From the NCBI RefSeq assembly GCF_003023845.1, contig NZ_PYFT01000001.1, forward strand, positions 6,200,001 through 6,264,000: a stretch of 64,000 bases of DNA, given 5' to 3'. The position numbers were made by a program, and so were the translations under genes. This DNA is from Adhaeribacter arboris. Its GTDB lineage: Bacteria > Bacteroidota > Bacteroidia > Cytophagales > Hymenobacteraceae. Positions 1-64,000 of this stretch are shown here, piece by piece (position 1 is the stretch's first letter; each line of letters opens with the position of its first letter). Below the pieces are notes generated by a model. It saw nothing but the letters and a program-made list of their open reading frames with translations. It did no database searches and was not told where the DNA came from.

Positions 1-173
1 ACAGTTTCATCTTAATTTTTTTGCATCACCTTACTTTTTTCTTCTTAGAACTGGCTGGCTTTAAACTCATTGGATTTACGCTATCAAAAGTTATTGTTAG
101 TACCTTATTTACGGGTATGGTAATGATTATTATTCAACTCTTATTTTTCTCACGCCGCCGTTCCAGCCGGTAA
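1..173 (+). CDS. mreD: Rod shape-determining protein MreD, C-terminal end (partial)
   Basis: An open frame (codons from base 3) runs in from the window edge and stops at 171-173, giving about 56 residues. They are strongly hydrophobic with a membrane segment (TLFTGMVMIIIQLLFF) and a short basic tail (SRRRSSR). The call rests mostly on position: in Bacteroidota and other rod-shaped bacteria mreB-mreC-mreD-mrdA-rodA are clustered, and mrdA and rodA follow here. MreD is a small inner-membrane protein of the elongasome. Too little is visible to confirm the family from sequence alone. Confidence 0.6.
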   Translation, partial: SFILIFLHHLTFFFLELAGFKLIGFTLSKVIVSTLFTGMVMIIIQLLFFSRRRSSR

Positions 174-187
174 TTGTTGGTCAGAAA

Positions 188-392
188 GTTGAAAAGTTGG
201 AAGGTTAAAAAGTTAGAAGGTTGAAATGTTGAAGGTTGCAAGTTGGGTTAAAAGTTAGGACAGGTAGCTTTTAATCTATAGTCGATGGCCCAGCGTTTTA
301 TTCCTATATGGTTGAGTAGTTTGTTTTATGACTACTAACCTGCAACCTGTAACTTGCAACCTTCTAACTTTTCAACCTTCCAACTTTTCAAC
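188..392. repeat. Inverted pair of family A intergenic repeats
   Basis: Bases 188-223 and 357-392 are reverse complements over 36 nt with one mismatch; both carry the 19-mer GTTGAAAAGTTGGAAGGTT or its complement. About 130 bases lie between the arms, so the transcript could form a long hairpin upstream of mrdA. The same 19-mer recurs at 13286-13304. The units are G/T-rich on one strand, built from degenerate GTTGNAAGGTT-like steps. Confidence 0.8.
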
Positions 393-408
393 TAAACTAA
401 CTGTTGAG

Positions 409-416
409 TATCTTTG
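409..416 (+). promoter_or_regulatory. Candidate promoter -7 element for mrdA
   Basis: TATCTTTG fits the Bacteroidota -7 consensus TAnnTTTG and lies about 80 bases before the mrdA start, just after the family A hairpin. No TTG or TTTG element is present 19-21 bases upstream, so this is only half a promoter; mrdA may be read mainly from the mre promoter. Confidence 0.35.
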
Positions 417-496
417 TATTAAAGTAACAAAGGTGAAAGTTGGTTTTGCTGAAAAGCAGTGCTACACCACCACTAATAAAATAAGGGTAAGTAAAA

Positions 497-2338
497 TTGA
501 GGTATTTAGAAAGTCGCAAATATGTAGTTCAAGGCATATTTTTCACGGTGGGGATTGTATTTGCGCTGAAGCTATTTTATATCCAGGTACTAAATCCGAA
601 GTATAAGCTGGCCGCCGAAAATAACGCTATCCAAAAAATTGTGCAATATCCGTTTCGGGGTTTAATTTACGACCGCAAGGGTAAGTTGCTGGTACAAAAT
701 ATTCCGGTTTACGATTTAATGGTAGTGCCTAAAGAAATAAAGGGGATTGATACGGTCCGCTTCTGCCAGTTATTCCGGATTTCGATTGAAGATTTCCGGC
801 AGAAAATCAAAGAAGCTAAATTGTACTCGTACGTAAAGCCTTCTCCCTTTTTACCCAAGCTTACCACTCAAGAGTTTGCCGCTATTCAGGATAATTTGAT
901 TGAGTTCCCGGGTTTTTACATTAATGCCCGCACGGTACGGGGCTACTCGCACCAAAGTTTGTCGCACGCTTTGGGCTATATTGGTGAGGTAAGTCCTACT
1001 CAATTGGCTAAACCTGAATATGCCCATTATACGCCCGGCGATTATATCGGGAAGAGTGGCATTGAGCTTAAGTACGAAAAATATTTAATGGGTAAAAAGG
1101 GTGTTAAGTACAAAATGGTGAACGTGCGGGGGATTGATAAAGGTCCTTTTAGGAACGGCGAATACGATACTATGGCTGTAGCCGGTCAGGATATAGTAAG
1201 TACCATTGATTTAGAATTGCAGCAGTACGGCGAAAAGTTAATGGCGGGCAAACGTGGTACCGTAGTAGCCATTGAGCCATCTACCGGCGAAATTCTATCT
1301 TTTATTTCGGCTCCATTCTACGACCCTAACTTATTAACCGGGAAAGAGTTAGGTAAAAACTACCTGAGTTTATTACGTAATCCGGATAAACCATTGTTAA
1401 ACCGGCCGCAAAGTTCCAAATATCCACCCGGTTCCATTTTTAAGCTGGTGCAGGCATTAATAGCTCTGGAGCAAGGCGTCATTACTCCCGAAACGGGTTT
1501 TCCTTGCAACCAATCTTTAGTTAAATGCGCTCACGGTCATCCTTATCCTAGTAATTTAGCCATTGGAATTGAAAATTCATGTAATCCCTACTTTTACATG
1601 GTATTTAAAAACGTAGTAAACCGCGGTAAGTCCCGTAATGTTTTTGCCGATACCCGGTTAGGATTAGATGATTGGCGAAAACAAGTGTTAACCTTTGGTT
1701 TTGCCAATAAACTAGGCGTGGACCTGCCGTACGAAGTCCGGGGAAATATTCCTACTTCTTCGTTCTACGACCGGGTGCATGGCCGAAACCATTGGAAATA
1801 TGCCACTATCTATTCCTTGAGTATCGGGCAAGGCGAAACAGAGACAACACCGCTGCAGATGGCTAATTTAATGGCCACAATTGCCAACAAGGGATATTAC
1901 ATTACGCCGCACATTATTAAAGGTATTGGCAAAAACAAGCAGCCATTGCCCGAGTTCCAGGAAAAATGTTACACTTCCATTCATCCGAAGCATTTTGAGC
2001 CGGTAATTGAAGGCATGGCGCAGGTGGTATCTTCGCGGTGGGGAACGGGTTGGTGGGCCAACTTGAGTGGTTTGGGTATTGAAATCTGTGGTAAAACCGG
2101 TACCGTACAAAATGCTAGAGGGCGTGACCACGCGGTTTTTGTGGCTTTTGCCCCCAGACAAAATCCTAAAATTGCTATCGCCGTTTATATCGAAAATGCC
2201 GGTTTTGGGGCAGTTTCATCTGCACCTTTAGCCAGTTTAATGATTCAAAAGTACTTAACCGGTAAGATAACCGGTCCGCAATGGAACCGGTGGGAAAATT
2301 GGCTCATTAACCAGGATTATTTAAACTCGAAACATTAA
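497..2338 (+). CDS. mrdA: Penicillin-binding protein 2 (peptidoglycan transpeptidase)
   Basis: PBP2 is the class B transpeptidase of the elongasome; it cross-links septum-independent peptidoglycan in the periplasm together with the glycosyltransferase RodA. The 613-aa protein has an N-terminal membrane anchor (about residues 10-32), a PBP dimerisation region (about 50-220) and the transpeptidase domain. All three active-site motifs are visible: SIFK with the nucleophile Ser313, SCN at 361-363, and KTG at 533-535. The start is TTG at 497, which puts the anchor at the very N-terminus; no better ATG exists before the anchor. Its stop overlaps the rodA start (TAATG), so the two are translationally coupled. 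Length is close to E. coli PBP2 (633 aa). Confidence 0.95.
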   Translation: MRYLESRKYVVQGIFFTVGIVFALKLFYIQVLNPKYKLAAENNAIQKIVQYPFRGLIYDRKGKLLVQNIPVYDLMVVPKEIKGIDTVRFCQLFRISIEDFRQKIKEAKLYSYVKPSPFLPKLTTQEFAAIQDNLIEFPGFYINARTVRGYSHQSLSHALGYIGEVSPTQLAKPEYAHYTPGDYIGKSGIELKYEKYLMGKKGVKYKMVNVRGIDKGPFRNGEYDTMAVAGQDIVSTIDLELQQYGEKLMAGKRGTVVAIEPSTGEILSFISAPFYDPNLLTGKELGKNYLSLLRNPDKPLLNRPQSSKYPPGSIFKLVQALIALEQGVITPETGFPCNQSLVKCAHGHPYPSNLAIGIENSCNPYFYMVFKNVVNRGKSRNVFADTRLGLDDWRKQVLTFGFANKLGVDLPYEVRGNIPTSSFYDRVHGRNHWKYATIYSLSIGQGETETTPLQMANLMATIANKGYYITPHIIKGIGKNKQPLPEFQEKCYTSIHPKHFEPVIEGMAQVVSSRWGTGWWANLSGLGIEICGKTGTVQNARGRDHAVFVAFAPRQNPKIAIAVYIENAGFGAVSSAPLASLMIQKYLTGKITGPQWNRWENWLINQDYLNSKH

Positions 2339-3615
2339 TGGTGCGGCAAGGAGAGAAAATTTCCCGGAACATAGATTGGATTACGGTAAGCTTGTACGCG
2401 GCCTTGGTTATTTTAGGCTGGATAAATGTTTACGCCGCGGTTTTTAATCCGGACACCCACCTGAGTATCTTTGATTTTTCCATAAATTCAGGTAAACAAT
2501 TAATCTGGATTGGCGCCACGGTAGTTTTAATTATTGTATTGCTGGTAGTGGATTACAAAGCGTATGATTCTTTTGCCTACCTGATTTATGGCTTTACCAT
2601 TTTTATGCTGTTGGTTACGCTGGTTTTGGCCACTCCCATAAAAGGTTCGCGCTCGTGGCTGGTTATTGGAGAACTGCGTATACAACCCGCCGAGTTTGCT
2701 AAATTTGCTACCGCTCTGGCAGTTTCTAAGTTTATGAGCACCGTAGATTTACAACAGCAAAACTGGCGTGACCACGCCAAATTATCCGCCATTACTCTGC
2801 TGCCCCCCTTGTTAATTATTCTTTCGAATGAAACGGGTTCAGCGCTGGTTTTTGGGGCTTTTTTGCTTGCTTTTTTCCGCGAAGGCATGTCGCCGTTAAT
2901 ATTGATTATAGCCACGGTAGGAATTGCCATATTTATTCTAACCCTGATTTTACCGAAATTTTATTTGATTGGGGGCATTACTATATTGTTGGGTACTTAC
3001 CTTTGGCTGAATCAACGATTACTGCGCAAGATTAAACTCATTGGATTAATTTATGCTGCCGTGGTGGGTATTATTTTAAGCGTCGATTTTCTGGTACATA
3101 ACGTTTTGCAACCGCACCAGCAAAGCCGTATTAATGCTTTTATTAACCCGGAGGCTGATCCCTTGGGCGATGGCTGGAATGTTATTCAATCGAAGATTGC
3201 GATTGGTTCGGGCGGTATTTTAGGCAAAGGCTTTTTGCAGGGTACTCAAACCAAGTTCGATTTTGTACCGGAACAAAGCACCGACTTTATTTTTTGTACC
3301 ATTGGTGAGGAACATGGTTGGCTAGGTAGCATGTTGCTGATTGTTTTATTTATGGCCCTGCTTACCCGGATTATTTTTATTGCCGAGCGGCAAAAATCCG
3401 TGTTTGGTCGTTCTTACGGATACTGTGTGGCATCTATTATTTTCTTTCACTTCCTGGTAAACGTAGGCATGACCATTGGTTTAGCCCCGGTAGTGGGTAT
3501 TCCTTTGCCATTTTTTAGCTATGGAGGTTCCTCTTTATGGTCATTCACCATTTTGCTTTTTATCTTATTAGCGCTGGATACGCACCGGAAACAAGATTTA
3601 AGCCGCGCTATTTAA
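2338..3615 (+). CDS. rodA: Rod shape-determining protein RodA (SEDS glycosyltransferase)
   Basis: A 425-aa polytopic membrane protein of the SEDS family, which polymerises lipid II glycan strands as partner of PBP2. About ten hydrophobic segments are visible. Family signatures are the loop FVPEQSTDFIF and the C-terminal PLPFFSYGGSSL (about residues 388-400). It is longer than E. coli RodA (370 aa), mainly through an extra hydrophobic stretch in the middle (about 205-245), as is usual in Bacteroidota. The start ATG shares one base with the mrdA stop. A strong hairpin terminator lies 57 bases downstream. Confidence 0.95.
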   Translation: MVRQGEKISRNIDWITVSLYAALVILGWINVYAAVFNPDTHLSIFDFSINSGKQLIWIGATVVLIIVLLVVDYKAYDSFAYLIYGFTIFMLLVTLVLATPIKGSRSWLVIGELRIQPAEFAKFATALAVSKFMSTVDLQQQNWRDHAKLSAITLLPPLLIILSNETGSALVFGAFLLAFFREGMSPLILIIATVGIAIFILTLILPKFYLIGGITILLGTYLWLNQRLLRKIKLIGLIYAAVVGIILSVDFLVHNVLQPHQQSRINAFINPEADPLGDGWNVIQSKIAIGSGGILGKGFLQGTQTKFDFVPEQSTDFIFCTIGEEHGWLGSMLLIVLFMALLTRIIFIAERQKSVFGRSYGYCVASIIFFHFLVNVGMTIGLAPVVGIPLPFFSYGGSSLWSFTILLFILLALDTHRKQDLSRAI

Positions 3616-3672
3616 GAGAAATATTTTTCTGATTTTTTAGAAATTTTAGAAGCATAATTTTAAATATTTACC

Positions 3673-3718
3673 AAACAAAAAGCCGGAGTGTTAATCTATA
3701 ATCTCCGGCTTTTTGTTT
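3673..3718. terminator. Bidirectional terminator between rodA and the convergent gene
   Basis: A 16-bp perfect inverted repeat (3673-3688 and 3703-3718, core AAGCCGGAG/CTCCGGCTT) with a 14-base loop, with A-runs on the left and T-runs on the right, so it can work for both rodA (plus) and the gene ending at 3738 (minus). Confidence 0.85.
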
Positions 3719-3737
3719 GTACCAAATTACTTATTTA

Positions 3738-4865
3738 TTACGCATCTGAAAATTTGCGATCAATGAGGCGGAGTAATTTGTTAAGGTGCTCTTCTTTACG
3801 CGTCCAGTTATAACGGCTAGCTAAATCTTGCGTCACAAAGTTTTTGGCGCTGGCAGCATCTTCAAATTTGTCAAGCACTTGAATGGCCTGATAATACTCA
3901 ATGTTCTCTCCGTTAAAGAGTTCATTTATAAAGCTAAACCGCTGGTTTATAGAAATAGAATCTTTCAGCGATTCAATTTTTTTACTCATCTGGTTATTGG
4001 CAATACTAGGCGCCTCGGGCTTTACCAACTTTTCGTTTAAAGTAGGAGCCGATCGATCCGCTTTATACCGTTCGTTTAAATTATTTTCTTTCACCCCGTT
4101 AAGTGGAGCAGTAGTTGTTGGCGTTACCGGCGCAGATGTCGGACTTGCCGGTACTGCCGGCGGCGGTTGAGGCGTAAATCTCTCCGGTGAAATAGTTAAT
4201 TCGTCGACGGTACGGGTAGTAGAGGGAACTGGCGGTGCTGGAACAGGATGCAGGATGTCTTCGTGTTTTATCGGAAGTAAAGCATTGAATTCAGTAATTA
4301 CCGGTTCTATCTTAGTTCTTTCCGTAGCTCGGCTTTCTACGTATTCCCGAAATTTAGTTCCTATAGATTCCTTACTAAGCGCACCTACCGGTAAGGTAGA
4401 GATAAATTCCCGAACTAACTCTTTATCTATACTTAAATACTTTACCTGGGCCTGGAGTGAGGCAGCTGATAAATCATCCGAACCTTGCAGAAACTTTTGC
4501 TCAAAGGTGCTAACCGGGTCTAGTACCCAAAGAAAAGTATCGGCAATGGCTTTCGTCAGTAAAGGTTCAAAGTGAGGTCGCCGGATGAGTATTTTGCGCG
4601 ATAGTATATTCATAAACTGCACCAAGGCTTCTTTCACTTCTTCGCTTTCAAAATCGAAATAAGGGCTCTTCAGGTTAGCCATTTCGTTGTTCCATTGATG
4701 CAGAAGTTCTTTTATCAGAAACAAATTAATTTGTTTCACGGGAGCAAAATGAATGAGTTGCTGACCGTTAATGGTATCCGAGCTACTAAAGTAATGATCG
4801 GATAATACTTTTGCTAACTGACGACTGTACCGCTCTATGCTTATTTGATTATATTTGTCTTTCAT
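3738..4865 (-). CDS. Conserved hypothetical protein with Pro/Thr-rich linker
   Basis: I do not recognise a named family. The 375-aa product has no signal peptide or membrane segment. It has an N-terminal helical domain (about residues 1-190, acidic and hydrophobic repeats), a Pro/Thr/Ala-rich linker (about 205-265, with PAPPVPSTTR and TPTTTAPLN) and a C-terminal helical domain (about 290-375) ending in a basic region. This looks like a cytoplasmic two-domain scaffold or regulatory protein. It is divergent from the ferredoxin gene, with only 39 bases between the two starts, so their promoters must overlap. No function is assigned. Confidence 0.7.
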   Translation of the reverse strand: MKDKYNQISIERYSRQLAKVLSDHYFSSSDTINGQQLIHFAPVKQINLFLIKELLHQWNNEMANLKSPYFDFESEEVKEALVQFMNILSRKILIRRPHFEPLLTKAIADTFLWVLDPVSTFEQKFLQGSDDLSAASLQAQVKYLSIDKELVREFISTLPVGALSKESIGTKFREYVESRATERTKIEPVITEFNALLPIKHEDILHPVPAPPVPSTTRTVDELTISPERFTPQPPPAVPASPTSAPVTPTTTAPLNGVKENNLNERYKADRSAPTLNEKLVKPEAPSIANNQMSKKIESLKDSISINQRFSFINELFNGENIEYYQAIQVLDKFEDAASAKNFVTQDLASRYNWTRKEEHLNKLLRLIDRKFSDA

Positions 4866-4904
4866 GACGACAACTAGACTTATTGGCTGGTAAAGATAAA
4901 AAGA

Positions 4905-5228
4905 ATGCCGATACTAAGGATACAAAACTTGTTTAACCGGGTTATAAACGTTGCAGCCGGACAGACAATTTTACAAGCAATTCTGGCAGCCGGTATTGAT
5001 TGGATGCACGCTTGTGGCGCGAAAGGCCGTTGTACTACCTGCCGGATAATAATTACCGAAGGACAAGCTTATTTTACTGCTTTAAGTACCGCTGAACAAA
5101 AGTTTCGTGACCAAGGACGACTGAAAGAGAACGAACGATTATTATGCCAATGTATGCTGCCCAACGGCGAAGTAAGTGGTTATATACCCGAGCAAACTAA
5201 ATTTCCGCACGTAATCTATTCAAAATAA
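4905..5228 (+). CDS. [2Fe-2S] ferredoxin, adrenodoxin-like spacing
   Basis: A 107-aa soluble electron carrier of the [2Fe-2S] beta-grasp family. Cluster ligands are CGAKGRCTTC (C-x5-C-x2-C, about residues 37-46) and a fourth Cys in LLCQC near residue 80. The C-x5-C-x2-C spacing is that of adrenodoxin/ISC-type ferredoxins rather than plant-type (C-x4-C-x2-C). The protein is a single domain with no fused reductase. Its partner is unknown; the neighbours (an unknown protein and thymidine kinase) do not tell. ATG at 4905 is the first in-frame start and gives a normal N-terminus. Confidence 0.9.
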   Translation: MPILRIQNLFNRVINVAAGQTILQAILAAGIDWMHACGAKGRCTTCRIIITEGQAYFTALSTAEQKFRDQGRLKENERLLCQCMLPNGEVSGYIPEQTKFPHVIYSK

Positions 5229-5292
5229 AGCAGTAGTCTGTTTACAATTTAAATTTATTTACCGGAGTTTTTCATAATTTATATTTTAAAAA

Positions 5293-5889
5293 GTGTTTAT
5301 AGAGCCACGAGTTGGAGTAAAACATAACCAAAAGCGCGGGTGGATTGAAGTAATTTGCGGGGCCATGTTTTCGGGAAAGACCGAAGAATTAATTCGCCGG
5401 CTAAACCGGGCCAAAATTGCCCGCCAACAAATTGAAATTTTTAAACCAGCTTTGGATACCCGTTATCACCTGGAAGATATAGTATCGCATAATACTACAG
5501 CTATCCGTTCTACTCCGGTAAACTTTGCTCACGATATGTTGCTGCTTGGCAGTAGCTGCGACGTAGTAGGTATTGACGAAGCGCAGTTTTTTGATGAAGG
5601 TTTAATTGAAGTATGCGATATCTTAGCTAATCGCGGCATCCGGGTAATTGCGGCTGGTCTGGATATGGATTATTTAGGAAAACCCTTCGGACCAATGCCG
5701 GCCTTAATGGCTGTTGCGGAATACGTAACCAAAGTACACGCCGTATGTGTGTGCTGCGGCGATATTGCGTCGTATTCCTTCCGGGTAGCTGTTTCGGACG
5801 AAAGAATTTTGCTCGGCGAAACTGACTTATACCAGGCCCGTTGCCGTAATTGCTTCCTGGAAGGAATGAAGCAAGAGGCCGAGAAGTAG
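5293..5889 (+). CDS. tdk: Thymidine kinase
   Basis: Phosphorylates thymidine to dTMP in the salvage pathway. The 198-aa protein is type II (TK1-like): P-loop GAMFSGKT at residues 23-30, a Walker-B-like DEAQFF, the lasso-region residues, and a structural zinc site made of CVCCG and a C-terminal CRNC. The start is GTG at 5293, preceded by an A-rich tract; starting here gives the short basic N-terminal extension (about 16 residues) usual in Bacteroidota Tdk. It stands alone, 64 bases after the ferredoxin gene. Confidence 0.95.
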   Translation: MFIEPRVGVKHNQKRGWIEVICGAMFSGKTEELIRRLNRAKIARQQIEIFKPALDTRYHLEDIVSHNTTAIRSTPVNFAHDMLLLGSSCDVVGIDEAQFFDEGLIEVCDILANRGIRVIAAGLDMDYLGKPFGPMPALMAVAEYVTKVHAVCVCCGDIASYSFRVAVSDERILLGETDLYQARCRNCFLEGMKQEAEK

Positions 5890-6041
5890 TTTGTATTTAA
5901 TTATCTTACTATTTTTAGAGCTTAAGTTTACATTGTTTGCTGGAAAACTTATTAGCCAAGTAGGTAATAATTCCTTGCAGAATAACTATTTCTTTTAAAC
6001 CTACTTCTTATAACCTCCAACCTAAAACTTAAAACCTTGAA

Positions 6042-6323
6042 ATGTGGGTAAAATACAATCCGAATTGGCTAGTGAATTTATTGCAGGAACAATTACCAGA
6101 TAAAACTGACATAATAGAAGCTGTGCAGCAATGTACCCGGGGCGTTTGGGAGAAAAAAAACTACATTTATTTTGTAAGTCCTAAAAATGCAGATTTACCG
6201 GGTGCCGAGTGGCAGTTTAAAGAAAATTTAATTTTGGATGATCCAGACCGCGGAATGATAGTGGTAGATATCTTAAAAGATGGCCGGGTGGGTGGTATTC
6301 AGTTCGAAAGTTTAGTTGATTAA
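6042..6323 (+). CDS. Small hypothetical protein (93 aa)
   Basis: I do not recognise the family. The 93-aa product is soluble and acidic, begins with an aromatic-rich stretch (MWVKYNPNWL), and has no signal peptide or cysteine pair. The composition suggests an alpha/beta fold, with alternating strands around FKENLILDD and GMIVVDILKDG. It lies between tdk and porZ on the same strand, 61 bases upstream of porZ, and may be co-transcribed with it. The ATG at 6042 follows a run of family A-like repeat sequence (about 6008-6040). Confidence 0.65.
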   Translation: MWVKYNPNWLVNLLQEQLPDKTDIIEAVQQCTRGVWEKKNYIYFVSPKNADLPGAEWQFKENLILDDPDRGMIVVDILKDGRVGGIQFESLVD

Positions 6324-6384
6324 GCATGCGTAATTTATTCCGTGAATAATAGTATATTCAGCAGAAGAACAAAGAATAAATTTT

Positions 6385-8709
6385 GTGAGTAGCAGGTTCC
6401 TGGTAAACCGGGTATTTATAGTAAGTATTTTAGGGTTGGTGCTCGGTTGGTTTGAAACCGGGCACGTTTGGGCGCAGCAAGGCACTTTGGGTATTGGTCA
6501 GTGGCAGGTGCATGTACCCTATAATCGTGCTAAAGCTATTGCCGAAGTGGAGGGTATCATTTACTGCGCTACGGAAGATGGTTTTTTCTTATTCGATCCG
6601 GCGTTTAATCAAATAAAAACGCTTTCTAAATCCGACGGTTTTCATAATATTAACGTAAGTACATTAGCCTACGATGCCGCTTCAAAAACGCTGGTTATTG
6701 CCTACGAAGATACTCACCTGGATTTGCTCCGAAATGGTGAGCTAATCGCCCTCACTGATATAGCCCGTAAGAACATTTCCGGCGCAAAAACAATCCATCA
6801 GATTTATTTCCGCGACAAATATGCGTATTTGGCTACTACTTTTGGGGTGGTAGTAGTAGACCTCGACAAGCTGGAAATCAAAGAAACTTATAGTAATCTG
6901 GGACCAAGTGGGCAAGTTTTAGATGTTTATGCCAGCACTACTCTGAACGATAGCATTTACTTAGCTACCTCCAACGGTTTAATGGCGGCCTCTTTAACTG
7001 GCCCTAACTTACTCGATTACAAAAGCTGGCGTACTTTCGGTCCAGAATCTGGTTTGCCCGCGGCAGTTATTGGTAAAACTATTGCCACTTTTTCTCAAAG
7101 TATATACGCCGGCTCAAATCAAAACCGGGTTTATAAATTTACTGGAAAAAACTGGGTACCCACGGCAGTGGACTTGACCAACACGGAAGCTTTCCAGTTA
7201 AGCTCAACCGCCAACCATTTACTTATCTCCAGTCAGAATAATGTAGTTCTGCTAGATGCAGCCGATAAGGTACAAATTTACGATGATCCCTTATTAGAAC
7301 AACCGCGGGCGGCCCTGCAAAGTAATGATCAAAGCTTTTGGGTAGCGGATTACAGTCGGGGGTTGATTCATCTGGAAAATAATACTTATTCTGCTATCGT
7401 GCCCGCCGGTCCATTCTCCAGTCAAGCTTTTAGTGTTTATTCCGATAACGCTGCTACGATTGTACTGGAAGGTGGTTATAATCAGTCGTACGAACAACGG
7501 GGTGCCAAAGCAGGGTTTTATGAATATGCCAGCGGAAAATGGACAAATTACACCAGTTGGCTACAAACTGATCCTGCTCAATTTCCGGCCATCACTGATT
7601 TAACTCGAGCGGTACGCAATCCGGTCAACCAAAAATTATATATCGGTTCTTACGGCGGTGGTCTTCTGGAATGGACTGGTTTGGGACAATTTAAAGTTTA
7701 TGATCCTACCAATAGTCCCTTAATAACCTCCTTGCCTAATAATAACAATTTTACCCGCGTACCCGATGTTGCTGCCGATGCCAATGGAAATATTTGGGTT
7801 CTTAATCGTAATCAGTTACCTAACTTGCCGGGTTTACACGTGTTAAAACCAGATAATACTTGGCAGTCGTTTTCATTCCCCGGCTTTCCGGATGGCAGTA
7901 ACCTGGAGCGTATTGTACTAGATGATGTGAATTTTAAATGGATGGCGCTTAGTAAAAACGGCACGAGTGCCAAAGGCTTAGTTGTTTTTGATGAAGTAGC
8001 TAATACGTTTAAACATTTAACTCCGGCTAATGCCAATTTGCCGGGCTTAGAAGTTTATAGTCTGGCCAAAGATAGAGATGGCGCCGTTTGGGTAGGCACT
8101 AACAACGGGTTGGCCGTATTTGATGATCCTTCCCAGGCTTTTAGTGCTGATTTTATAGCTACTCAACCTATTATTAATGGGCGACCTGTTTTAGAGGGGC
8201 AAGTAGTGCGGGCTATCGCAATAGACGGAGGCAACCGAAAATGGATAGGTACGGATGCCGGATTATGGCTTTTTAACGAAGAGGGCGATAAGTTATTAGT
8301 GAACTTTACTAATGAAAATAGTCCTTTGCTATCCAATAAAATTACGGATATTAGTATAAACCAGAAGTCCGGCGAAGTATTTATCGCTACCGAGGCTGGT
8401 TTGGTTAGTTTCCGGGGAACGGCTACCGTTACCGAAGACAAACCTAGCTGCGCCACTGTTTTCCCTAATCCGGTACGCCCCGAGTACGACGGTTTAGTTG
8501 CTATTTCGGATTTACCTAACAATGCGCACGTAAAAATAACCGATGTTGCGGGTCACCTGGTTTATGAAACCCAAGCTGCTGGTGGTACGGTAGCCTGGAA
8601 TACGCGCGATGGGCAAGGTCGCCGCGTTAAAACCGGCGTATATTTGGTTTTTAGTTCCACGCCCGATGGGAGCCAAAGCTGCGTAAGTAAAGTAGCGGTG
8701 GTGGAATAG
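6385..8709 (+). CDS. porZ: T9SS-associated beta-propeller protein PorZ
   Basis: PorZ is a surface component of the type IX secretion system; in Porphyromonas it works with the sortase PorU and binds anionic LPS used to anchor cargo. This 774-aa protein has a signal peptide (about 1-31, cleavage after VWAQ), two seven-bladed beta-propellers with Reg_prop-like repeats such as IYCATEDGFFLFD, IYLATSNGLMAA, VWVGTNNGLAVFD and KWIGTDAGLWLFN, and a C-terminal sorting-like beta domain (about 690-774, with FPNPVRPEY and GVYLVFSS). Length matches P. gingivalis PorZ (about 776 aa). The start is GTG at 6385, which places the signal peptide at the N-terminus. It is followed by recO. The large T9SS cargo proteins at 42-60 kb are its expected clients. 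Confidence 0.85.
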   Translation: MSSRFLVNRVFIVSILGLVLGWFETGHVWAQQGTLGIGQWQVHVPYNRAKAIAEVEGIIYCATEDGFFLFDPAFNQIKTLSKSDGFHNINVSTLAYDAASKTLVIAYEDTHLDLLRNGELIALTDIARKNISGAKTIHQIYFRDKYAYLATTFGVVVVDLDKLEIKETYSNLGPSGQVLDVYASTTLNDSIYLATSNGLMAASLTGPNLLDYKSWRTFGPESGLPAAVIGKTIATFSQSIYAGSNQNRVYKFTGKNWVPTAVDLTNTEAFQLSSTANHLLISSQNNVVLLDAADKVQIYDDPLLEQPRAALQSNDQSFWVADYSRGLIHLENNTYSAIVPAGPFSSQAFSVYSDNAATIVLEGGYNQSYEQRGAKAGFYEYASGKWTNYTSWLQTDPAQFPAITDLTRAVRNPVNQKLYIGSYGGGLLEWTGLGQFKVYDPTNSPLITSLPNNNNFTRVPDVAADANGNIWVLNRNQLPNLPGLHVLKPDNTWQSFSFPGFPDGSNLERIVLDDVNFKWMALSKNGTSAKGLVVFDEVANTFKHLTPANANLPGLEVYSLAKDRDGAVWVGTNNGLAVFDDPSQAFSADFIATQPIINGRPVLEGQVVRAIAIDGGNRKWIGTDAGLWLFNEEGDKLLVNFTNENSPLLSNKITDISINQKSGEVFIATEAGLVSFRGTATVTEDKPSCATVFPNPVRPEYDGLVAISDLPNNAHVKITDVAGHLVYETQAAGGTVAWNTRDGQGRRVKTGVYLVFSSTPDGSQSCVSKVAVVE

Positions 8710-8717
8710 TTGCAAAT

Positions 8718-8783
8718 TTCAGGTTACAAGTTGCAAGTTGTTTTCATGGTTTTAAAGTTAGAAGGTTGTAAGGTTAGAAAGTT
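8718..8783. repeat. Family A-like intergenic repeat between porZ and recO
   Basis: A degenerate run of family A steps (AGGTTACAAGTTGCAAGTTG, then AAAGTTAGAAGGTTGTAAGG) right after the porZ stop. Further on, 8927-8960 holds a short imperfect repeat of TATACGTTTAACTC/AACGTATAACTC. I see no coding frame in 8710-8972. Confidence 0.6.
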
Positions 8784-8972
8784 TACTTTTCATTTTGATT
8801 AAGGTACTATTTTCACTGGTACTGTTTACTTTAGCAGATTTGTAGATGTATTAACTTTCATTTTTACTTCTGAGAAGGAAGAACGACATGACCATTATTT
8901 AAATAAATCTTCTTGCCTATTGTATACGTTTAACTCATAACTTTAAACGTATAACTCTTAACTCCCCAAGCA

Positions 8973-9680
8973 TTGCTGGTAAAAACGCGCGGTATTGTTT
9001 TAAATTTTATAAAGTTTCGGGAAACCTCCATTATCACCCGGATTTATACTGAACAATTAGGTTTGCAAAATTATATTGTAAATAGCGTACGCAAGAAAGG
9101 TCCCGGCGCTCGAATTGCTTTGTTTCAGCCGTTAACTTTATTGGATATGGTGGTGTATACTTCTCCCCGGGGAGGGCTTACCCGAATATCAGAGTATAAA
9201 TGTAGTTATCCCTTTACCAGTATTCCGTTCAATACTCGAAAGAGCAGTATTGTTTTGTTTTTGTCGGAAATATTAACTTATACTATCCAGGAAGAAGAAG
9301 AGAACTTACCCTTATTTGGTTTTTTGTACGATTCTATTGTTTATTTCGATTGCCAAGAGCAGGGTTTTAGTAATTTTCATTTGTTCTTTCTGTTACAATT
9401 AGCGCATTATTTAGGTTTTGGCCCTACTTCCGGCGCCGATATTACTTCGCAAGTTGCTTTTTCGGTTGGTACCGCAACACAAAGCCGTGGTTCGGTGTTA
9501 CACTTCCAGATGTTCGAAGCGTATTTTGATGCTTTATTGCAGAGTTCGGAAGAGGTTTTTATGAACAGTAAAGTCCGGAAAGAACTACTTCTGATATTAA
9601 TCCGGTATTATCAATTGCACGTAGAAAAGCTCGGCGAAATTAAATCCTTACAAGTACTCTCCGAAGTTTTGTCGGATTAA
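8973..9680 (+). CDS. recO: DNA repair protein RecO
   Basis: RecO anneals single strands and loads RecA at gaps with RecF and RecR. The 235-aa protein starts with the N-terminal OB-fold signature (MLVKTRGIVLNFIKFRETSIITRIYTE without a gap, residues 1-27) and has a helical C-terminal part. The zinc cysteines of some RecO proteins are absent, as is common in Bacteroidota. The start is TTG at 8973; the OB fold begins at once, so no downstream start can be right. It ends about 90 bases before a very strong bidirectional terminator. Confidence 0.93.
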   Translation: MLVKTRGIVLNFIKFRETSIITRIYTEQLGLQNYIVNSVRKKGPGARIALFQPLTLLDMVVYTSPRGGLTRISEYKCSYPFTSIPFNTRKSSIVLFLSEILTYTIQEEEENLPLFGFLYDSIVYFDCQEQGFSNFHLFFLLQLAHYLGFGPTSGADITSQVAFSVGTATQSRGSVLHFQMFEAYFDALLQSSEEVFMNSKVRKELLLILIRYYQLHVEKLGEIKSLQVLSEVLSD

Positions 9681-9768
9681 ATTTACCTGCAAGCAAAATA
9701 AGCAGGTTTTAATTTTACTTAAATAACTACCTCTGGGGCATTACTTTACTTAAGTGAATTATTTAATT

Positions 9769-9824
9769 ATTATCTAAACAAAAAGCGCCACCTGTTATCA
9801 GGTGGCGCTTTTTGTTTAGATAAT
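9769..9824. terminator. 26-bp perfect-stem bidirectional terminator
   Basis: Arms 9769-9794 and 9799-9824 are perfectly complementary over 26 bp with a TTAT loop. The GC-rich core (AGCGCCACCTG) is flanked by A-rich and T-rich outer parts, so it works on both strands: for recO (plus) and the FKBP cluster (minus). Confidence 0.9.
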
Positions 9825-9843
9825 TGTTTGATTAAGTCTTAAC

Positions 9844-10347
9844 CTACTTTACTTCTAAAATAGTCATATCGAACACTAAAACAGTTCCACCCGGAATGGT
9901 TGAAGTGCCATATTGTCCGTAGGCTAAATGCGAAGGAACTATTAAGGTAGCCTTTTCCTGGTTACTCATCAGGAGGGCGCCCTCATCCCAACCCTTAATT
10001 ACCTGGCCAGCTCCTACGGTAAAAGTAAGTGGAATGCCCGTATCATACGATGATTCGAACTTTTGACCATTTAGGAACTTACCTATGTAATGCATCTTCA
10101 CCAAATCGCCTTTTTGTACTTTAACTCCCGTGCCGGCTTGTTGCGGCAAATAATATAAACCAGTAGTTGTTTTGGTAAAGTTTGTGATTTTATTAGCGGT
10201 CAAATATTCCTGAATATACAAGTCATCCGCTTCACGTTGCTGCCGGTTGTATTTTTCGTATGGATCTTCGCTCTTACAGCCCAAAAAGGAAAGCAGCACC
10301 AAGAAATAGATAATGGTAAATCCAGGAATTTTAAAAGTTCGGAACAT
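9844..10347 (-). CDS. FKBP-type peptidyl-prolyl isomerase, lipoprotein
   Basis: A 167-aa predicted lipoprotein (lipobox LSFLGC, Cys near residue 24) with one FKBP domain (about 75-167). Most of the prolyl-isomerase pocket is kept: HY, F, VIKGWDEG with the floor Trp, LAYG and IPGG; the Asp after the pocket Phe is Glu here (KFESS). It would act as a periplasmic folding helper on the outer or inner membrane. It is the last gene of the minus-strand cluster, 10 bases after the 189-aa FKBP gene. Resemblance to the gliding-associated lipoprotein GldI is an inference from family and neighbourhood. Confidence 0.88.
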   Translation of the reverse strand: MFRTFKIPGFTIIYFLVLLSFLGCKSEDPYEKYNRQQREADDLYIQEYLTANKITNFTKTTTGLYYLPQQAGTGVKVQKGDLVKMHYIGKFLNGQKFESSYDTGIPLTFTVGAGQVIKGWDEGALLMSNQEKATLIVPSHLAYGQYGTSTIPGGTVLVFDMTILEVK

Positions 10348-10357
10348 AAAGGCTTAT

Positions 10358-10927
10358 TTATTTTACTTCCCGTAATTCAATGTCAAATATCAATACGCTG
10401 TTGGCTGGTATTTTCTCTTGAGCCTGATCTCCGTAAGCTAATCCCGAAGGTAAATAGAACAAAGTGCGTTCTCCTACCCGCATCAGCGAAACACCTTCCT
10501 GGTAGCCAGAAAGAATATTAGCTCGGCCCAACTGAAAGGTTAAGGGTTCAGCCACCGTTTTACCAGGTCGTGGTTCACGGGAAGTGTCCAGAGTATCGCC
10601 TTGTAAATTGGTTAGTATATAATCCGTTACTACCGTTTTGCCTACAGTTGGACTATCGCCGGTACCCGGTGTTTGAGTAACGTAAAACAAACCGGATTTA
10701 TAAGGCGAGCGTTTGAAAATGGTTATACCCTTAGTAGTAAAATATTCTTTTATTTTAACCGTATCAAGAGCTAATTGCTTGTTATACGCTTCCTCTCTAC
10801 GACGAGCTTCATCTTCCAGTTCATCATTGTCATTACAACCGTAGAACGTGGTTAAACTTAGAAAAAAGAAGATGGCGGTTAATAATCGGTTACCTGTAAC
10901 CGTAGTTAAAATAGTTTTTAGGTTCAT
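10358..10927 (-). CDS. FKBP-like lipoprotein with degenerate active site
   Basis: A 189-aa predicted lipoprotein (TTFYGC, Cys near residue 31) with an FKBP fold at about 95-189. The scaffold is clear (LAYG, IPANSVLIFDIEL), but pocket residues are changed: the floor Trp is Tyr (SGYQEG), the VI pair is IL, and the Phe before Asp is Leu (TLDTS). Isomerase activity is therefore doubtful, and a chaperone or binding role is more likely. It lies 10 bases upstream of the next FKBP gene and 184 bases downstream of the third, from which it is separated by an A/T-rich stretch. Confidence 0.82.
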   Translation of the reverse strand: MNLKTILTTVTGNRLLTAIFFFLSLTTFYGCNDNDELEDEARRREEAYNKQLALDTVKIKEYFTTKGITIFKRSPYKSGLFYVTQTPGTGDSPTVGKTVVTDYILTNLQGDTLDTSREPRPGKTVAEPLTFQLGRANILSGYQEGVSLMRVGERTLFYLPSGLAYGDQAQEKIPANSVLIFDIELREVK

Positions 10928-11111
10928 AAGTGTACTTAAATTGTTGTTAAAAATAGGACTTAAATCTCCGAGCTTTTATTCAGATAAAGGTTACATTCGA
11001 AACGATGAGGCAACATGTTTATTGCAAATTACCTTTTTACTTCGATTGCTATCTTTTGACTTTCAACTGTTTCGGAATCAGTATCTTACACTATCCTACT
11101 TAATCGAACAA

Positions 11112-12053
11112 TTATTTAACGTCTACTAGTTCAACATCAAAGCGAAGTACTGCATTTGCCGGAATTGCGCCCTGTGCCTGCGGTCCGTAGCCCATAGTAG
11201 AAGGTACAATTAAGGTACATTTTGCCCCTTTGTTTAATAAAGCAATACCTTCGTCCCAGCCCCGAATGACTTGTTGCTGGCCTAATGTAAATTGAAAAGG
11301 CTTACCCCCCAACTGCGGATTATCCGAAGAGTCGAATACTTTACCATCCAGCAAGGTGCCTTTGTACTTAACCGAAACTGTTTGGCCCGCTTTTGCCGGT
11401 GCACCGGAACCCGGTTGGTTTACTACGTAATATAAACCGGAAGCCGTTTTCTGCGCTTTTAAACCTTCTTTCTGAACGTATTCCTGGATAATTTGCTCAT
11501 CTTTTTTATTTTGCTTCTCCATGAATTCCATCATCATTTTTTGCTGATCCATCATGGCTTCCTGCTGCGATTGTACTTTTTGGGCCAATACGTGGAAAGT
11601 TAATTTGGATCCTTTTTTAATAAAAGGAGGCATGGGCTGCTGAAAAGTTTTGGCAAATAAAGAATCGGCACTAATCCGGAAAACCGCACTATCACCTGCC
11701 CGTACCAACGAGAAAGCATCTTCTAACCCACCTTTAAAGGTAGGTTTCATGATAGGAATCTGAACCGGAAAACCGTTTTTATGGGTATCGAATAATAAAG
11801 TATCCTTGCCGGCTTTGGTTTGCGTGAAATACTTCATTTGCATGGTAAGTACTTGTCCTTCTTTGGGTTTACCCACGGTATCGTTTTTAGAAGGCGCATT
11901 TTTTGCTTCGAATTTACCACTTTTATCCTTAGCAAATAATTTGTAATCTACTCCGTTATCGGCTTTTTTAAAATCTACTGAATTATTGTTACAAGCCTGT
12001 AACAAACAAAACCCCGCGAACACGGGTACGAAAAATCTACTCTTTTTTAACAT
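11112..12053 (-). CDS. Two-domain FKBP-type peptidyl-prolyl isomerase lipoprotein
   Basis: A 313-aa predicted lipoprotein (CLLQAC, Cys near residue 21). An N-terminal FKBP-like domain (about 65-165) lacks the pocket motifs and is probably structural. A Met/Gln/Lys-rich helical linker (about 165-195, MMDQQKMMMEFMEKQNKK) joins it to a canonical C-terminal FKBP domain (about 210-313) with KYKG, VFDSS, VIRGWDEG, MGYG and IPANAV. The layout recalls trigger-factor-like or FkpA-like folding factors, with a dimerising helix and a catalytic domain. It is 19 bases downstream of nrnA and so probably in one operon with it. Confidence 0.88.
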   Translation of the reverse strand: MLKKSRFFVPVFAGFCLLQACNNNSVDFKKADNGVDYKLFAKDKSGKFEAKNAPSKNDTVGKPKEGQVLTMQMKYFTQTKAGKDTLLFDTHKNGFPVQIPIMKPTFKGGLEDAFSLVRAGDSAVFRISADSLFAKTFQQPMPPFIKKGSKLTFHVLAQKVQSQQEAMMDQQKMMMEFMEKQNKKDEQIIQEYVQKEGLKAQKTASGLYYVVNQPGSGAPAKAGQTVSVKYKGTLLDGKVFDSSDNPQLGGKPFQFTLGQQQVIRGWDEGIALLNKGAKCTLIVPSTMGYGPQAQGAIPANAVLRFDVELVDVK

Positions 12054-12072
12054 TTTAAATGAAGGTTACGAA

Positions 12073-13092
12073 TTAATTATCTTTTGTTAGTTGATCTTTA
12101 TACTCAGGTAATGTTTTTAAAAATTTAGCTACTGTTTCAGGGAGAGAATCGTAGGATATACCCCCGGCAGCATTGCGATGGCCGCCTCCTTGAAAATGTT
12201 TACGCGCAAAATCGTTCACGGAAAAATCGCCCACCGACCGAAATGACATTTTAACAGCGTTGTTGCGATCAATGATTAAAGCCGCAAAAACTACTCCTTC
12301 AATCGATAAAGCAAAATTTACCAGGCCCTCCGTATCACCCGTTTTAGAATCATATTTTTTCAATTCGTCGGCGGTAATGGCAATGTAAGCCGTCCGAAAT
12401 TCCCGGAGTACGGTTAGCTTATCTTTGAGCACGTAGCCCAAAAAGCGCAAACGCGTCTCGGTATGACTATCGTAAATAAGCCGGTGAATATTGGAAGTAT
12501 TTACCCCTACGTGCAACAATTCGGCAATAATTAGGTGCACATTACGCGAGGTGCTCGGATGCCGGAAAGATCCCGTATCCGTCATAATACCGGCGTATAA
12601 ACATTCCCCAATATGAACATCAATCAAAGACTGGTCCCCTAAATCGCGGATTAACTCAAATACCAGCTCGGCAGTAGCCGCGGCATTAGTATCAGAGAAG
12701 CAAATCTGAGCAAAATTTTCGGGTTCCAGGTGGTGGTCAACGAGTACTTTGGTGCCTGGGGCTTCCCTTACATAGGGTCCCATTTCGTTAATGCGGCTCA
12801 ATGAAGAAAAATCAAGACAAAAAATAACATTCGCCTGGTTTATCAATTTTTGAACAAGTTCGTCGTTTACGGCCGGATCGTACGTAATTACCTCGTTATT
12901 ACCGTTCATCCAGTTAAGAAAATCCGGGTAATCAGAGGGCGTAACTACGGTAACGACGTGGCCTTTCTTTTTAAGGTAACCTGCTAAACCCAGCGAAGAA
13001 CCTAGTGCATCCGCATCAGGTTTATGGTGAGTGGTGATCAGAATCTCTTTTGGTTCCTGAAGCAGTTCCTTTAGAGCAGTAATTTGTTGCAT
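12073..13092 (-). CDS. nrnA: DHH-family phosphoesterase NrnA (oligoribonuclease / pAp phosphatase)
   Basis: NrnA removes 2-5-nt RNA fragments and converts pAp to AMP. The 339-aa protein has the DHH domain with HHKPDADALGS at residues 22-32 (metal ligands His23, Asp26, Asp28), LVDHH near residue 145, and the C-terminal DHHA1 domain with GGGHRNAAGG near residue 310. It is the first gene of the minus-strand cluster with three FKBP lipoproteins and divergent from ndk. As I remember it, nrnA next to a GldI-like FKBP and near ndk is a recurring order in Bacteroidota. Confidence 0.92.
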   Translation of the reverse strand: MQQITALKELLQEPKEILITTHHKPDADALGSSLGLAGYLKKKGHVVTVVTPSDYPDFLNWMNGNNEVITYDPAVNDELVQKLINQANVIFCLDFSSLSRINEMGPYVREAPGTKVLVDHHLEPENFAQICFSDTNAAATAELVFELIRDLGDQSLIDVHIGECLYAGIMTDTGSFRHPSTSRNVHLIIAELLHVGVNTSNIHRLIYDSHTETRLRFLGYVLKDKLTVLREFRTAYIAITADELKKYDSKTGDTEGLVNFALSIEGVVFAALIIDRNNAVKMSFRSVGDFSVNDFARKHFQGGGHRNAAGGISYDSLPETVAKFLKTLPEYKDQLTKDN

Positions 13093-13261
13093 TCTTAGCT
13101 TAAAAGCTCCTTTTTAAAAATTAGGTGCAAGACACAAAATTCGGTATAAAATAATTTAAAACAAAACATTAATTATCAAGCCCCAAACACTGGGTAAATA
13201 ACGTTTAAACCAGGTAATTATTAGTATAATATTGCCGAAGTCTGTTAATTTTGCGCCGGCT

Positions 13262-13326
13262 TGTTGGGTTGCCGGTTGCAAAGCGGTTGAAAAGTTGGAA
13301 GGTTGAAAAGTTTTAAGGTTGTAAAT
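13262..13326. repeat. Family A repeat in the nrnA-ndk intergenic region
   Basis: Contains GTTGAAAAGTTGGAAGGTT at 13286-13304, identical to the 19-mer at 188-206 and (inverted) 374-392, followed by GAAAAGTTTTAAGGTTG. The rest of the 373-base nrnA-ndk interval holds a family B repeat (13371-13453) and a TAATTTTG -7-like element at 13246-13253 without a matching upstream box. Confidence 0.75.
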
Positions 13327-13370
13327 AATTAGGTTTTAAAACAATCCAGCAATTCAGCAATAAACTAAAC

Positions 13371-13453
13371 TGTGGTCCGTGGACTATGGTCTATCGGCTA
13401 TTAACTTTTTAAAATATATTATCTATGGTCTATCGACCATGGACTGTGGACTA
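13371..13453. repeat. Family B intergenic repeat upstream of ndk
   Basis: Two related units, 13371-13400 and 13422-13453, built from GGACTATGGTCTATCG steps. CCATGGACTGTGGAC at 13437-13451 is the exact reverse complement of 22805-22819 at the end of the EEP-family gene. The unit ends 13 bases before the ndk start and so must form most of the ndk leader. Confidence 0.75.
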
Positions 13454-13465
13454 AAATAAATATAC

Positions 13466-13885
13466 ATGGCTACTAACCAAACATTTACAATGATTAAGCC
13501 GGATGCGGTGCAAGACAACCACATTGGCGCTATTACTCAAATGATCGAAGCGGATGGTTTCCGGATTGTGTCTTTGAAAAAAACCAGATTAACTTTAGAG
13601 CGAGCGGGTCAATTTTACGCCGTGCACAAAGACCGTCCGTTCTATAAAGACTTAGTGGCTTATATGAGTTCGGGCCCGATTGTCGCTATGATTTTAGAGA
13701 AAGAAAACGCCGTAGCTGATTTTCGTAAGTTAATTGGAGCTACTAATCCGGCTCAGGCCGAGGAGGGAACCATCCGGAAAAAGTTTGCCAAATCCGTGGA
13801 AGCCAACGCGGTACACGGTTCTGACTCGGATGAAAATGCCCAAATTGAGGGAGATTTCTTTTTTGCGGTCGATGAACGTTTCTAA
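13466..13885 (+). CDS. ndk: Nucleoside diphosphate kinase
   Basis: Transfers the gamma phosphate of ATP to NDPs through a phospho-histidine intermediate in the cytoplasm. The 139-aa protein is full length, with the N-terminal FTMIKPDAV, the nucleotide-binding region, and the catalytic motif NAVHGSDS with His117. The start is ATG at 13466. The stop codon at 13883-13885 lies inside a family C repeat unit (13884-13914), so a dispersed repeat directly abuts or overlaps the gene end. A hairpin terminator follows at 13992-14022. Confidence 0.96.
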
Positions 13886-14100
13886 ATCACAGATTAATTG
13901 GATTTCGCAGATTATGCGGATTATACTTTGCATCACAGATTAGTTATCCGAAAGAATGAAGCAAAGAGTGTAGAAGATTTCTTGTTCTTATAAAAAGGTT
14001 AACTTAATCAGTTAGCCTTTTTTTGGTTAATAGATATACCCTCTGCCATCATAACTACTATTCCAAATTATAATCTGCTAATCCGTTTAATCCGCGATTT
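13884..14100. repeat. Inverted pair of family C intergenic repeats
   Basis: 13884-13914 and 14071-14100 match in inverted orientation at roughly 24 of 30 positions (AAATCRCRGATTAA...GGATT...AGATTA). A second partial copy, CATCACAGATTA, is at 13932-13943. The pair brackets the ndk terminator and fills most of the ndk/flippase-gene interval. This A/T-rich 'cgcggattaa' type of unit is unrelated to families A and B. Confidence 0.7.
13992..14022 (+). terminator. Terminator after ndk
   Basis: Arms 13992-14004 and 14010-14022 (AAAAAGGTTAACT / AGTTAGCCTTTTT, one G-U pair) with a 5-base loop, followed by a run of seven T in total. Confidence 0.8.
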
Positions 14101-14107
14101 AGAAACT

Positions 14108-15184
14108 TTATTTAGTAGATAATTCAGGCTCTAACTCCGGCTTAACATGGGTGCCAAACACCCTGGCTACCCAACGCGGCAAAAAAACAGATCCTAAAAT
14201 TAAATAAAGGTAATACGTAACCATACGATAGAGTAACACAATTACAGTCGTAAAACTACCCAGCCATTTGCCGAAAAAAGTGGGAAAGGCAATTTCAGCA
14301 AAACCCGCCCCGCCCGGTGTAACAGCTACTAGTAGCACCACTTTGTAAATCAGGTTACGCGAAAATATAAGCATGTGATCCTGAAAACCAATATCTGTGA
14401 ATGCCGCAATAAGACAATTAATAACATAATAGCGGGCTGTCCAGACGAAGATAGTAGATAAACAGGCCCGGACCCAATAACTAAGCGAATGGCCTTTCAG
14501 CTGACGGGAAGCCCATACTAATTCGGTGCCGTGCATATATGCCGCGGGACGCCACTTTTTCAAAAATCCAACGCCCGTTACCCGCAAAAATAAGCGTTTT
14601 ACAGCTTTAGGATTACGAAATAGGGCATACCACATTAGCAAAGCGTAAAAAGCTATAAGTAGGTAACTAATAATAAAAGCTATTTCTAATCCGGCTTTAA
14701 AGGAATCTGGCAGAGCCTCTACATCCGGAAAAATATCGCTTTGCGTGGCAAACAAAACAATGGGTACCGCTAACAGAAAGAACAGATTGTCGAGCATGGC
14801 GGTAACCATTACATAGGCCAGGGATTTACCTAACGGGATTCCTTCCTTATTAATAATAAAAGCTGCTACAGTAGAACCACCCGCAACGGATGGCAGCACG
14901 CAAGAAGCAAACTCCCAAAGCATGATCACATCCAGGCTCTTTCGCCAGGAAAGTACTTTTTCGGTGATGTGCCGGATACGGTAAATGTAACCCGCATCAC
15001 GCACTACCAGCACTAATATGGTCATAACCAGCCAAAAAGGTTTGGCATTTTTTAAATTTTGCAAATCGGTGAGGTCATTGTTCCGGTAAAACATGTAGCC
15101 AATCACCACTAATCCAATAAATACCGGAATCAGGATTCGCTTCGTCGAAAAGTTTTCCAGTAATTTTTTTCTATTCAGATCCAT
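14108..15184 (-). CDS. Lysylphosphatidylglycerol synthase TM-like (flippase-like) membrane protein
   Basis: A 358-aa polytopic inner-membrane protein with about seven or eight membrane segments. It resembles the flippase domain of MprF / YbhN (UPF0104): a charged N-terminus, then PVFIGLVVIGYMFY, the loop SCVLPSVAGGSTVAAFII, and VAVTPGGAGFAEIAFP near the C-terminus, where the PGGxGxxE motif is typical. No synthase (GNAT-like) domain is attached, so it could only move or bind a lipid; the substrate is unknown. Its start overlaps the scpA end by 14 bases, so the two are translated together although no functional link is known. Confidence 0.85.
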   Translation of the reverse strand: MDLNRKKLLENFSTKRILIPVFIGLVVIGYMFYRNNDLTDLQNLKNAKPFWLVMTILVLVVRDAGYIYRIRHITEKVLSWRKSLDVIMLWEFASCVLPSVAGGSTVAAFIINKEGIPLGKSLAYVMVTAMLDNLFFLLAVPIVLFATQSDIFPDVEALPDSFKAGLEIAFIISYLLIAFYALLMWYALFRNPKAVKRLFLRVTGVGFLKKWRPAAYMHGTELVWASRQLKGHSLSYWVRACLSTIFVWTARYYVINCLIAAFTDIGFQDHMLIFSRNLIYKVVLLVAVTPGGAGFAEIAFPTFFGKWLGSFTTVIVLLYRMVTYYLYLILGSVFLPRWVARVFGTHVKPELEPELSTK

Positions 15185-15941
15185 TAGTAGAAGCTACCTG
15201 TAAAGATTCCTCAAAAGCTTTAATCCGGAAATTATTAAAGCCTTCGTCAATAATTACACTTATTACTTGTAATTGCAGCATATCCAGAATAGCCAGGAAA
15301 TTAAAAATAATTCCAATTTTATCCGGATAAGCCGTTATAAGTTCCGTAAAAGTAATAGAACCGGCTGCCTGTAATTTGGTTTGAATAAAATCACGTTGCT
15401 GCTCAATGGTATACGGATACGTATAAACCGTGTGTTTGGGCCTATCTTGTTCTTCCTCGTAGCGGTTAATGGCTTTCTCAAAAACCCGCATGAGTTTATA
15501 CAAACTTAAATCCTGAAGTTCATAATCGAGTTTACTTTTTTTAGCAACCAGTTGTAATTCATCCTCAATATTTCCTCGGCCTTCCTGCAACAAGCGCCTT
15601 TCTTCCATTACGGCCAAATCCCCGATTACAGCTTTATATTTCTTATACTCGAGTAAATGCTGTACCAATTCTTTACGCGGATCTATGTCGTTACCCTGTT
15701 CATCTTTTTCCAGGCGGGGTAGTAACATTTTAGCTTTAATACGCATCAGTGTTGCGGCGGTTAAAATAAATTCGCTGGCTACATCCATATTTAACTTTTC
15801 GAGCCGGGCAATGTAGGCCATGAAATCATTCGTGATTTTATAAATGGGAATATCATGAATATCCAGTTCATCGCGCTCAATAAAAAAAAGCAGTAAATCA
15901 AAAGGACCCTCAAATAATGATAATTTTATCTCGAAACTCAC
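15171..15941 (-). CDS. scpA: Segregation and condensation protein A
   Basis: ScpA is the kleisin subunit of the SMC-ScpA-ScpB condensin that organises the chromosome. The 256-aa protein has the N-terminal kleisin signature FEGPFDLLLFFIERDELDIHDIPI without a gap around residues 9-32, a central acidic helical region and a C-terminal winged-helix (about 190-245). Length is normal for the family. scpB is not in the window. The flippase-like gene downstream overlaps it by 14 bases. Confidence 0.92.
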   Translation of the reverse strand: MSFEIKLSLFEGPFDLLLFFIERDELDIHDIPIYKITNDFMAYIARLEKLNMDVASEFILTAATLMRIKAKMLLPRLEKDEQGNDIDPRKELVQHLLEYKKYKAVIGDLAVMEERRLLQEGRGNIEDELQLVAKKSKLDYELQDLSLYKLMRVFEKAINRYEEEQDRPKHTVYTYPYTIEQQRDFIQTKLQAAGSITFTELITAYPDKIGIIFNFLAILDMLQLQVISVIIDEGFNNFRIKAFEESLQVASTNGSE

Positions 15942-16222
15942 GCCTTAAATAAGAATTAGCTGTTTTTAAATTAGTTGCAAAATTAAGTAAAATACGAAGT
16001 ATGCCATTATTCTGCCATTAATGATTTGTAAAGGTTTTAATACCGCTAATGGATTAAACCTTTGTACATGTATTATTTTAAAATAATATTATACTAGCAC
16101 TTATCATCTTTAAAACAACCGGAAACAGGTAAAATAAAGATGTCAGTTTAAATAGATAGATCTGTTTAATCAGAGCATTTCACTGCTATAAAAACTTGCT
16201 AGATGTTGTCTAACATAACGTA
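15942..16222. other. Non-coding interval between infB and scpA
   Basis: About 280 A/T-rich bases with no convincing reading frame or repeat; it must contain the scpA promoter. The infB terminator follows at 16223-16260. Confidence 0.5.
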
Positions 16223-16260
16223 AATAAAAAAACCGGAGGTATACTTCCGGTTTTTTTATT
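16223..16260 (-). terminator. Terminator of the rimP-nusA-infB operon
   Basis: Arms 16223-16237 and 16246-16260 (AATAAAAAAACCGGA and its complement) are perfectly complementary over 15 bp with an 8-base loop; the minus strand ends in a T-run. It lies 65 bases after the infB stop. Confidence 0.85.
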
Positions 16261-16324
16261 AAGAAGGAAAGTTTCACTAAAAATTAACCAACCCGAAAAT
16301 TTCTGTTATGCGCAAAGTTTAATT

Positions 16325-19300
16325 TTATAAAGTACGTTTTACTTCTCGTTCTTCGTACGCTTCAATGATATCTCCCTGCTGAATATCGTTAAAGTTTTTG
16401 ATGCTGATACCACATTCGAAACCTTGCCGAACCTCAGATACATCGTCTTTAAAGCGTTTTAAAGCCTGAATTTCACCGGAGTAAACTACTATCCCTTCGC
16501 GTACCAACCGTACCCGGCTGTTGCGGGTAATAGTGCCGTCGGTAACCATACAACCGGCAATTGTACCTACTTTTGTAATCCGGAATACTTCGCGTACTTC
16601 TACGTTTGCTATTACTACTTCCTGCATCGTAGGCGCTAACATACCTTCCATGGCATCTTTTAACTCGTTAATAGCATTGTAGATGATAGAGTACAGGCGA
16701 ATATCAATTTGTTCCTGCTCCGCTAATCTACGCGCGTTTGCCGATGGACGTACCTGGAAACCAATAATAATAGCATCCGAAGCCGAAGCCAGCAACACAT
16801 CTGATTCTGAAATCTGACCTACTCCTTTCGCCAGGATATTAACCTGAACTTCGTTGGTTGAAAGTTTCAGTAAGGAGTCGGAAAGAGCTTCTACCGAACC
16901 ATCCACATCGCCTTTCACGATTACGTTCAATTCTTTAAACGAGCCAATAGCTAAACGGCGGCCAATTTCATCCAGAGTAATATGTTTCTTGGTCCGCAGG
17001 CTTTGTTCCCGTTGCAACTGCTGGCGGCTCGAAGCAATTTCACGTGCCTCCCGTTCCGTATCGTACACAACAAATTTATCACCGGCTTGTGGTGCACCAT
17101 CTAAGCCCAGTACCTGTACGGGAGTAGACGGACCAGCAACTTTCATTTTCTTGCCCCGGTGATCGGTCATGGCTCGAACACGGCCATAATGGGAACCGGC
17201 AAGCATAACATCTCCTACGTGCAGCGTTCCGGTTTGCACCACAACAGTGGTAACATAACCGCGTCCTTTATCCAGAGAAGCTTCAATAACAGTACCCACT
17301 GCGTTCCGGTCCGGATTTGCTTTTAATTCTAGTAATTCCGCTTCGAGCAATACTTTTTCCAACAAATCTGGAATACCCACCCCAGATTTAGCTGAAATTT
17401 CCTGACATTGGTATTTACCACCCCAATCTTCTACCAAAACATTAATGGCCGCCAATTGCTCCCGAATGCGGTCCGGGTTAGCAGAGGGCTTATCAATTTT
17501 ATTAATGGCAATTACAATAGGAGCACCTGCTGCTTGCGCGTGATTTAATGCTTCTTTCGTTTGGGGCATTACATCATCGTCGGCCGCTACTACAATAATA
17601 ACTACATCGGTTACTTTAGCTCCCCGGGCCCGCATAGCGGTAAATGCCTCGTGACCAGGAGTATCTAAGAAAGTAATGCGTTTACCCGTATCGGTTAATA
17701 CATCGTAGGCCCCAATGTGCTGGGTAATACCTCCTGCCTCGCCAGCCGTAACTTTAGAATTACGGATATAATCTAGTAAGGAAGTTTTACCGTGGTCAAC
17801 GTGACCCATAATGGTTACAATAGGAGCCCGGTCTACTAAATCTTCTGCCTCATCCTCTTCTTCTACAACTACCTCTTCTTCCTCAGCCGATAAAAACTCT
17901 ACATCGTACCCAAACTCATCCGAAATGATAGTAATTGCTTCGGCATCTAAGCGCTGGTTAATGGAAACAAACATCCCCAACGACATACAAACTTTAATAA
18001 CATCGTTGACGGATACGTTCATAAGAGAAGCCAAATCGTTAGCCGAAATAAATTCGGTTAGTTTTAATGTTTTAGCTTCTGATTGCTCCTGTTGTCTTCT
18101 TTCTTCGGTAGCATCCGCAATAGCAGAACGTTTCTCCCGGCGATATTTTGCCCGGTTTGCATTGGTGTTTTTATTGCCACTTAAGCGAGCCAGGGTAGCT
18201 TTAATCTGATCTTGAATTTGTTTATCCGATACTTCTGGCTTTGGTCCGGCAATTATGGGTGGCCGGTTTTGGGCACCTGAGCCAGTTGGTCGATTATTAT
18301 TAGGCCGGTTATTACCTGGTTGATTCGAACGGGGCTGGCTAAAATCTTTGCGCTCTCCCCGGGTTACAACCGGACGGTCAGAAGTATCCGGTGCGGCTGC
18401 ATTATTTTGCACAATAATGCGTTTCCGTTTCTTCTTATTATTGTTGCCGCCGCCTACATTAGCAGAGCTAGCGCTGTGTTGATTCTGGTTATTGCTTACT
18501 GGGGCAACCGCTGGTTTGTTCCTGATTTCAGGACTGGGTTTGCCTCCTTTTTTACGCGGAAAATCTTTGGGTAATTCAATTTTACCTAAAACAGTAAGGC
18601 CTTTTAAAGTATCCGCCCGGGCCGGTATAATCTTTTCTATTTCTTCGTCTTGGTTATTAAAATCTTCGTCGTCGGTACTATCGGTTTCATCTGTATCTGC
18701 TTCTTCCTCTTCCGACTCTTCTGCTACATTGGCAGCTACCGGAGCAATTGGAGCAGGCACTTCAACTATCGGTTGCAGCTCTGGTTGCCGGCTAACCGTT
18801 ACAATCGGCGCTTCCACGACCTCTTCTAAAACAGGTTGTTTTTCTGTTAAAGTGGGTTGCATTTCGGCAACGGGCTGGGTTATTGGCGCTTCTACTTCAG
18901 GAGTTGGAATTGCTTCTGGCTGAGACACTTCGGCTACTACCGGTACCGGCGGCTCAGAAACCACCTGAATAGGTTTTTCTTCTACAACTACAGGTGCAGG
19001 TTCCGCAACTGCAACCGCCGGTTCTACTGGCTTTGGTGTTGTTACAGTTGGTCGAGGGTTATTTAAATTTATATTACCTAATACTTTAAGACCTGGTAAC
19101 TTTACGCCGGTTTCAATTGGCGCGTCTTTAGGCGCTTCCGGTTTTTTAATTTCCGGTAAAGTGGGAGTAGGTTTAGGTGCCGGATTGGGTTTGGCAAATA
19201 TATTTGGATCCGGTTTTTTTATCTCAGGCACTTCTGGTTGAGCAGGAACACCAGATGGCTTTTTGCTAATATTTAATTTTTCAGCTTCAATTTTAGCCTG

Positions 19301-19474
19301 AACCGACGATTCAAATGCACTCATCAGCACCTCGAACTGCTTCGATGTTATTTTTGAAGTAGGTTTGTTTTCGATATCAAAACCTTTTGCCGCCAGAAAG
19401 TCTACCACCGTAGACGTACTGATGTTTAAGGTTGTTGCTACCTGTTTAAGCCTCATCGTTTTTTCTTCTGCCAT
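16325..19474 (-). CDS. infB: Translation initiation factor IF-2
   Basis: IF-2 is the GTPase that brings initiator tRNA to the 30S subunit. The 1049-aa protein has an N-terminal IF2_N domain (residues 1-60, [19 protein letters not shown]), a long low-complexity Pro/Glu/Val/Asn-rich region (about 70-430), a second IF2_N (about 470-530), and the G domain with GHVDHGKT at residues 557-564, DTPGHEAF and NKID, followed by domains II, III and C-terminal IF2. The long N-terminal extension is typical of Bacteroidota. It is the last gene of rimP-nusA-infB, 189 bases after nusA. Confidence 0.97.
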
Positions 19475-19663
19475 TCTCTAAATATGCTGTCTTTTTAATA
19501 GGTTACTGGTAATCGGTTGAATCGCCGGAATTTGTGCGCTAAATTAGTTTAAAAAAGCGTTTCTCTATTCAAATTTCGCGTAATAAAAAATATTATTCAA
19601 CTGTTACTAAATAAGTATAACAAATAAATAACTGTTGTTCGTTCCTCTTAATAGGTACCAAGT

Positions 19664-20914
19664 TTAACTGTTGTCGGTATCAAATTCCTGGCGAATAACA
19701 GCTAGTAAATCATCTACCGTTTCTTCTTCCAATTCGGTGCGGCGTACTAAATCTTCGCGGGTAACAGCTAATACGCTTTTCGCGGTGTCTAAACCAATTC
19801 GCTTCAATTCTTCAATAACCCAACCTTCAATTTCATCGGAGAATTCGTCGAGCGAAATATCTTCTTCGTATTCTTCCTGCTCCCGGAACACATCAATTTC
19901 CAAACCTACCAAACGACTAGCGAGCTTAATGTTTTGTCCGCCTTTTCCGATTGCCAATGATACCTGATCTGGTTTCAGGAAAACTGATGCTCTGCCTTCT
20001 TCTTCGTTGATGCGGATACTGCTGATTTTAGCCGGGCTCAGGGAACGCTGGATATACAGCTCCAGATTATCGGTATAATTTATTACATCAATGTTTTCGT
20101 TTTCCAGTTCCCGCACAATGGAATGAATCCGGGATCCTTTCATTCCTACGCAGGCCCCAACCGGATCAATACGGTCATCATACGACTCTACGGCTACTTT
20201 GGCCCGCTCGCCGGGTTCGCGCACAATATTTTTTATTACAATTAAGCCGTCGTAAATTTCTGGTACTTCGTTTTCGAACAAGCGCTCTAAAAAGGCCGGA
20301 GCCGTACGCGATAAAATAATTTTAGGCGTGCCGTTATGAATCTCTACCCGGTGCACCACTGCCCGTACTACATCGCCTTTGCGGTAGCGGTCTTTAGGTA
20401 TTTGTTCTGATTTCGGAATAATTAATTCGTTATCGTCCTGGTCCACGAGCATTACCTCGCGGTTCCAAACCTGGTATACTTCGCCGGAAATAATTTCCCC
20501 TACCAAATCTTTGTATTTCTGGTACATTAAATCTTTTTCCAGGTCTTTTACCCGTTGAATTAAGGTTTGACGAGCCGTTAAAACCGCCCGGCGACCAAAA
20601 TCCTCTAATTTTATTTCTTCCGATACTTCTTCGCCTACTTCAAAATCTGGTTCTATTTTTTGGGCATCCGACAAAGCAATTTTGTCGTGGTCCCAGATAT
20701 CTTCCGAATTATCATCGACAATTTCGCGGTTACGCCAGATTTCCAAATCGCCTTTCTCCACGTTCAGGATAATATCGAAATTTTCATCCGTTCCCCATCT
20801 CTTACGAATCATGGTCCGAAATACGTCTTCCAGAATTCGCATCATAGTAGGTCGGTCGATATTCTTGAACTTGGCAAACTCCGCAAATGATTCTATCAGG
20901 ACTGAACTGTTCAT
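19664..20914 (-). CDS. nusA: Transcription termination/antitermination factor NusA
   Basis: NusA binds RNA polymerase and nascent RNA and tunes pausing, termination and rRNA antitermination. The 416-aa protein has the N-terminal polymerase-binding domain (about 1-125), S1 (about 135-200, GEIISGEVYQVW), KH1 and KH2 (about 215-345, CVGMKGSRIHSIVREL and AIGKGGQNIKLASRL) and a short C-terminal helical extension (about 355-416) in place of the two acidic repeats of E. coli. It lies 9 bases downstream of rimP. Confidence 0.96.
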   Translation of the reverse strand: MNSSVLIESFAEFAKFKNIDRPTMMRILEDVFRTMIRKRWGTDENFDIILNVEKGDLEIWRNREIVDDNSEDIWDHDKIALSDAQKIEPDFEVGEEVSEEIKLEDFGRRAVLTARQTLIQRVKDLEKDLMYQKYKDLVGEIISGEVYQVWNREVMLVDQDDNELIIPKSEQIPKDRYRKGDVVRAVVHRVEIHNGTPKIILSRTAPAFLERLFENEVPEIYDGLIVIKNIVREPGERAKVAVESYDDRIDPVGACVGMKGSRIHSIVRELENENIDVINYTDNLELYIQRSLSPAKISSIRINEEEGRASVFLKPDQVSLAIGKGGQNIKLASRLVGLEIDVFREQEEYEEDISLDEFSDEIEGWVIEELKRIGLDTAKSVLAVTREDLVRRTELEEETVDDLLAVIRQEFDTDNS

Positions 20915-20923
20915 TTTTCTCTC

Positions 20924-21397
20924 CTATTTAAAAGATATTACAATATTCGTCTTCACTATATCCGTAAAGTTTACCTGGCTTGGAACCAAGGTTACTTTCT
21001 TACTTTTTTCTTTTGCTTCTTCCGTAATTCTAATGCCATCTGCCAGTACTTCTTCTAAGGTGCCGGTTTTTTCGGAACCATCTTTTAATACTAGTTTCAG
21101 TTTACGGCCAACGTGGCGTTTATACTGCCGCTCCGACGTTAAAGGTTGATCTGCTCCCGGTGAAGTTACTTCCAGAACATAGCTAATTTCCTCACCAAAA
21201 GCAGTTTCAATGCGGTTGTTTAGCCGACGGCTAACCAAGGCACATTCATCTATTCCTACCCCGTTATCGCCATCCAGTATTACCGTAATCTTAGGTTTAG
21301 CCGGATTATCGGATACCTGTACTTTTACCACGAATAATTCATCCGAAGGCAAGCAACTCGGCAACATTGTTTTTATACTTTCCGCGTTCAGCGTCAT
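20924..21397 (-). CDS. rimP: Ribosome maturation factor RimP
   Basis: RimP helps assemble the 30S subunit. The 157-aa protein has the typical N-terminal alpha/beta domain (with VILDGDNGVGIDECALVSR, about 38-56, and YVLEVTSPGADQPL, about 76-89) and a C-terminal Sm-like domain (about 95-157). It is the first gene of the rimP-nusA-infB operon and is preceded by a consensus promoter and a leader hairpin (21426-21441). Confidence 0.94.
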   Translation of the reverse strand: MTLNAESIKTMLPSCLPSDELFVVKVQVSDNPAKPKITVILDGDNGVGIDECALVSRRLNNRIETAFGEEISYVLEVTSPGADQPLTSERQYKRHVGRKLKLVLKDGSEKTGTLEEVLADGIRITEEAKEKSKKVTLVPSQVNFTDIVKTNIVISFK

Positions 21398-21425
21398 TTA
21401 TTTCCGTATTCTAACAAACAAAATA

Positions 21426-21441
21426 GGGGACGCTTGTCCCC
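21426..21441 (-). promoter_or_regulatory. GC-rich hairpin in the rimP leader
   Basis: GGGGAC (21426-21431) and GTCCCC (21436-21441) form a 6-bp stem with a 4-base loop in the 5' leader of the rimP operon, about 30 bases before the ATG. It is not followed by a T-run. It could control translation or be a NusA/pausing site; function not known. Confidence 0.4.
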
Positions 21442-21462
21442 CTCTTCATCCAATTAATTGTA

Positions 21463-21494
21463 CAAATGTACGAAAAAATTACGTTTAATACAAA
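21463..21494 (-). promoter_or_regulatory. Bacteroidota promoter of the rimP-nusA-infB operon
   Basis: On the minus strand, TTTG (21494-21491), exactly 20 bases, then TACATTTG (21470-21463). This is the full TTTG-N20-TAnnTTTG consensus. The predicted start is around 21455, giving a leader of about 60 nt. Confidence 0.75.
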
Positions 21495-21708
21495 TCCCAT
21501 TCTTTTTCATTTAATTTTTTCTGGTTGTTTCATTTATATAATTATGCGTTCAAAGCTGGAATGGGTGGAAGCAAGTGGTAAAACGAGGTGCTTTGCAGTT
21601 ACGGAGAGCGCTTTATCTTTAATTTTTGCAGTATTGTATATTTACTAAGGTTTAAATTACAGACATTAAAGCTTAATTTGTAAGTTTGTTCTGGTATATT
21701 TTTAGAGC
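21495..21708. other. Interval upstream of the EEP-family gene
   Basis: A/T-rich, no real gene seen. TAAGTTTG at 21681-21688 fits the -7 consensus for the gene starting at 21709, with no clear -33 partner. Confidence 0.4.
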
Positions 21709-22833
21709 GTGCGCAAAAAACTTTCGGTTACATTTTATTATTTACTGGTAATTTGGTTACTGCTGGCAATTGTATCAATGCGCATTCCATCTTATTACTT
21801 TTGGCTAACCGGCTTTTTTTTGTTTACAACTCCTATTCCCTTATTGCTTAATTTAGTTTACCTTTTTGTTTGGGCCTGGCAGCGTTCACGACTGGTTATA
21901 ATGCCGATTTTAGTAGTAATAATTACCTGGAATTATTACCAGCGGGGACTCACCTTAAATTTTGGCGAAAATAATAAAGAAGTTAGAGCTGCCAGTTTAG
22001 CCAAAACGGTTACGTTAGATGTACTAAGTTATAATGTACGTATATTTAATACCTACGCGCACCTGCACGATAAGCATGCCACTAATTCCCGGAATATGAT
22101 AAAATGGGTCGCGGAGAATGCGGCTGATGTATATTGCTTGCAGGAGTTTTACAATGAGCCACAATCTTCCGTTTACAATTCGGTGCAAAGAATTGTGAAG
22201 AAATACGATAAGTATTACTTTATTTCAAATACCTTAATTAACCGGGTAAATGGCCAGTTTGGCATGGCTATCATCTCTAAATATCCCATCCTGAATAAAG
22301 GCACGATTAAGTTCGAAAAGCTTACCCAGAACCACGCCATGTTTGCCGATTTAAAAGTTAAAAATGATACGGTACGGGTGTATAATTTTCATTTGCAGTC
22401 CATGAGCATTGAAGAACAGGATATTATTAATACCTACCGGGAACAGGATTTATTCGGGAAAGATTTGCGTAAAGTGTTACGCCGTTTAAAAAATGGCTTT
22501 ATCAAGCGTAGCTATCAGGTTAATACTTTATACGACCACTTGAAAGAATCGCCTTACCCGGTAATTGTATGCGGCGATTTAAACGATGTGCCCTACAGTT
22601 ATACTTACCAAAAATTAAATAAAAGCCTGTTAAATGCGCACACCGCTGCCGGTTGGGGAGTAGGCAGTACGTATAATGGTATTTTACCCTTGCTTCGGAT
22701 TGATAACCAGTTTTTTAGTCCTGGCCTGAAAGTAGATAATTTTAAAGTGCACCACGATGTAACTTTTTCCGACCACTTTCCGCTAACAGCTACTTATATA
22801 ATTAGTCCACAGTCCATGGACGATAGTCGATAG
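21709..22833 (+). CDS. Membrane-anchored endonuclease/exonuclease/phosphatase (EEP) family protein
   Basis: A 374-aa protein with three N-terminal membrane segments (about residues 7-75) and an EEP domain (about 100-370). The metal-dependent active-site motifs are present: SYNVRIFNTY, CLQEFYNE, GDLNDVPYSYTY and SDHFPL. EEP proteins cleave phosphodiester or phosphate-ester bonds in DNA, RNA, lipids or inositol phosphates; the substrate here cannot be told. The start is GTG at 21709. Its last eight residues (PQSMDDSR) and stop are encoded inside a family B repeat (22805-22830), so the C-terminus was shaped by repeat insertion. Confidence 0.85.
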   Translation: MRKKLSVTFYYLLVIWLLLAIVSMRIPSYYFWLTGFFLFTTPIPLLLNLVYLFVWAWQRSRLVIMPILVVIITWNYYQRGLTLNFGENNKEVRAASLAKTVTLDVLSYNVRIFNTYAHLHDKHATNSRNMIKWVAENAADVYCLQEFYNEPQSSVYNSVQRIVKKYDKYYFISNTLINRVNGQFGMAIISKYPILNKGTIKFEKLTQNHAMFADLKVKNDTVRVYNFHLQSMSIEEQDIINTYREQDLFGKDLRKVLRRLKNGFIKRSYQVNTLYDHLKESPYPVIVCGDLNDVPYSYTYQKLNKSLLNAHTAAGWGVGSTYNGILPLLRIDNQFFSPGLKVDNFKVHHDVTFSDHFPLTATYIISPQSMDDSR

Positions 22834-22988
22834 GCTACACCTTTACTGGTTAGATAGTGGTATGGTAAATGGAAGGATAAGCAATTATTCTGACTTATTT
22901 CAATATAAAAACAGCAGTATAAATTATTCATGATAACGATTGTCTGCGGATGATAGACTATTGACCATCGTCTATGGACTATCGACTA
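22805..22988. repeat. Family B repeats between the EEP gene and cysS
   Basis: Copy 1 (22805-22830) overlaps the EEP gene end and shares GTCCACAGTCCATGG with the reverse complement of 13437-13451. Copy 2 (22943-22988, GTCTATGGACTATCGAC-like steps) ends 20 bases before the cysS ATG. The pair fills much of the interval. Confidence 0.72.
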
Positions 22989-22995
22989 AATCTAC

Positions 22996-23003
22996 TACCT
23001 TTG
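22996..23003 (+). promoter_or_regulatory. -7 element placing the cysS transcript start at its ATG
   Basis: TACCTTTG fits TAnnTTTG and ends only 5 bases before the ATG at 23009. With the usual spacing the transcript would begin at or within a few bases of the ATG, i.e. leaderless or nearly so. No good TTG box is seen 19-21 bases upstream. Confidence 0.5.
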
Positions 23004-23008
23004 CGCCC

Positions 23009-24496
23009 ATGCAACCTTTAGTTCTGTATAATACCCTTTCCCGTAAAAAAGAAATATTTGAGCCCTTGCATGCTCCCTTCGTGGGAATGTACGTGTGCGG
23101 ACCAACGGTATACGGCGAAGCGCATTTGGGCCATAGTCGGGCGGCTATTACTTTCGATGTGCTGTTTCGCTATTTAACTCATATTGGTTACAAAGTACGG
23201 TATGTGCGCAATATTACCGATGTTGGTCACCTGGTAAACGATGCCGACGAAGGCGAAGATAAAATTGCCAAACAAGCTAAAGCCGCTCAATTAGAACCCA
23301 TGGAAGTAGTGCAGCATTATACCAGCCGCTACCACCAGGATATGCAACAACTGAATGTGTTGTCACCGAGTATTGAACCGCGAGCCTCTGGTCACATGAT
23401 TGAGCAAATAGCCATGATTCAGGAAATTATGGACAATGGCTTAGCTTATGAGGTAAATGGCTCGGTGTATTTTGATGTGCCGGCTTATAATCAAAACCAT
23501 CATTATGGTAAACTATCCGGGCGGATTATTGATGATTTACTGGCTAATACCCGTGAACTAGATGGGCAGCAGGAAAAACGTTCCCCGCTCGATTTTGCCC
23601 TCTGGAAAAAAGCTTCGGAAGCGCATATTATGCGTTGGCCTTCGCCGTGGAGCAGTGGTTTTCCGGGTTGGCATTTAGAGTGCTCGGCTATGAGCCGTAA
23701 GTATTTAGGAGCACAGTTTGATATTCATGGGGGAGGCTTGGATTTAATGTTTCCACATCACGAATGCGAGATTGCGCAAAGTCAGGCTAGTAACCATACC
23801 GACGCCGCTAAATACTGGGTGCATAATAACCTGATTACTATTAACGGCCAGAAAATGGGAAAATCGCTGGGTAACTTTATTACGCTCCGCGAGTTATTTT
23901 CGGGGCAGCACGAGTTGCTGCAAACAGCTTACACCCCCATGACCATCCGGTTTTTTGTGTTGCAAGCGCATTACCGCAGTACTTTAGATTTCTCGAACGA
24001 AGCTTTACTAGCGGCCCGCAAAGGTTATTTAAAGTTGCTAAACGGCTTAAAGGTATTAGATAAACTTAATTTCCCGGACGAAGCAGAAGATGTGGAAACC
24101 GGAACTCAGGATGCGGACTTGCAAAAATTACTCGACGATTGCTACCGCAGCTTAAACGACGACCTGAATACAGCTAAAGCTATTGCTTCGTTATTTAATG
24201 TTTTAAAGAAGATAAACAGCATTTATATGGGGCAGATACCGGTAACCAGCTTAAGCCGCAATATGTTGCAAAATTTAAAAACGACGTACCGGGCCTTAGT
24301 AACCGATGTATTGGGCTTAATTGAAGAACGTCCGGATAACTTAGACCAAACGCTGGCTTTGTTACTCAAGTTTTACAAAGAAGCAAAGGACGCCAAAGAT
24401 TACGGCAAAGTAGACGAGATTCGGGCCGAGTTTAAAAAGCTAGGCATTGTAATCAAAGATATGAAGAACGGTATCGATTGGGCTTACGAAGAGTAA
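23009..24496 (+). CDS. cysS: Cysteinyl-tRNA synthetase
   Basis: Charges tRNA-Cys. From ATG 23009 the protein is 495 aa, with the class I signatures HLGH (residues 39-42) and KMGKS (282-286), and the zinc ligand Cys30 in YVCGPTVYG plus the downstream WHLECS and HHECE. A longer frame opens at 22940, but those 23 residues come from family B repeat sequence and would sit in front of the conserved N-terminus; a -7 element at 22996-23003 also falls inside them. A strong terminator follows at 24517. Confidence 0.96.
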
Positions 24497-24516
24497 GTTT
24501 TAAAACCTTTATCAGC

Positions 24517-24562
24517 TAAAAGTAAAACCCGGTAAATATCAACTTACCGGGTTTTACTTTTA
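24517..24562. terminator. Bidirectional terminator between cysS and the LD-carboxypeptidase gene
   Basis: A 19-bp perfect stem, 24517-24535 and 24544-24562 (core TAAAACCCGGTAA), with an 8-base loop; A-rich left side and T-rich right side serve both convergent genes. Confidence 0.87.
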
Positions 24563-24608
24563 ATAGAATTCATCAGCCTGTTTTAAGCTTTAGAAAGATT
24601 CGATAAAA

Positions 24609-25520
24609 TTATAATTCTTCTGGTAAGTATTCCAGAAAGCTGCCATTTTCGTTTACTTTTAAATGGGCTTGTTTACCACAAATTAAAGCTAGATTATGCG
24701 TTTCGTGCCCCGTTGGGAAATCAAAGCAAATAGGATAGGTATAATTAGCGGTGTGTTCCCGGATAATTTCGTAGGCGGTTTTTGCGAACGGAATAGGATT
24801 ATCGCGCATATCGGTCATGTGCCCTACAATTAATCCGGCTAAGTTGGCTAATTTACCGCAACGCTTTAACTGCACCAGCATCCGGTCGAGGTTATATAAA
24901 TATTCATCTATTTCTTCTACGAACAAGATTTTCCCCGCATAATCTACATCCGACGGGGTGCCGATAATGGTATTCAGCAAGCTGATGTTACCGCCAATTA
25001 ATCTGCCGGAAGCTTCACCTAATCGGTTAAAAGTGTGTCCGGGTGCCTGGTAGCTAATGGGTTCGCCGAATAAAACCCGATGTAAACTTTCGATAGCCGC
25101 TTCACTGCCTGCGCGGCCAAATAAAGAAGGCATAATACCGTGAATGCTAGCGTACCCTTTCCCGAATAAATGACAGAGAAGAGCCGTAATATCACTGAAA
25201 CCCACTATCCATTTCGGGTGCTGTTCAAATAAAGTAAAGTCAATCTGATCCAACAGGCGGGTAGTACCATAGCCACCACGGGCCGAGATAATGGCTTTTA
25301 ATTCCGGATTATCCAGCATGGTTTGCAAATCAGAAATGCGTAACTCATCGTTACCGGCAAATTGATGAAAATCTCCGGCTAAACTTTTACCAATAACTAC
25401 TTCCAGCCCCCAAGAGGTAAGTATTTGAATGGCAGGTTGAATTTCGGCTAAGGTGATTTTACGGGCCAGAGCGCAAATGGCAATTTTATCGCCGGGTTGT
25501 AGGGTAGGAGGGAAGATCAT
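24609..25520 (-). CDS. LD-carboxypeptidase (peptidase family S66)
   Basis: Family S66 enzymes cut the L,D-bond of murein tetrapeptides during peptidoglycan recycling in the cytoplasm; some members instead act on microcin C. The 303-aa protein shows the S66 features: ARGGYGTTRLLDQID, the nucleophile Ser in VGFSDITALL (near residue 108), LIGGNISLLNTIIGT, FVEEIDEYLYNLDRML with the catalytic Glu, and a C-terminal PTGHETHN with the catalytic His. No signal peptide is present. It stands alone between two terminators. Confidence 0.9.
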   Translation of the reverse strand: MIFPPTLQPGDKIAICALARKITLAEIQPAIQILTSWGLEVVIGKSLAGDFHQFAGNDELRISDLQTMLDNPELKAIISARGGYGTTRLLDQIDFTLFEQHPKWIVGFSDITALLCHLFGKGYASIHGIMPSLFGRAGSEAAIESLHRVLFGEPISYQAPGHTFNRLGEASGRLIGGNISLLNTIIGTPSDVDYAGKILFVEEIDEYLYNLDRMLVQLKRCGKLANLAGLIVGHMTDMRDNPIPFAKTAYEIIREHTANYTYPICFDFPTGHETHNLALICGKQAHLKVNENGSFLEYLPEEL

Positions 25521-25634
25521 GTAGAAAAAACTGCTGTTCAGGAGGTAATTATTGAAGCCCTAAAGAAATACTGGTTTTAATTTTAGGAATGATTTATTTT
25601 GAGCAAAATATACAAGTTACTGATAGCAGGTAAT

Positions 25635-25667
25635 AAAAAAGGCTGTGCTTTAAAAAGGCACAACCTT
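25635..25667 (-). terminator. Terminator of hom
   Basis: On the minus strand AAGGTTGTGC (25667-25658) pairs with GCACAGCCTT (25648-25639, one G-U pair) around an A/T loop, followed by a T-run; 20 bases after the hom stop. Confidence 0.78.
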
Positions 25668-25687
25668 ATCTTCCATCAGGAATAACT

Positions 25688-26941
25688 TTATAGTACTTCT
25701 ATTTCTTCTATGGCGCTTTCGCGCACATTTTCAGGAGTAGCATTACTTGTTTGGAAATTGCCGGTGGTTACCAAAAATGCATCCGATGCGCGAATTAGTT
25801 GAATGTGCAGTAATAAGGTTTCGAGACGCACATAACCGATAACGTATTTAAAATCTTTGGCGATGAATTTCTCGGAGATATTTTCGAATTGCAGCGTTTT
25901 GAGTAATTCTTTGTTCGTGTATCGCAAATAAATTTCTACTTCAATGTTATTGGTAGAATTAACTTCAATGTGTTGCAGGTGTTTTTTGTATTCGTACTTG
26001 TAGCCGTAAGTCAGGGCGGATATATCCGATAAAACTGCCGAACCAGTAGGATAGCCACCCGCTCCTTTACCCGAAAAGAATTGTTTTTCGGAAAATGCCG
26101 CCTCTACAATTACGCCATTATATTCGTTTTCTACGTTGTAAAGCGGATGTTTACGGGTAATGAACTGCGGCATCACAAATAAGGTAACCGTAGCTTCGTC
26201 TACTTTACTTACGTGTGGCACCAGTTTAATTTTATAATCTTTCTCGCGGGCGTACTGGATATCGTACTTCGATAAATTTTGAATGCCGATGTTAAAAATG
26301 GTATCCGGGTTCAGGAACAAGCCAAAGGCGTGCGCCGCGATAATGGTTAATTTATATTTGGGGTCAAATCCGCCTACGTCTAAAGTTGGGTCAGTTTCGG
26401 CGAAACCTAAGTCTTGCGCTTGTTTAAGAGCAATGTCGTAATCTAAGTTCTCGTTAAAAATTTTTGATAATATGTAGTTGGAAGAACCATTGAAAATACC
26501 ACTTACGGCATAAAGTAATTCATTATCATAGTATTCTTCCAGCGTCCGGATAATGGGAATAGAACCACAGCAAGAAGCTTCGTACAGCAGCGATACCTGG
26601 TTTTCGTGCTGTAATTGCACTAGTTCTTCCAGATGCTGAGCCACCATTTTTTTGTTAGCCGTTACTACGTTTTTTCCTTGTTTTAAAGCAGTAGCTACAA
26701 TATCAAAGGCTTCGTCGGCATTATCAATTAACTCAACAATCAGGTCAATATCCGGATTGTTTAAAATATCTTCTTTCTCGAAAGTAAAACAGGAAGCGGG
26801 CAGCTTTCGTTTTTTGTGATGGTCTTTCACGCATATTTTTTCGATGCTGGCTTTTATCCCCCGGCTGTTCGCCAATACATCGTATAAGCCTTGCCCCACG
26901 CAGCCAAATCCAAATAAACCTATTTTCTGAATTTTAGTCAT
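25688..26941 (-). CDS. hom: Homoserine dehydrogenase
   Basis: Reduces aspartate semialdehyde to homoserine, the branch point to methionine and threonine. The 417-aa protein has an N-terminal Rossmann fold (GLFGFGCVGQGLYDVL, residues 8-23), the catalytic core with ANKKMVA, SGIFNGSSNYILSKI, and GFAETDPTLDVGGFDPKYKL, and a C-terminal extension (about 340-417) in place of a clear ACT domain. No aspartokinase is fused. It lies 195 bases downstream of metX on the same strand and supplies its substrate. Confidence 0.93.
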   Translation of the reverse strand: MTKIQKIGLFGFGCVGQGLYDVLANSRGIKASIEKICVKDHHKKRKLPASCFTFEKEDILNNPDIDLIVELIDNADEAFDIVATALKQGKNVVTANKKMVAQHLEELVQLQHENQVSLLYEASCCGSIPIIRTLEEYYDNELLYAVSGIFNGSSNYILSKIFNENLDYDIALKQAQDLGFAETDPTLDVGGFDPKYKLTIIAAHAFGLFLNPDTIFNIGIQNLSKYDIQYAREKDYKIKLVPHVSKVDEATVTLFVMPQFITRKHPLYNVENEYNGVIVEAAFSEKQFFSGKGAGGYPTGSAVLSDISALTYGYKYEYKKHLQHIEVNSTNNIEVEIYLRYTNKELLKTLQFENISEKFIAKDFKYVIGYVRLETLLLHIQLIRASDAFLVTTGNFQTSNATPENVRESAIEEIEVL

Positions 26942-27136
26942 TGTTAATGAAGTAATACGTTTTACGTTTTAAGTGGTAGGTTAACAACTTGATTTAACGT
27001 AATCGTTATAAATATAGAAAGCTAATGTGAATCAAATGTTTATTAATATTAAATGTAAAATTGAGCATACGTTCTACCAAATAGAAATGCTACAGAAACC
27101 GTATTTCGAAACTTCCCACCTATCACCTAAAACGTA

Positions 27137-28168
27137 CTACCTATTCGCTACCGGTACGGCCAGAAACGTTTCAATAAGCTGCGTTAATTTCTCGGTTTCA
27201 ATCAAGAATCCATCGTGTCCGTAGAATGAATCAATTTCCTGGTAGAGTGCTCCCGGAATATGTTGAGCCAAAAATTGTTGCTCCGTTACCGGAAACAATA
27301 AATCAGAGCTGATGCCTATCACTAAAGTTTTGGCTTTTATTTGCTGTAAAGCACTCTCCACGCTGTGGCGCTGCCGGCCCACATTATGCGAGTCCATGGT
27401 TCTACTGAGCGATGTATAGGAATACGCATCAAAACGATTTACTAATTTATCGCCCTGATAATTTTGGTACGAGCTGGCATTAAAATTATCTGTTTTACTT
27501 AAATCTGTTTCGCGTTGCGTTTTACAATACGTATCGTAAGTACGGTAGCTGAGCAGGGCTATTGCCCGGGCGGCTTTTAAGCCTTTGCGACCTCCTTCCG
27601 GTATATTTAAATGAAAAGTTTCATCCGCGCGAATGGCCATACGCTGAGCTTCGTTAAAAGCAATACCCCACGGCGAATGAAACGCATTAGTAGCAACTAT
27701 TAATAAATGTTGAATAATTTCGGGCTGTAAAATGGCCCATTCCAGGGCTTGCTGTCCACCCAAGGAGCCGCCTAGTAAAATATTAATTTTAGAAATACCC
27801 AGGTGTTGCCGTAAAATTTCGTGAGCGGCCACCATATCGCGGATAGTAATATCCGGAAAAGATTGATAATACAAGGTACCGGTTGCCGGATTTTTCGAAA
27901 GCGGACCAGTAGTACCATAGCAAGAGCCTAAAATGTTGGCGCAGACAATAAAATGTTCTTCGGGATTAAACAGGAAACCTTGACCAAATAAACCTTTCCA
28001 CCAGTCAAATACATCGGCATTGGCCGTAAGAGCATGACAAACCCAAATAACATTGTTTTTTTTGGCGTTTAACTTACCGTAAGTATGATAGGTAATCTGA
28101 AGCTGAGGTACTATTTTCCCACTTTCGAGTAAAAAAGGCTGCGGGCAATGTAAAATTTCCTGACTCAT
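27137..28168 (-). CDS. metX: Homoserine O-acetyltransferase
   Basis: Transfers acetyl from acetyl-CoA to homoserine, the first committed methionine step; MetY then uses the product. From ATG 28168 the protein is 343 aa of the alpha/beta-hydrolase fold, with the nucleophile elbow GGSLGGQQALEW, the acid Asp in SSDLLFP and the His in GHDGFL. An upstream in-frame ATG at 28225 would add 19 residues, but a TATCTTTG promoter element lies between the two (28187-28194), so 28168 is preferred. The substrate (homoserine, not serine) is inferred from the neighbours hom and metY. Confidence 0.93.
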   Translation of the reverse strand: MSQEILHCPQPFLLESGKIVPQLQITYHTYGKLNAKKNNVIWVCHALTANADVFDWWKGLFGQGFLFNPEEHFIVCANILGSCYGTTGPLSKNPATGTLYYQSFPDITIRDMVAAHEILRQHLGISKINILLGGSLGGQQALEWAILQPEIIQHLLIVATNAFHSPWGIAFNEAQRMAIRADETFHLNIPEGGRKGLKAARAIALLSYRTYDTYCKTQRETDLSKTDNFNASSYQNYQGDKLVNRFDAYSYTSLSRTMDSHNVGRQRHSVESALQQIKAKTLVIGISSDLLFPVTEQQFLAQHIPGALYQEIDSFYGHDGFLIETEKLTQLIETFLAVPVANR

Positions 28169-28186
28169 GCGTTGTATTATTTCCGC

Positions 28187-28194
28187 AAAGATAC
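28187..28194 (-). promoter_or_regulatory. -7 promoter element of metX
   Basis: TATCTTTG on the minus strand, about 19 bases before the metX ATG at 28168. It fits TAnnTTTG. A -33 TTTG at the right distance is not obvious. Confidence 0.45.
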
Positions 28195-28228
28195 AAAAAC
28201 CAAATTTACAGTCAGGAAATTCCACTCC

Positions 28229-28455
28229 CGCACAGTCTGCTCGCTAGTTAGACAACAACAATTATTGTTACCGCCGCTAAACAAAGGCAGTTTTTGATTA
28301 GTGTTTTTCTTCACGGATAATTATAAAGTAAAATACGTAGTAGTTTTCAGAGATTAATATTTTATTCAGACAAAGTTCTTACTTCTACTACCAGATAAAA
28401 CAAATCTTAGCCGACTTTTTCTATTAACAGAAATAGCCGACTAAGAACAATTAGA
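28229..28455. other. Non-coding interval between metY and metX
   Basis: A/T-rich with no gene seen. AGCCGACT occurs twice (near 28409 and 28436) as a direct repeat around a short TTTCT...AGAAA dyad just after the metY stop; a terminator is not clear. Confidence 0.4.
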
Positions 28456-29889
<1,434 letters not shown>

Positions 29890-29904
29890 CTAAAATCTGC
29901 GGTA

Positions 29905-29942
29905 TTGCTCAATTAAAAACAAAATAGATAGAGAAAGAGCAA
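29905..29942 (-). promoter_or_regulatory. Possible attenuator hairpin between the leader frame and metY
   Basis: TTGCTC (29942-29937 as read on the minus strand) can pair with GAGCAA (29910-29905) around a 26-base pyrimidine-rich loop, and T-rich sequence follows before the metY ATG. Its place, 23 bases after the leader-frame stop, suits an attenuation role, but the stem is short. Confidence 0.3.
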
Positions 29943-29964
29943 ATGCGGAAGAAACAGGAACAGC

Positions 29965-30087
29965 TTAACAGTAATACCAGCTACTACAACAACCAAAAGG
30001 CGCGGTCCACGAGAAAATAGAAAGTACCGGGATAACAGCAGATTTGTGCGCACTAGCAGACCCGGAAGAATTTAAAGCGTATTTCAT
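29965..30087 (-). CDS. 40-residue leader reading frame with Cys-rich C-terminus, upstream of metY
   Basis: ATG at 30087-30085 opens only 9 bases after the 3' side of the riboswitch P1 helix, and the frame runs to TAA at 29967-29965 (40 residues). It begins MKYALNSSGSASAHK and ends PFGCCSSWYYC, with three Cys in the last eight residues just before the stop. It lies wholly inside the metY leader, with 120 bases between its stop and the metY start. Its position suggests a translated leader peptide through which Cys supply could add to SAM control. That is inference; the frame could also be chance. I do not recognise the peptide. Confidence 0.45.
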   Translation of the reverse strand: MKYALNSSGSASAHKSAVIPVLSIFSWTAPFGCCSSWYYC

Positions 30088-30096
30088 GTTAAATTA

Positions 30097-30200
30097 ATTT
30101 ATATTTCCCCAAGTCGGGATAGGATTTGGCACCTTTCAACAAAGGGTTGATGGTTGCCAGAGGGTCAGGGAGCCTATTCTCTCGCCTCTTCTTTATAAAT
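30097..30200 (-). ncRNA. SAM-I (S-box) riboswitch in the metY leader
   Basis: Read on the minus strand: P1 (30200-30194 with 30103-30097, ATTTATA/TATAAAT), then AAGAGGCGAGAG and CTCCCTGACCCTCTGGCAACC (P2 and internal loop split across 30190-30140), P3 around ATCAACCC...GGGTTGAT-like sequence, the conserved AAAGGTGCCAAATCC joining region, and P4 (TCCC-GACTT-GGGGA). The order and the conserved GGCAACC and GGTGCCAAATCC blocks match the S-box. It senses S-adenosylmethionine and should lower metY expression. Whether it acts on transcription, or on translation of the following small frame, is not clear. Confidence 0.85.
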
Positions 30201-30231
30201 CAATTCTGTTCAGGAACAGGGTTTGATGCTG

Positions 30232-30264
30232 CAAATTAAGCAGAGGATTTAGGATATTTCCAAA
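30232..30264 (-). promoter_or_regulatory. Promoter of the metY riboswitch leader
   Basis: On the minus strand TTTG (30264-30261), 21 bases, then TTAATTTG (30239-30232), one base off TAnnTTTG. The predicted start lies about 25 bases before the riboswitch P1. Confidence 0.6.
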
Positions 30265-30345
30265 TTTGCCTTCGTATTTTTATTCGTGTGAGGCAGAAGT
30301 AAAAGGCAATAATATGTACTTTATTCGAATACTTGCAAAGAAAAG

Positions 30346-30365
30346 ATTTACCCATCTATGGGTAA
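30346..30365 (-). terminator. Probable terminator of the nucleoside transporter gene
   Basis: TTTACCCA (30365-30358 on the minus strand) pairs with TGGGTAAA (30353-30346) around a 4-base loop, followed by the T-rich TCTTTTCTTT; it lies 10 bases after the stop. Confidence 0.6.
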
Positions 30366-30374
30366 AGTAATATT

Positions 30375-31613
30375 TTATATGAGTAATCCCGCCAGAGTAG
30401 CCGAAAGATAAGAAGCCAGAGTGCCACAGATAAGAGCCCGGAAACCTAACTTCGCTAAATCGGCCCGGCGCGAAGGAGCCAGTTCCCCGATACCGCCTAC
30501 TTGAATAGCAATAGACGAAAAATTGGCAAAGCCGCAGAGAGCAAAACTGGTAATAAGTAGAGTTTTAGGTTGAAGGGTTTCTTTAATTTTAACTAAATCC
30601 AGGTAAGCTACAAATTCGTTTACTACCATTTTGGTGCCCATTAACGCTCCGGCAGTTTCTACATCTTTGGCGGGCACGCCCATGGCCCAGGCAAAAACCG
30701 CGAAAAGTTTACCCAGTAAAAAGTTTAAACTAAGGGTAGGTACTTGTATAAGCAAACCTAATTTATTAAGTAAAACATCCATTAAAGCAATTAAAGCAAT
30801 AAACCCGATTAGCATGGCAACTACATTTAAACCTACTTTTAAGCCATCCGAGGCGCCGGCCGCAATAGCATCAATGATATTGGCGTGCGATTTTTTTACT
30901 TCGAGTTTTACGATGCCTTTCGTTTCGGATTGTTCAGTCTCCGGGTACACGATTTTAGCAATAACCAAAGCTCCCGGCGCGGCCATTAAACTGGCGGCCA
31001 GTAAATACGGGGCCGGTACGCCAAAAGAAATATAAGTTGCCATTACCCCGCCCGCAATACAAGCAAAAGAACCGGCCATAGAGGCCATTAATTCCGAATT
31101 AGTCATGCCTTTCAGGTAAGGTTTAATCATGATTTGAGCCTCTACCTGACCCACAAAGGCACTGGCTACATTGGATACTGCTTCGGCGCCGCTTACGCCC
31201 ATCGCCCAATGCACTACCTTTGCCATACCGGATACTATTATTTGCATTAGTCCAATGTGGTAAGCAATATTCACCAGTACGGCCACAAAAATAATGGTAG
31301 GGATTACGTTAAAGAAAAAAATGTAATCGTTGCCCACGCCGAACGCTTTTGTTAATACCTCCCGGTTTACCAATGAGCCGAAAACAAAAGCAGAGCCTTG
31401 CTGAGCCAGACTCAGTAACTTTTCGATGCTGTGGCCTACGTAGCCAAACAGGGCTTTCCCTACTTCGGTTTTCAGGATAAAAACCGCCAGCCCAAATTGC
31501 AGTAATAAACCTACTCCTACCAGCCGGTAATTAATGGCTTTGCGGTTGTTGGAAAGTAAAAAAGCTAAACCTAAAATCAATACTATTCCAATCAGCCCCG
31601 TAAATCGCTCCAT
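30375..31613 (-). CDS. Concentrative nucleoside transporter (CNT/NupC family)
   Basis: A 412-aa polytopic inner-membrane symporter for nucleosides, probably Na+- or H+-driven. Features of the CNT family: an N-terminal membrane region (LIGIVLILGLAFLLS), the gate domain, GQVEAQIMIKPYLKGMTNSELMASMAGSFACIAGGVMA in the substrate-binding core (given here only as landmarks QVEAQ and SMAGSFACIAGG), GTKMVVNEFVAYLDL and the C-terminal FALCGFANFSSIAIQVGG. Length matches the family (about 400 aa). It lies upstream of the metY leader but is separated from it by a terminator. Which nucleosides it takes cannot be told. Confidence 0.9.
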   Translation of the reverse strand: MERFTGLIGIVLILGLAFLLSNNRKAINYRLVGVGLLLQFGLAVFILKTEVGKALFGYVGHSIEKLLSLAQQGSAFVFGSLVNREVLTKAFGVGNDYIFFFNVIPTIIFVAVLVNIAYHIGLMQIIVSGMAKVVHWAMGVSGAEAVSNVASAFVGQVEAQIMIKPYLKGMTNSELMASMAGSFACIAGGVMATYISFGVPAPYLLAASLMAAPGALVIAKIVYPETEQSETKGIVKLEVKKSHANIIDAIAAGASDGLKVGLNVVAMLIGFIALIALMDVLLNKLGLLIQVPTLSLNFLLGKLFAVFAWAMGVPAKDVETAGALMGTKMVVNEFVAYLDLVKIKETLQPKTLLITSFALCGFANFSSIAIQVGGIGELAPSRRADLAKLGFRALICGTLASYLSATLAGLLI

Positions 31614-31793
31614 AAAAAGTTAAAAATGTAAATAAAAATAGTATCAGAATTTTATGATTTTGTTATCTCACCCGGCCGGTAATTCTACGCTGAACAGCTA
31701 AAGATAAATTAATTATCCAGATAAATACCTGGTTTTTACTTGCCCGAAAAAGTATCGTTTGAGTTAGATGAAACGAAAATCCGGCAAAAAGAA

Positions 31794-31823
31794 AAAGGCT
31801 TCAGGAAAATAACTGAAGCCTTT
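31794..31823 (-). terminator. Terminator of sod
   Basis: AAAGGCTTCAG (31794-31804) and CTGAAGCCTTT (31813-31823) form an 11-bp stem with an 8-base loop, 20 bases after the sod stop; the minus strand continues with TTTTTC. Confidence 0.82.
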
Positions 31824-31842
31824 ACAATAAATGAAAGACAAT

Positions 31843-32454
31843 TTAGCTAGCTTGAGCGAGCCGGCGGTTTACTTCGTCCCAATTAATCAGGTTAAAGAAA
31901 GCGGCAATGTACTCGGGCCGCCGATTTTGGTATTTTAAATAATAGGCGTGTTCCCAAACATCTAATCCTAATAAAGGAAAGCCGCCGCAGTTATTCTCGG
32001 TATCCATCAGCGGATTGTCTTGGTTGGCAGTAGAGCAAATCTGTAAACTACCTCCATCCATCTGGCAAAGCCAGGCCCAACCAGAACCGAAACGGGTCGT
32101 AGCCGCTTTCGTAAATTCATCTTTAAATTTTTCGTAAGAGCCAAAGGCACTGGTAATAGCATCAGCAATTGGGCCCGTAGGCTCGCCACCCGCATTGGGG
32201 GCCAGAATAGTCCAGAACAAATTATGGTTATAATAGCCGCCGCCATTATTGCGAACTGCTGCCGGTGCTTTACTAATATTCTGCAGGATTTCTTCAATGG
32301 TTTTTCCTTCCAAATCAGTACCCTGGATAGCATTGTTCAGATTAGTAGTATAAGCCTGGTGATGCTTGGTATGGTGGATCTCCATGGTTTGACGATCAAT
32401 GTTCGGCTCCAGGGCATCGTAGGCGTAAGGTAATTGAGGTAATTCGAAAGCCAT
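31843..32454 (-). CDS. Superoxide dismutase (Fe/Mn type)
   Basis: Turns superoxide into O2 and H2O2. The 203-aa protein has the Fe/Mn SOD layout: N-terminal [15 protein letters not shown], ligand His27 in [12 protein letters not shown], a second His in [11 protein letters not shown], and the Asp/His ligands in [27 protein letters not shown] and QDNPLM are also present. No signal peptide, so cytosolic. I cannot tell Mn from Fe use with certainty; the GG-x-N-N region and QDNPLM agree with Mn or cambialistic enzymes. A full promoter lies just upstream, inside the tadA gene end. Confidence 0.95.
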
Positions 32455-32511
32455 AGTTTTATAGGTTTAAAGGTTAGATGATAGGGTATGTATATTGATT
32501 ACACAAGCGGC

Positions 32512-32542
32512 CAAATATAGCCGCTAATTTCGTTTATTCAAA
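32512..32542 (-). promoter_or_regulatory. Promoter of sod, overlapping the end of tadA
   Basis: On the minus strand TTTG (32542-32539), 19 bases, then TATATTTG (32519-32512), a full Bacteroidota promoter. The -33 element lies inside the last codons of tadA. Confidence 0.7.
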
Positions 32543-32970
32543 AAAAACTCCCGGAGCAGTTCGGCGCATTCTTGCGCCAGAATACCGCTTTCCATTTCCG
32601 TTTTAGGGTGCAAGAGAGTGCTCCCAAATCGTCGAAAACCGCGTTTTGGATCGGGGGTTGCAAATACCAGCCGCTTTAATTGCGCCCAATAACTTGCCCC
32701 CGCACACATTACGCAGGGTTCTACGGTTACGTACAGCGTGCATTCGTGTAAATATTTGTTGCCTAAATAATTTTCAGCGGCCGTAATAGCCAGTATTTCG
32801 GCGTGAGCGGTAACATCGTTTAACTTTTCCGTTTGATTATAGGCCCGGGCAATTATTTTATTCTGGCTTACTACTACTGCCCCAATCGGAAGTTCGCCTT
32901 CTTCTAAAGCGTACAGCGCTTGCTTGTAAGCTTCTTTCATGAAATGTTCGTCGCTGAATACCGAAAGCAC
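32524..32970 (-). CDS. tadA: tRNA-specific adenosine deaminase
   Basis: Converts A34 of tRNA-Arg (ACG) to inosine. The 148-aa protein has the deaminase zinc site: TAHAEI with the His ligand and catalytic Glu, and VEPCVMCAG with the two Cys. GFRRFGST and a C-terminal basic helix (LLREFFLNKRN) fit bacterial TadA. Start ATG 32970 gives a short N-terminus; an in-frame Met at residue 11 is possible but less good. A related guanine or cytosine deaminase cannot be fully excluded by eye. Confidence 0.88.
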   Translation of the reverse strand: MLSVFSDEHFMKEAYKQALYALEEGELPIGAVVVSQNKIIARAYNQTEKLNDVTAHAEILAITAAENYLGNKYLHECTLYVTVEPCVMCAGASYWAQLKRLVFATPDPKRGFRRFGSTLLHPKTEMESGILAQECAELLREFFLNKRN

Positions 32971-33009
32971 TTAAAAATTGTATTTAATGATTAAAAATAT
33001 AAGTAGTTG

Positions 33010-33091
33010 TTCGTTGTTCGCTTAATTTAATTTATAAGGCTCCGTAAGTTATCTCACCTGGTAGTCGAAACTACTTTCGTCGAAGTACTTA
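33010..33091. repeat. Family D intergenic repeat, copy 1
   Basis: An 80-base unit (TCGTTGTTCG ... GGCTCCGTAAGTTA ... GTAGTCGAAACTAC ... GAAGTACTTA). It matches the reverse complement of 34801-34881; the right-hand 53 bases agree at about 46 positions. It contains an internal dyad, GTAGTCGAAACTAC. Confidence 0.75.
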
Positions 33092-33138
33092 GAACCAATT
33101 AACTTTAACTGCCTTAGAGCCGATTTGTTCTATAATTT

Positions 33139-33690
33139 TCAGCTAATTTTTATAGAGCGCATTATTTTATTAGCCGTAACTTGCCACTCCGGTTTTAAGT
33201 TAGCCGGACAGTTAAAAGTAAAAATCAAGAGTTTATCGTTTTCGATCGTGTACTGCGCAATTGTGTATTTCTGGATAGGAGCTAATTTATTTTTTTTCTT
33301 GGCGTCATCTTTAACCGACGATACAAACTCAAAAACTAAAAATTCCCGTCCGTTTACGGTAGTTACTTCTTCCCGGATAAATTGTACCTCCGAATACATG
33401 CTCATAATAGCCGGCTTGTAAAATTTTTGTAGCAAGGGTAAATCTTTCTTAGCGAAAGTCGAAGGTTTTTCCGTTACTACTACATCAACAAAACCGTTTG
33501 CGCCGGTATAAGCGGCAATGGGTTTGCGTTGCGCCGGATACCGCGCAGCAATTAACTCGTCGGGCATAATCCCGAAATCTGCCGGCAAAGAGGTGGTAAT
33601 ATTTTTTGTAATCTTAACCGGTTTTAATTTACCTGGTCCAAAGCTGCATAATCCAAAAATGAATGCCAGAGAAAATAAAAAGTGTTTCAT
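33139..33690 (-). CDS. Secreted hypothetical protein
   Basis: I do not recognise a named family. From the ATG at 33690 the product is 183 aa with a signal peptide (MKHFLFSLAFIFGLCSFG), and the mature part is mixed alpha/beta and basic. ADFGIMPDELIAARYP and the central VNGREFLVFEF are its most distinctive stretches; the pattern resembles small periplasmic or outer-membrane-associated proteins of Bacteroidota with a PsbP/MOG1-like fold, but this is a guess. The frame opens at 33702, four residues earlier (MRLFM); starting at 33690 gives a cleaner signal peptide. Confidence 0.7.
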   Translation of the reverse strand: MKHFLFSLAFIFGLCSFGPGKLKPVKITKNITTSLPADFGIMPDELIAARYPAQRKPIAAYTGANGFVDVVVTEKPSTFAKKDLPLLQKFYKPAIMSMYSEVQFIREEVTTVNGREFLVFEFVSSVKDDAKKKNKLAPIQKYTIAQYTIENDKLLIFTFNCPANLKPEWQVTANKIMRSIKIS

Positions 33691-33702
33691 AAATAATCGC
33701 AC

Positions 33703-34177
33703 AATGTGAAGGCAAAGGTTTGACGTATAGCCAACAGTTGTATTTATAACAAATAGGTTTTAAGGTTAGTTGCTTATGCGCAATCGCTTAAGTAAGAGCG
33801 GCTATATTACTTAAAATAAGGTTCTAAATTATTCTTTTTCTGGGTAAGATGTCGAATAATTAATCTAATAAGTACGTATTTATTCTGATTTTTTTAGCTT
33901 ATCTGCGTAAATACTTAACATTTATCCGGTTTTAGGCAAATTTGTTAAAGAATAATTAAATTTATGTAGTTCTAATTCATTTCAAATGTTACCTTTGGCC
34001 TCTTACTAAAATAAGCTAAACTTTTTTCTTAAAAGACAGTACTTACAAACTTCTGATAAGCCATTTGTTTAGTCCAGAGTAGATAAAAAAGTAAATAAAT
34101 TTTTCGGACGTGCAACTAAGTATGCATGGGGAGGGTCTTGACGTTGAAATCTTAAGTTTTATTTGCCGTTGATTACT
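33703..34177. other. Non-coding interval
   Basis: About 470 A/T-rich bases with no convincing gene or structured repeat. It must hold the promoters of the two divergent small genes at its ends. Confidence 0.45.
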
Positions 34178-34384
34178 ATGAAAAAATTGAGTGCCAAACG
34201 AAAAAAAGAACTTTACAGTTTAAGCTCTTTGTTGTTTCATATTATTGCTTTCATCAGTTTACTTTTTATTTTAAACTACAACGCCGAGGAAAAAAAGGTA
34301 GCTAAGAAAGCAAATATCTATGCCTCCTCTCCGGAGTACGAACAGTATAAAGCCACTTCCGGCAGAATCGCTACTTTAAAATAA
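34178..34384 (+). CDS. Small single-pass membrane protein (68 aa)
   Basis: The 68-aa product has a basic N-terminus (MKKLSAKRKKELYSL), one membrane segment (LLFHIIAFISLLFIL) and a Lys-rich, Tyr/Ser-containing tail. ATG at 34178 is preferred; an upstream TTG at 34163 would add five residues. I do not recognise a family. It lies with the secreted unknown protein inside the segment bracketed by the two inverted family D repeats. Confidence 0.55.
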   Translation: MKKLSAKRKKELYSLSSLLFHIIAFISLLFILNYNAEEKKVAKKANIYASSPEYEQYKATSGRIATLK

Positions 34385-34456
34385 CGGTAAGTACTAGTTG
34401 GTATCTTTCGTTAATTTTCAAAAAAATCGGTGTTCCTTCTTTTAAATAAGTTCTCC

Positions 34457-34498
34457 GGCATAGGCATAAAGGTTCTAATAAAACTTTATACCTATGCC
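34457..34498. other. Imperfect hairpin 73 bases after the small membrane protein gene
   Basis: GGCATAGGCATAAAG (34457-34471) and CTTTATACCTATGCC (34484-34498) pair at 14 of 15 positions with a 12-base loop. There is no T-run, so it is not a typical intrinsic terminator. The rest of 34385-34800 shows no gene. Confidence 0.5.
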
Positions 34499-34800
34499 CA
34501 TTCAAAAATGCGTAAACCGGAAGTAAGCCCCCAACCAGAAAGTGTTCTTTATTCAAAGAAACGCAGATTACGTGTAAACTAACCTTCCAGGGGCTTTTAG
34601 TACCTGCTTTGCTCGTTGCGACAAGTGCCCGTTTTAGGTTAAGAGCTTTATACCTTGGCTTAGATCTGTAATTATTTACTGAACGTAAGTAACAAGTTCT
34701 TGCCCTAGGGTATCCAGCATTTATTTTTTGCCTTCCCGTACTGCAAGTAGTTTAGCCCTAATCTTACTCATTTAGCTTTTACAGCTTATTTTCGATTTTG

Positions 34801-34881
34801 TAAGTACTTCAACGAAATTAGTTTCGACTACTGTTTGAGGTAACTTACGGAGCCTCCTAAACGAATGAGTCGAACAACGAA
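34801..34881. repeat. Family D intergenic repeat, copy 2 (inverted)
   Basis: Reverse complement of copy 1 at 33010-33091, with the conserved GGCTCCGTAAGTTA and GTAGTCGAAACTA blocks. The two copies face each other across about 1.7 kb that holds the two small unknown genes. Confidence 0.75.
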
Positions 34882-34911
34882 TAACCCACCACTACTTATT
34901 AAAAGCTAACC

Positions 34912-34942
34912 TTGGCTGAATTACTTATTTTTTATAAGTTTG
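34912..34942 (+). promoter_or_regulatory. Candidate promoter upstream of aspS
   Basis: TTG (34912-34914), 20 bases, TAAGTTTG (34935-34942). It fits the -33/-7 consensus. It would give an aspS leader of about 100 nt; TACCTTTT near 35030 is a weaker alternative nearer the gene. Confidence 0.5.
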
Positions 34943-35052
34943 CCCCCTTAACTTTTACAATTTATCCTTGCTGTTTTTTACTTAGTATGATTTGGTAAAA
35001 AACGGCTCGTTTATGTATTTAGAAGATTGTACCTTTTTATTTAAAATAGTAT

Positions 35053-36804
35053 ATGCTTAGAACCCATACTTGTGGCGAATTAAGATTAGAAAATGTAGGG
35101 CAGGCAGTTACCCTTACGGGTTGGGTACAACGTACCCGCGACAAAGGCGGGATGCTTTGGATTGATTTGCGCGACCGGTATGGCATTACGCAGTTAAAAC
35201 TCGAAGAAGGAAGTACATCCGCCGAAACCATCCATCAAGCCCGTAACTTAGGTCGCGAATTTGTGATTAAAGCCACTGGTACCGTAATTGAGCGAATATC
35301 TAAAAACGATAAATTATCAACCGGCGACATTGAAATACAGTTGCAGGATTTAGCTGTTCTTAACCCGGCTAAGCTACCGCCTTTTTTAATTGAAGACGAT
35401 ACCGATGGCGGCGATGATTTGCGCATGAAATACCGTTACCTGGATTTACGGCGCAACAGCGTACGCAAAAACCTGGAACTACGCCACCGGATGATGCAGC
35501 AAACCCGAGCTTATCTGGATAGTTTGCAGTTTATTGAAGTAGAAACTCCGGTGCTGATTAAGTCAACGCCCGAAGGCGCGCGCGATTTTGTGGTGCCCAG
35601 CCGGATGAACCCGGGTGAGTTTTATGCTTTGCCGCAATCGCCGCAAACGTTTAAGCAATTGCTCATGGTATCGGGCTTCGATAAATATTTTCAGATTGTA
35701 AAATGTTTTCGCGACGAAGATTTACGGGCTGACCGCCAGCCTGAGTTTACGCAGATAGACTGTGAGCTTTCTTTTGTGAGCCAGGAAGATATTTTAAATA
35801 CTTTTGAAGGCTTGGTAAAGCATCTGTTTAAAACCGTGCGAGGAATAAAAATATCTGAGTTGCCCCGCATGACTTACGCCGATGCCATGCAATATTACGG
35901 CAACGATAAACCCGATACGCGCTTTGACATGCGTTTTGTGGAGATGAATAGCTTCGTACAAAACAAAGGTTTTAAGGTTTTCGACGAAGCCGAACTTATA
36001 ATTGGCATAAACGTTACCGGAGCCGCCTCTTATACCCGCAAGCAACTCGACGAACTAACCGAATTTGTAAAACGGCCGCAACTGGGAGCTACTGGTCTTA
36101 TTTACGCCCGCGTAGAAGTGGATGGTACGGTAAAATCGTCGGTAGATAAATTTTTTAACCAGGAGAACTTGCAGCAATGGGTGCAGGCCTTTGCGGCTAA
36201 GCCCGGTGATTTATTGTTAGTAATTGCCGGCCCCGCCGATAAAACCCGCAAAGCTCTTTCGGAATTGCGCTTAGAAATGGGAGAACGCCTGGGTTTGCGC
36301 GACAAGAATACTTTTGCGCCCTTGTGGGTGCTGGATTTTCCGTTGCTGGAGTACAACGAAGAAGAAAAACGTTATTTTGCCATGCACCATCCGTTTACCT
36401 CGCCCAAGCAAGAAGATTTTAGCTTGTTGGAAACCAATCCGGGAGCCGTTCGGGCCAACGCGTACGATATGGTAATAAACGGGGTAGAAGTGGGAGGTGG
36501 CTCTATCCGGATACACGAGCGACCCTTACAGGAACGAATGTTTACATTATTAGGCTTTACGGAAGAAGAAGCCCGGGAGCAGTTTGGGTTTTTGTTAAAT
36601 GCCTTTGAATTCGGAGCGCCGCCGCACGGGGGGATTGCCTTTGGTTTCGATCGTTTGTGTTCCTTGTTTGGCGGAGCCGACTCGATTCGCGATTTTATTG
36701 CCTTCCCGAAAAATAATTCCGGCCGCGATACCATGATTGATTCGCCGTCGCCCATTGCCGAAACCCAACTGAATGAGCTAAATATCCTGCTGAAAAAAAG
36801 CTAA
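35053..36804 (+). CDS. aspS: Aspartyl-tRNA synthetase
   Basis: Charges tRNA-Asp. The 583-aa protein is of bacterial type: N-terminal OB-fold anticodon domain (about 1-110, [24 protein letters not shown] as landmark), class II motif 2 ([16 protein letters not shown]), the bacterial GAD insertion (about 275-400) and motif 3 (GIAFGFDRL near residue 535). FVVPSR and [11 protein letters not shown] are also canonical. The start ATG at 35053 gives the conserved N-terminus LRTHTCGEL. Whether it is discriminating or also charges tRNA-Asn is not settled by the sequence. Confidence 0.96.
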
Positions 36805-36822
36805 CGCACTTGTTGTTCTAAT

Positions 36823-36880
36823 CAAAAAGCTGCATCTGCTAATGGGGTTTATATAACCTAAAGCAGATGCAGCTTTTTTG
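36823..36880. terminator. Bidirectional terminator between aspS and the Lrp-family gene
   Basis: CAAAAAGCTGCATCTGCT (36823-36840) pairs with AGCAGATGCAGCTTTTTTG (36862-36880) around a 21-base loop; A-run left, T-run right. Confidence 0.82.
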
Positions 36881-36919
36881 TTGACTGAACTTAGCTGATG
36901 ATTACGTTTTTCTTTATAA

Positions 36920-37384
36920 TTAAAGTAGTTGTACGGGACGGCTGATACTTTCTTCAAGGGAAATGAAAGTTTCGGTTCGTTGAATACCCGGAATTTTCTG
37001 GATTTTATCGGTTAATACGTTTTTCAGGTGCATGGTATCTTTGCAGATAAGTTTCGCAAACATGCTGTAAATACCCGTGGTATAATTTACGCTAATTACC
37101 TCTGGTATCCGACGGAGTTGCTCTAACACCTCGTTATACATAGAGCTTTTACGCAAGTAAATTCCCAAAAAAGCATTTACATCGTAGCCCAAATTACCAT
37201 AATTTAACTTTAATTGGGTACCGGTTACGATTCCCATTTGTTCCATTTTTTTCATCCGGACGTGGACAGTACCACCCGAAACAAACACTTCTTTTCCTAC
37301 ATCTGCATACGCCATTTTAGCGTCTTCCATCAGCAGAGAGAGGATTTTCAGATCCGTATTGTCAATTTCTAAATTTTTGAGCAT
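36920..37384 (-). CDS. Lrp/AsnC-family transcriptional regulator
   Basis: A 154-aa regulator with an N-terminal winged helix-turn-helix (about 5-60, ILSLLMEDAKMAYADVGKEV and GGTVHVRMKKMEQMGIV as landmarks) and a C-terminal RAM/AsnC ligand-binding domain (about 70-150). Such proteins sense amino acids and often control amino-acid metabolism; the target is not known. It is divergent from the tRNA-like RNA gene; CAAAAGTA at 37414-37421 is its probable -7 element (TACTTTTG). The two promoters lie within about 90 bases, so the regulator could affect the RNA gene. Confidence 0.92.
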   Translation of the reverse strand: MLKNLEIDNTDLKILSLLMEDAKMAYADVGKEVFVSGGTVHVRMKKMEQMGIVTGTQLKLNYGNLGYDVNAFLGIYLRKSSMYNEVLEQLRRIPEVISVNYTTGIYSMFAKLICKDTMHLKNVLTDKIQKIPGIQRTETFISLEESISRPVQLL

Positions 37385-37469
37385 AAAATTCGCCGATTTT
37401 TGATTTGTTTTAACAAAAGTAAGGATAAATTTAAAATAACATAATTTTTAAGTAAAATATTTAAAATAT

Positions 37470-37501
37470 TTTGAAGTAATTAATTTTATCTCTTATATTT
37501 G
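37470..37501 (+). promoter_or_regulatory. Consensus promoter of the tRNA-like RNA
   Basis: TTTG (37470-37473), exactly 20 bases, TATATTTG (37494-37501): a perfect TTTG-N20-TAnnTTTG. The predicted start is around 37508, about 10 bases before the tRNA-like fold. Confidence 0.78.
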
Positions 37502-37517
37502 ATAAATAAAAACACAC

Positions 37518-37646
37518 TGTAGGGTGTTGAAACTGGCAGACATGCCCTCCTCTCTCGGGGGTGGAGATAAATAGGATAAAGCGTTTTGACCTCTAAGTTA
37601 ATTCTTGCCTAACTACTCCGTGGAGGTTCGATTCCTTCCCCTACAG
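37518..37646 (+). ncRNA. Class II tRNA-like RNA with anticodon CUC and a ~60-nt variable arm
   Basis: No protein fits here. The sequence folds like a tRNA: acceptor TGTAGGG (37518-37524) with CCCTACA (37639-37645); U8, A14, R15 and G18-G19 in a Leu-like D-loop (CTGGCAGA); a weak D-stem with one U-U mismatch; a 5-bp anticodon stem CCCTC/GGGGG (37545-37549, 37557-37561) with loop CTCTCTC and anticodon CUC (37552-37554); a 60-nt variable region (37562-37621) whose ends pair (GGAG/CTCC and TAGG/CCTA); and a T-arm GGAGG-TTCGATT-CCTTC (37622-37638). The discriminator is G; CCA is not encoded. U at position 37 and U1-A72 are unusual. The RNA has its own promoter and terminator. Function not known. 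Confidence 0.7.
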
Positions 37647-37648
37647 CT

Positions 37649-37684
37649 AAAAAGCCTCTTCGTTTTAAACGGAGAGGCTTTTTT
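37649..37684 (+). terminator. Intrinsic terminator of the tRNA-like RNA
   Basis: AAAAAGCCTCT (37649-37659) pairs with AGAGGCTTTTTT (37673-37684), with further pairing inside (CGTT/AAACG), then T-runs. It begins 3 bases after the folded RNA. Confidence 0.85.
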
Positions 37685-38108
37685 GTTTCTTGTTAAGTAT
37701 ACTTTAGAACTAAATAATCGATTCTCTTTATTAAATTAAAAAGCAAGATTGAATCAGTGATTTATTTACAAACCTGGGTTATATCTTCAGACACAATTAC
37801 TCTTATGTTGGGAAAGTCTAAATTTGTCCTAGTCGATGATGCTTGTTTCATCCTTAAACCCTAGAGTTTCCTTCTTATAAAAATAGGAAACCGGATATGG
37901 TTATCCTTTTCTCTTCTGCTGAATGTTAAAGCACCGAAATCTTATTAAGACTTTTATTGCAGGAAACTTTTTTATTTAAAGTTCAATGGCTTATTCTTAA
38001 AAAATTTTTGAACAAGGAGTAAGATTATCAGTATAATTAATATATTTAAGTACTGTTCTACTCTATTATTTTAAGTGCCTTTATAGTAAATTTTATTTTG
38101 GTTCTACC
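37685..38108. other. Non-coding interval upstream of the HTCS gene
   Basis: About 420 A/T-rich bases with no gene, repeat or clear promoter seen. Confidence 0.45.
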
Positions 38109-41100
38109 ATGAGGTACTCCTTCTTTTGGCTTGCCATTTTCTTGTTATTAAATAGCCAAATAATTTATAGCCAACCAAGTTCTAACCAAGCTACTTCTTT
38201 CACCCTGACGGCTGGTTTGCCCCATAGCAACATTACGGGGATGGTTCAGGATAAAGTTGGATTTATTTGGGTAGCCACTGAAGATGGCCTTGCCCGTTAC
38301 GATGGCCGTACTTTCAAAACTTTTCGCTTAGCCTCCGATAATTACATATTAAGCCTAGCTTTACTAAATAATGGAACCCTGCTGCTTAGCACCGCAAACG
38401 GCGATTTTTTATGCTTCAACCCCGTAACAGAACGCTTTTCCATTGTTTTCAGCGCTGAATATCTGACTAAGAACCAAGCTTCGATGGATGAGTTTGGACT
38501 AGCCGGTAATAATAGTGAAGGCTGGGGTATTATCCGGGGAGATAAACTGGTTTACTATAATTTTTTAGATAAAAAGTTTACTTATTGGGATGAATTTTCC
38601 TTAACGGGTGAACATAATTCCATGCACGATATTTTCCGAGCCTCAAACGGGTTAGACTATGTTCGTTTTAATAACGGAATAGTAGAAGTAGATGCGAAGA
38701 TGCGCCGTCGGCGTATTATTCTGTTTCCGGGTAAAACGTGGCTGAACTACCCGGTTATGCCGGTGCATAACAGCGAGTATATGGTGCAGCGCAGCAACGG
38801 CGAACTTGTAATTATGGGTAATCACCGGCTTATGTTATATAATGCGGCCCGTTCCCAGATAGTACGGCACATTCCAATCCCAGCTAAATTAGACTACAAT
38901 AGTTTTTACACCTTAACCAAGGTGCGGGATGGAAGTATTTACGTGGGTTGTGGCACCCACTTGTATCAGCTTACAGAGCAAGACGAACTAGAACTGATCT
39001 GGCAAAATAGCAATCCGGTGGCCACTTTTAACTTTGTTAAAGCTTTCCTGCTGGACTATTCGGGGGTATTATGGCTAAGTACCAACCGGGGAGGCTTAAC
39101 AAAAATAGATCTCAGGGCCTTGCCTTTTAAGGTTTATCCCTACCAGCGGGGCTTTATGGAAGATCTTTTGCAAGTAGAATTAAAGGCTACTTTGCCGGAG
39201 TGGGAGCATCCCGAACGCCACGCTGCCTGGGTTCGTTTTGGCCGTCCGCCTCAGTCAAAAAGTACTTGGTTTATTGATTTTTACGCTCTTTACTACTACA
39301 ACCCGCAGCACCGCCAGATTTACAAAAAGCTTCGTTTTCAGGAACAAGGTTACCGGTGGTATATAAATCTGAAACCCGCTGCTGACGGATACTTATGGCT
39401 TTATGCCAACGAAAAAGGCCTTTTACGGACAGATACCTTAGCTCTTGAAGCCCAACTTTTTCCTAATAGTTTAGTGCCTCCTAAATTCAAAAATGCCCCC
39501 GTGGCTTTTGATGTGGTGGATATTCAACCCCAAGCTAACTGGGTTTGGCTGGCCTCAAATTATGGCAATGGGTTGTTCCAGTATGATTGGCAGCAACAAA
39601 AAATTATTCGTCAACTGCGGCACCAACCAAAGAATCTAAACTCATTAAGTACAAATGCTTTAAACTGTTTAATCCTTGATCCGAACGATACGCAAATTCT
39701 ATGGGTAGGTACTCAAGGGGGAGGTTTATGCCGCTTAAATACCCGAACCATGCACTTTAAGCGCATCGTCGAAAAAGAAGGCTTATCTTTAAATACCATT
39801 AATAGCCTGCTATCCGACAAAAAAGGTTTTATTTGGTTAAGCTCTAACCAAGGATTGACTCGGCTAAATCCTAAGACATTACAGATGCGTCATTTTACCA
39901 CGACAGATGGAATTCAGGATGACGAATATTTGCGAAATAATGCGGCTGTATTACCAGATGGCCGCTTGGTTTTCGGGGGTAAAACCGGGATGACGATTTT
40001 TGATCCAACTGCTATTCACGAAGATTCTTTTCGCCCTCCGGTTGTATTTACAGCTTTTAAAATTAATAATGTGCCCGTAGAAGCAGGCAAGCCAGGTTCT
40101 CCCTTAATTAATTCTATAAATGCAACAAAGCAGCTTACCCTGGATTATACCCAAAACTTTTTAAGTTTTGATTTTGCTGGTTTAGAATTTACTAAACCCG
40201 AAAAGCTTAACTACCGCTACCGATTAACAGGAGTAAATAAAAGTTGGGTATACGCAGGTAATCAGAATACGGCTAATTATACCCAATTGGCCCCTGGAGA
40301 ATATATATTTGAGGTACAGGTAACTAATACCGATGGTAACTGGAGCCACCGTACTAAACAAATACAACTGGTAATTACGCCACCTTTCTGGGCAACCTGG
40401 TGGGCCTACGGTTTTTACACTCTTGTATTGGGCGCCGGCCTATACAACTATGTTCAATTCCGAACTAAACGAGTACGCGAAAAGCAGGAAATGGCCTTGC
40501 AGTTCCGGCAAGCGGAGCAGTTAAAAGCCGTGGACGAGATGAAAACCCGTTTTTTTTCTAACATTACGCATGAATTTCGCACACCTTTATCCCTGATTTT
40601 ATCGCCGGCTGAACAACTGCTGCAAAATGAGGAACTGCCGCCAGTAACGCAGCGTAAGTTATTAAATTCGGTATACCGAAACGCCCACCAATTATTGCGC
40701 TTAATAAATCAATTATTGGATCTATCTAAATTAGAGGCCTCCAGCATGCCTGTACATGTTTCGCGGGGAAACCCTGCGGTATTTCTGCAAGCAATCGTAA
40801 CGTCTTTTCGCCCGCTGGCAGATGAAAAACAAAATGAACTCTGCCTGAATGATTTAGTGGTTATCACCGATTATTTGTTTGATGCCGATAAATGGGAAAA
40901 AATCATTTACAATCTGCTTTCGAACGCGCTTAAATTTACTGCTAACGGACAAGTAAAGGTAGAGGCTCAGATCTTGAATCAACAATGGTTTTGGTTACAA
41001 ATCAGGGACACCGGTATTGGCATTCCGTCGGAAAAGCTTCCGCATATTTTCGATCGTTTTTACCAAGTAGATGATGCCCGTACCCGGCAATACGAAGGAA

Positions 41101-42074
41101 CGGGAATTGGTCTGGCTTTAGTGAAAGAATTAACGGATTTATTAGGCGGAAGGGTAACCGTGCAAAGTATACCGGGCCAGGGAACTACTTTTGAAGTAAA
41201 ATTGCCTCTTGTCTTGGAGAATAATGCTGAGCCAGCGGCTGCTACTACCGCTATAACCCTTCCGTTAACTTCACCGGATAAAGCTGCGTTTTTGTTTCCA
41301 TCGGATAAAGAAATTTCCCGGGCGGCACCTTTGTTATTAATAGTCGAAGATAATGCGGAGCTTCGTGACTTTATTGCCGGCGCTTTGGCCAGTAGTTACC
41401 GGATAATAACTGCCGAAAATGGCCGCCAAGGCTATGAACGTACCCAACAGGAAATGCCGGAGGTAGTAATCAGCGATGTAATGATGCCCGAAATGGACGG
41501 TTACCAATTTTGTAACGCTATTAAAACCGACCCGCAAACCAACCACATTGCGGTGTTATTATTAACGGCCCGGGCATCGCACGAAAGCCTAATCGAAGGC
41601 TTAGCTGGCGGAGCCGATGATTACCTGACCAAACCTTTCCACCTGGACGAATTACAGTGGCGGGTACGCAATTTGCTCGACCGGCAAGGAAAATTGCGGG
41701 AGTTCTACCAACGGCAGTTAGCCGCCCCACAAACTACCCAGGAATTGAAAACCACGCTGGATCCTTTTCTGGAAAAGATTTATAATTTAATAGAAGCTCA
41801 CCTGGACGAATCTGGCTTTGGGGTGGAAGAGCTAGCATTGGAAATAGGAATGAGCCGCCGTACGCTGCACCGGAAATTAACCGCCGTGCTGGGCATTGCC
41901 GCTAACGAACTAATACGCCAGTACCGCTTAAACCGGGCAGTGGAATTGCTACGATCAGGCTGTTCCGTAAGCGAAACCGCTTACCGGGTCGGTTTTGAAA
42001 GCCCTTCTTATTTTGCTACGGTGTTTAAAGAATTTCATCACCAATCGCCTTCTTACTTTGTGCCTACCCGGTAA
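38109..42074 (+). CDS. Hybrid two-component system sensor-regulator (HTCS)
   Basis: One 1321-aa polypeptide holds a full signalling chain: signal peptide (1-21); periplasmic Reg_prop beta-propellers (about 28-640, e.g. GFIWVATEDGLARYD and ILWVGTQGGGLCRLN); Y_Y_Y domain (about 690-765); one membrane segment (about 768-788); HisKA with His821 (ITHEFRTPL); HATPase (NLLSNALKFTANG, DTGIGIPSEK); receiver domain (LLIVEDNAELRDF) with Asp1123; and a C-terminal AraC-type helix-turn-helix (about 1215-1321). HTCS proteins sense glycan fragments and activate polysaccharide loci. No SusC/SusD pair is next to it; the next gene is a T9SS-exported giant, so that gene is its likely target. Confidence 0.95.
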   Translation: MRYSFFWLAIFLLLNSQIIYSQPSSNQATSFTLTAGLPHSNITGMVQDKVGFIWVATEDGLARYDGRTFKTFRLASDNYILSLALLNNGTLLLSTANGDFLCFNPVTERFSIVFSAEYLTKNQASMDEFGLAGNNSEGWGIIRGDKLVYYNFLDKKFTYWDEFSLTGEHNSMHDIFRASNGLDYVRFNNGIVEVDAKMRRRRIILFPGKTWLNYPVMPVHNSEYMVQRSNGELVIMGNHRLMLYNAARSQIVRHIPIPAKLDYNSFYTLTKVRDGSIYVGCGTHLYQLTEQDELELIWQNSNPVATFNFVKAFLLDYSGVLWLSTNRGGLTKIDLRALPFKVYPYQRGFMEDLLQVELKATLPEWEHPERHAAWVRFGRPPQSKSTWFIDFYALYYYNPQHRQIYKKLRFQEQGYRWYINLKPAADGYLWLYANEKGLLRTDTLALEAQLFPNSLVPPKFKNAPVAFDVVDIQPQANWVWLASNYGNGLFQYDWQQQKIIRQLRHQPKNLNSLSTNALNCLILDPNDTQILWVGTQGGGLCRLNTRTMHFKRIVEKEGLSLNTINSLLSDKKGFIWLSSNQGLTRLNPKTLQMRHFTTTDGIQDDEYLRNNAAVLPDGRLVFGGKTGMTIFDPTAIHEDSFRPPVVFTAFKINNVPVEAGKPGSPLINSINATKQLTLDYTQNFLSFDFAGLEFTKPEKLNYRYRLTGVNKSWVYAGNQNTANYTQLAPGEYIFEVQVTNTDGNWSHRTKQIQLVITPPFWATWWAYGFYTLVLGAGLYNYVQFRTKRVREKQEMALQFRQAEQLKAVDEMKTRFFSNITHEFRTPLSLILSPAEQLLQNEELPPVTQRKLLNSVYRNAHQLLRLINQLLDLSKLEASSMPVHVSRGNPAVFLQAIVTSFRPLADEKQNELCLNDLVVITDYLFDADKWEKIIYNLLSNALKFTANGQVKVEAQILNQQWFWLQIRDTGIGIPSEKLPHIFDRFYQVDDARTRQYEGTGIGLALVKELTDLLGGRVTVQSIPGQGTTFEVKLPLVLENNAEPAAATTAITLPLTSPDKAAFLFPSDKEISRAAPLLLIVEDNAELRDFIAGALASSYRIITAENGRQGYERTQQEMPEVVISDVMMPEMDGYQFCNAIKTDPQTNHIAVLLLTARASHESLIEGLAGGADDYLTKPFHLDELQWRVRNLLDRQGKLREFYQRQLAAPQTTQELKTTLDPFLEKIYNLIEAHLDESGFGVEELALEIGMSRRTLHRKLTAVLGIAANELIRQYRLNRAVELLRSGCSVSETAYRVGFESPSYFATVFKEFHHQSPSYFVPTR

Positions 42075-42116
42075 AATTTACTTTTAATTGCCTTAAAAAG
42101 TACTCTTTCGCCCTTC

Positions 42117-42147
42117 TGTCCCAAAATCAAACGCTTTTGTCCCAAAA
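42117..42147 (+). promoter_or_regulatory. Direct-repeat operator, 21-bp period, probable HTCS site
   Basis: TGTCCCAAAA occurs at 42117-42126 and again at 42138-42147; the match extends on both sides (CTTCTGTCCCAAAAtcAAA against CTTTTGTCCCAAAAgtAAA). The 21-base period is two helical turns, the classic spacing for AraC-type dimers. It lies between the HTCS gene, whose output domain is AraC-type, and the giant gene at 42352. Confidence 0.6.
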
Positions 42148-42174
42148 GTAAAGGCATTTTCAGGCTCTAAATAA

Positions 42175-42182
42175 TAGGTTTG
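42175..42182 (+). promoter_or_regulatory. -7 element of the 1696-aa protein gene
   Basis: TAGGTTTG fits TAnnTTTG; no TTTG lies 19-21 bases upstream. The direct-repeat operator ends 27 bases before it, about -43 from the predicted start near 42190, which is where an activator replacing the -33 contact would sit. Confidence 0.5.
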
Positions 42183-42351
42183 GTCAACTAACGAGCTGAT
42201 TTTCTTGCTAAGAATGGTGATTTAAAAACAACTCATCATGGCTGAAGAGAAGCATCAGTGTAAAAACGGTGCGTAACGAGCATGTAGTAAGTACTCGCCG
42301 GTTCCTTGTCTTTTCTTTTTTCTTTTAAATGAACTTAAATCATCTAAACCA

Positions 42352-45300
42352 ATGACTACATCTCTACTATCTTTTCGGGTTTTGGGGCCCATCTTCCCTC
42401 GCTATCTATATCCGGATTTTCTAATCAGAAAATTTTCTGCTTACACAAATAAATACATTCTGCTCTTATTCCTAGGATTGGGACTGTTGCCCTACTTGCC
42501 GGTAGTAGCGCAGGATACAACGGCTTTTACGGATATTCAGGCTAATTTAGCGGGAGTAAAATTGGGCTCGGTAGACTGGGGCGATTACGATAGCGATGGC
42601 GATTTAGATGTTTTAATCACCGGTGAAGCTGGAGATAACTACATTTCTAAGATTTACCGCAATACCAACGGCAGTTTCTCTGACATTAACGCAGGCTTAG
42701 TAGGAGTAACTGAGAGTGCGGTAGCCTGGGGCGATTATGATAACGATGGAGATCTGGATATTGCCTTAACCGGGCAGAGTGGCAACGGATCAGTCTCCTT
42801 AATTTATCAAAATAATAATGGGAGTTTTGTTAATGTTCAAGCAAACCTGCCTCCTGTGAAAATGGGGGCAGTAGACTGGGGTGACTACGACCAGGATGGC
42901 GACTTAGACCTTTTAATATCCGGCGATGCCAGTACTACTCATAAGAATTATGTAACGGCTATTTACGATAATGAGGGAGGTGAGTTTACGAGAAACTCAG
43001 CCAATATGGTAGGGGTTTTTAATAGCTCGGTAGCCTGGGGAGACTATGATAAGGATGGCGATTTAGATATTTTATTAATGGGCGAGTTTTTTAATATATT
43101 CAATTACAATCCTATATTTACCTGCCGTATATACCGCAATTTAGGTAGCAATGGATTCTTGAGCTTAGAACTCCTAAACAATTTAAAAAATGGTTCAGCA
43201 ACTTGGGGAGACTACGATAGCGATAGTGATTTGGACATTATGTTTTCGGGATTTAGAGTACAAGGAGGACGTGTTGAAGGAATAAGTAATTATATTTACC
43301 GAAACGATAATGGTAACTTTAAGCAGATAGATACTGACTTTAGCAGTCAAACCGCAGCTAATGGGGATGTTGCTTGGGGCGACTATGATAATGACGGAAA
43401 TTTAGATATTTTAATAGCTGGGCTTTGTCGTGCTGCAGATTGTAGAGACTTTTCTGCTAATATTTACCGTAATTCGGGCGGCATCTTCACGAACAGTAAG
43501 ACCGTTCTGCCGGGTTTAATCTATGGCTCGGTTGCTTGGGGCGATTACGACAACGATGGGGATCTGGATATTCTGCTTTCCGGGGATACGAACAAAGGAC
43601 CCATTGCTAGAATTTATCGAAATAATTCGGTGGCCAAAAATACGCTTCCTATATCTCCAACTGACCTCACTTCTAAAGTGCAAGGAGAGAAAGTAACTTT
43701 ATCCTGGAGCCCCGGCCTGGATGAACAAACGCCAACTGCTGCATTAAGCTACAATGTGTATGTCGGTACAAGTCCGGGTACCCAGCAAAAGGTTTCGTCG
43801 CAGGCAAATCTCCCAGGTAGCTACCGTCAGGTAGCTACCTGGGGCAATGCGCAGTTAAATACCAGCTTTAACCTGAATAACCTGCCTGATGGTACCTATT
43901 ATTGGAGTGTACAGGCCATTGATCAGGCTTTTGCCGGCTCGGCATTTGCGCCGGAACAAGGGTTTGTTATTGGTTATCTGCCCATCGTAAATGCAATTGC
44001 CCCCGCTGCTGCCTCGCCGGGAAACTGGGTTACCATTAAGGGTAACTATTTTCTGAATGCTACCGAGGTACGATTTAACGGAGTAAAAGCATCGGACTTT
44101 GGCGTACTTAGTAATGAGCAAATTCGGGTATTAGTACCGGAAGGTGCCACCACGGGTCCGGTAATGGTTACTACTCCTAACGGAACCGCTCTTAGTGCTG
44201 TTACTTTCTCGGTTTTGCCCACTATCACCACTATTCATCCTACGGTAGTCCGGCCCGGCGATGTAATTACGATCACAGGCGAAGGCTTTGCTAACGTTAC
44301 CGCCGTCATCTTTAATCAAATCAAACAACCCGTATTTACCATTGTTAATTCTCAAACTATTACCACCAGGGTACCCGATGGAGCTACTTCCGGTTTAGTA
44401 AAGATTTTAACGCCTGAGGGTACCATAATTAGTCCGCTAACCATCTCCATTCTGCCGCGAATGAATTATGATGAAACTTTTGGCGGGATGGACCAGGATA
44501 AGCTTACTGCTTCCATTATAACGATGGACGGTGGTTATTTGCTCGGCGGGTATTCTCTTTCTGGTGTAGGCGGCGAAAAGAGTCAGGATAGTCGCGGCGA
44601 CCTGGATTACTGGATTGTAAAGACGGATGGTAATGGCACCAAAATTTGGGACAAGCGCTTTGGGGGCAGTGGTGAGGATAAACTAACAACTTTATTATCT
44701 ACCGGTGATGGTAGTTATCTATTAGGAGGGTATTCCACCTCTACGGTCTCGGGCGATAAAAGCCAGGCTAGTAAAGGCGATGCGGATTATTGGATCGTAA
44801 AAGTTAATGGTACAGGTAAAATAGAATGGGAGAGAACCTTAGGAGGGAATAATTCTGACCAGCTTACCGCCATGATCCCTACGGCAGATGGCGGTTACTT
44901 ACTTGGGGGCTCTTCTGATTCGGATGAAACCGGCGATAAAAACCAGGGTAACAAAGGCCAGACCGATTATTGGCTCATAAAAATTGATGCCAACGGTAAG
45001 AAAATCTGGGATAAAACCTACGGAGGTCAGAATGCAGATAACCTAGCGGCTATTGTTGCCACTACCAATGGCTATTTGCTTGGTGGTTCTTCGGCTTCCG
45101 GTATTTCCGGCGATAAAAGTCAAGGGTTACGGGGCATTGATGATTATTGGGTAATACGCATCACGGAAGCAGGAGAGAAACTCTGGGACAAAACCTTTGG
45201 CGGCGCCATTGATTATTTATTGTATGAATCCTGCGGGGGTGATGAAAACCCAGGCCCTGAATGCTTTTATTATTTTGGTAGTTCTATTTTGTCGTCGTTA

Positions 45301-47442
45301 GTAGCTACTCCGGATGGTGGTTTTTTGCTGGGGGGATCTTCTAACGCCGATAAAGGAAACGAGAAAAGAGAAAATAACCTCCATACCGACCATACAAATT
45401 TTACCACTAGGTTAAGGGATTATTGGGTACTAAAAATTGATGGGGAAGGAAATAAAATTTGGGACCAGACCATTGGGGGCAGTGTAAAAGATTATTTTGA
45501 GATTGATAAAGGCTATTTTGTTATTGGTGACTCGGAGTTAAAATCTATGGTGGCCACTGCGGAGGGTAATTTCTTTTTAGCCGGCAGTTCAAATGCGGCA
45601 AAAGGCCGGGATAAAAGTGCAACCGGTTGGTTTTCGGCGACAGATGTCACCCTGCAGGAAAGGGATGATTACTGGCTGGTAAAGATAGATGGGCAAGGAA
45701 ACAAGTTGTGGGATGAAGTAAAGGGTGGACTTCGGAATGATAATCTATCCGTTATAATTAAAAATAACGCAAACGAATTTGTATTAGGGGGGACTTCTCA
45801 GTCAGATGCTGGCGGAAATAAAACTACGGGTAGCAGGGGAGAGACGGACTACTGGCTGGTAAAAATAACCGATGATGATTCCAAAGCCTGGAACTTTCGC
45901 TACGGTGGCTCCGGCAACGAAGGTTTCACCACACTTATTAAAACGAATGACGGAGGCTACTTATCTGGTGGATATTCAAATGCGGGGATTAGCGGCGACA
46001 AAACCCAGGCCAGCCGGGGTAAAAACGATTACTGGATTGTGAAAAGTGATGCTACCGGTAGAAAACTCTGGGATAAACGGTACGGCGGTTCGGGTGAGGA
46101 TTACCTAAATCGTATTATTCCCACCAAGGATGGTGGCTACTTACTGGCTGGTAGCTCACTTTCTGGTATCAGCGGCGATAAAACCCAGGCCAGCCGGGGC
46201 AATCGCGATTTTTGGATTGTTAAAATCAGTAGTACCGGCGCGAAGCAATGGGATAAGCGCTATGGTGGCTCCGGCTACGACGAACTCAAAAAAGTAATTC
46301 AGCTTTCTACCGGTGAGTATATTTTGGCTGGTTACAGTAACTCTCCCGCAAACGGCGATAAAAGTCAGGAAAGTCAAGGGAACATGGACTACTGGCTGGT
46401 AAAGGTAAGTAGCACCGGTACTAAAATCTGGGATAAACGTTACGGAGGCAGTTTAAACGAAGTATTAGGAGGAATTGTGCAAACTTCTGAGAGCGGTTTC
46501 TTGCTGGGCGGTTCTTCTGTTTCGGGTATAAGTGGAGATAAAACCGAAGAAACCCGCGGTGGAAATGATTTCTGGTTGATTCTAGTAGATAAAAACGGCA
46601 CTAAGGTGTGGGATAAAACGTATGGGGGCAGTGGCAACGACGAAGCTTATTCCTTAGGCCGTAGTAACGGCAGCAATTACTTTATCTCTGGTCAAAGTGA
46701 TTCACCGGTTGGTTATGATAAAACCAGAGGTACCCAAGGCGGAATAGATTTCTGGTTCCTGAAAATAAATAGTTCGGGCGCTAAAATCTGGGACAAACGT
46801 TTTGGCGGCACCAAAGACGATGAACTTAGGGCTAGCATTCAGACCAGTGATGGCGGCTATCTCTTAGCGGGTAAGTCTTCGTCTAATAAAAGCGGTAATA
46901 AATCGCAAAACAGCCATGGTTCGAGTGATTACTGGATAGTGAAAACAGATGCAGATGGCATGTACCAGTGGGACAAACGCTATGGTGGTAGCGACGCCGA
47001 GGAACTACGAGCTGTCATTCAGACCAAAGAGGGCGGTTTACTTTTAGCCGGGAAATCGGACTCTGGCGTGAGCGGAGACAGAACCCAATCAAGTCAAGGT
47101 GGTACCGATTTTTGGTTAGTGAAAGTAGCCCCTGAAAGCGTAGGTGCACCGAAGGTAGTTGCTCGGCAAGCCACCCCAGTATTTGAAACCAAGCTCAACC
47201 TACTAGTAGCATATCCTAATCCGTTTGAACAAAAATTTACCTTACAACTTGCCCAACCGCTTCCCGCCGGTGCTACCATAAAGCTGTCTGATATCCAAGG
47301 CAAATCAGTATACCAGATGAAAGTACCGGTTGGAGAATCCAGAATAGAGGTAAACTTAACCGGGAAACCCGCAGGAATGTATTTGCTTCAACTGCAATCC
47401 GGAAATAGGCGGCAGGTACTTAAAATGATAAAATCAGAGTAA
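42352..47442 (+). CDS. Giant T9SS-exported protein: FG-GAP propeller, FN3, IPT/TIG, 14 long repeats
   Basis: A 1696-aa secreted protein. In order: an N-terminal segment with a hydrophobic signal (about 35-52, after a long charged n-region); seven FG-GAP/VCBS blades (about 60-425) each with WGDYDNDGDLDILLSG-type Ca-binding loops, enough for one seven-bladed propeller; a fibronectin III-like domain (about 437-535); two IPT/TIG domains (about 543-702); fourteen repeats of about 57 aa (about 707-1593) carrying DGGYLLGG, SGDKSQ, DYWIVK and WDKRYGG; and a T9SS type A sorting domain (about 1608-1696, YPNPFEQ). It should be anchored or released at the cell surface through PorZ/PorU. The ligand is unknown. 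Confidence 0.88.
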   Translation: MTTSLLSFRVLGPIFPRYLYPDFLIRKFSAYTNKYILLLFLGLGLLPYLPVVAQDTTAFTDIQANLAGVKLGSVDWGDYDSDGDLDVLITGEAGDNYISKIYRNTNGSFSDINAGLVGVTESAVAWGDYDNDGDLDIALTGQSGNGSVSLIYQNNNGSFVNVQANLPPVKMGAVDWGDYDQDGDLDLLISGDASTTHKNYVTAIYDNEGGEFTRNSANMVGVFNSSVAWGDYDKDGDLDILLMGEFFNIFNYNPIFTCRIYRNLGSNGFLSLELLNNLKNGSATWGDYDSDSDLDIMFSGFRVQGGRVEGISNYIYRNDNGNFKQIDTDFSSQTAANGDVAWGDYDNDGNLDILIAGLCRAADCRDFSANIYRNSGGIFTNSKTVLPGLIYGSVAWGDYDNDGDLDILLSGDTNKGPIARIYRNNSVAKNTLPISPTDLTSKVQGEKVTLSWSPGLDEQTPTAALSYNVYVGTSPGTQQKVSSQANLPGSYRQVATWGNAQLNTSFNLNNLPDGTYYWSVQAIDQAFAGSAFAPEQGFVIGYLPIVNAIAPAAASPGNWVTIKGNYFLNATEVRFNGVKASDFGVLSNEQIRVLVPEGATTGPVMVTTPNGTALSAVTFSVLPTITTIHPTVVRPGDVITITGEGFANVTAVIFNQIKQPVFTIVNSQTITTRVPDGATSGLVKILTPEGTIISPLTISILPRMNYDETFGGMDQDKLTASIITMDGGYLLGGYSLSGVGGEKSQDSRGDLDYWIVKTDGNGTKIWDKRFGGSGEDKLTTLLSTGDGSYLLGGYSTSTVSGDKSQASKGDADYWIVKVNGTGKIEWERTLGGNNSDQLTAMIPTADGGYLLGGSSDSDETGDKNQGNKGQTDYWLIKIDANGKKIWDKTYGGQNADNLAAIVATTNGYLLGGSSASGISGDKSQGLRGIDDYWVIRITEAGEKLWDKTFGGAIDYLLYESCGGDENPGPECFYYFGSSILSSLVATPDGGFLLGGSSNADKGNEKRENNLHTDHTNFTTRLRDYWVLKIDGEGNKIWDQTIGGSVKDYFEIDKGYFVIGDSELKSMVATAEGNFFLAGSSNAAKGRDKSATGWFSATDVTLQERDDYWLVKIDGQGNKLWDEVKGGLRNDNLSVIIKNNANEFVLGGTSQSDAGGNKTTGSRGETDYWLVKITDDDSKAWNFRYGGSGNEGFTTLIKTNDGGYLSGGYSNAGISGDKTQASRGKNDYWIVKSDATGRKLWDKRYGGSGEDYLNRIIPTKDGGYLLAGSSLSGISGDKTQASRGNRDFWIVKISSTGAKQWDKRYGGSGYDELKKVIQLSTGEYILAGYSNSPANGDKSQESQGNMDYWLVKVSSTGTKIWDKRYGGSLNEVLGGIVQTSESGFLLGGSSVSGISGDKTEETRGGNDFWLILVDKNGTKVWDKTYGGSGNDEAYSLGRSNGSNYFISGQSDSPVGYDKTRGTQGGIDFWFLKINSSGAKIWDKRFGGTKDDELRASIQTSDGGYLLAGKSSSNKSGNKSQNSHGSSDYWIVKTDADGMYQWDKRYGGSDAEELRAVIQTKEGGLLLAGKSDSGVSGDRTQSSQGGTDFWLVKVAPESVGAPKVVARQATPVFETKLNLLVAYPNPFEQKFTLQLAQPLPAGATIKLSDIQGKSVYQMKVPVGESRIEVNLTGKPAGMYLLQLQSGNRRQVLKMIKSE

Positions 47443-47457
47443 TAGGTTCTTATTAAA

Positions 47458-47503
47458 ATCCGGCTGAACGCTCCTTACAAAGTTTGGGAGCTTTCAGCCG
47501 GAT
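47458..47503 (+). terminator. Strong hairpin after the 1696-aa protein gene
   Basis: ATCCGGCTGAACGCTCC (47458-47474) pairs with GGAGCTTTCAGCCGGAT (47487-47503) with one mismatch. It lies 15 bases after the stop. No clean T-run follows, so termination may be weak or the hairpin may protect the mRNA end. Confidence 0.65.
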
Positions 47504-47723
47504 AAAACTCAATAAAAACTAGGTCATTATGGTAGAGTTTTAATTGAGATAAGGCACTAGTATTACCATTTTTTAGAATTTAAAATTTTGAATGTTGCCA
47601 AGGACCCTAATAAATGCCGGACGTGGTTCTCCAAATTAGTGACTGTAGATTTATTTAATCAGTAAGCCAGACAAAGAAAAAGATTCTAAAAAGAATTATC
47701 TTACCCGGGTATAAACTGCTTGT
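47504..47723. other. Non-coding interval before the histidine kinase gene
   Basis: A/T-rich; no gene, repeat or consensus promoter seen. Confidence 0.4.
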
Positions 47724-49553
47724 GTGACTAGATTAAAATATTTGCTTCATCTGGCTATATTTCTGCAAACCGGACTGGGCTTTTTACCAGCTTGTACCCA
47801 AACTTCGGAGAAAAAGGCGGGATTACTGGGCAATTCGTCTGATTCTGATAATATTAATAATTTATACGAATTTGCTCATCAGAATCTGTCGGATATGGAT
47901 ACGATTAGAAAAACGGCAGATGTATTATTGCAGATGGGGAAGCAGAACCCGGATGCATTATTAAAAGGAAAAATTTTAAAAACCAAGTACTACTGGCTTA
48001 CGGGTAATTACCAAAATGCCATGCGCACGGGCGTCCAAACCTTGGCTTTGGCCCAGCGTTCGGAGCTAAATCCGGAATTACCCGTTATTTATTCCATGCT
48101 GGGCAACCTGTATAAAGAAAAAAAGAATTATCCCAAAGCGCTCGAGTGCGCAGGAACTGGGTTACAAGCAGCGGAAGCGTTAAAAGACACGGCGAACATC
48201 ATCTATCTTACGCAACTAAAGGCCATGTTCACGCGCAGCTATGGTACCGAACTAAAAGATACAACTTTCATTCAGCAATCTTTCCCGATTTATTTAGCCG
48301 GGTTGCGACTCGCCGAAAGCTCCGTTAAGTTTGAGAAGAACCGGACTCCTTTTTATAACAATATTGCCCAATACTTTCTCTACGACCAAAAAGATTATAA
48401 TAAAGCCATTAGTTACGCGCAAAAAGCTTTGGCGAATGGTATTAAACACCGGCAGCTTGCTTCTTTACATTATACTTACGATTGGCTGGGTGAAGCCTAT
48501 TTTGAATTAGGGCAGAAAGCAAAAGGATTAAGTTATTTACGGGAGGCCTTACAAATTGCTCAGCAGGTAAACCGGCCCTACCGGGTAATGGAAATATACC
48601 AGGTAATAGCCCGCTATCACCAGCAAATGGGTAATTATCAACAAGCTTTGGTTCATTTCACGAAGTACGACTTACTGCGTGATTCGCTGGCTTTGCTGGA
48701 AAACCTGAAGCTAATGAACGAACTGGAAGTACAATACCAGGCCGGTAAAAAAGAGCAGGAGATAAATGTTCTGAAACAAATAAGTAAAACCCGGTCGGTG
48801 CAAATAACCTGGGCCTTAGGGGTGGTGGGTATTTTGTTACTATCGGGGGTGATTTTTGGTTTGCAGTTCCGGACTATCCGGCGGAAAAATAATTTGCTGA
48901 ACGTGCAAAACGAACAAATAAACGAGCAAGCCGAAAAATTAAAATTACTGATGAAAGAACTGCACCACCGGGTAAAAAATAATTTACAAATTGTGTCGAG
49001 TCTCTTGAGTTTACAATCGAACCGGCTCGTAGACGAAGACGCGAAAAAAGCCGTAAAAGTGGGACGGCAACGCATCGAGGCCATGTCTTTAATTCACCGG
49101 AGTTTATACCAGCAAGACAATCCGAATCTGGTGAACATGAAAGAATACATTACCGACTTAGCCGAAAGTTTAATGGAAAGTTTTGGCCTGAGCAAAGAAG
49201 AATTAAAGTTAGATTTATGCATTACGGTTGCCGAACTGGATGTAGATAAAGCCTTGCCTCTAGGCCTAATTATTAATGAGTGGGTTACCAATGCTTTTAA
49301 ATACGCGTACCACCAAGTGCCCGAACCATATTTACAAGTTGAATTGCATCATACCAACGGTCTGCACTTATTCATCCGGGATAATGGGCCGGGTTTACCG
49401 GCTATGGTGTGGGAAAAACCGCAAACTTCCTTTGGTTTAAAATTAGTGAAAGTCCTCAGTAAACAATTAAACGGTACTTGCGCCGTAGAAAATCAGAATG
49501 GTACTACTTTTACGCTTCATATACCGGAAACTACCCTTAAAAAAGCAGGCTAA
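47724..49553 (+). CDS. TPR sensor histidine kinase (HisKA_2 type)
   Basis: A 609-aa sensor. A signal peptide or lipoprotein-like N-terminus (FLPACTQ, Cys near residue 24) is followed by a TPR array (about 65-340, e.g. LYKEKKNYPKALECA and YHQQMGNYQQALVHF), one membrane segment (about 360-382), a short coiled coil, HisKA_2 with MKELHHRVKNNLQI (phospho-His at 414 or 415) and an HATPase (NEWVTNAFKYAY; GPGLP). The start is GTG at 47724. It partners with the LytTR regulator 5 bases downstream. The TPR array would read a protein or peptide signal in the periplasm. Confidence 0.92.
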   Translation: MTRLKYLLHLAIFLQTGLGFLPACTQTSEKKAGLLGNSSDSDNINNLYEFAHQNLSDMDTIRKTADVLLQMGKQNPDALLKGKILKTKYYWLTGNYQNAMRTGVQTLALAQRSELNPELPVIYSMLGNLYKEKKNYPKALECAGTGLQAAEALKDTANIIYLTQLKAMFTRSYGTELKDTTFIQQSFPIYLAGLRLAESSVKFEKNRTPFYNNIAQYFLYDQKDYNKAISYAQKALANGIKHRQLASLHYTYDWLGEAYFELGQKAKGLSYLREALQIAQQVNRPYRVMEIYQVIARYHQQMGNYQQALVHFTKYDLLRDSLALLENLKLMNELEVQYQAGKKEQEINVLKQISKTRSVQITWALGVVGILLLSGVIFGLQFRTIRRKNNLLNVQNEQINEQAEKLKLLMKELHHRVKNNLQIVSSLLSLQSNRLVDEDAKKAVKVGRQRIEAMSLIHRSLYQQDNPNLVNMKEYITDLAESLMESFGLSKEELKLDLCITVAELDVDKALPLGLIINEWVTNAFKYAYHQVPEPYLQVELHHTNGLHLFIRDNGPGLPAMVWEKPQTSFGLKLVKVLSKQLNGTCAVENQNGTTFTLHIPETTLKKAG

Positions 49554-49558
49554 ATTCT

Positions 49559-50341
49559 ATGGCAGAGGGTAACGTGCGCATTTTAATTGTAGAAGACGAA
49601 GGTATTCTGGCAATGGGCCTGGAAGATGCTTTAATGACGGATGGGTACGAAGTGGTGGGAATCGCCGATAATGGACCGGAAGCCATTACCTTATTAAAAG
49701 AAAATTCGGTTGATTTGGTTTTACTCGATATTCACATTAAAGGCGATTGGGACGGCATTGAAACGGCGAAGCACATTCGCGCGCTAAAAGATATTCCTTT
49801 TATTTACCTCACAGCCTTTGCCGACGAGGCTACCGTTAACCGGGCCAAAGATACTTTCCCGGCCGCTTACCTTACCAAACCGTACCAGCAAACCAACCTC
49901 CGCATTGCCATTGAAATGGCCTTGCACCAATTTGCGTTCCGCAAGGAGAATAATGCCAAAGTAATTCCGTTGCATAAACCAGGCGAGAAAGATAAAATGG
50001 CACCTTCCGCCGAAACCATCCTGGCTATTAACGATGCTATTTTTGTGAAGCAAAATTACCGCTTTCTTAAAATAGTTCTGGCCGACATTCTGGTGTTGGA
50101 GGCCGATAGCAATTTTACCTACATCTACACCCTGGAAAATAAATTTATCCTGCGGTGCTCCCTGCAACACGTAGTCGAAAAAATAAGCCTGCCGCAATTA
50201 GTGCGGGTGCACCGGTCTTTTGCCGTTAATCTGCAGCACCTGCAAACCTTTAACGATAGTTTCGTGGTAATTGGCAAGCACGAAGTGCCTTTGGGCCGCA
50301 ATTACAAAGAAGAATTTTTTAAGCATTTCAATTTTCTGTAA
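49559..50341 (+). CDS. LytTR-family response regulator
   Basis: A 260-aa regulator with a receiver domain (about 6-125; LIVEDEG, phospho-Asp57 in VLLDIHIKGDWDGIE, Lys of TKPY) and a C-terminal LytTR DNA-binding domain (about 155-258, DILVLEADSNFTYIYT and LVRVHRSFAVNL). The gene begins 5 bases after the kinase gene, so the two form one operon and a cognate pair. LytTR proteins bind pairs of direct repeats about 21 bp apart; such a pair lies just downstream of this gene, in front of the giant gene at 50574. Confidence 0.94.
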   Translation: MAEGNVRILIVEDEGILAMGLEDALMTDGYEVVGIADNGPEAITLLKENSVDLVLLDIHIKGDWDGIETAKHIRALKDIPFIYLTAFADEATVNRAKDTFPAAYLTKPYQQTNLRIAIEMALHQFAFRKENNAKVIPLHKPGEKDKMAPSAETILAINDAIFVKQNYRFLKIVLADILVLEADSNFTYIYTLENKFILRCSLQHVVEKISLPQLVRVHRSFAVNLQHLQTFNDSFVVIGKHEVPLGRNYKEEFFKHFNFL

Positions 50342-50350
50342 GCCTCCGTT

Positions 50351-50383
50351 TACATACAACCTTCTATTTTTCGCATACAAACC
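50351..50383 (+). promoter_or_regulatory. Direct repeat with 21-bp period, probable LytTR site
   Basis: CATACAA at 50353-50359 and again at 50374-50380 (contexts TACATACAACC and CGCATACAAACC), 21 bases apart. That is the spacing known for LytTR proteins such as AgrA and YpdB. It lies right after the LytTR gene and about 190 bases before the giant gene. A weak TACTATTC -7-like element is at 50397-50404. Confidence 0.5.
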
Positions 50384-50573
50384 AGCGTAGTTAACATACT
50401 ATTCGTCCTACTGCCTTTTTCCATTACCTACATTCAGGCTAAATAATTAACCAAACGGGTAAAGCTCGCTAGCGCCACTTACTCGAATTAATTTTTAGTT
50501 CCGGGACCCGCGTCTGTAAAGCGGGGGAAAGCATCTGTTCTAGTCACTTTTAATTTATTTTAAATCATTGGTC

Positions 50574-53500
50574 ATGAAACACCATTATCTCCGCTTTTTA
50601 GGATTATTCTTCCTGTTTTTTCTGGGCATAGGCAGCGCCTCGGTTTTTGCCCACGATTTTTACTATGATATTAATTATGAGCAAGGAAATGGACGAATTA
50701 AGATTGTTGTTTCGGTAAACGAAGACGATTGCAGTACCTGTAAAGACAATACCCTACAGGATTTGGATATTACCTACCGGTCACCGCAAGATGGACAATA
50801 TTATTTTTTACTCCGCGATGCCAGTTATGGTAATCGGGATGGCACAAATAAAAGTTTTTGGATGGAAAATGGTGGCTCTGGTTGGGATGGACAGTACGAT
50901 AAACAATATTACTACATCAATATCCGCCCCGAATGGATGGGCCAAACGGTAACTATTAAAACGCACTACGACTGGGGCGACAGAGACGATCCCAACGGGG
51001 ATAGATACAACGATATTTACATTCCGAACATTGCCTCACCCACTATTACTTCTGCTTCCAACGGCGAACAAACCGAAGTTAGATTAACCTGGGATAAACC
51101 AGCTACCAATGGCTATGCTCAAAATAAAATAACTTATCAAGTGTATCAGAATAACCGGATAGTAGGCTATTTGGATTATAATACCACTTCTTTTACCGAT
51201 GTTACTACCCAAAATGGCGGGAAGTACGAGTACCAGGTAAAAACCAACGTAGCTTTTGTAAATAGCCGTTCTTATACTTCTGCAAGTAATCCGGCCAGTA
51301 CCCGTACTGCCTGGAAAAATGCCCAATTAGCGCTTACTCCTACCTACGTTCCCTGCGCTACCGGTATTACCTTAATCTGGCCTAAACCCAACTTAGACGG
51401 AGCATATTCTTACAAGGTATTACGAAGTGCCCGGCCCGACTTTAGTACCATCACCAATACCTTTGACGTTAACGGGGGGCTAAACACGCTTACTTATTTT
51501 GATGATACTAACTTACAACACCAAAAATCGCATTATTATAAAATTCAGGTTATCCGGCCGGATAAGCAAGTAGCGACGGAGTTAACTTCGGAGGTTGCGA
51601 GCATTACGCCCGATTTAAGTCCGGCAACTCCGCAAATTGTGTTACTCGAAAGTGGGGTAAATTTTAAAATTTCCTGGAACGGTTACTCCTGTCAGAGCCT
51701 CACTAATTTTAAACTAATCCGGAAAGTAATGCAAGCGGGTAACGTGGTTTCTAATACTACCATTAACGTGGACCCAAAGCCTGGTTCGTGGGTAGATGAT
51801 AAGCTACAAGCCTGTAATACCTACGAGTACCAGCTGGTAGCCGTAAACCAATACGCCGAAGTAGCCGGTAATATTGTCAGCAAAGCCGTGCCCGATCAGA
51901 TTGTCGATGCTCTGGAATGGGACACAGAGTTAAGCGAACGGAATAATCCGCAAAATCCTTTTTACAACCACGATTATAAATTTAAAGCTTCGAAAGGGTT
52001 CTTCACCAGTTATATTCAGCTGCAATGGGATGCCAAATACAAGAGTCGCATCGAAAATTATGAAATTTACCGAAAAATTGCCGGTACCAATAATACCCGG
52101 GAACTGGTGCACGTGGCCGAAGGCGGTAGCTCCACGCTCTGGCTCGATGAGTTTGCCGAGGCCAATACCATTTACGAGTATACCATTGAAGGCGTAGCCG
52201 CTTGTAACGGACAACAAATCAAAACCCGCGTGGCCAAAGCCTTAGGCTTCCGGGCGCCGTTTGGTACCGTAAGCGGCCGCATTTATTTTGAAGGCGGCCA
52301 GGTGGTAGAAAATGTGCAGGTACGGGCGCGCAACACCGATGGAGCGGCGGGCAAAGCTCTTGCATTCCCGGATAATAAAGCTGCCTTTGATATTAAAGCC
52401 TCCCGCATTTTCTGGCCTAGCCAGGAAGGTTGGTCGCTCGAAACTTGGCTACGGCCAAATGATATAAATACTAACTACGTACTCTACGATCATTACCAGA
52501 ATGGGCAAGGTTTACAAATAAGCTACGAAGGCAAACACTACATTTTAACGGCGGGAGCGGAGCAGGTGCGTATTAATCCGGGCGATTTGCTCAAAGACGG
52601 CGAATTTCATCACTTGTCCGTTAGTATCAATACCGTTTCCCGGCAAGTACAATGGGTCGTGAACGATTCCGTTTTTGCCAGCCAGCAACTCACCACGGCT
52701 TTTCAGCCCCACAGTAACCTCGATCTGCCTTTAGTTTTTGGCAACAACCGCGCCTACAACCAAGGATTTCAGGGTATATTGGATGAAGTTAGAATCTGGA
52801 ACAAACCCCGAACCGCTGCGCAACTAGTGCAGGATTACAGCCGGTTTTTAGATGGGAGCGAACCCGGTTTAATTGCCTACTGGAAATTAAACGAAGGCTT
52901 CAGTGATTTTGCTTTCGACGGCTCGCGGGTCGATCGAAAATATAACGAAAACCACGCGAAGCTAAGAGGCAGCTACGAATGGACTACTACTATTCCGTCG
53001 GAAGACCAATTGGCCAACGTCGCCTATACCGATAATAAAGGAAATTACCGCCTCACCAACATTCAATTCCGAGGTTCCGGCGAAAGCTTCGAAATAACGC
53101 CGCTGCTGGGAGTACATACGTTTGATCCGAATTCGCTTTTGTTATTCATCGGGGAAGGAGCACTGAGCCACAACGGGAAAGATTTTAAAGATATCTCCTC
53201 GTTTATTACCAAAGGCAGTGTGCGGTACCTAGGCACTTCTTTTCCGGTACAAGGCGTGCAAATGCTCGTAGATGGCAAAACCTTACTGAATGCCAGTAAC
53301 GTGCCGGTAATGTCGGATGCCAAAGGAGAATTTGAAGCCCGGGTGCCGATTGGTCAGCACGTATTGTCGTTTGTAAAGAACGGCCACGTATTTCAGAATG
53401 CGTATTGGCCCGCCGAAAACCAACCTCACGATTTTCAGGAACATTTACGCGGGCAACTCGAAATCATCGATACCACCAAAGTAAAACTAATCGGCCGGGT

Positions 53501-56500
53501 AGCGGGCGGCCAAGTGCAAGGCGATAAACCCTTAGGCATGGGCCTTTCTAAAAATAATTTAGGTACCGCCAAAATAATTTTAGAACCCGAAAAAGGCGGC
53601 GACCTGGATGAATCCCCCATAAAATTCCAGAAAACCATTGACTTAACTACTGATTCGCAAACCGGCGAATATGCTGCCTGGATAATACCGGAGCGGTTTA
53701 TTGTGAAAGACGTGAAAACCAATAACGTGCTTACCGATGGCTCGCGCTATACTTTTGGCGAGCAGCCCATCCTGGATTTAAGTTTACCGGTGCAGAATTT
53801 ACGCTGGGAGTACCAAATCGATGATAAAGGTAAGAAAGTAGATTCGGCCAGTTACCACTTCAGTAAAAAGTATGTCCTGCACAATCAAACCAAGTGGGCC
53901 ATTAATAACAACGAACTCATCGGCGAGAAAAAAATGAAACTCGGCGAAAACAGTCCCGAGATTGACCTGGCCGGTAAACCCTTTGGCGCCCCGGTGTTTC
54001 TCATGAATGCCCAATATGAGTTTCCTATCCGGTTTTTTGAAGAATACGAAAACGCCGACGACCACGACAAAGAACTGGTGCCGGTAACTAATGCCAAAAT
54101 TAAAATTGTAAATAACTGGAAGCAGGGTAGCCCCGATGAAGAACTTATCCTCAATAATCCGCAAGGTATTTACAATTATAAATTCCGGGCCGGTAGTCCT
54201 AATTTAAGCGGTACTTATACTTATAATTTTTCGGCGGCTATTAAAATTGGCGACCAGTCTTACGCCGATTTGGGAACTCAGCCCGGCTACATTCTGGGGC
54301 AAGTTACGTCGGGTTCCGGTTTTGTTACCAAAGGTCCGGACGTAGTAGAATTTATTTTACGCGATCCGCCGGGTACCAATAGTTACGCTTATTTGAGCAA
54401 AGGTTCTACTACTACCAAAACCATGTCTATTATAAACACCGGCGGTAGTACTCAAACCATTAATCCAAGTTTTTATCTGGGTTTAAGCACTACGGTAGCG
54501 ACAGGGGTCGGCGTAGCGGTATTGAATGAATCGGACGTAAAACACATTATTTCTAACCAGGAAGAAATTACCGAAAAACGCACGGAAACTGGCCAGTTAG
54601 TAGAAAGTATAAGTGTAACCGAAAGTTGGAAAACCAGCGCCGATCCAGGATTAGTAGGCCGTGATGCCGACTTATTTGTAGGCCGGGCCATGAATTTTAT
54701 TCTGGGTAAAACCGAAACCCTGGAGATATTAGAACTAAAACCGCCGTTCGATCAATTGCCACATTCGGCGCCTTTTACTTACCAAGGCAAAACCTACGCT
54801 TTGGTGCGCCGGCAAGGCATTGCGGCGGCGCAGGACAATTTTAGCACCCGGTTTATGTACACGCAGCAACACATTCAAAATAATCTGATACCAGATCTAA
54901 AAAAATTCAGGAATAGTTTATTGCTGCGCGGCGATGGGGTGTATACTTCCAACTTTGCTAAAAATGATCCTAAGTTCGGCGCGGATAATTACGACAAGAA
55001 TTTATTTGGCGGCGCAGCCCTGCCTAAATCCGATGAAGGCGTAGCTACCCGCGGCGCTTACACGGGGCCTAGTTACCGGTTTAATCCGGTTAAGACGAGC
55101 GATCCGGATTCAGTGTATCTGCTGAACCAGCAAATAACGCTCTGGGAAAATGCGCTCCGCGATAATGAGCAAAATAAATTAGATGCGAAAACCAAAGGAT
55201 CCGCCGAAGGTATTAACAATGTTTCCTTCGATGGCGGGGTAACCCAAACCTGGGAAAAAAGCTTGAATTCGCTTTGGGGCACGAATACTACCGTAGAAGT
55301 AACGGCCGATGCTTCTATTGAACTGGTTACTGGATATACTTTTAATAAATTTGGGCTATCCGTACGCTTAAAAGCTAATTTCTTTGATAATTTTTCCGGC
55401 TCGGCTGGTGAATCCACGAACGAAGCTTTAACCTTCGGCTACGTATTAGCTGATGGCGATAAAGGGGATTTTTACAGTGTGGATGTTATTGACCCTTCGG
55501 CGATTAAATTTTTAAACGACAAAGGCGACCACGTCGTGTGGGCCGATTACTACGGGGTAAAGGATGATTTTGCCGCCCGGAAAGCAAATTACAACAATGG
55601 TTTTTATTCGCCCATGTTTTACACCCGCGGTGGGCAAACTTCCTGCCCCTACGAAGGCGACGAAAAAACGCAATACTACCAGCCCGGTAAAATATTAAAC
55701 GCCGCCACTCTGCGCCGCGAGAAACCCGAGATTAACGTCGAGAACAATATGGTTACCGGCGTACCGGAAACCAATGCGGCTGTTTTTAAACTGTTACTCC
55801 AAAACAACGGCGACTCCGAGGAAGATATCTGGTACGGCGTGCAGGTAGATGAAAATTCTAATCCGAATGGCGCGGTGATTACCATCGACGGCTCTACCCC
55901 CAACCGGGCGTTCCGGGTGCCGCACGGCGAAGTTGTAGAAAAAATACTAACGGTAAAAAAAGGTCCCGGCGCGGTATTTAACTACGAAAACCTGGGCATT
56001 GTGCTGCACTCGCTTTGCGAACCCGGCCTGGTTGCCGATACGGTAAAAATTTCGGCTTTCTTTGCGCCGGCTTGTACGCCCGTTACGATGCTGGCTCCCC
56101 TGGATAATTGGCTCGTGAATGTGGATGCCCAAGGGAAAGTTCCCGTTCAGCTAAGCGGTTACGACGTCAACCTGCGGTCGTTTAAGAGCATCGAAATTCA
56201 GTATAAATCTACGGCTTCCAACACCTGGGCGACTATTCATACTTTCTTTAATAAAGAAGCCGATTACAATGCGGCTATTGCGCAAAACAAAGATGCCGCC
56301 GTTTCTAAAATTGCCGGTAAAACCACCCTTAACTTTAGTTGGGATATTACCGACTTACCGGACCGCAATTACGAACTACGGGCCAAATCCAATTGCACCG
56401 ACGGTTCGGTGAGTTATACCGAAGTAAAAAAAGGCTTGAAAGACGTGGTACCGCCGCTGGTATTTGGGGCACCGCAACCCGCCGACGGTATCTTATCGCC

Positions 56501-59500
56501 CAACGATGAAATTATGATTCAGTTTGCCGATGCGGTAGAAGCCGGATTGATCAACAAGAGCAATATTACCGTGCGGGGCGTGCTGAACGGCTCGAACCTG
56601 GCGCACGGCGCTTTCCTGCATTTTGACGGCAAACAGGGACATGTCCGGATTCCGGAGGGCCTACAACTGAATAACCGTTCTTTCACGGTAGAGTTCTGGG
56701 CCCGCGTACAATCTAACACCGCTACTACCGACCGGACTATCTTTACGCAAGGTACCGGAGCCGAAGCCATCACCATTGGTTTTGATAAAACGGGTAAGCT
56801 GTTTACCGGTTGGGGTGCCACGCCCCGAGTATTAGCCGATAAAACTTTAACAGCGGGTAGCTGGCAACATTACGCGGTAGCCTTCGACGCCACGGCTAAT
56901 AAAGTAGGTCTCTACGGCAACGATCAGTTATTAGCCGAGAAAAATCAGGTGGAGGTAGTTGCTATTCAAGGACCTGTATCCATTGGCCTTTCACTGGTCG
57001 GGGATAAGGCTTTTCAGGGCGATTTACACGCGCTCCGCGTGTGGGACCAGTTTAAAACCCGCGACGAAGTATACGCTGGTCAATCCATCCGGTCAAACGG
57101 CGGCGAACGCGGATTGGTAGGTTACTGGCCCTTCAACGACTTAAAAGGAACTGCCGCGAAAGATCTGGCTAGGGCCTTGCACGCCGAAGTAGCCGCCCAG
57201 TGGGTAGCCGAACCGGCCTCGAAAGCCATTTCCTTAAAAGGTAACGGTTATGTACAGGTGAGCAGCGGCCATACGCCCATCACTAAAGACGGCGACTTTA
57301 CCCTCGAATTCTGGTATAAAGCCGGTGCCGATGCCGCTAAAACCGCTTTATTTTCGGCGGCCTTACTTAATACCGAGGTAAAATGGTCTTTAGAGTTCGA
57401 CGATCAAGGCGCTATTTTCCTAAAACAAAATAGTCTTCTCATGAATGCCGTAGATCAGAATACCTTGGATAGTAAATGGCACCACTTGGCCATGGTAGTA
57501 GATCGAAGGGGCAATCTATCGTTCTTAGTGGATGGAGCCCTTACCAATTACCGCAAGGCCGAGGCCTTGGCTCCCTTAACAGTTCCGGCTTTGTACTTCG
57601 GGGTGCGGTATGATCAGACTTCCACGGCGGGCGGAACCCCTAAAAACTCTTTTACCAATTATTTTAAAGGTCAGTTAGACGAAATTCGTTTCTGGAACTC
57701 GGCCCGTACCGCCGAACAAATAAACCGCTCTCTAACCACTAAGCTGCCCAACGATCTGGCCGACTTACAAATTTACTACCCCTTCGAAGCCTACCAGGAT
57801 AACAGCGGCGTAATGCTTTCGGTGGAATCAAAACAGGAGCAAAGCGGCAAAACCACGGACCAGGCTACTTTGATAAATGCTACTTACACCAACGAATCAC
57901 CTAAAATTGACCGCCCACAACCGGAGCAAAAAGTAGATTTTAACTACGTGATAAACAACGATAAAATGCTGATTACCCTGAACGAACCGCAGGAATTAGT
58001 GGAGAAAACTATTCTGGATATAACGGTGCAGGGCGTTATGGATAAAAACAGCAACGTCATGCCCGGCGCGAAAACCTGGTCGGTGTTTGTGGATAAGAAT
58101 CAGGTAAAATGGGTGGATTCTAACCGTCGTTTCGAAAAAGAAGTAAATAAACCATTGCAATTCGAAGCCGAGATTACCAATTTGGGCGGCAACCAGGAAA
58201 GTTTTCGGATTGATGGCCTGCCGGGTTGGTTAACGGTTAGCCCGGCTAGTGGTTCCATTGAGCCTAATAGTCGCCAAACCCTGGTATTTACCGTGAGCGA
58301 AAGCGTAAATAGGGGCCGGTATACCGAGGATATTTTGCTCCGCACCAATTTTGGTTACGACGAGAAATTAGCTTTGCACCTGAAAGTATTTACCCCGGCT
58401 CCGGATTGGAACGTGAATCCGCGCAACTTCAGCCAATCCATGAGCATTATCGGGCAGGTAAAAATTAACGATCAGTTTTCGATTAACCCCGACGATAAAG
58501 TGGCCGCCTTTGTCAACGGGCAATGCCGGGGAGTGGCGCAACTCGAGTACGTACCCGCCTACGATCGCTACTTGTTTTTCATGCAAGTGTACGGTCAGGG
58601 TACCGCCAATGAAAAAATAAGCTTCCAGATTTGGAATGCCGATTTGGGCGTAACCCATTCCGATGTGATTCCTTCTACCCTGGCATTTCAGGACGGAATG
58701 GTACAGGGCTCCACCGCTAACCCATATCTATTAACCGCCAACAACATTATTTACCAGGAACTGGACTTAAAGACGGGCTGGAACTGGGTTTCTTTTAACG
58801 TAGACGTGAAAAATAAAGATCTGGCTTCGGTTCTGGACCCAACGGCTATCGACCGTAGTTCGGTATTCATGTCACAAGATTGGGTAGCGGATTATTCGGC
58901 CGGGGTATGGTCGCCGCCGGGTAAACAGGTTAGCAACGTAGCCGGTTATTTACTAAAAGTAGGAGCGGCCACTAAGCTGAAAGTTAAAGGTAGTATGTTA
59001 AACCCGGCTAACGAGATTATTACCCTCAAAAAAGGCTGGAACTGGATAGGCTACACCCCGCAGGTGAGTATGCCGGTGCCGGATGCTTTAGCGGGCGTTA
59101 CCTTAGCCAACGGCGACATCATTAAAAGTCAAACGGATTTTGCCATTTACGACCAGAATAAAGGCTGGGTAGGTAGTTTGAAAACGCTTAAAACGGGTCA
59201 AGGCTACCGCCTTCAATCTTCGCAGAAAACCGATCTTAAATTTGCCTATCCGAAAACTTCCGTTAATTCGGGTAATCGCCTCGCTAACGATGAGTCGCCA
59301 CTAGCTAAATTGGTTAACCCAGGAATCTACCGGTATAACATGAACCTGGTGGCCGAGATTGCCTCAAATCAAATAACCGAAGAAACCGGAATTCTGGTGC
59401 ATACTACTAACGGGGAAAAAGTAGGTTGGGGTACCGCTTATAAGGTAGAAGACAAAGTTTTGTTTTTCATTACGGTGTTTTCGAACCAGGAAAATCAGCA

Positions 59501-59915
59501 AGTGCATTTCTCTTACCACGATGAAAGCGGCAACTTGCTGGTTAACTTGAAAGAAACTATGGTTTTCCGGAGCGAGCAAATTACCGGCACTATTCAGCAA
59601 CCATTCCGGTTTACTCTTAATGGTTCTTGGGAAAAACCACTGGTCAATACTTTAAAAGCAGCCCGGGTGTACCCTAATCCGTTTACCGAAACCTTTACGG
59701 TAGAGTGGCAAAATAATCCTAATGAAACTACTACCCTGGATCTGTACGATATGGCCGGCCGACAAGTAAAAAGACTCTGGCAAGGCCAAATGGCGACAGA
59801 ACAAGGTACTTATGTATGCCCGGTGCAACAACAAGCTGCTTTAAAAGCCGGCGTTTACTTGCTGCGGATTACCCAAGGCTCGAAGCAGGAAATTGTTAAA
59901 GTAATCAAAAACTAA
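50574..59915 (+). CDS. Giant T9SS-exported LamG/FN3 multidomain protein (3113 aa)
   Basis: ATG at 50574 directly begins a signal peptide (MKHHYLRFLGLFFLFFLGIG); a TTG two codons earlier is not needed. After a unique N-terminal beta domain (about 30-155) come several FN3-like domains (about 160-560), a carboxypeptidase-regulatory-like segment (about 565-590), a LamG/concanavalin domain (about 590-790, GWSLETWLRPND), a long unassigned middle region, two more LamG domains (about 2010-2200 and 2220-2430, FTVEFWARV and FTLEFWYKAG), Big/BACON-like repeats, and a T9SS sorting domain (about 3030-3113, VYPNPFTETF, GVYLLRITQG). LamG domains suggest glycan or protein binding. No enzyme motif was recognised. 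It is the likely target of the kinase/LytTR pair upstream. Confidence 0.85.
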   Translation: MKHHYLRFLGLFFLFFLGIGSASVFAHDFYYDINYEQGNGRIKIVVSVNEDDCSTCKDNTLQDLDITYRSPQDGQYYFLLRDASYGNRDGTNKSFWMENGGSGWDGQYDKQYYYINIRPEWMGQTVTIKTHYDWGDRDDPNGDRYNDIYIPNIASPTITSASNGEQTEVRLTWDKPATNGYAQNKITYQVYQNNRIVGYLDYNTTSFTDVTTQNGGKYEYQVKTNVAFVNSRSYTSASNPASTRTAWKNAQLALTPTYVPCATGITLIWPKPNLDGAYSYKVLRSARPDFSTITNTFDVNGGLNTLTYFDDTNLQHQKSHYYKIQVIRPDKQVATELTSEVASITPDLSPATPQIVLLESGVNFKISWNGYSCQSLTNFKLIRKVMQAGNVVSNTTINVDPKPGSWVDDKLQACNTYEYQLVAVNQYAEVAGNIVSKAVPDQIVDALEWDTELSERNNPQNPFYNHDYKFKASKGFFTSYIQLQWDAKYKSRIENYEIYRKIAGTNNTRELVHVAEGGSSTLWLDEFAEANTIYEYTIEGVAACNGQQIKTRVAKALGFRAPFGTVSGRIYFEGGQVVENVQVRARNTDGAAGKALAFPDNKAAFDIKASRIFWPSQEGWSLETWLRPNDINTNYVLYDHYQNGQGLQISYEGKHYILTAGAEQVRINPGDLLKDGEFHHLSVSINTVSRQVQWVVNDSVFASQQLTTAFQPHSNLDLPLVFGNNRAYNQGFQGILDEVRIWNKPRTAAQLVQDYSRFLDGSEPGLIAYWKLNEGFSDFAFDGSRVDRKYNENHAKLRGSYEWTTTIPSEDQLANVAYTDNKGNYRLTNIQFRGSGESFEITPLLGVHTFDPNSLLLFIGEGALSHNGKDFKDISSFITKGSVRYLGTSFPVQGVQMLVDGKTLLNASNVPVMSDAKGEFEARVPIGQHVLSFVKNGHVFQNAYWPAENQPHDFQEHLRGQLEIIDTTKVKLIGRVAGGQVQGDKPLGMGLSKNNLGTAKIILEPEKGGDLDESPIKFQKTIDLTTDSQTGEYAAWIIPERFIVKDVKTNNVLTDGSRYTFGEQPILDLSLPVQNLRWEYQIDDKGKKVDSASYHFSKKYVLHNQTKWAINNNELIGEKKMKLGENSPEIDLAGKPFGAPVFLMNAQYEFPIRFFEEYENADDHDKELVPVTNAKIKIVNNWKQGSPDEELILNNPQGIYNYKFRAGSPNLSGTYTYNFSAAIKIGDQSYADLGTQPGYILGQVTSGSGFVTKGPDVVEFILRDPPGTNSYAYLSKGSTTTKTMSIINTGGSTQTINPSFYLGLSTTVATGVGVAVLNESDVKHIISNQEEITEKRTETGQLVESISVTESWKTSADPGLVGRDADLFVGRAMNFILGKTETLEILELKPPFDQLPHSAPFTYQGKTYALVRRQGIAAAQDNFSTRFMYTQQHIQNNLIPDLKKFRNSLLLRGDGVYTSNFAKNDPKFGADNYDKNLFGGAALPKSDEGVATRGAYTGPSYRFNPVKTSDPDSVYLLNQQITLWENALRDNEQNKLDAKTKGSAEGINNVSFDGGVTQTWEKSLNSLWGTNTTVEVTADASIELVTGYTFNKFGLSVRLKANFFDNFSGSAGESTNEALTFGYVLADGDKGDFYSVDVIDPSAIKFLNDKGDHVVWADYYGVKDDFAARKANYNNGFYSPMFYTRGGQTSCPYEGDEKTQYYQPGKILNAATLRREKPEINVENNMVTGVPETNAAVFKLLLQNNGDSEEDIWYGVQVDENSNPNGAVITIDGSTPNRAFRVPHGEVVEKILTVKKGPGAVFNYENLGIVLHSLCEPGLVADTVKISAFFAPACTPVTMLAPLDNWLVNVDAQGKVPVQLSGYDVNLRSFKSIEIQYKSTASNTWATIHTFFNKEADYNAAIAQNKDAAVSKIAGKTTLNFSWDITDLPDRNYELRAKSNCTDGSVSYTEVKKGLKDVVPPLVFGAPQPADGILSPNDEIMIQFADAVEAGLINKSNITVRGVLNGSNLAHGAFLHFDGKQGHVRIPEGLQLNNRSFTVEFWARVQSNTATTDRTIFTQGTGAEAITIGFDKTGKLFTGWGATPRVLADKTLTAGSWQHYAVAFDATANKVGLYGNDQLLAEKNQVEVVAIQGPVSIGLSLVGDKAFQGDLHALRVWDQFKTRDEVYAGQSIRSNGGERGLVGYWPFNDLKGTAAKDLARALHAEVAAQWVAEPASKAISLKGNGYVQVSSGHTPITKDGDFTLEFWYKAGADAAKTALFSAALLNTEVKWSLEFDDQGAIFLKQNSLLMNAVDQNTLDSKWHHLAMVVDRRGNLSFLVDGALTNYRKAEALAPLTVPALYFGVRYDQTSTAGGTPKNSFTNYFKGQLDEIRFWNSARTAEQINRSLTTKLPNDLADLQIYYPFEAYQDNSGVMLSVESKQEQSGKTTDQATLINATYTNESPKIDRPQPEQKVDFNYVINNDKMLITLNEPQELVEKTILDITVQGVMDKNSNVMPGAKTWSVFVDKNQVKWVDSNRRFEKEVNKPLQFEAEITNLGGNQESFRIDGLPGWLTVSPASGSIEPNSRQTLVFTVSESVNRGRYTEDILLRTNFGYDEKLALHLKVFTPAPDWNVNPRNFSQSMSIIGQVKINDQFSINPDDKVAAFVNGQCRGVAQLEYVPAYDRYLFFMQVYGQGTANEKISFQIWNADLGVTHSDVIPSTLAFQDGMVQGSTANPYLLTANNIIYQELDLKTGWNWVSFNVDVKNKDLASVLDPTAIDRSSVFMSQDWVADYSAGVWSPPGKQVSNVAGYLLKVGAATKLKVKGSMLNPANEIITLKKGWNWIGYTPQVSMPVPDALAGVTLANGDIIKSQTDFAIYDQNKGWVGSLKTLKTGQGYRLQSSQKTDLKFAYPKTSVNSGNRLANDESPLAKLVNPGIYRYNMNLVAEIASNQITEETGILVHTTNGEKVGWGTAYKVEDKVLFFITVFSNQENQQVHFSYHDESGNLLVNLKETMVFRSEQITGTIQQPFRFTLNGSWEKPLVNTLKAARVYPNPFTETFTVEWQNNPNETTTLDLYDMAGRQVKRLWQGQMATEQGTYVCPVQQQAALKAGVYLLRITQGSKQEIVKVIKN

Positions 59916-59961
59916 ATTTTTGGTATTACCCGGCGAATATACCGGGTAATACCAAAAATTT
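59914..59961 (+). terminator. Terminator overlapping the giant gene's stop codon
   Basis: A 20-bp perfect stem (59914-59933 and 59942-59961; core GGTATTACCCGG) with an 8-base loop; its left arm shares bases with the TAA stop at 59913-59915. Confidence 0.85.
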
Positions 59962-60748
59962 CCCGCACCGGTAATAGCGCGAAAGTTAATGTGCAAGAGT
60001 CCTTCCGAACACTTTTTACCCCTTGGTGACTTTAAAACAAAAAACAGGTGCCAGTATTTTGTTCAGATTAACCCTTACTACAGACTTTTTTCATTTCCTT
60101 ACAGATTCAGAAATTGGGTTGAAAAGCAAGCCTAACGATACATAAAATATCCGGTTGTTATTACTGTACTGGGTAAAATAATTCATGTTCAAATTTCTGG
60201 TTCTATAGAATTTTAGATGAGTTAAGATTTACACTGGAACAAATCCTGGTTTTACAAAATACTTAGCCTACAATGGCTGAATGGTAGGCTGCTCTATTTA
60301 GGTTGGTTTATCTTAAAAAAGCATGTATACGTGCTAGTTTAGATTTATCTATTACTAATTAATATAGTAATCAGATAATTTTCAATAGTATTTAAATTTG
60401 ATTCATGATTTTTTAATACAAATTGGTAAGATTTATAAATGTGACAATATAATACCAGTTTCTAGGATTGATATTTACTGCGCCTAAAATAGAAATGTTG
60501 TAATTTAAATAAAAAAATTTATCATTAAATCGTAGTAAATGCAATTAATAGGCTGGTTATAGCTTGAAAAAGCAAATTTATGTAGTAGCTGATAAAATAA
60601 GGAAAGGGAACGTTTTTGGGGAGAAAAGTAAGTATTGTAGAATAAAATGATAAATGAGTATTACTTCTGAGCCTTTATTTGGGTTTACCTTGGTTGATTC
60701 ATTTTAGAGTTGTTCGTCAGTATTACTATCACCCAAATTAACAGTGCC
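59962..60748. other. Long A/T-rich interval without a gene
   Basis: About 790 bases with no supported gene, RNA fold or repeat. A plus-strand frame at 60749 (MKKNTHSW...) stops after about 50 codons and reads like non-coding sequence. Confidence 0.5.
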
Positions 60749-60875
60749 CATGAAAAAAAATACTCATTCTTGGCAACGTAAAAATTGCGTTTTACTAAGG
60801 CTGCTTGCTTTCAGCGGAGCCATCGACTCCAAAGCAGCATTAGTAGCCTATCATAAAGCAGTTATCAGAACCGTA

Positions 60876-63034
60876 AACCAAAGCCTGGGGCCTGGAAGAA
60901 CCTTCTAACTCCAACGAGGCGGTTTACGCCGACCTGGATAATGACGGCGATCTGGATTTAGCTGTTAATAACATCAACGCCGAAGCTTTTATTTACCAGA
61001 ACAACGCCGAGAAGCTCGAAAAAAATAATTTTTTAAAAATTAAGCTCAAAGGGGTGGCTCCAAATCAGGAAGGTATTGGCACTACATTCGCCTGAAAAAC
61101 AAAGGCCAGCAACAATTCTACGAACACTACTTAACGCGCGGTTTTAAATCATCCATTGACCCGGTTATTTATTTTGGTTTAGGCAAAGCGCCAGTAATGG
61201 ATAGCCTGGAAGTAACCTGGCCCGACGGAAAATACCAGTTACTCACGAAGGTAAAAGCTAATCAGGTTTTAGCAATATCATACCAAAACACCACAAATGC
61301 CAAGCCAATGGCAAAACCAAATCCTGAACCTTTTTTTAAAGAAGTAGCCGCCGAACACGCCATTGCCTATAAACACACCGAAGAAGATTACATCGATTTT
61401 AAGAATCAGCCTTTAATTCCGCATAAATTATCGCAGTATGGGCCCGGTTTAGCGGTAGGTGATGTAAACCAGGATGGTCTGGACGATTTTTTCGTGGGTG
61501 GCTCGGCCCGGAAAACCGGAACTATTTTTTACCAAAATAAAAACGGCAAATTCACGGGTAAATCTATAAGCTCAGTTCCCAACACCGAAGACAATACCGG
61601 CGCTTTGTTCTTCGATGCCGATAACGACCAGGATTTGGATTTGTACGTAGCCACCGGCGGCAACGAGCATCTGGACCCGCAATATTATTTACACCGCTTG
61701 TATAAAAACGATGGCAAAGATAATTTCACTTTAGATACGCAAGCCTTGCCGCAGATTATGGCCAGTGGTTCGGTAGTAACGGCCGCGGATTATGATAAAG
61801 GCGGCGACCTGGACTTGTTTGTGGGTGGGCGCAACAGCCCGAAAAATACCCCTCGCCGGGGCAAAGTTGCTTGCTGCAAAATAATAAAGGTACGTTCCGG
61901 AATGTAACCTCCAACTTGTGTAAAGAACTGGAAAATGCCGGCATGATAACCGCCGCCCTCTGGACCGACTTCGACCAGGATAACCAAGTAGATTTAATTG
62001 TTACCGGCGAATGGATGCCTGTGCTTTTTTTTAGAAATAACAACGGAATTTTTAAAAATGTGACGCGCCAGACCGGCCTGCCGCCTACCGAAGGCTGGTG
62101 GAACAGCTTAACCGCCGGCGATTTCGACAACGATGGAGACCTGGATTACGTAGCCGGAAATCTGGGTCTAAACTCACGCTACAAAGCATCAGCGGAACAA
62201 CCGGTAACCTTGGTCGCCAAAGATTTTGATAAAAGCGGCAACATCGACCCGGTAATGGGCTATTACATTCAGGGCAAAAACTATCCGGCTCCGCCGCGCG
62301 ACGCGCTCACCGACCAAATGGTAACGATGCGCAAAAGATTTCCGCGTTACTCTGATTACGGCGAAGCAACTTTTGATAAACTATTTACCCCGGAAAAGCT
62401 AAAAGATGCCCGGCAATTAAAAAGTCATCGCTTTACTAGCAGTTATATTCAAAACCAGAGCCAGGGCAAATTCAAGATAAAAGCTTTATCTACAGTGGCT
62501 CAGGTAGCGCCCGTATTTGGCATGGTAACCACAGATTTTAACCACGACGGCAACCTCGATTTGTTGTTAGTGGGTAATTCCTACGCTACCGAAACCGCCG
62601 TGGGCTACTACGATGCCTCGGTGGGCACTTGTTTGGCGGGTACCGGAAAAGGTACTTTTAGATCAATAGCTCCCAAAGTTTCCGGGTTTACTGTAGCTGG
62701 CGATACTAAGGCTCTAGCCCAACTCCTTACTACCGGTAATAAGCCCTTGTATTTAGTTACGCAAAATGCCGATAGCCTGAAAGTTTTTACTTCTACCTCC
62801 AACCAGAACTACCAGATAATTCCATTGCAGCCCACGGATGCTTATGCCGAGCTGCATTTTACAAACGGCAAAAAACACCGCGAAGAATTTTATTATGGTT
62901 CGGGTTATTTGTCACAATCCAGCCGGACATTAATTAGCCAAAACTTAGCTACGGTTTATATTACTGATTTTACCGGGAAGCAGCGGCAAATAGAGCTAGG
63001 TAGCAAAGCGGTTGCCCTACAAAGAACCCGGTAG
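60876..63034 (+). pseudogene. Truncated, frameshifted VCBS / ASPIC-UnbV repeat protein
   Basis: Conserved sequence starts abruptly at KAWGLEEPSNSN near 60876, without a start codon and after in-frame stops, so the N-terminal VCBS half of the usual ~1100-aa protein is missing. Frame 1 (DLDNDGDLDLAVNN, then GIGTTFA) hits TGA near 61095; restoring one T at about 61082 leads into the UnbV part (RGFKSSIDPVIYFGLGK, SLEVTWPDGK). Frame 2 breaks at the A5 run 61842-61846; one more A restores RNSPKKYPSPGQSCLLQNNKG. Frame 3 then runs to TAG at 63032-63034 with further FG-GAP motifs (DFNHDGNLDLLLVG). Two shifts plus truncation make a real pseudogene more likely than two sequencing errors. Confidence 0.8.
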
Positions 63035-63184
63035 CCGTATAAAAATTTAAAAAAATGCATTACTAATAGTTAATTTGTTAGAAGCCTGGTGTTTACCAGA
63101 AAATAAACTAATTATTAAACCAATGCCACGGAATTAAAACGGAAATAAGTTAAATTACTTCGTTTACTATTGGTCGATTTCGCT

Positions 63185-64000
63185 ATGATTTTTAAAAAAC
63201 AACTCTTTAAACTGCCGCTAGCCATTACTTTATTGGGGTTAGTAGCCTTGTACCTGGCCGCCTTTAAACCCGCCGATGATCCTGCGGTAAGAGCCCAATT
63301 AGCCACCGTTATTGAAAAGTCGATTAAAACCGAGATGCTGAATAAGTGGTATCCGCAAGCGGTAGATAAAGAAGCCGGTGGGTTTCTGAGTACTTTTTCC
63401 TACGATTGGAAACCCGTGGGGGAACAAGACAAAATGGTGGTAACGCAGGCGCGCCACATCTGGTCGAATTCCAAAGCCGCGCAATTATACCCCGACGTAG
63501 ATTATTATCTACCCAGCGCCAAACACGGGGTAGCTTTTCTGCGCGATAAGATGTGGGATAAAACCAGCGGGGGCTTTTTTACTTTGGTAGACCGGCAGGG
63601 CAACGTGAAAGAACAAAACGGGGGCTACGCCGGGGGTGGCAAAAACGCCTACGGCAATGCTTTTGCTATTTATGCTTTGGCGGCTTATTATCAAGCTTCC
63701 GGCGATACCAGCGCCTTAAACCTCGCCAAAAAAACATTTAGGTGGCTCGAAAAATACAGCCACGACCCGGTAAACAAAGGGTACTACCAAACCCTGGCCG
63801 ATGATGGTACGCCCATTCAGCGCACCAGCGAAGTTCCTTCTACTTCCGATGTGGGCTACAAAGACCAGAATAGTTCCATTCACTTGCTCGAAGCTTTTTC
63901 GGAATTATACCTGGTATGGCCCGACCCGTTGGTGCGGGAGCGATTACAGGAAATGCTGGTGCTCATCCGCGATACTTTGGTAAACCCTAAAGGATATTTA
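63185..64000 (+). CDS. AGE-family (N-acylglucosamine 2-epimerase-like) enzyme, N-terminal part
   Basis: ATG at 63185 opens a frame that is still open at the window end (272 codons). It has a signal peptide or anchor (LFKLPLAITLLGLVALYLAA), then an (alpha/alpha)6-barrel sequence: TQARHIWSNSKAAQLYP, DKTSGGFFTLVDRQG, KNAYGNAFAIYALAAYYQASGD and QNSSIHLLEAFSELY. These are landmarks of AGE/cellobiose 2-epimerases and unsaturated glucuronyl-hydrolase-like barrels. It would act on a sugar in the periplasm. The active-site His residues expected further on lie outside the window. With the VCBS/UnbV remnant upstream it suggests the edge of a carbohydrate-use locus. Confidence 0.82.
   Translation, partial: MIFKKQLFKLPLAITLLGLVALYLAAFKPADDPAVRAQLATVIEKSIKTEMLNKWYPQAVDKEAGGFLSTFSYDWKPVGEQDKMVVTQARHIWSNSKAAQLYPDVDYYLPSAKHGVAFLRDKMWDKTSGGFFTLVDRQGNVKEQNGGYAGGGKNAYGNAFAIYALAAYYQASGDTSALNLAKKTFRWLEKYSHDPVNKGYYQTLADDGTPIQRTSEVPSTSDVGYKDQNSSIHLLEAFSELYLVWPDPLVRERLQEMLVLIRDTLVNPKGYL

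Follow-up and report, generated by a model that had tools for sequence, protein, structure and literature searches.

The window analysed here, a stretch of 64,000 nucleotides from the genome of Adhaeribacter arboris, carries a free-standing class II tRNA-like RNA gene with the anticodon CUC and a greatly enlarged variable arm, which raises the question of what such a molecule is for. A sequence-only reading had considered it neither a normal tRNA nor an obviously decayed one and had offered two explanations: an odd tRNA that would put Leu or Ser at GAG codons, or a tRNA mimic with a regulatory role.

The tRNA-like RNA and its family

The gene, its parts and its immediate neighbours are as follows, with the coordinates of the window.

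35053..36804, + strand: aspS, aspartate-tRNA ligase, beyond the regulator (NF001750, 808.9 bits)
36920..37384, − strand: divergent Lrp-family regulator, closest to AsnC (NF008384 AsnC, 164.5 bits)
37470..37501, + strand: Bacteroidota-type promoter TTTG-N20-TATATTTG, read directly (TTTG at 37470-37473, TATATTTG at 37494-37501)
37518..37647, + strand: class II tRNA-like RNA, 130 nt, U1 to G73-C74, free-standing (covariance model and covariation)
37518..37524, + strand: acceptor stem, 5' strand UGUAGGG (U1-A72, G2-C71 and U3-A70 nearly invariant in the family)
37527..37543, + strand: D arm, Leu-like, with a 3-bp stem and GG in the loop (alignments; own tRNA-Leu compared)
37545..37561, + strand: anticodon arm CCCUC-CUCUCUC-GGGGG (5-bp stem covaries; loop CUCUCUC at 37550-37556)
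37552..37554, + strand: anticodon position, CUC in the window copy, most commonly GUC in the family
37562..37620, + strand: enlarged variable region, 59 nt (V stem UGGAG/CUCCG around a conserved GGAUAAA...CUAAC motif)
37622..37638, + strand: T arm GGAGG-UUCGAUU-CCUUC (alignments)
37639..37647, + strand: acceptor 3' strand CCCUACA, discriminator G73 and C74 (family 3' end)
about 37650..37684, + strand: intrinsic terminator (sequence reading)

Most of the layout that had been read from the letters stands: direct reading confirms the promoter (37470-37501), whose form TTTG-N20-TATATTTG we take to be the Bacteroidota-type consensus, the 5-bp anticodon stem around CTCTCTC (37545-37561) and the terminator just after the RNA (about 37650-37684), and the variable region of roughly 60 nt with pairing ends measures 59 nt, closed by the V stem UGGAG/CUCCG. 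The tRNA fold with its tertiary-contact bases is likewise upheld, as the cloverleaf helices covary in homologues; in the window RNA the acceptor stem has 7 bp (UGUAGGG/CCCUACA), U8, A14, G18-G19 and U33 are present, and the D stem has three pairs, the outer of which (U10/U25) is non-standard. C75-A76 is presumably added post-transcriptionally. The terminator sequence (37649-37687) recurs elsewhere in the genome at G000:C1:6172217-6172258, with 87% identity over 38 bases, and the window also holds a SAM riboswitch at 30096-30201 on the − strand (76 bits).

A blastn search with the RNA gave matches, some of them partial, in 29 of 59 genomes, counting the query's own. The class II cloverleaf was written onto an alignment of 30 copies (A1) and 25 pairs were counted: 98.9% of cells are paired, 11 pairs are changed on both sides compared with 4.5 in shuffles, and pairing falls to 54-62% when the partner columns are slid. 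Scanning the GTDB collection with a sequence pattern returned at least 80 named loci and at least 120 stretches; fitting the 80 named loci among the matches listed to our covariance model R1 gave a second alignment (A2) of 98 copies in 96 distinct rows, in which 99.3% of cells are paired, 13 changes are double-sided (7.7 in shuffles) and none of 500 shuffles reaches the observed value on any measure. A1 is the more independent test, as the rows of A2 had been aligned to R1. Covariation is seen in all five cloverleaf helices in both, so that the compensatory changes to be looked for in related genomes are present (11 against 4.5 in A1, 13 against 7.7 in A2). The RNA is a real and widely conserved family of the Cytophagales, the Chitinophagales and some other Bacteroidota, and the view that it is not an obvious decayed tRNA holds: it is a conserved, covarying tRNA-like RNA outside the normal set.

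With R1, members of the family score mostly 78-134 bits, whereas apparently ordinary class II tRNAs mostly stay under 65 bits. The raw R1 tallies (241/241 genomes of the order, 384/395 of a phylum sample) include such ordinary class II tRNAs, and for this reason E < 1e-20 was used as the threshold for the RNA. By hand count at this threshold it occurs in 168 of 241 genomes of the order and in 40 of 395 of the phylum sample, the latter belonging to its own order, to three families of its class (f23, f24 and f27) and to f67 of another class. Hosts among the matches listed in the pattern scan include Hymenobacter, Pontibacter, Spirosoma, Dyadobacter, Cyclobacterium, Algoriphagus, Chitinophaga and Saprospiraceae, among others, together with two MAGs titled Flavobacteriales and one titled Ignavibacteriales; no title outside this host group is found among the matches listed.

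Several of the 98 copies that R1 finds in the 80 named loci listed are in tandem, and five contigs (G222:C9, G159:C1, G147:C159, G217:C9 and G120:C1) have four or five listed copies within ∼1 kb, often tens of bases apart. Such clustering suggests high dosage. When A1 and A2 are pooled (127 copies, A2 from the matches listed, near-duplicates kept), 66 copies have TAnnTTTG in the 70 nt upstream, where Markov resamples give a mean of 7; a TTTG stands 18-21 nt before this motif in 28 of the same 127 copies.

General tRNA and RNA models do not recover the family. ARAGORN reports no tRNA in the window, and Rfam 15 gives nothing over the RNA at the gathering score; at E ≤ 10 there are weak matches alone, which were discarded as far below their cut-offs and mostly carried by the terminator. 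The Rfam tRNA model (RF00005) has 49 matches at E ≤ 10 in the organism's own genome, 42 of them above the cut-off, and the RNA is not among them. Seventeen of the 80 named loci listed were compared whole with Rfam, giving one ordinary tRNA and no match over the RNA, and one long-armed member gave nothing at E ≤ 5. A clear match to a known non-tRNA Rfam family, which the sequence-only reading had said to look out for, was thus not found. The RNA has the cloverleaf and D/T elbow bases of a canonical elongator tRNA and scores 127.6 bits with R1, compared with 56.7 bits for the listed ordinary tRNA of the same genome; folded as a single sequence it is not unusual (z = −0.17), and the full cloverleaf is not recovered.

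The RNAalifold consensus of 28 long-armed relatives (A3) adds, beyond the V stem, a helix of CAG/CUG type, the internal loop GGAYAAA.../...CUAAC and a covarying distal helix; a GACCAC element is invariant in this alignment, and the D stem is not recovered in this consensus. The window's arm seems to be reduced in comparison: its V stem encloses the conserved motif and what may be a smaller version of the distal hairpin of relatives. One genome, G011, carries a 77-nt armless version (L275, G011:C23:54000-57000) that keeps U1-A72, G73 and the loop CUAUCUC; the arm can therefore be lost.

Anticodon loop and acceptor end

The pattern used in the GTDB scan itself demands U35-C36-U37-C38 and rules out A33 (96 of the 98 A2 copies fit it), and loop invariance was therefore recounted on 71 distinct copies that blastn or the covariance model had detected with no loop pattern. 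U35, C36 and C38 are present in all 71. Position 37 is U in 70 and C in one, position 32 is C in 60 and U in 11, position 33 is U in 67, G in three and C in one, and position 34 is G in 45, C in 13, A in nine and U in four; when these are pooled with the pattern-found copies among the matches listed, G34 occurs in 123 of 163. The CUC anticodon is thus correct for the window copy but does not describe the family, in which it is restricted to some close relatives and G34 is commonest.

A decoding tRNA keeps its anticodon and U33 and has a purine at position 37. The RNA has no conserved anticodon, its U33 is replaceable and its position 37 is U, and we therefore consider that it is probably not used as a codon reader. 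The suggestion of Leu or Ser at GAG codons is not supported: the anticodon is not conserved, position 33 is replaced in 4 of 71 copies, U37 is found in 70 of 71 and the discriminator is G73. Of the other suggestion, a tRNA mimic with a regulatory role, what is supported is a role outside translation, which is probable given the varying position 34, the replaceable U33 and U37 in 70 of 71. An excerpt of PMC9976931 gives G73 as an antideterminant for LeuRS; in place of the A73 of tRNA-Leu, G73 is found in 98/98 A2 copies from the matches listed. G73 and the long arm agree with tRNA-Ser and by themselves would permit charging by SerRS, yet the RNA combines them with a Leu-like D arm and with U1-A72 at the top of the acceptor. 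The associations with GatCAB, AsnB and AsnC described below point to Asp/Asn rather than Leu/Ser charging.

The same excerpt (PMC9976931) lists G73, G34, U35, C36 and C38 as five strong AspRS determinants. All five are present in most members of the family, namely those with G34; the window copy has C34. The excerpt also describes G1-C72 of bacterial tRNA-Asp as crucial for identity, and here the RNA differs in having U1-A72, the pair recognized by bacterial GatCAB according to an excerpt of PMC4206432. Among the distinct A2 rows (matches listed) U1-A72 is present in 95/96, G2-C71 in 96/96 and U3-A70 in 94/96, and all 98 A2 copies end in G73-C74, with the 3' end ACAGC in 96 and UCAGC in two; the row ends of A1 were chosen by this 3'-end motif and are not independent of it. 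We compared 31 distinct tRNA sequences from 30 loci of the organism's own genome, a set that does not include tRNA-Glu. U1-A72 is found in those for Asn and Gln (one Met also starts with U), and as a rule these sequences encode a C directly after the discriminator; by this standard the GC end of the RNA resembles an ordinary tRNA end of this genome. The genome also has a normal tRNA-Asp(GUC).

Association with GatCAB, asparagine synthetases and an AsnC-like regulator

The Asp determinants and the U1-A72 pair led us to infer a link with GatCAB, which was then tested by searching for gatB. This gene was found in 55 of 59 relatives and then in 43 of 69 genomes picked by RNA status, 61 of which had a gatB status not yet known. 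The association table holds 80 genomes chosen with their RNA status known, 39 from the 59 relatives and 41 from the 69; 49 have the RNA and 31 lack it, as assigned with R1 at E < 1e-20 (with blastn for G001, G003, G030 and G049), and G011 with its armless copy is counted as lacking it. gatB is present in 49/49 genomes with the RNA and in 11/31 without it, although these and the other table counts, like the Fisher p values, ignore shared ancestry. Within the 45 genomes that have GlnRS the figures are 26/26 and 0/19, and within those that lack it 23/23 and 11/12; GlnRS itself, taken as a control, is present in 26/49 and 19/31, which is not significant. Both RNA states occur inside family f23 and inside family f24, so the match between RNA and gatB is not only one between distant clades, and it suggests that the RNA and GatCAB were gained or lost together more than once. 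Outside the table, 20 genomes comprise two with both RNA and gatB, six of the same class with neither and 12 of other classes with gatB alone.

AsnRS is present in all 80 table genomes. Classical AsnB is found in 0/49 genomes with the RNA compared with 19/31 without it (18 above the curated cut-off and G312 just below). These calls use NF006949; TIGR01536 was rejected as too broad, since EPS-type paralogues pass it, and AsnB-like TIGR01536 proteins above the cut-off are present in 45 of the 49 genomes with the RNA. The remaining four (G041, G046, G405 and G519) have GatB, AsnRS and GlnRS but neither AsnA nor a TIGR01536 protein above the cut-off. We had expected genomes with the RNA to lack AsnA, and this failed: AsnA occurs in 7/49 (G045 just below the cut-off) and in 6/31 without the RNA. 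Both AsnA and classical AsnB are absent from 11 genomes without the RNA. In one RNA-less genome the classical asnB match (G289:C1:285799-287433) has two in-frame stops. G052 was dropped as an exception, its protein being a fragment at a contig edge (266.7 against 499). An excerpt of PMC4206432 describes genera, some of them Bacteroidetes, with AsnRS, GlnRS and GatCAB and no asparagine synthetase, and proposes that they make asparagine on tRNA-Asn.

The genome of the window has no GlnRS above the cut-off, no AsnA and no classical AsnB, although AsnB-like paralogues are present; with no GlnRS at that level, GatCAB there has another job. Loops were read in 38 of the 49 table genomes with the RNA: position 34 is G in 20/20 of those with GlnRS, and in the 18 without GlnRS it is C in seven, A in six and G in five. 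AsnA accompanies C34 in 5/7, A34 in 0/6 and G34 in 2/25 genomes, counts confounded by ancestry. It is as if the asparagine role had been relaxed where AsnA entered; against this stands G011, whose armless copy has A34 and whose genome has AsnA.

The divergent regulator of the window scores 164.5 bits with NF008384 (AsnC), below the curated cut-off of 227, with the next family at 63.9 bits. Its sole PDB match at E ≤ 1e-20 is entry 2cg4 (1.9e-34), which we take to be E. coli AsnC. NF008384 is the family with the best E value for all 30 proteins scanned (that of the window and 29 of the 48 found). An AsnC-like gene lies divergently 124-253 nt upstream of the RNA in 49 of the 80 named loci listed and in another orientation in none; of the other 31, 24 show none and seven have short flanks. 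It is the only protein family that recurs in most of the named loci listed (48/80, the next reaching 14). aspS was dropped as a conserved neighbour, being absent from the 25 most recurrent families of these 80 loci. By tblastn no AsnC-like gene is found at 12 asnB regions of genomes without the RNA, at seven asnA regions (five in genomes with the RNA) or in 3 kb around the RNA of G011. Among the named loci listed, a SufB-like gene behind the AsnC-like gene in 13 and an acyl-CoA-synthetase-like gene downstream of the RNA in 14 were named by eye.

A possible role in asparagine synthesis

We think it rather probable, from sequence and gene association, that this non-decoding RNA is aspartylated by AspRS, amidated by GatCAB and supplies asparagine under the control of AsnC. 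The AsnC-like gene and the RNA gene are adjacent and share a divergent promoter region, from which the regulator may control the RNA. The structure and the encoded C74 are consistent with a transcript that would be matured like a tRNA and gain a CCA end. AspRS would load aspartate by way of G34-U35-C36, C38 and G73, which most members carry; GatCAB, with which the RNA is associated, would read U1-A72 and turn Asp-RNA into Asn-RNA, and the asparagine would then be released or passed on. Exclusion from the ribosome would come from U37, from the loose constraint on position 33 and from the giant arm. In members with A34 or C34, including the window's family, the role may be altered. Against the asparagine reading, the large variable arm may be a hindrance to AspRS, and the AsnB-like proteins noted in 45 of 49 genomes could be other makers of asparagine. 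Also on this side are C34 in the window copy, U1-A72 where bacterial tRNA-Asp has G1-C72, AsnA in 7/49 genomes with the RNA, the 11 genomes that lack the RNA, AsnA and classical AsnB, the 12 genomes of other classes with gatB and no RNA, and the 31 of 80 named loci listed in which no AsnC-like neighbour was found. The fuller picture seems to us evenly balanced: a whole lineage that makes asparagine on a dedicated RNA coenzyme with an Asp-type loop and a GatCAB-type end, which stays off the ribosome and is under the control of AsnC at the position that an asparagine synthetase gene occupies in E. coli, the giant structured arm maybe assembling AspRS and GatCAB.

UCUC is more constant than AspRS would require, U37 not being among the listed determinants, the V domain is structured and a regulator gene adjoins, all of which would suit a regulatory RNA that tunes asparagine metabolism, either as a charge-state sensor or decoy for AspRS/GatCAB or by pairing of the UCUC loop with targets. 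We regard this as unlikely, since a decoy leaves unexplained both why classical AsnB is missing where the RNA is present and the restriction of GatCAB to genomes with the RNA among the GlnRS-containing genomes tested. Non-decoding charged tRNAs are known as donors, and this together with the GatCAB association would fit an RNA that delivers Asp or Asn to some non-ribosomal transferase in need of Asn-RNA, one that modifies lipids or the cell wall or tags proteins; the AsnB anticorrelation would again go unexplained, no family except the AsnC-like one exceeds 14 of the 80 named loci among the matches listed, no such transferase was recognized there by eye, and we judge the idea clearly improbable.

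Charging with Glu and amidation to Gln fits best the members with C34 or U34, such as that of the window: U35-C36 is compatible with Glu, the organism's tRNA-Gln shares UGU/ACA, and loops other than G34 are confined to genomes without GlnRS among the 38 read. It is nevertheless very improbable in view of G34 in all 20 GlnRS-containing genomes read, the AsnC neighbour and the lack of A37, a listed Glu determinant in the excerpt of PMC9976931. Finally, an ordinary or recoding elongator tRNA for GAN codons (Leu or Ser at GAG, or Asp/Glu) has the intact cloverleaf and elbow bases on its side, but is scarcely credible given the variation at positions 34 and 33, U37, the giant arm and the normal tRNA-Asp(GUC) in the same genome.

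No description of such an RNA was found in searches of the open-access (PMC) literature. The asparagine reading is closest to tRNA-dependent asparagine synthesis, in which a non-discriminating AspRS and GatCAB act on tRNA-Asn (Bdellovibrio, Deinococcus and Thermus in the excerpt of PMC4206432): both would combine an Asp-accepting tRNA bearing U1-A72 with GatCAB, in genomes that can also hold AsnRS and GlnRS, but the acceptor proposed here is a molecule apart, a tRNA-like RNA whose loop is of the Asp type. AspRS need not then be non-discriminating, because the acceptor would not be tRNA-Asn. The E. coli genes asnC and asnA are transcribed divergently; the arrangement here is alike in that an AsnC-family gene diverges from a proposed asparagine-making gene, and unlike in that its partner is an RNA gene rather than an enzyme gene. 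Most members share G34, U35, C36, C38 and G73 with tRNA-Asp(GUC) (loop CUGUCUC compared with CUGUCAC in the organism's own tRNA-Asp) and differ from it in U37, U1-A72, the Leu-like D arm and the giant class II arm. The long arm and the tRNA-Leu-like D arm recall tRNA-Ser, tRNA-Leu, tRNA-Sec and the allo-tRNAs (excerpt of PMC7609411), from which the 59-nt V region, the conserved internal domain in relatives and the Asp-type loop set the RNA apart. The Bacillus cereus pseudo-tRNA tRNA-Other is also a tRNA-like element outside translation; it has been suggested to belong to a larger regulatory RNA (excerpt of PMC3399842), whereas the RNA of the window represents a stand-alone conserved family.

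The variable arm is a new RNA domain, of which one relative (G011) is naturally free. If the asparagine reading is true, a tRNA-like RNA would be maintained for metabolism and not for decoding, a new job for a tRNA-like molecule. It would account for the retention of GatCAB in many Bacteroidota despite GlnRS and AsnRS, and would close the gap in their asparagine synthesis with an acceptor alternative to the tRNA-Asn proposed in the excerpt of PMC4206432.
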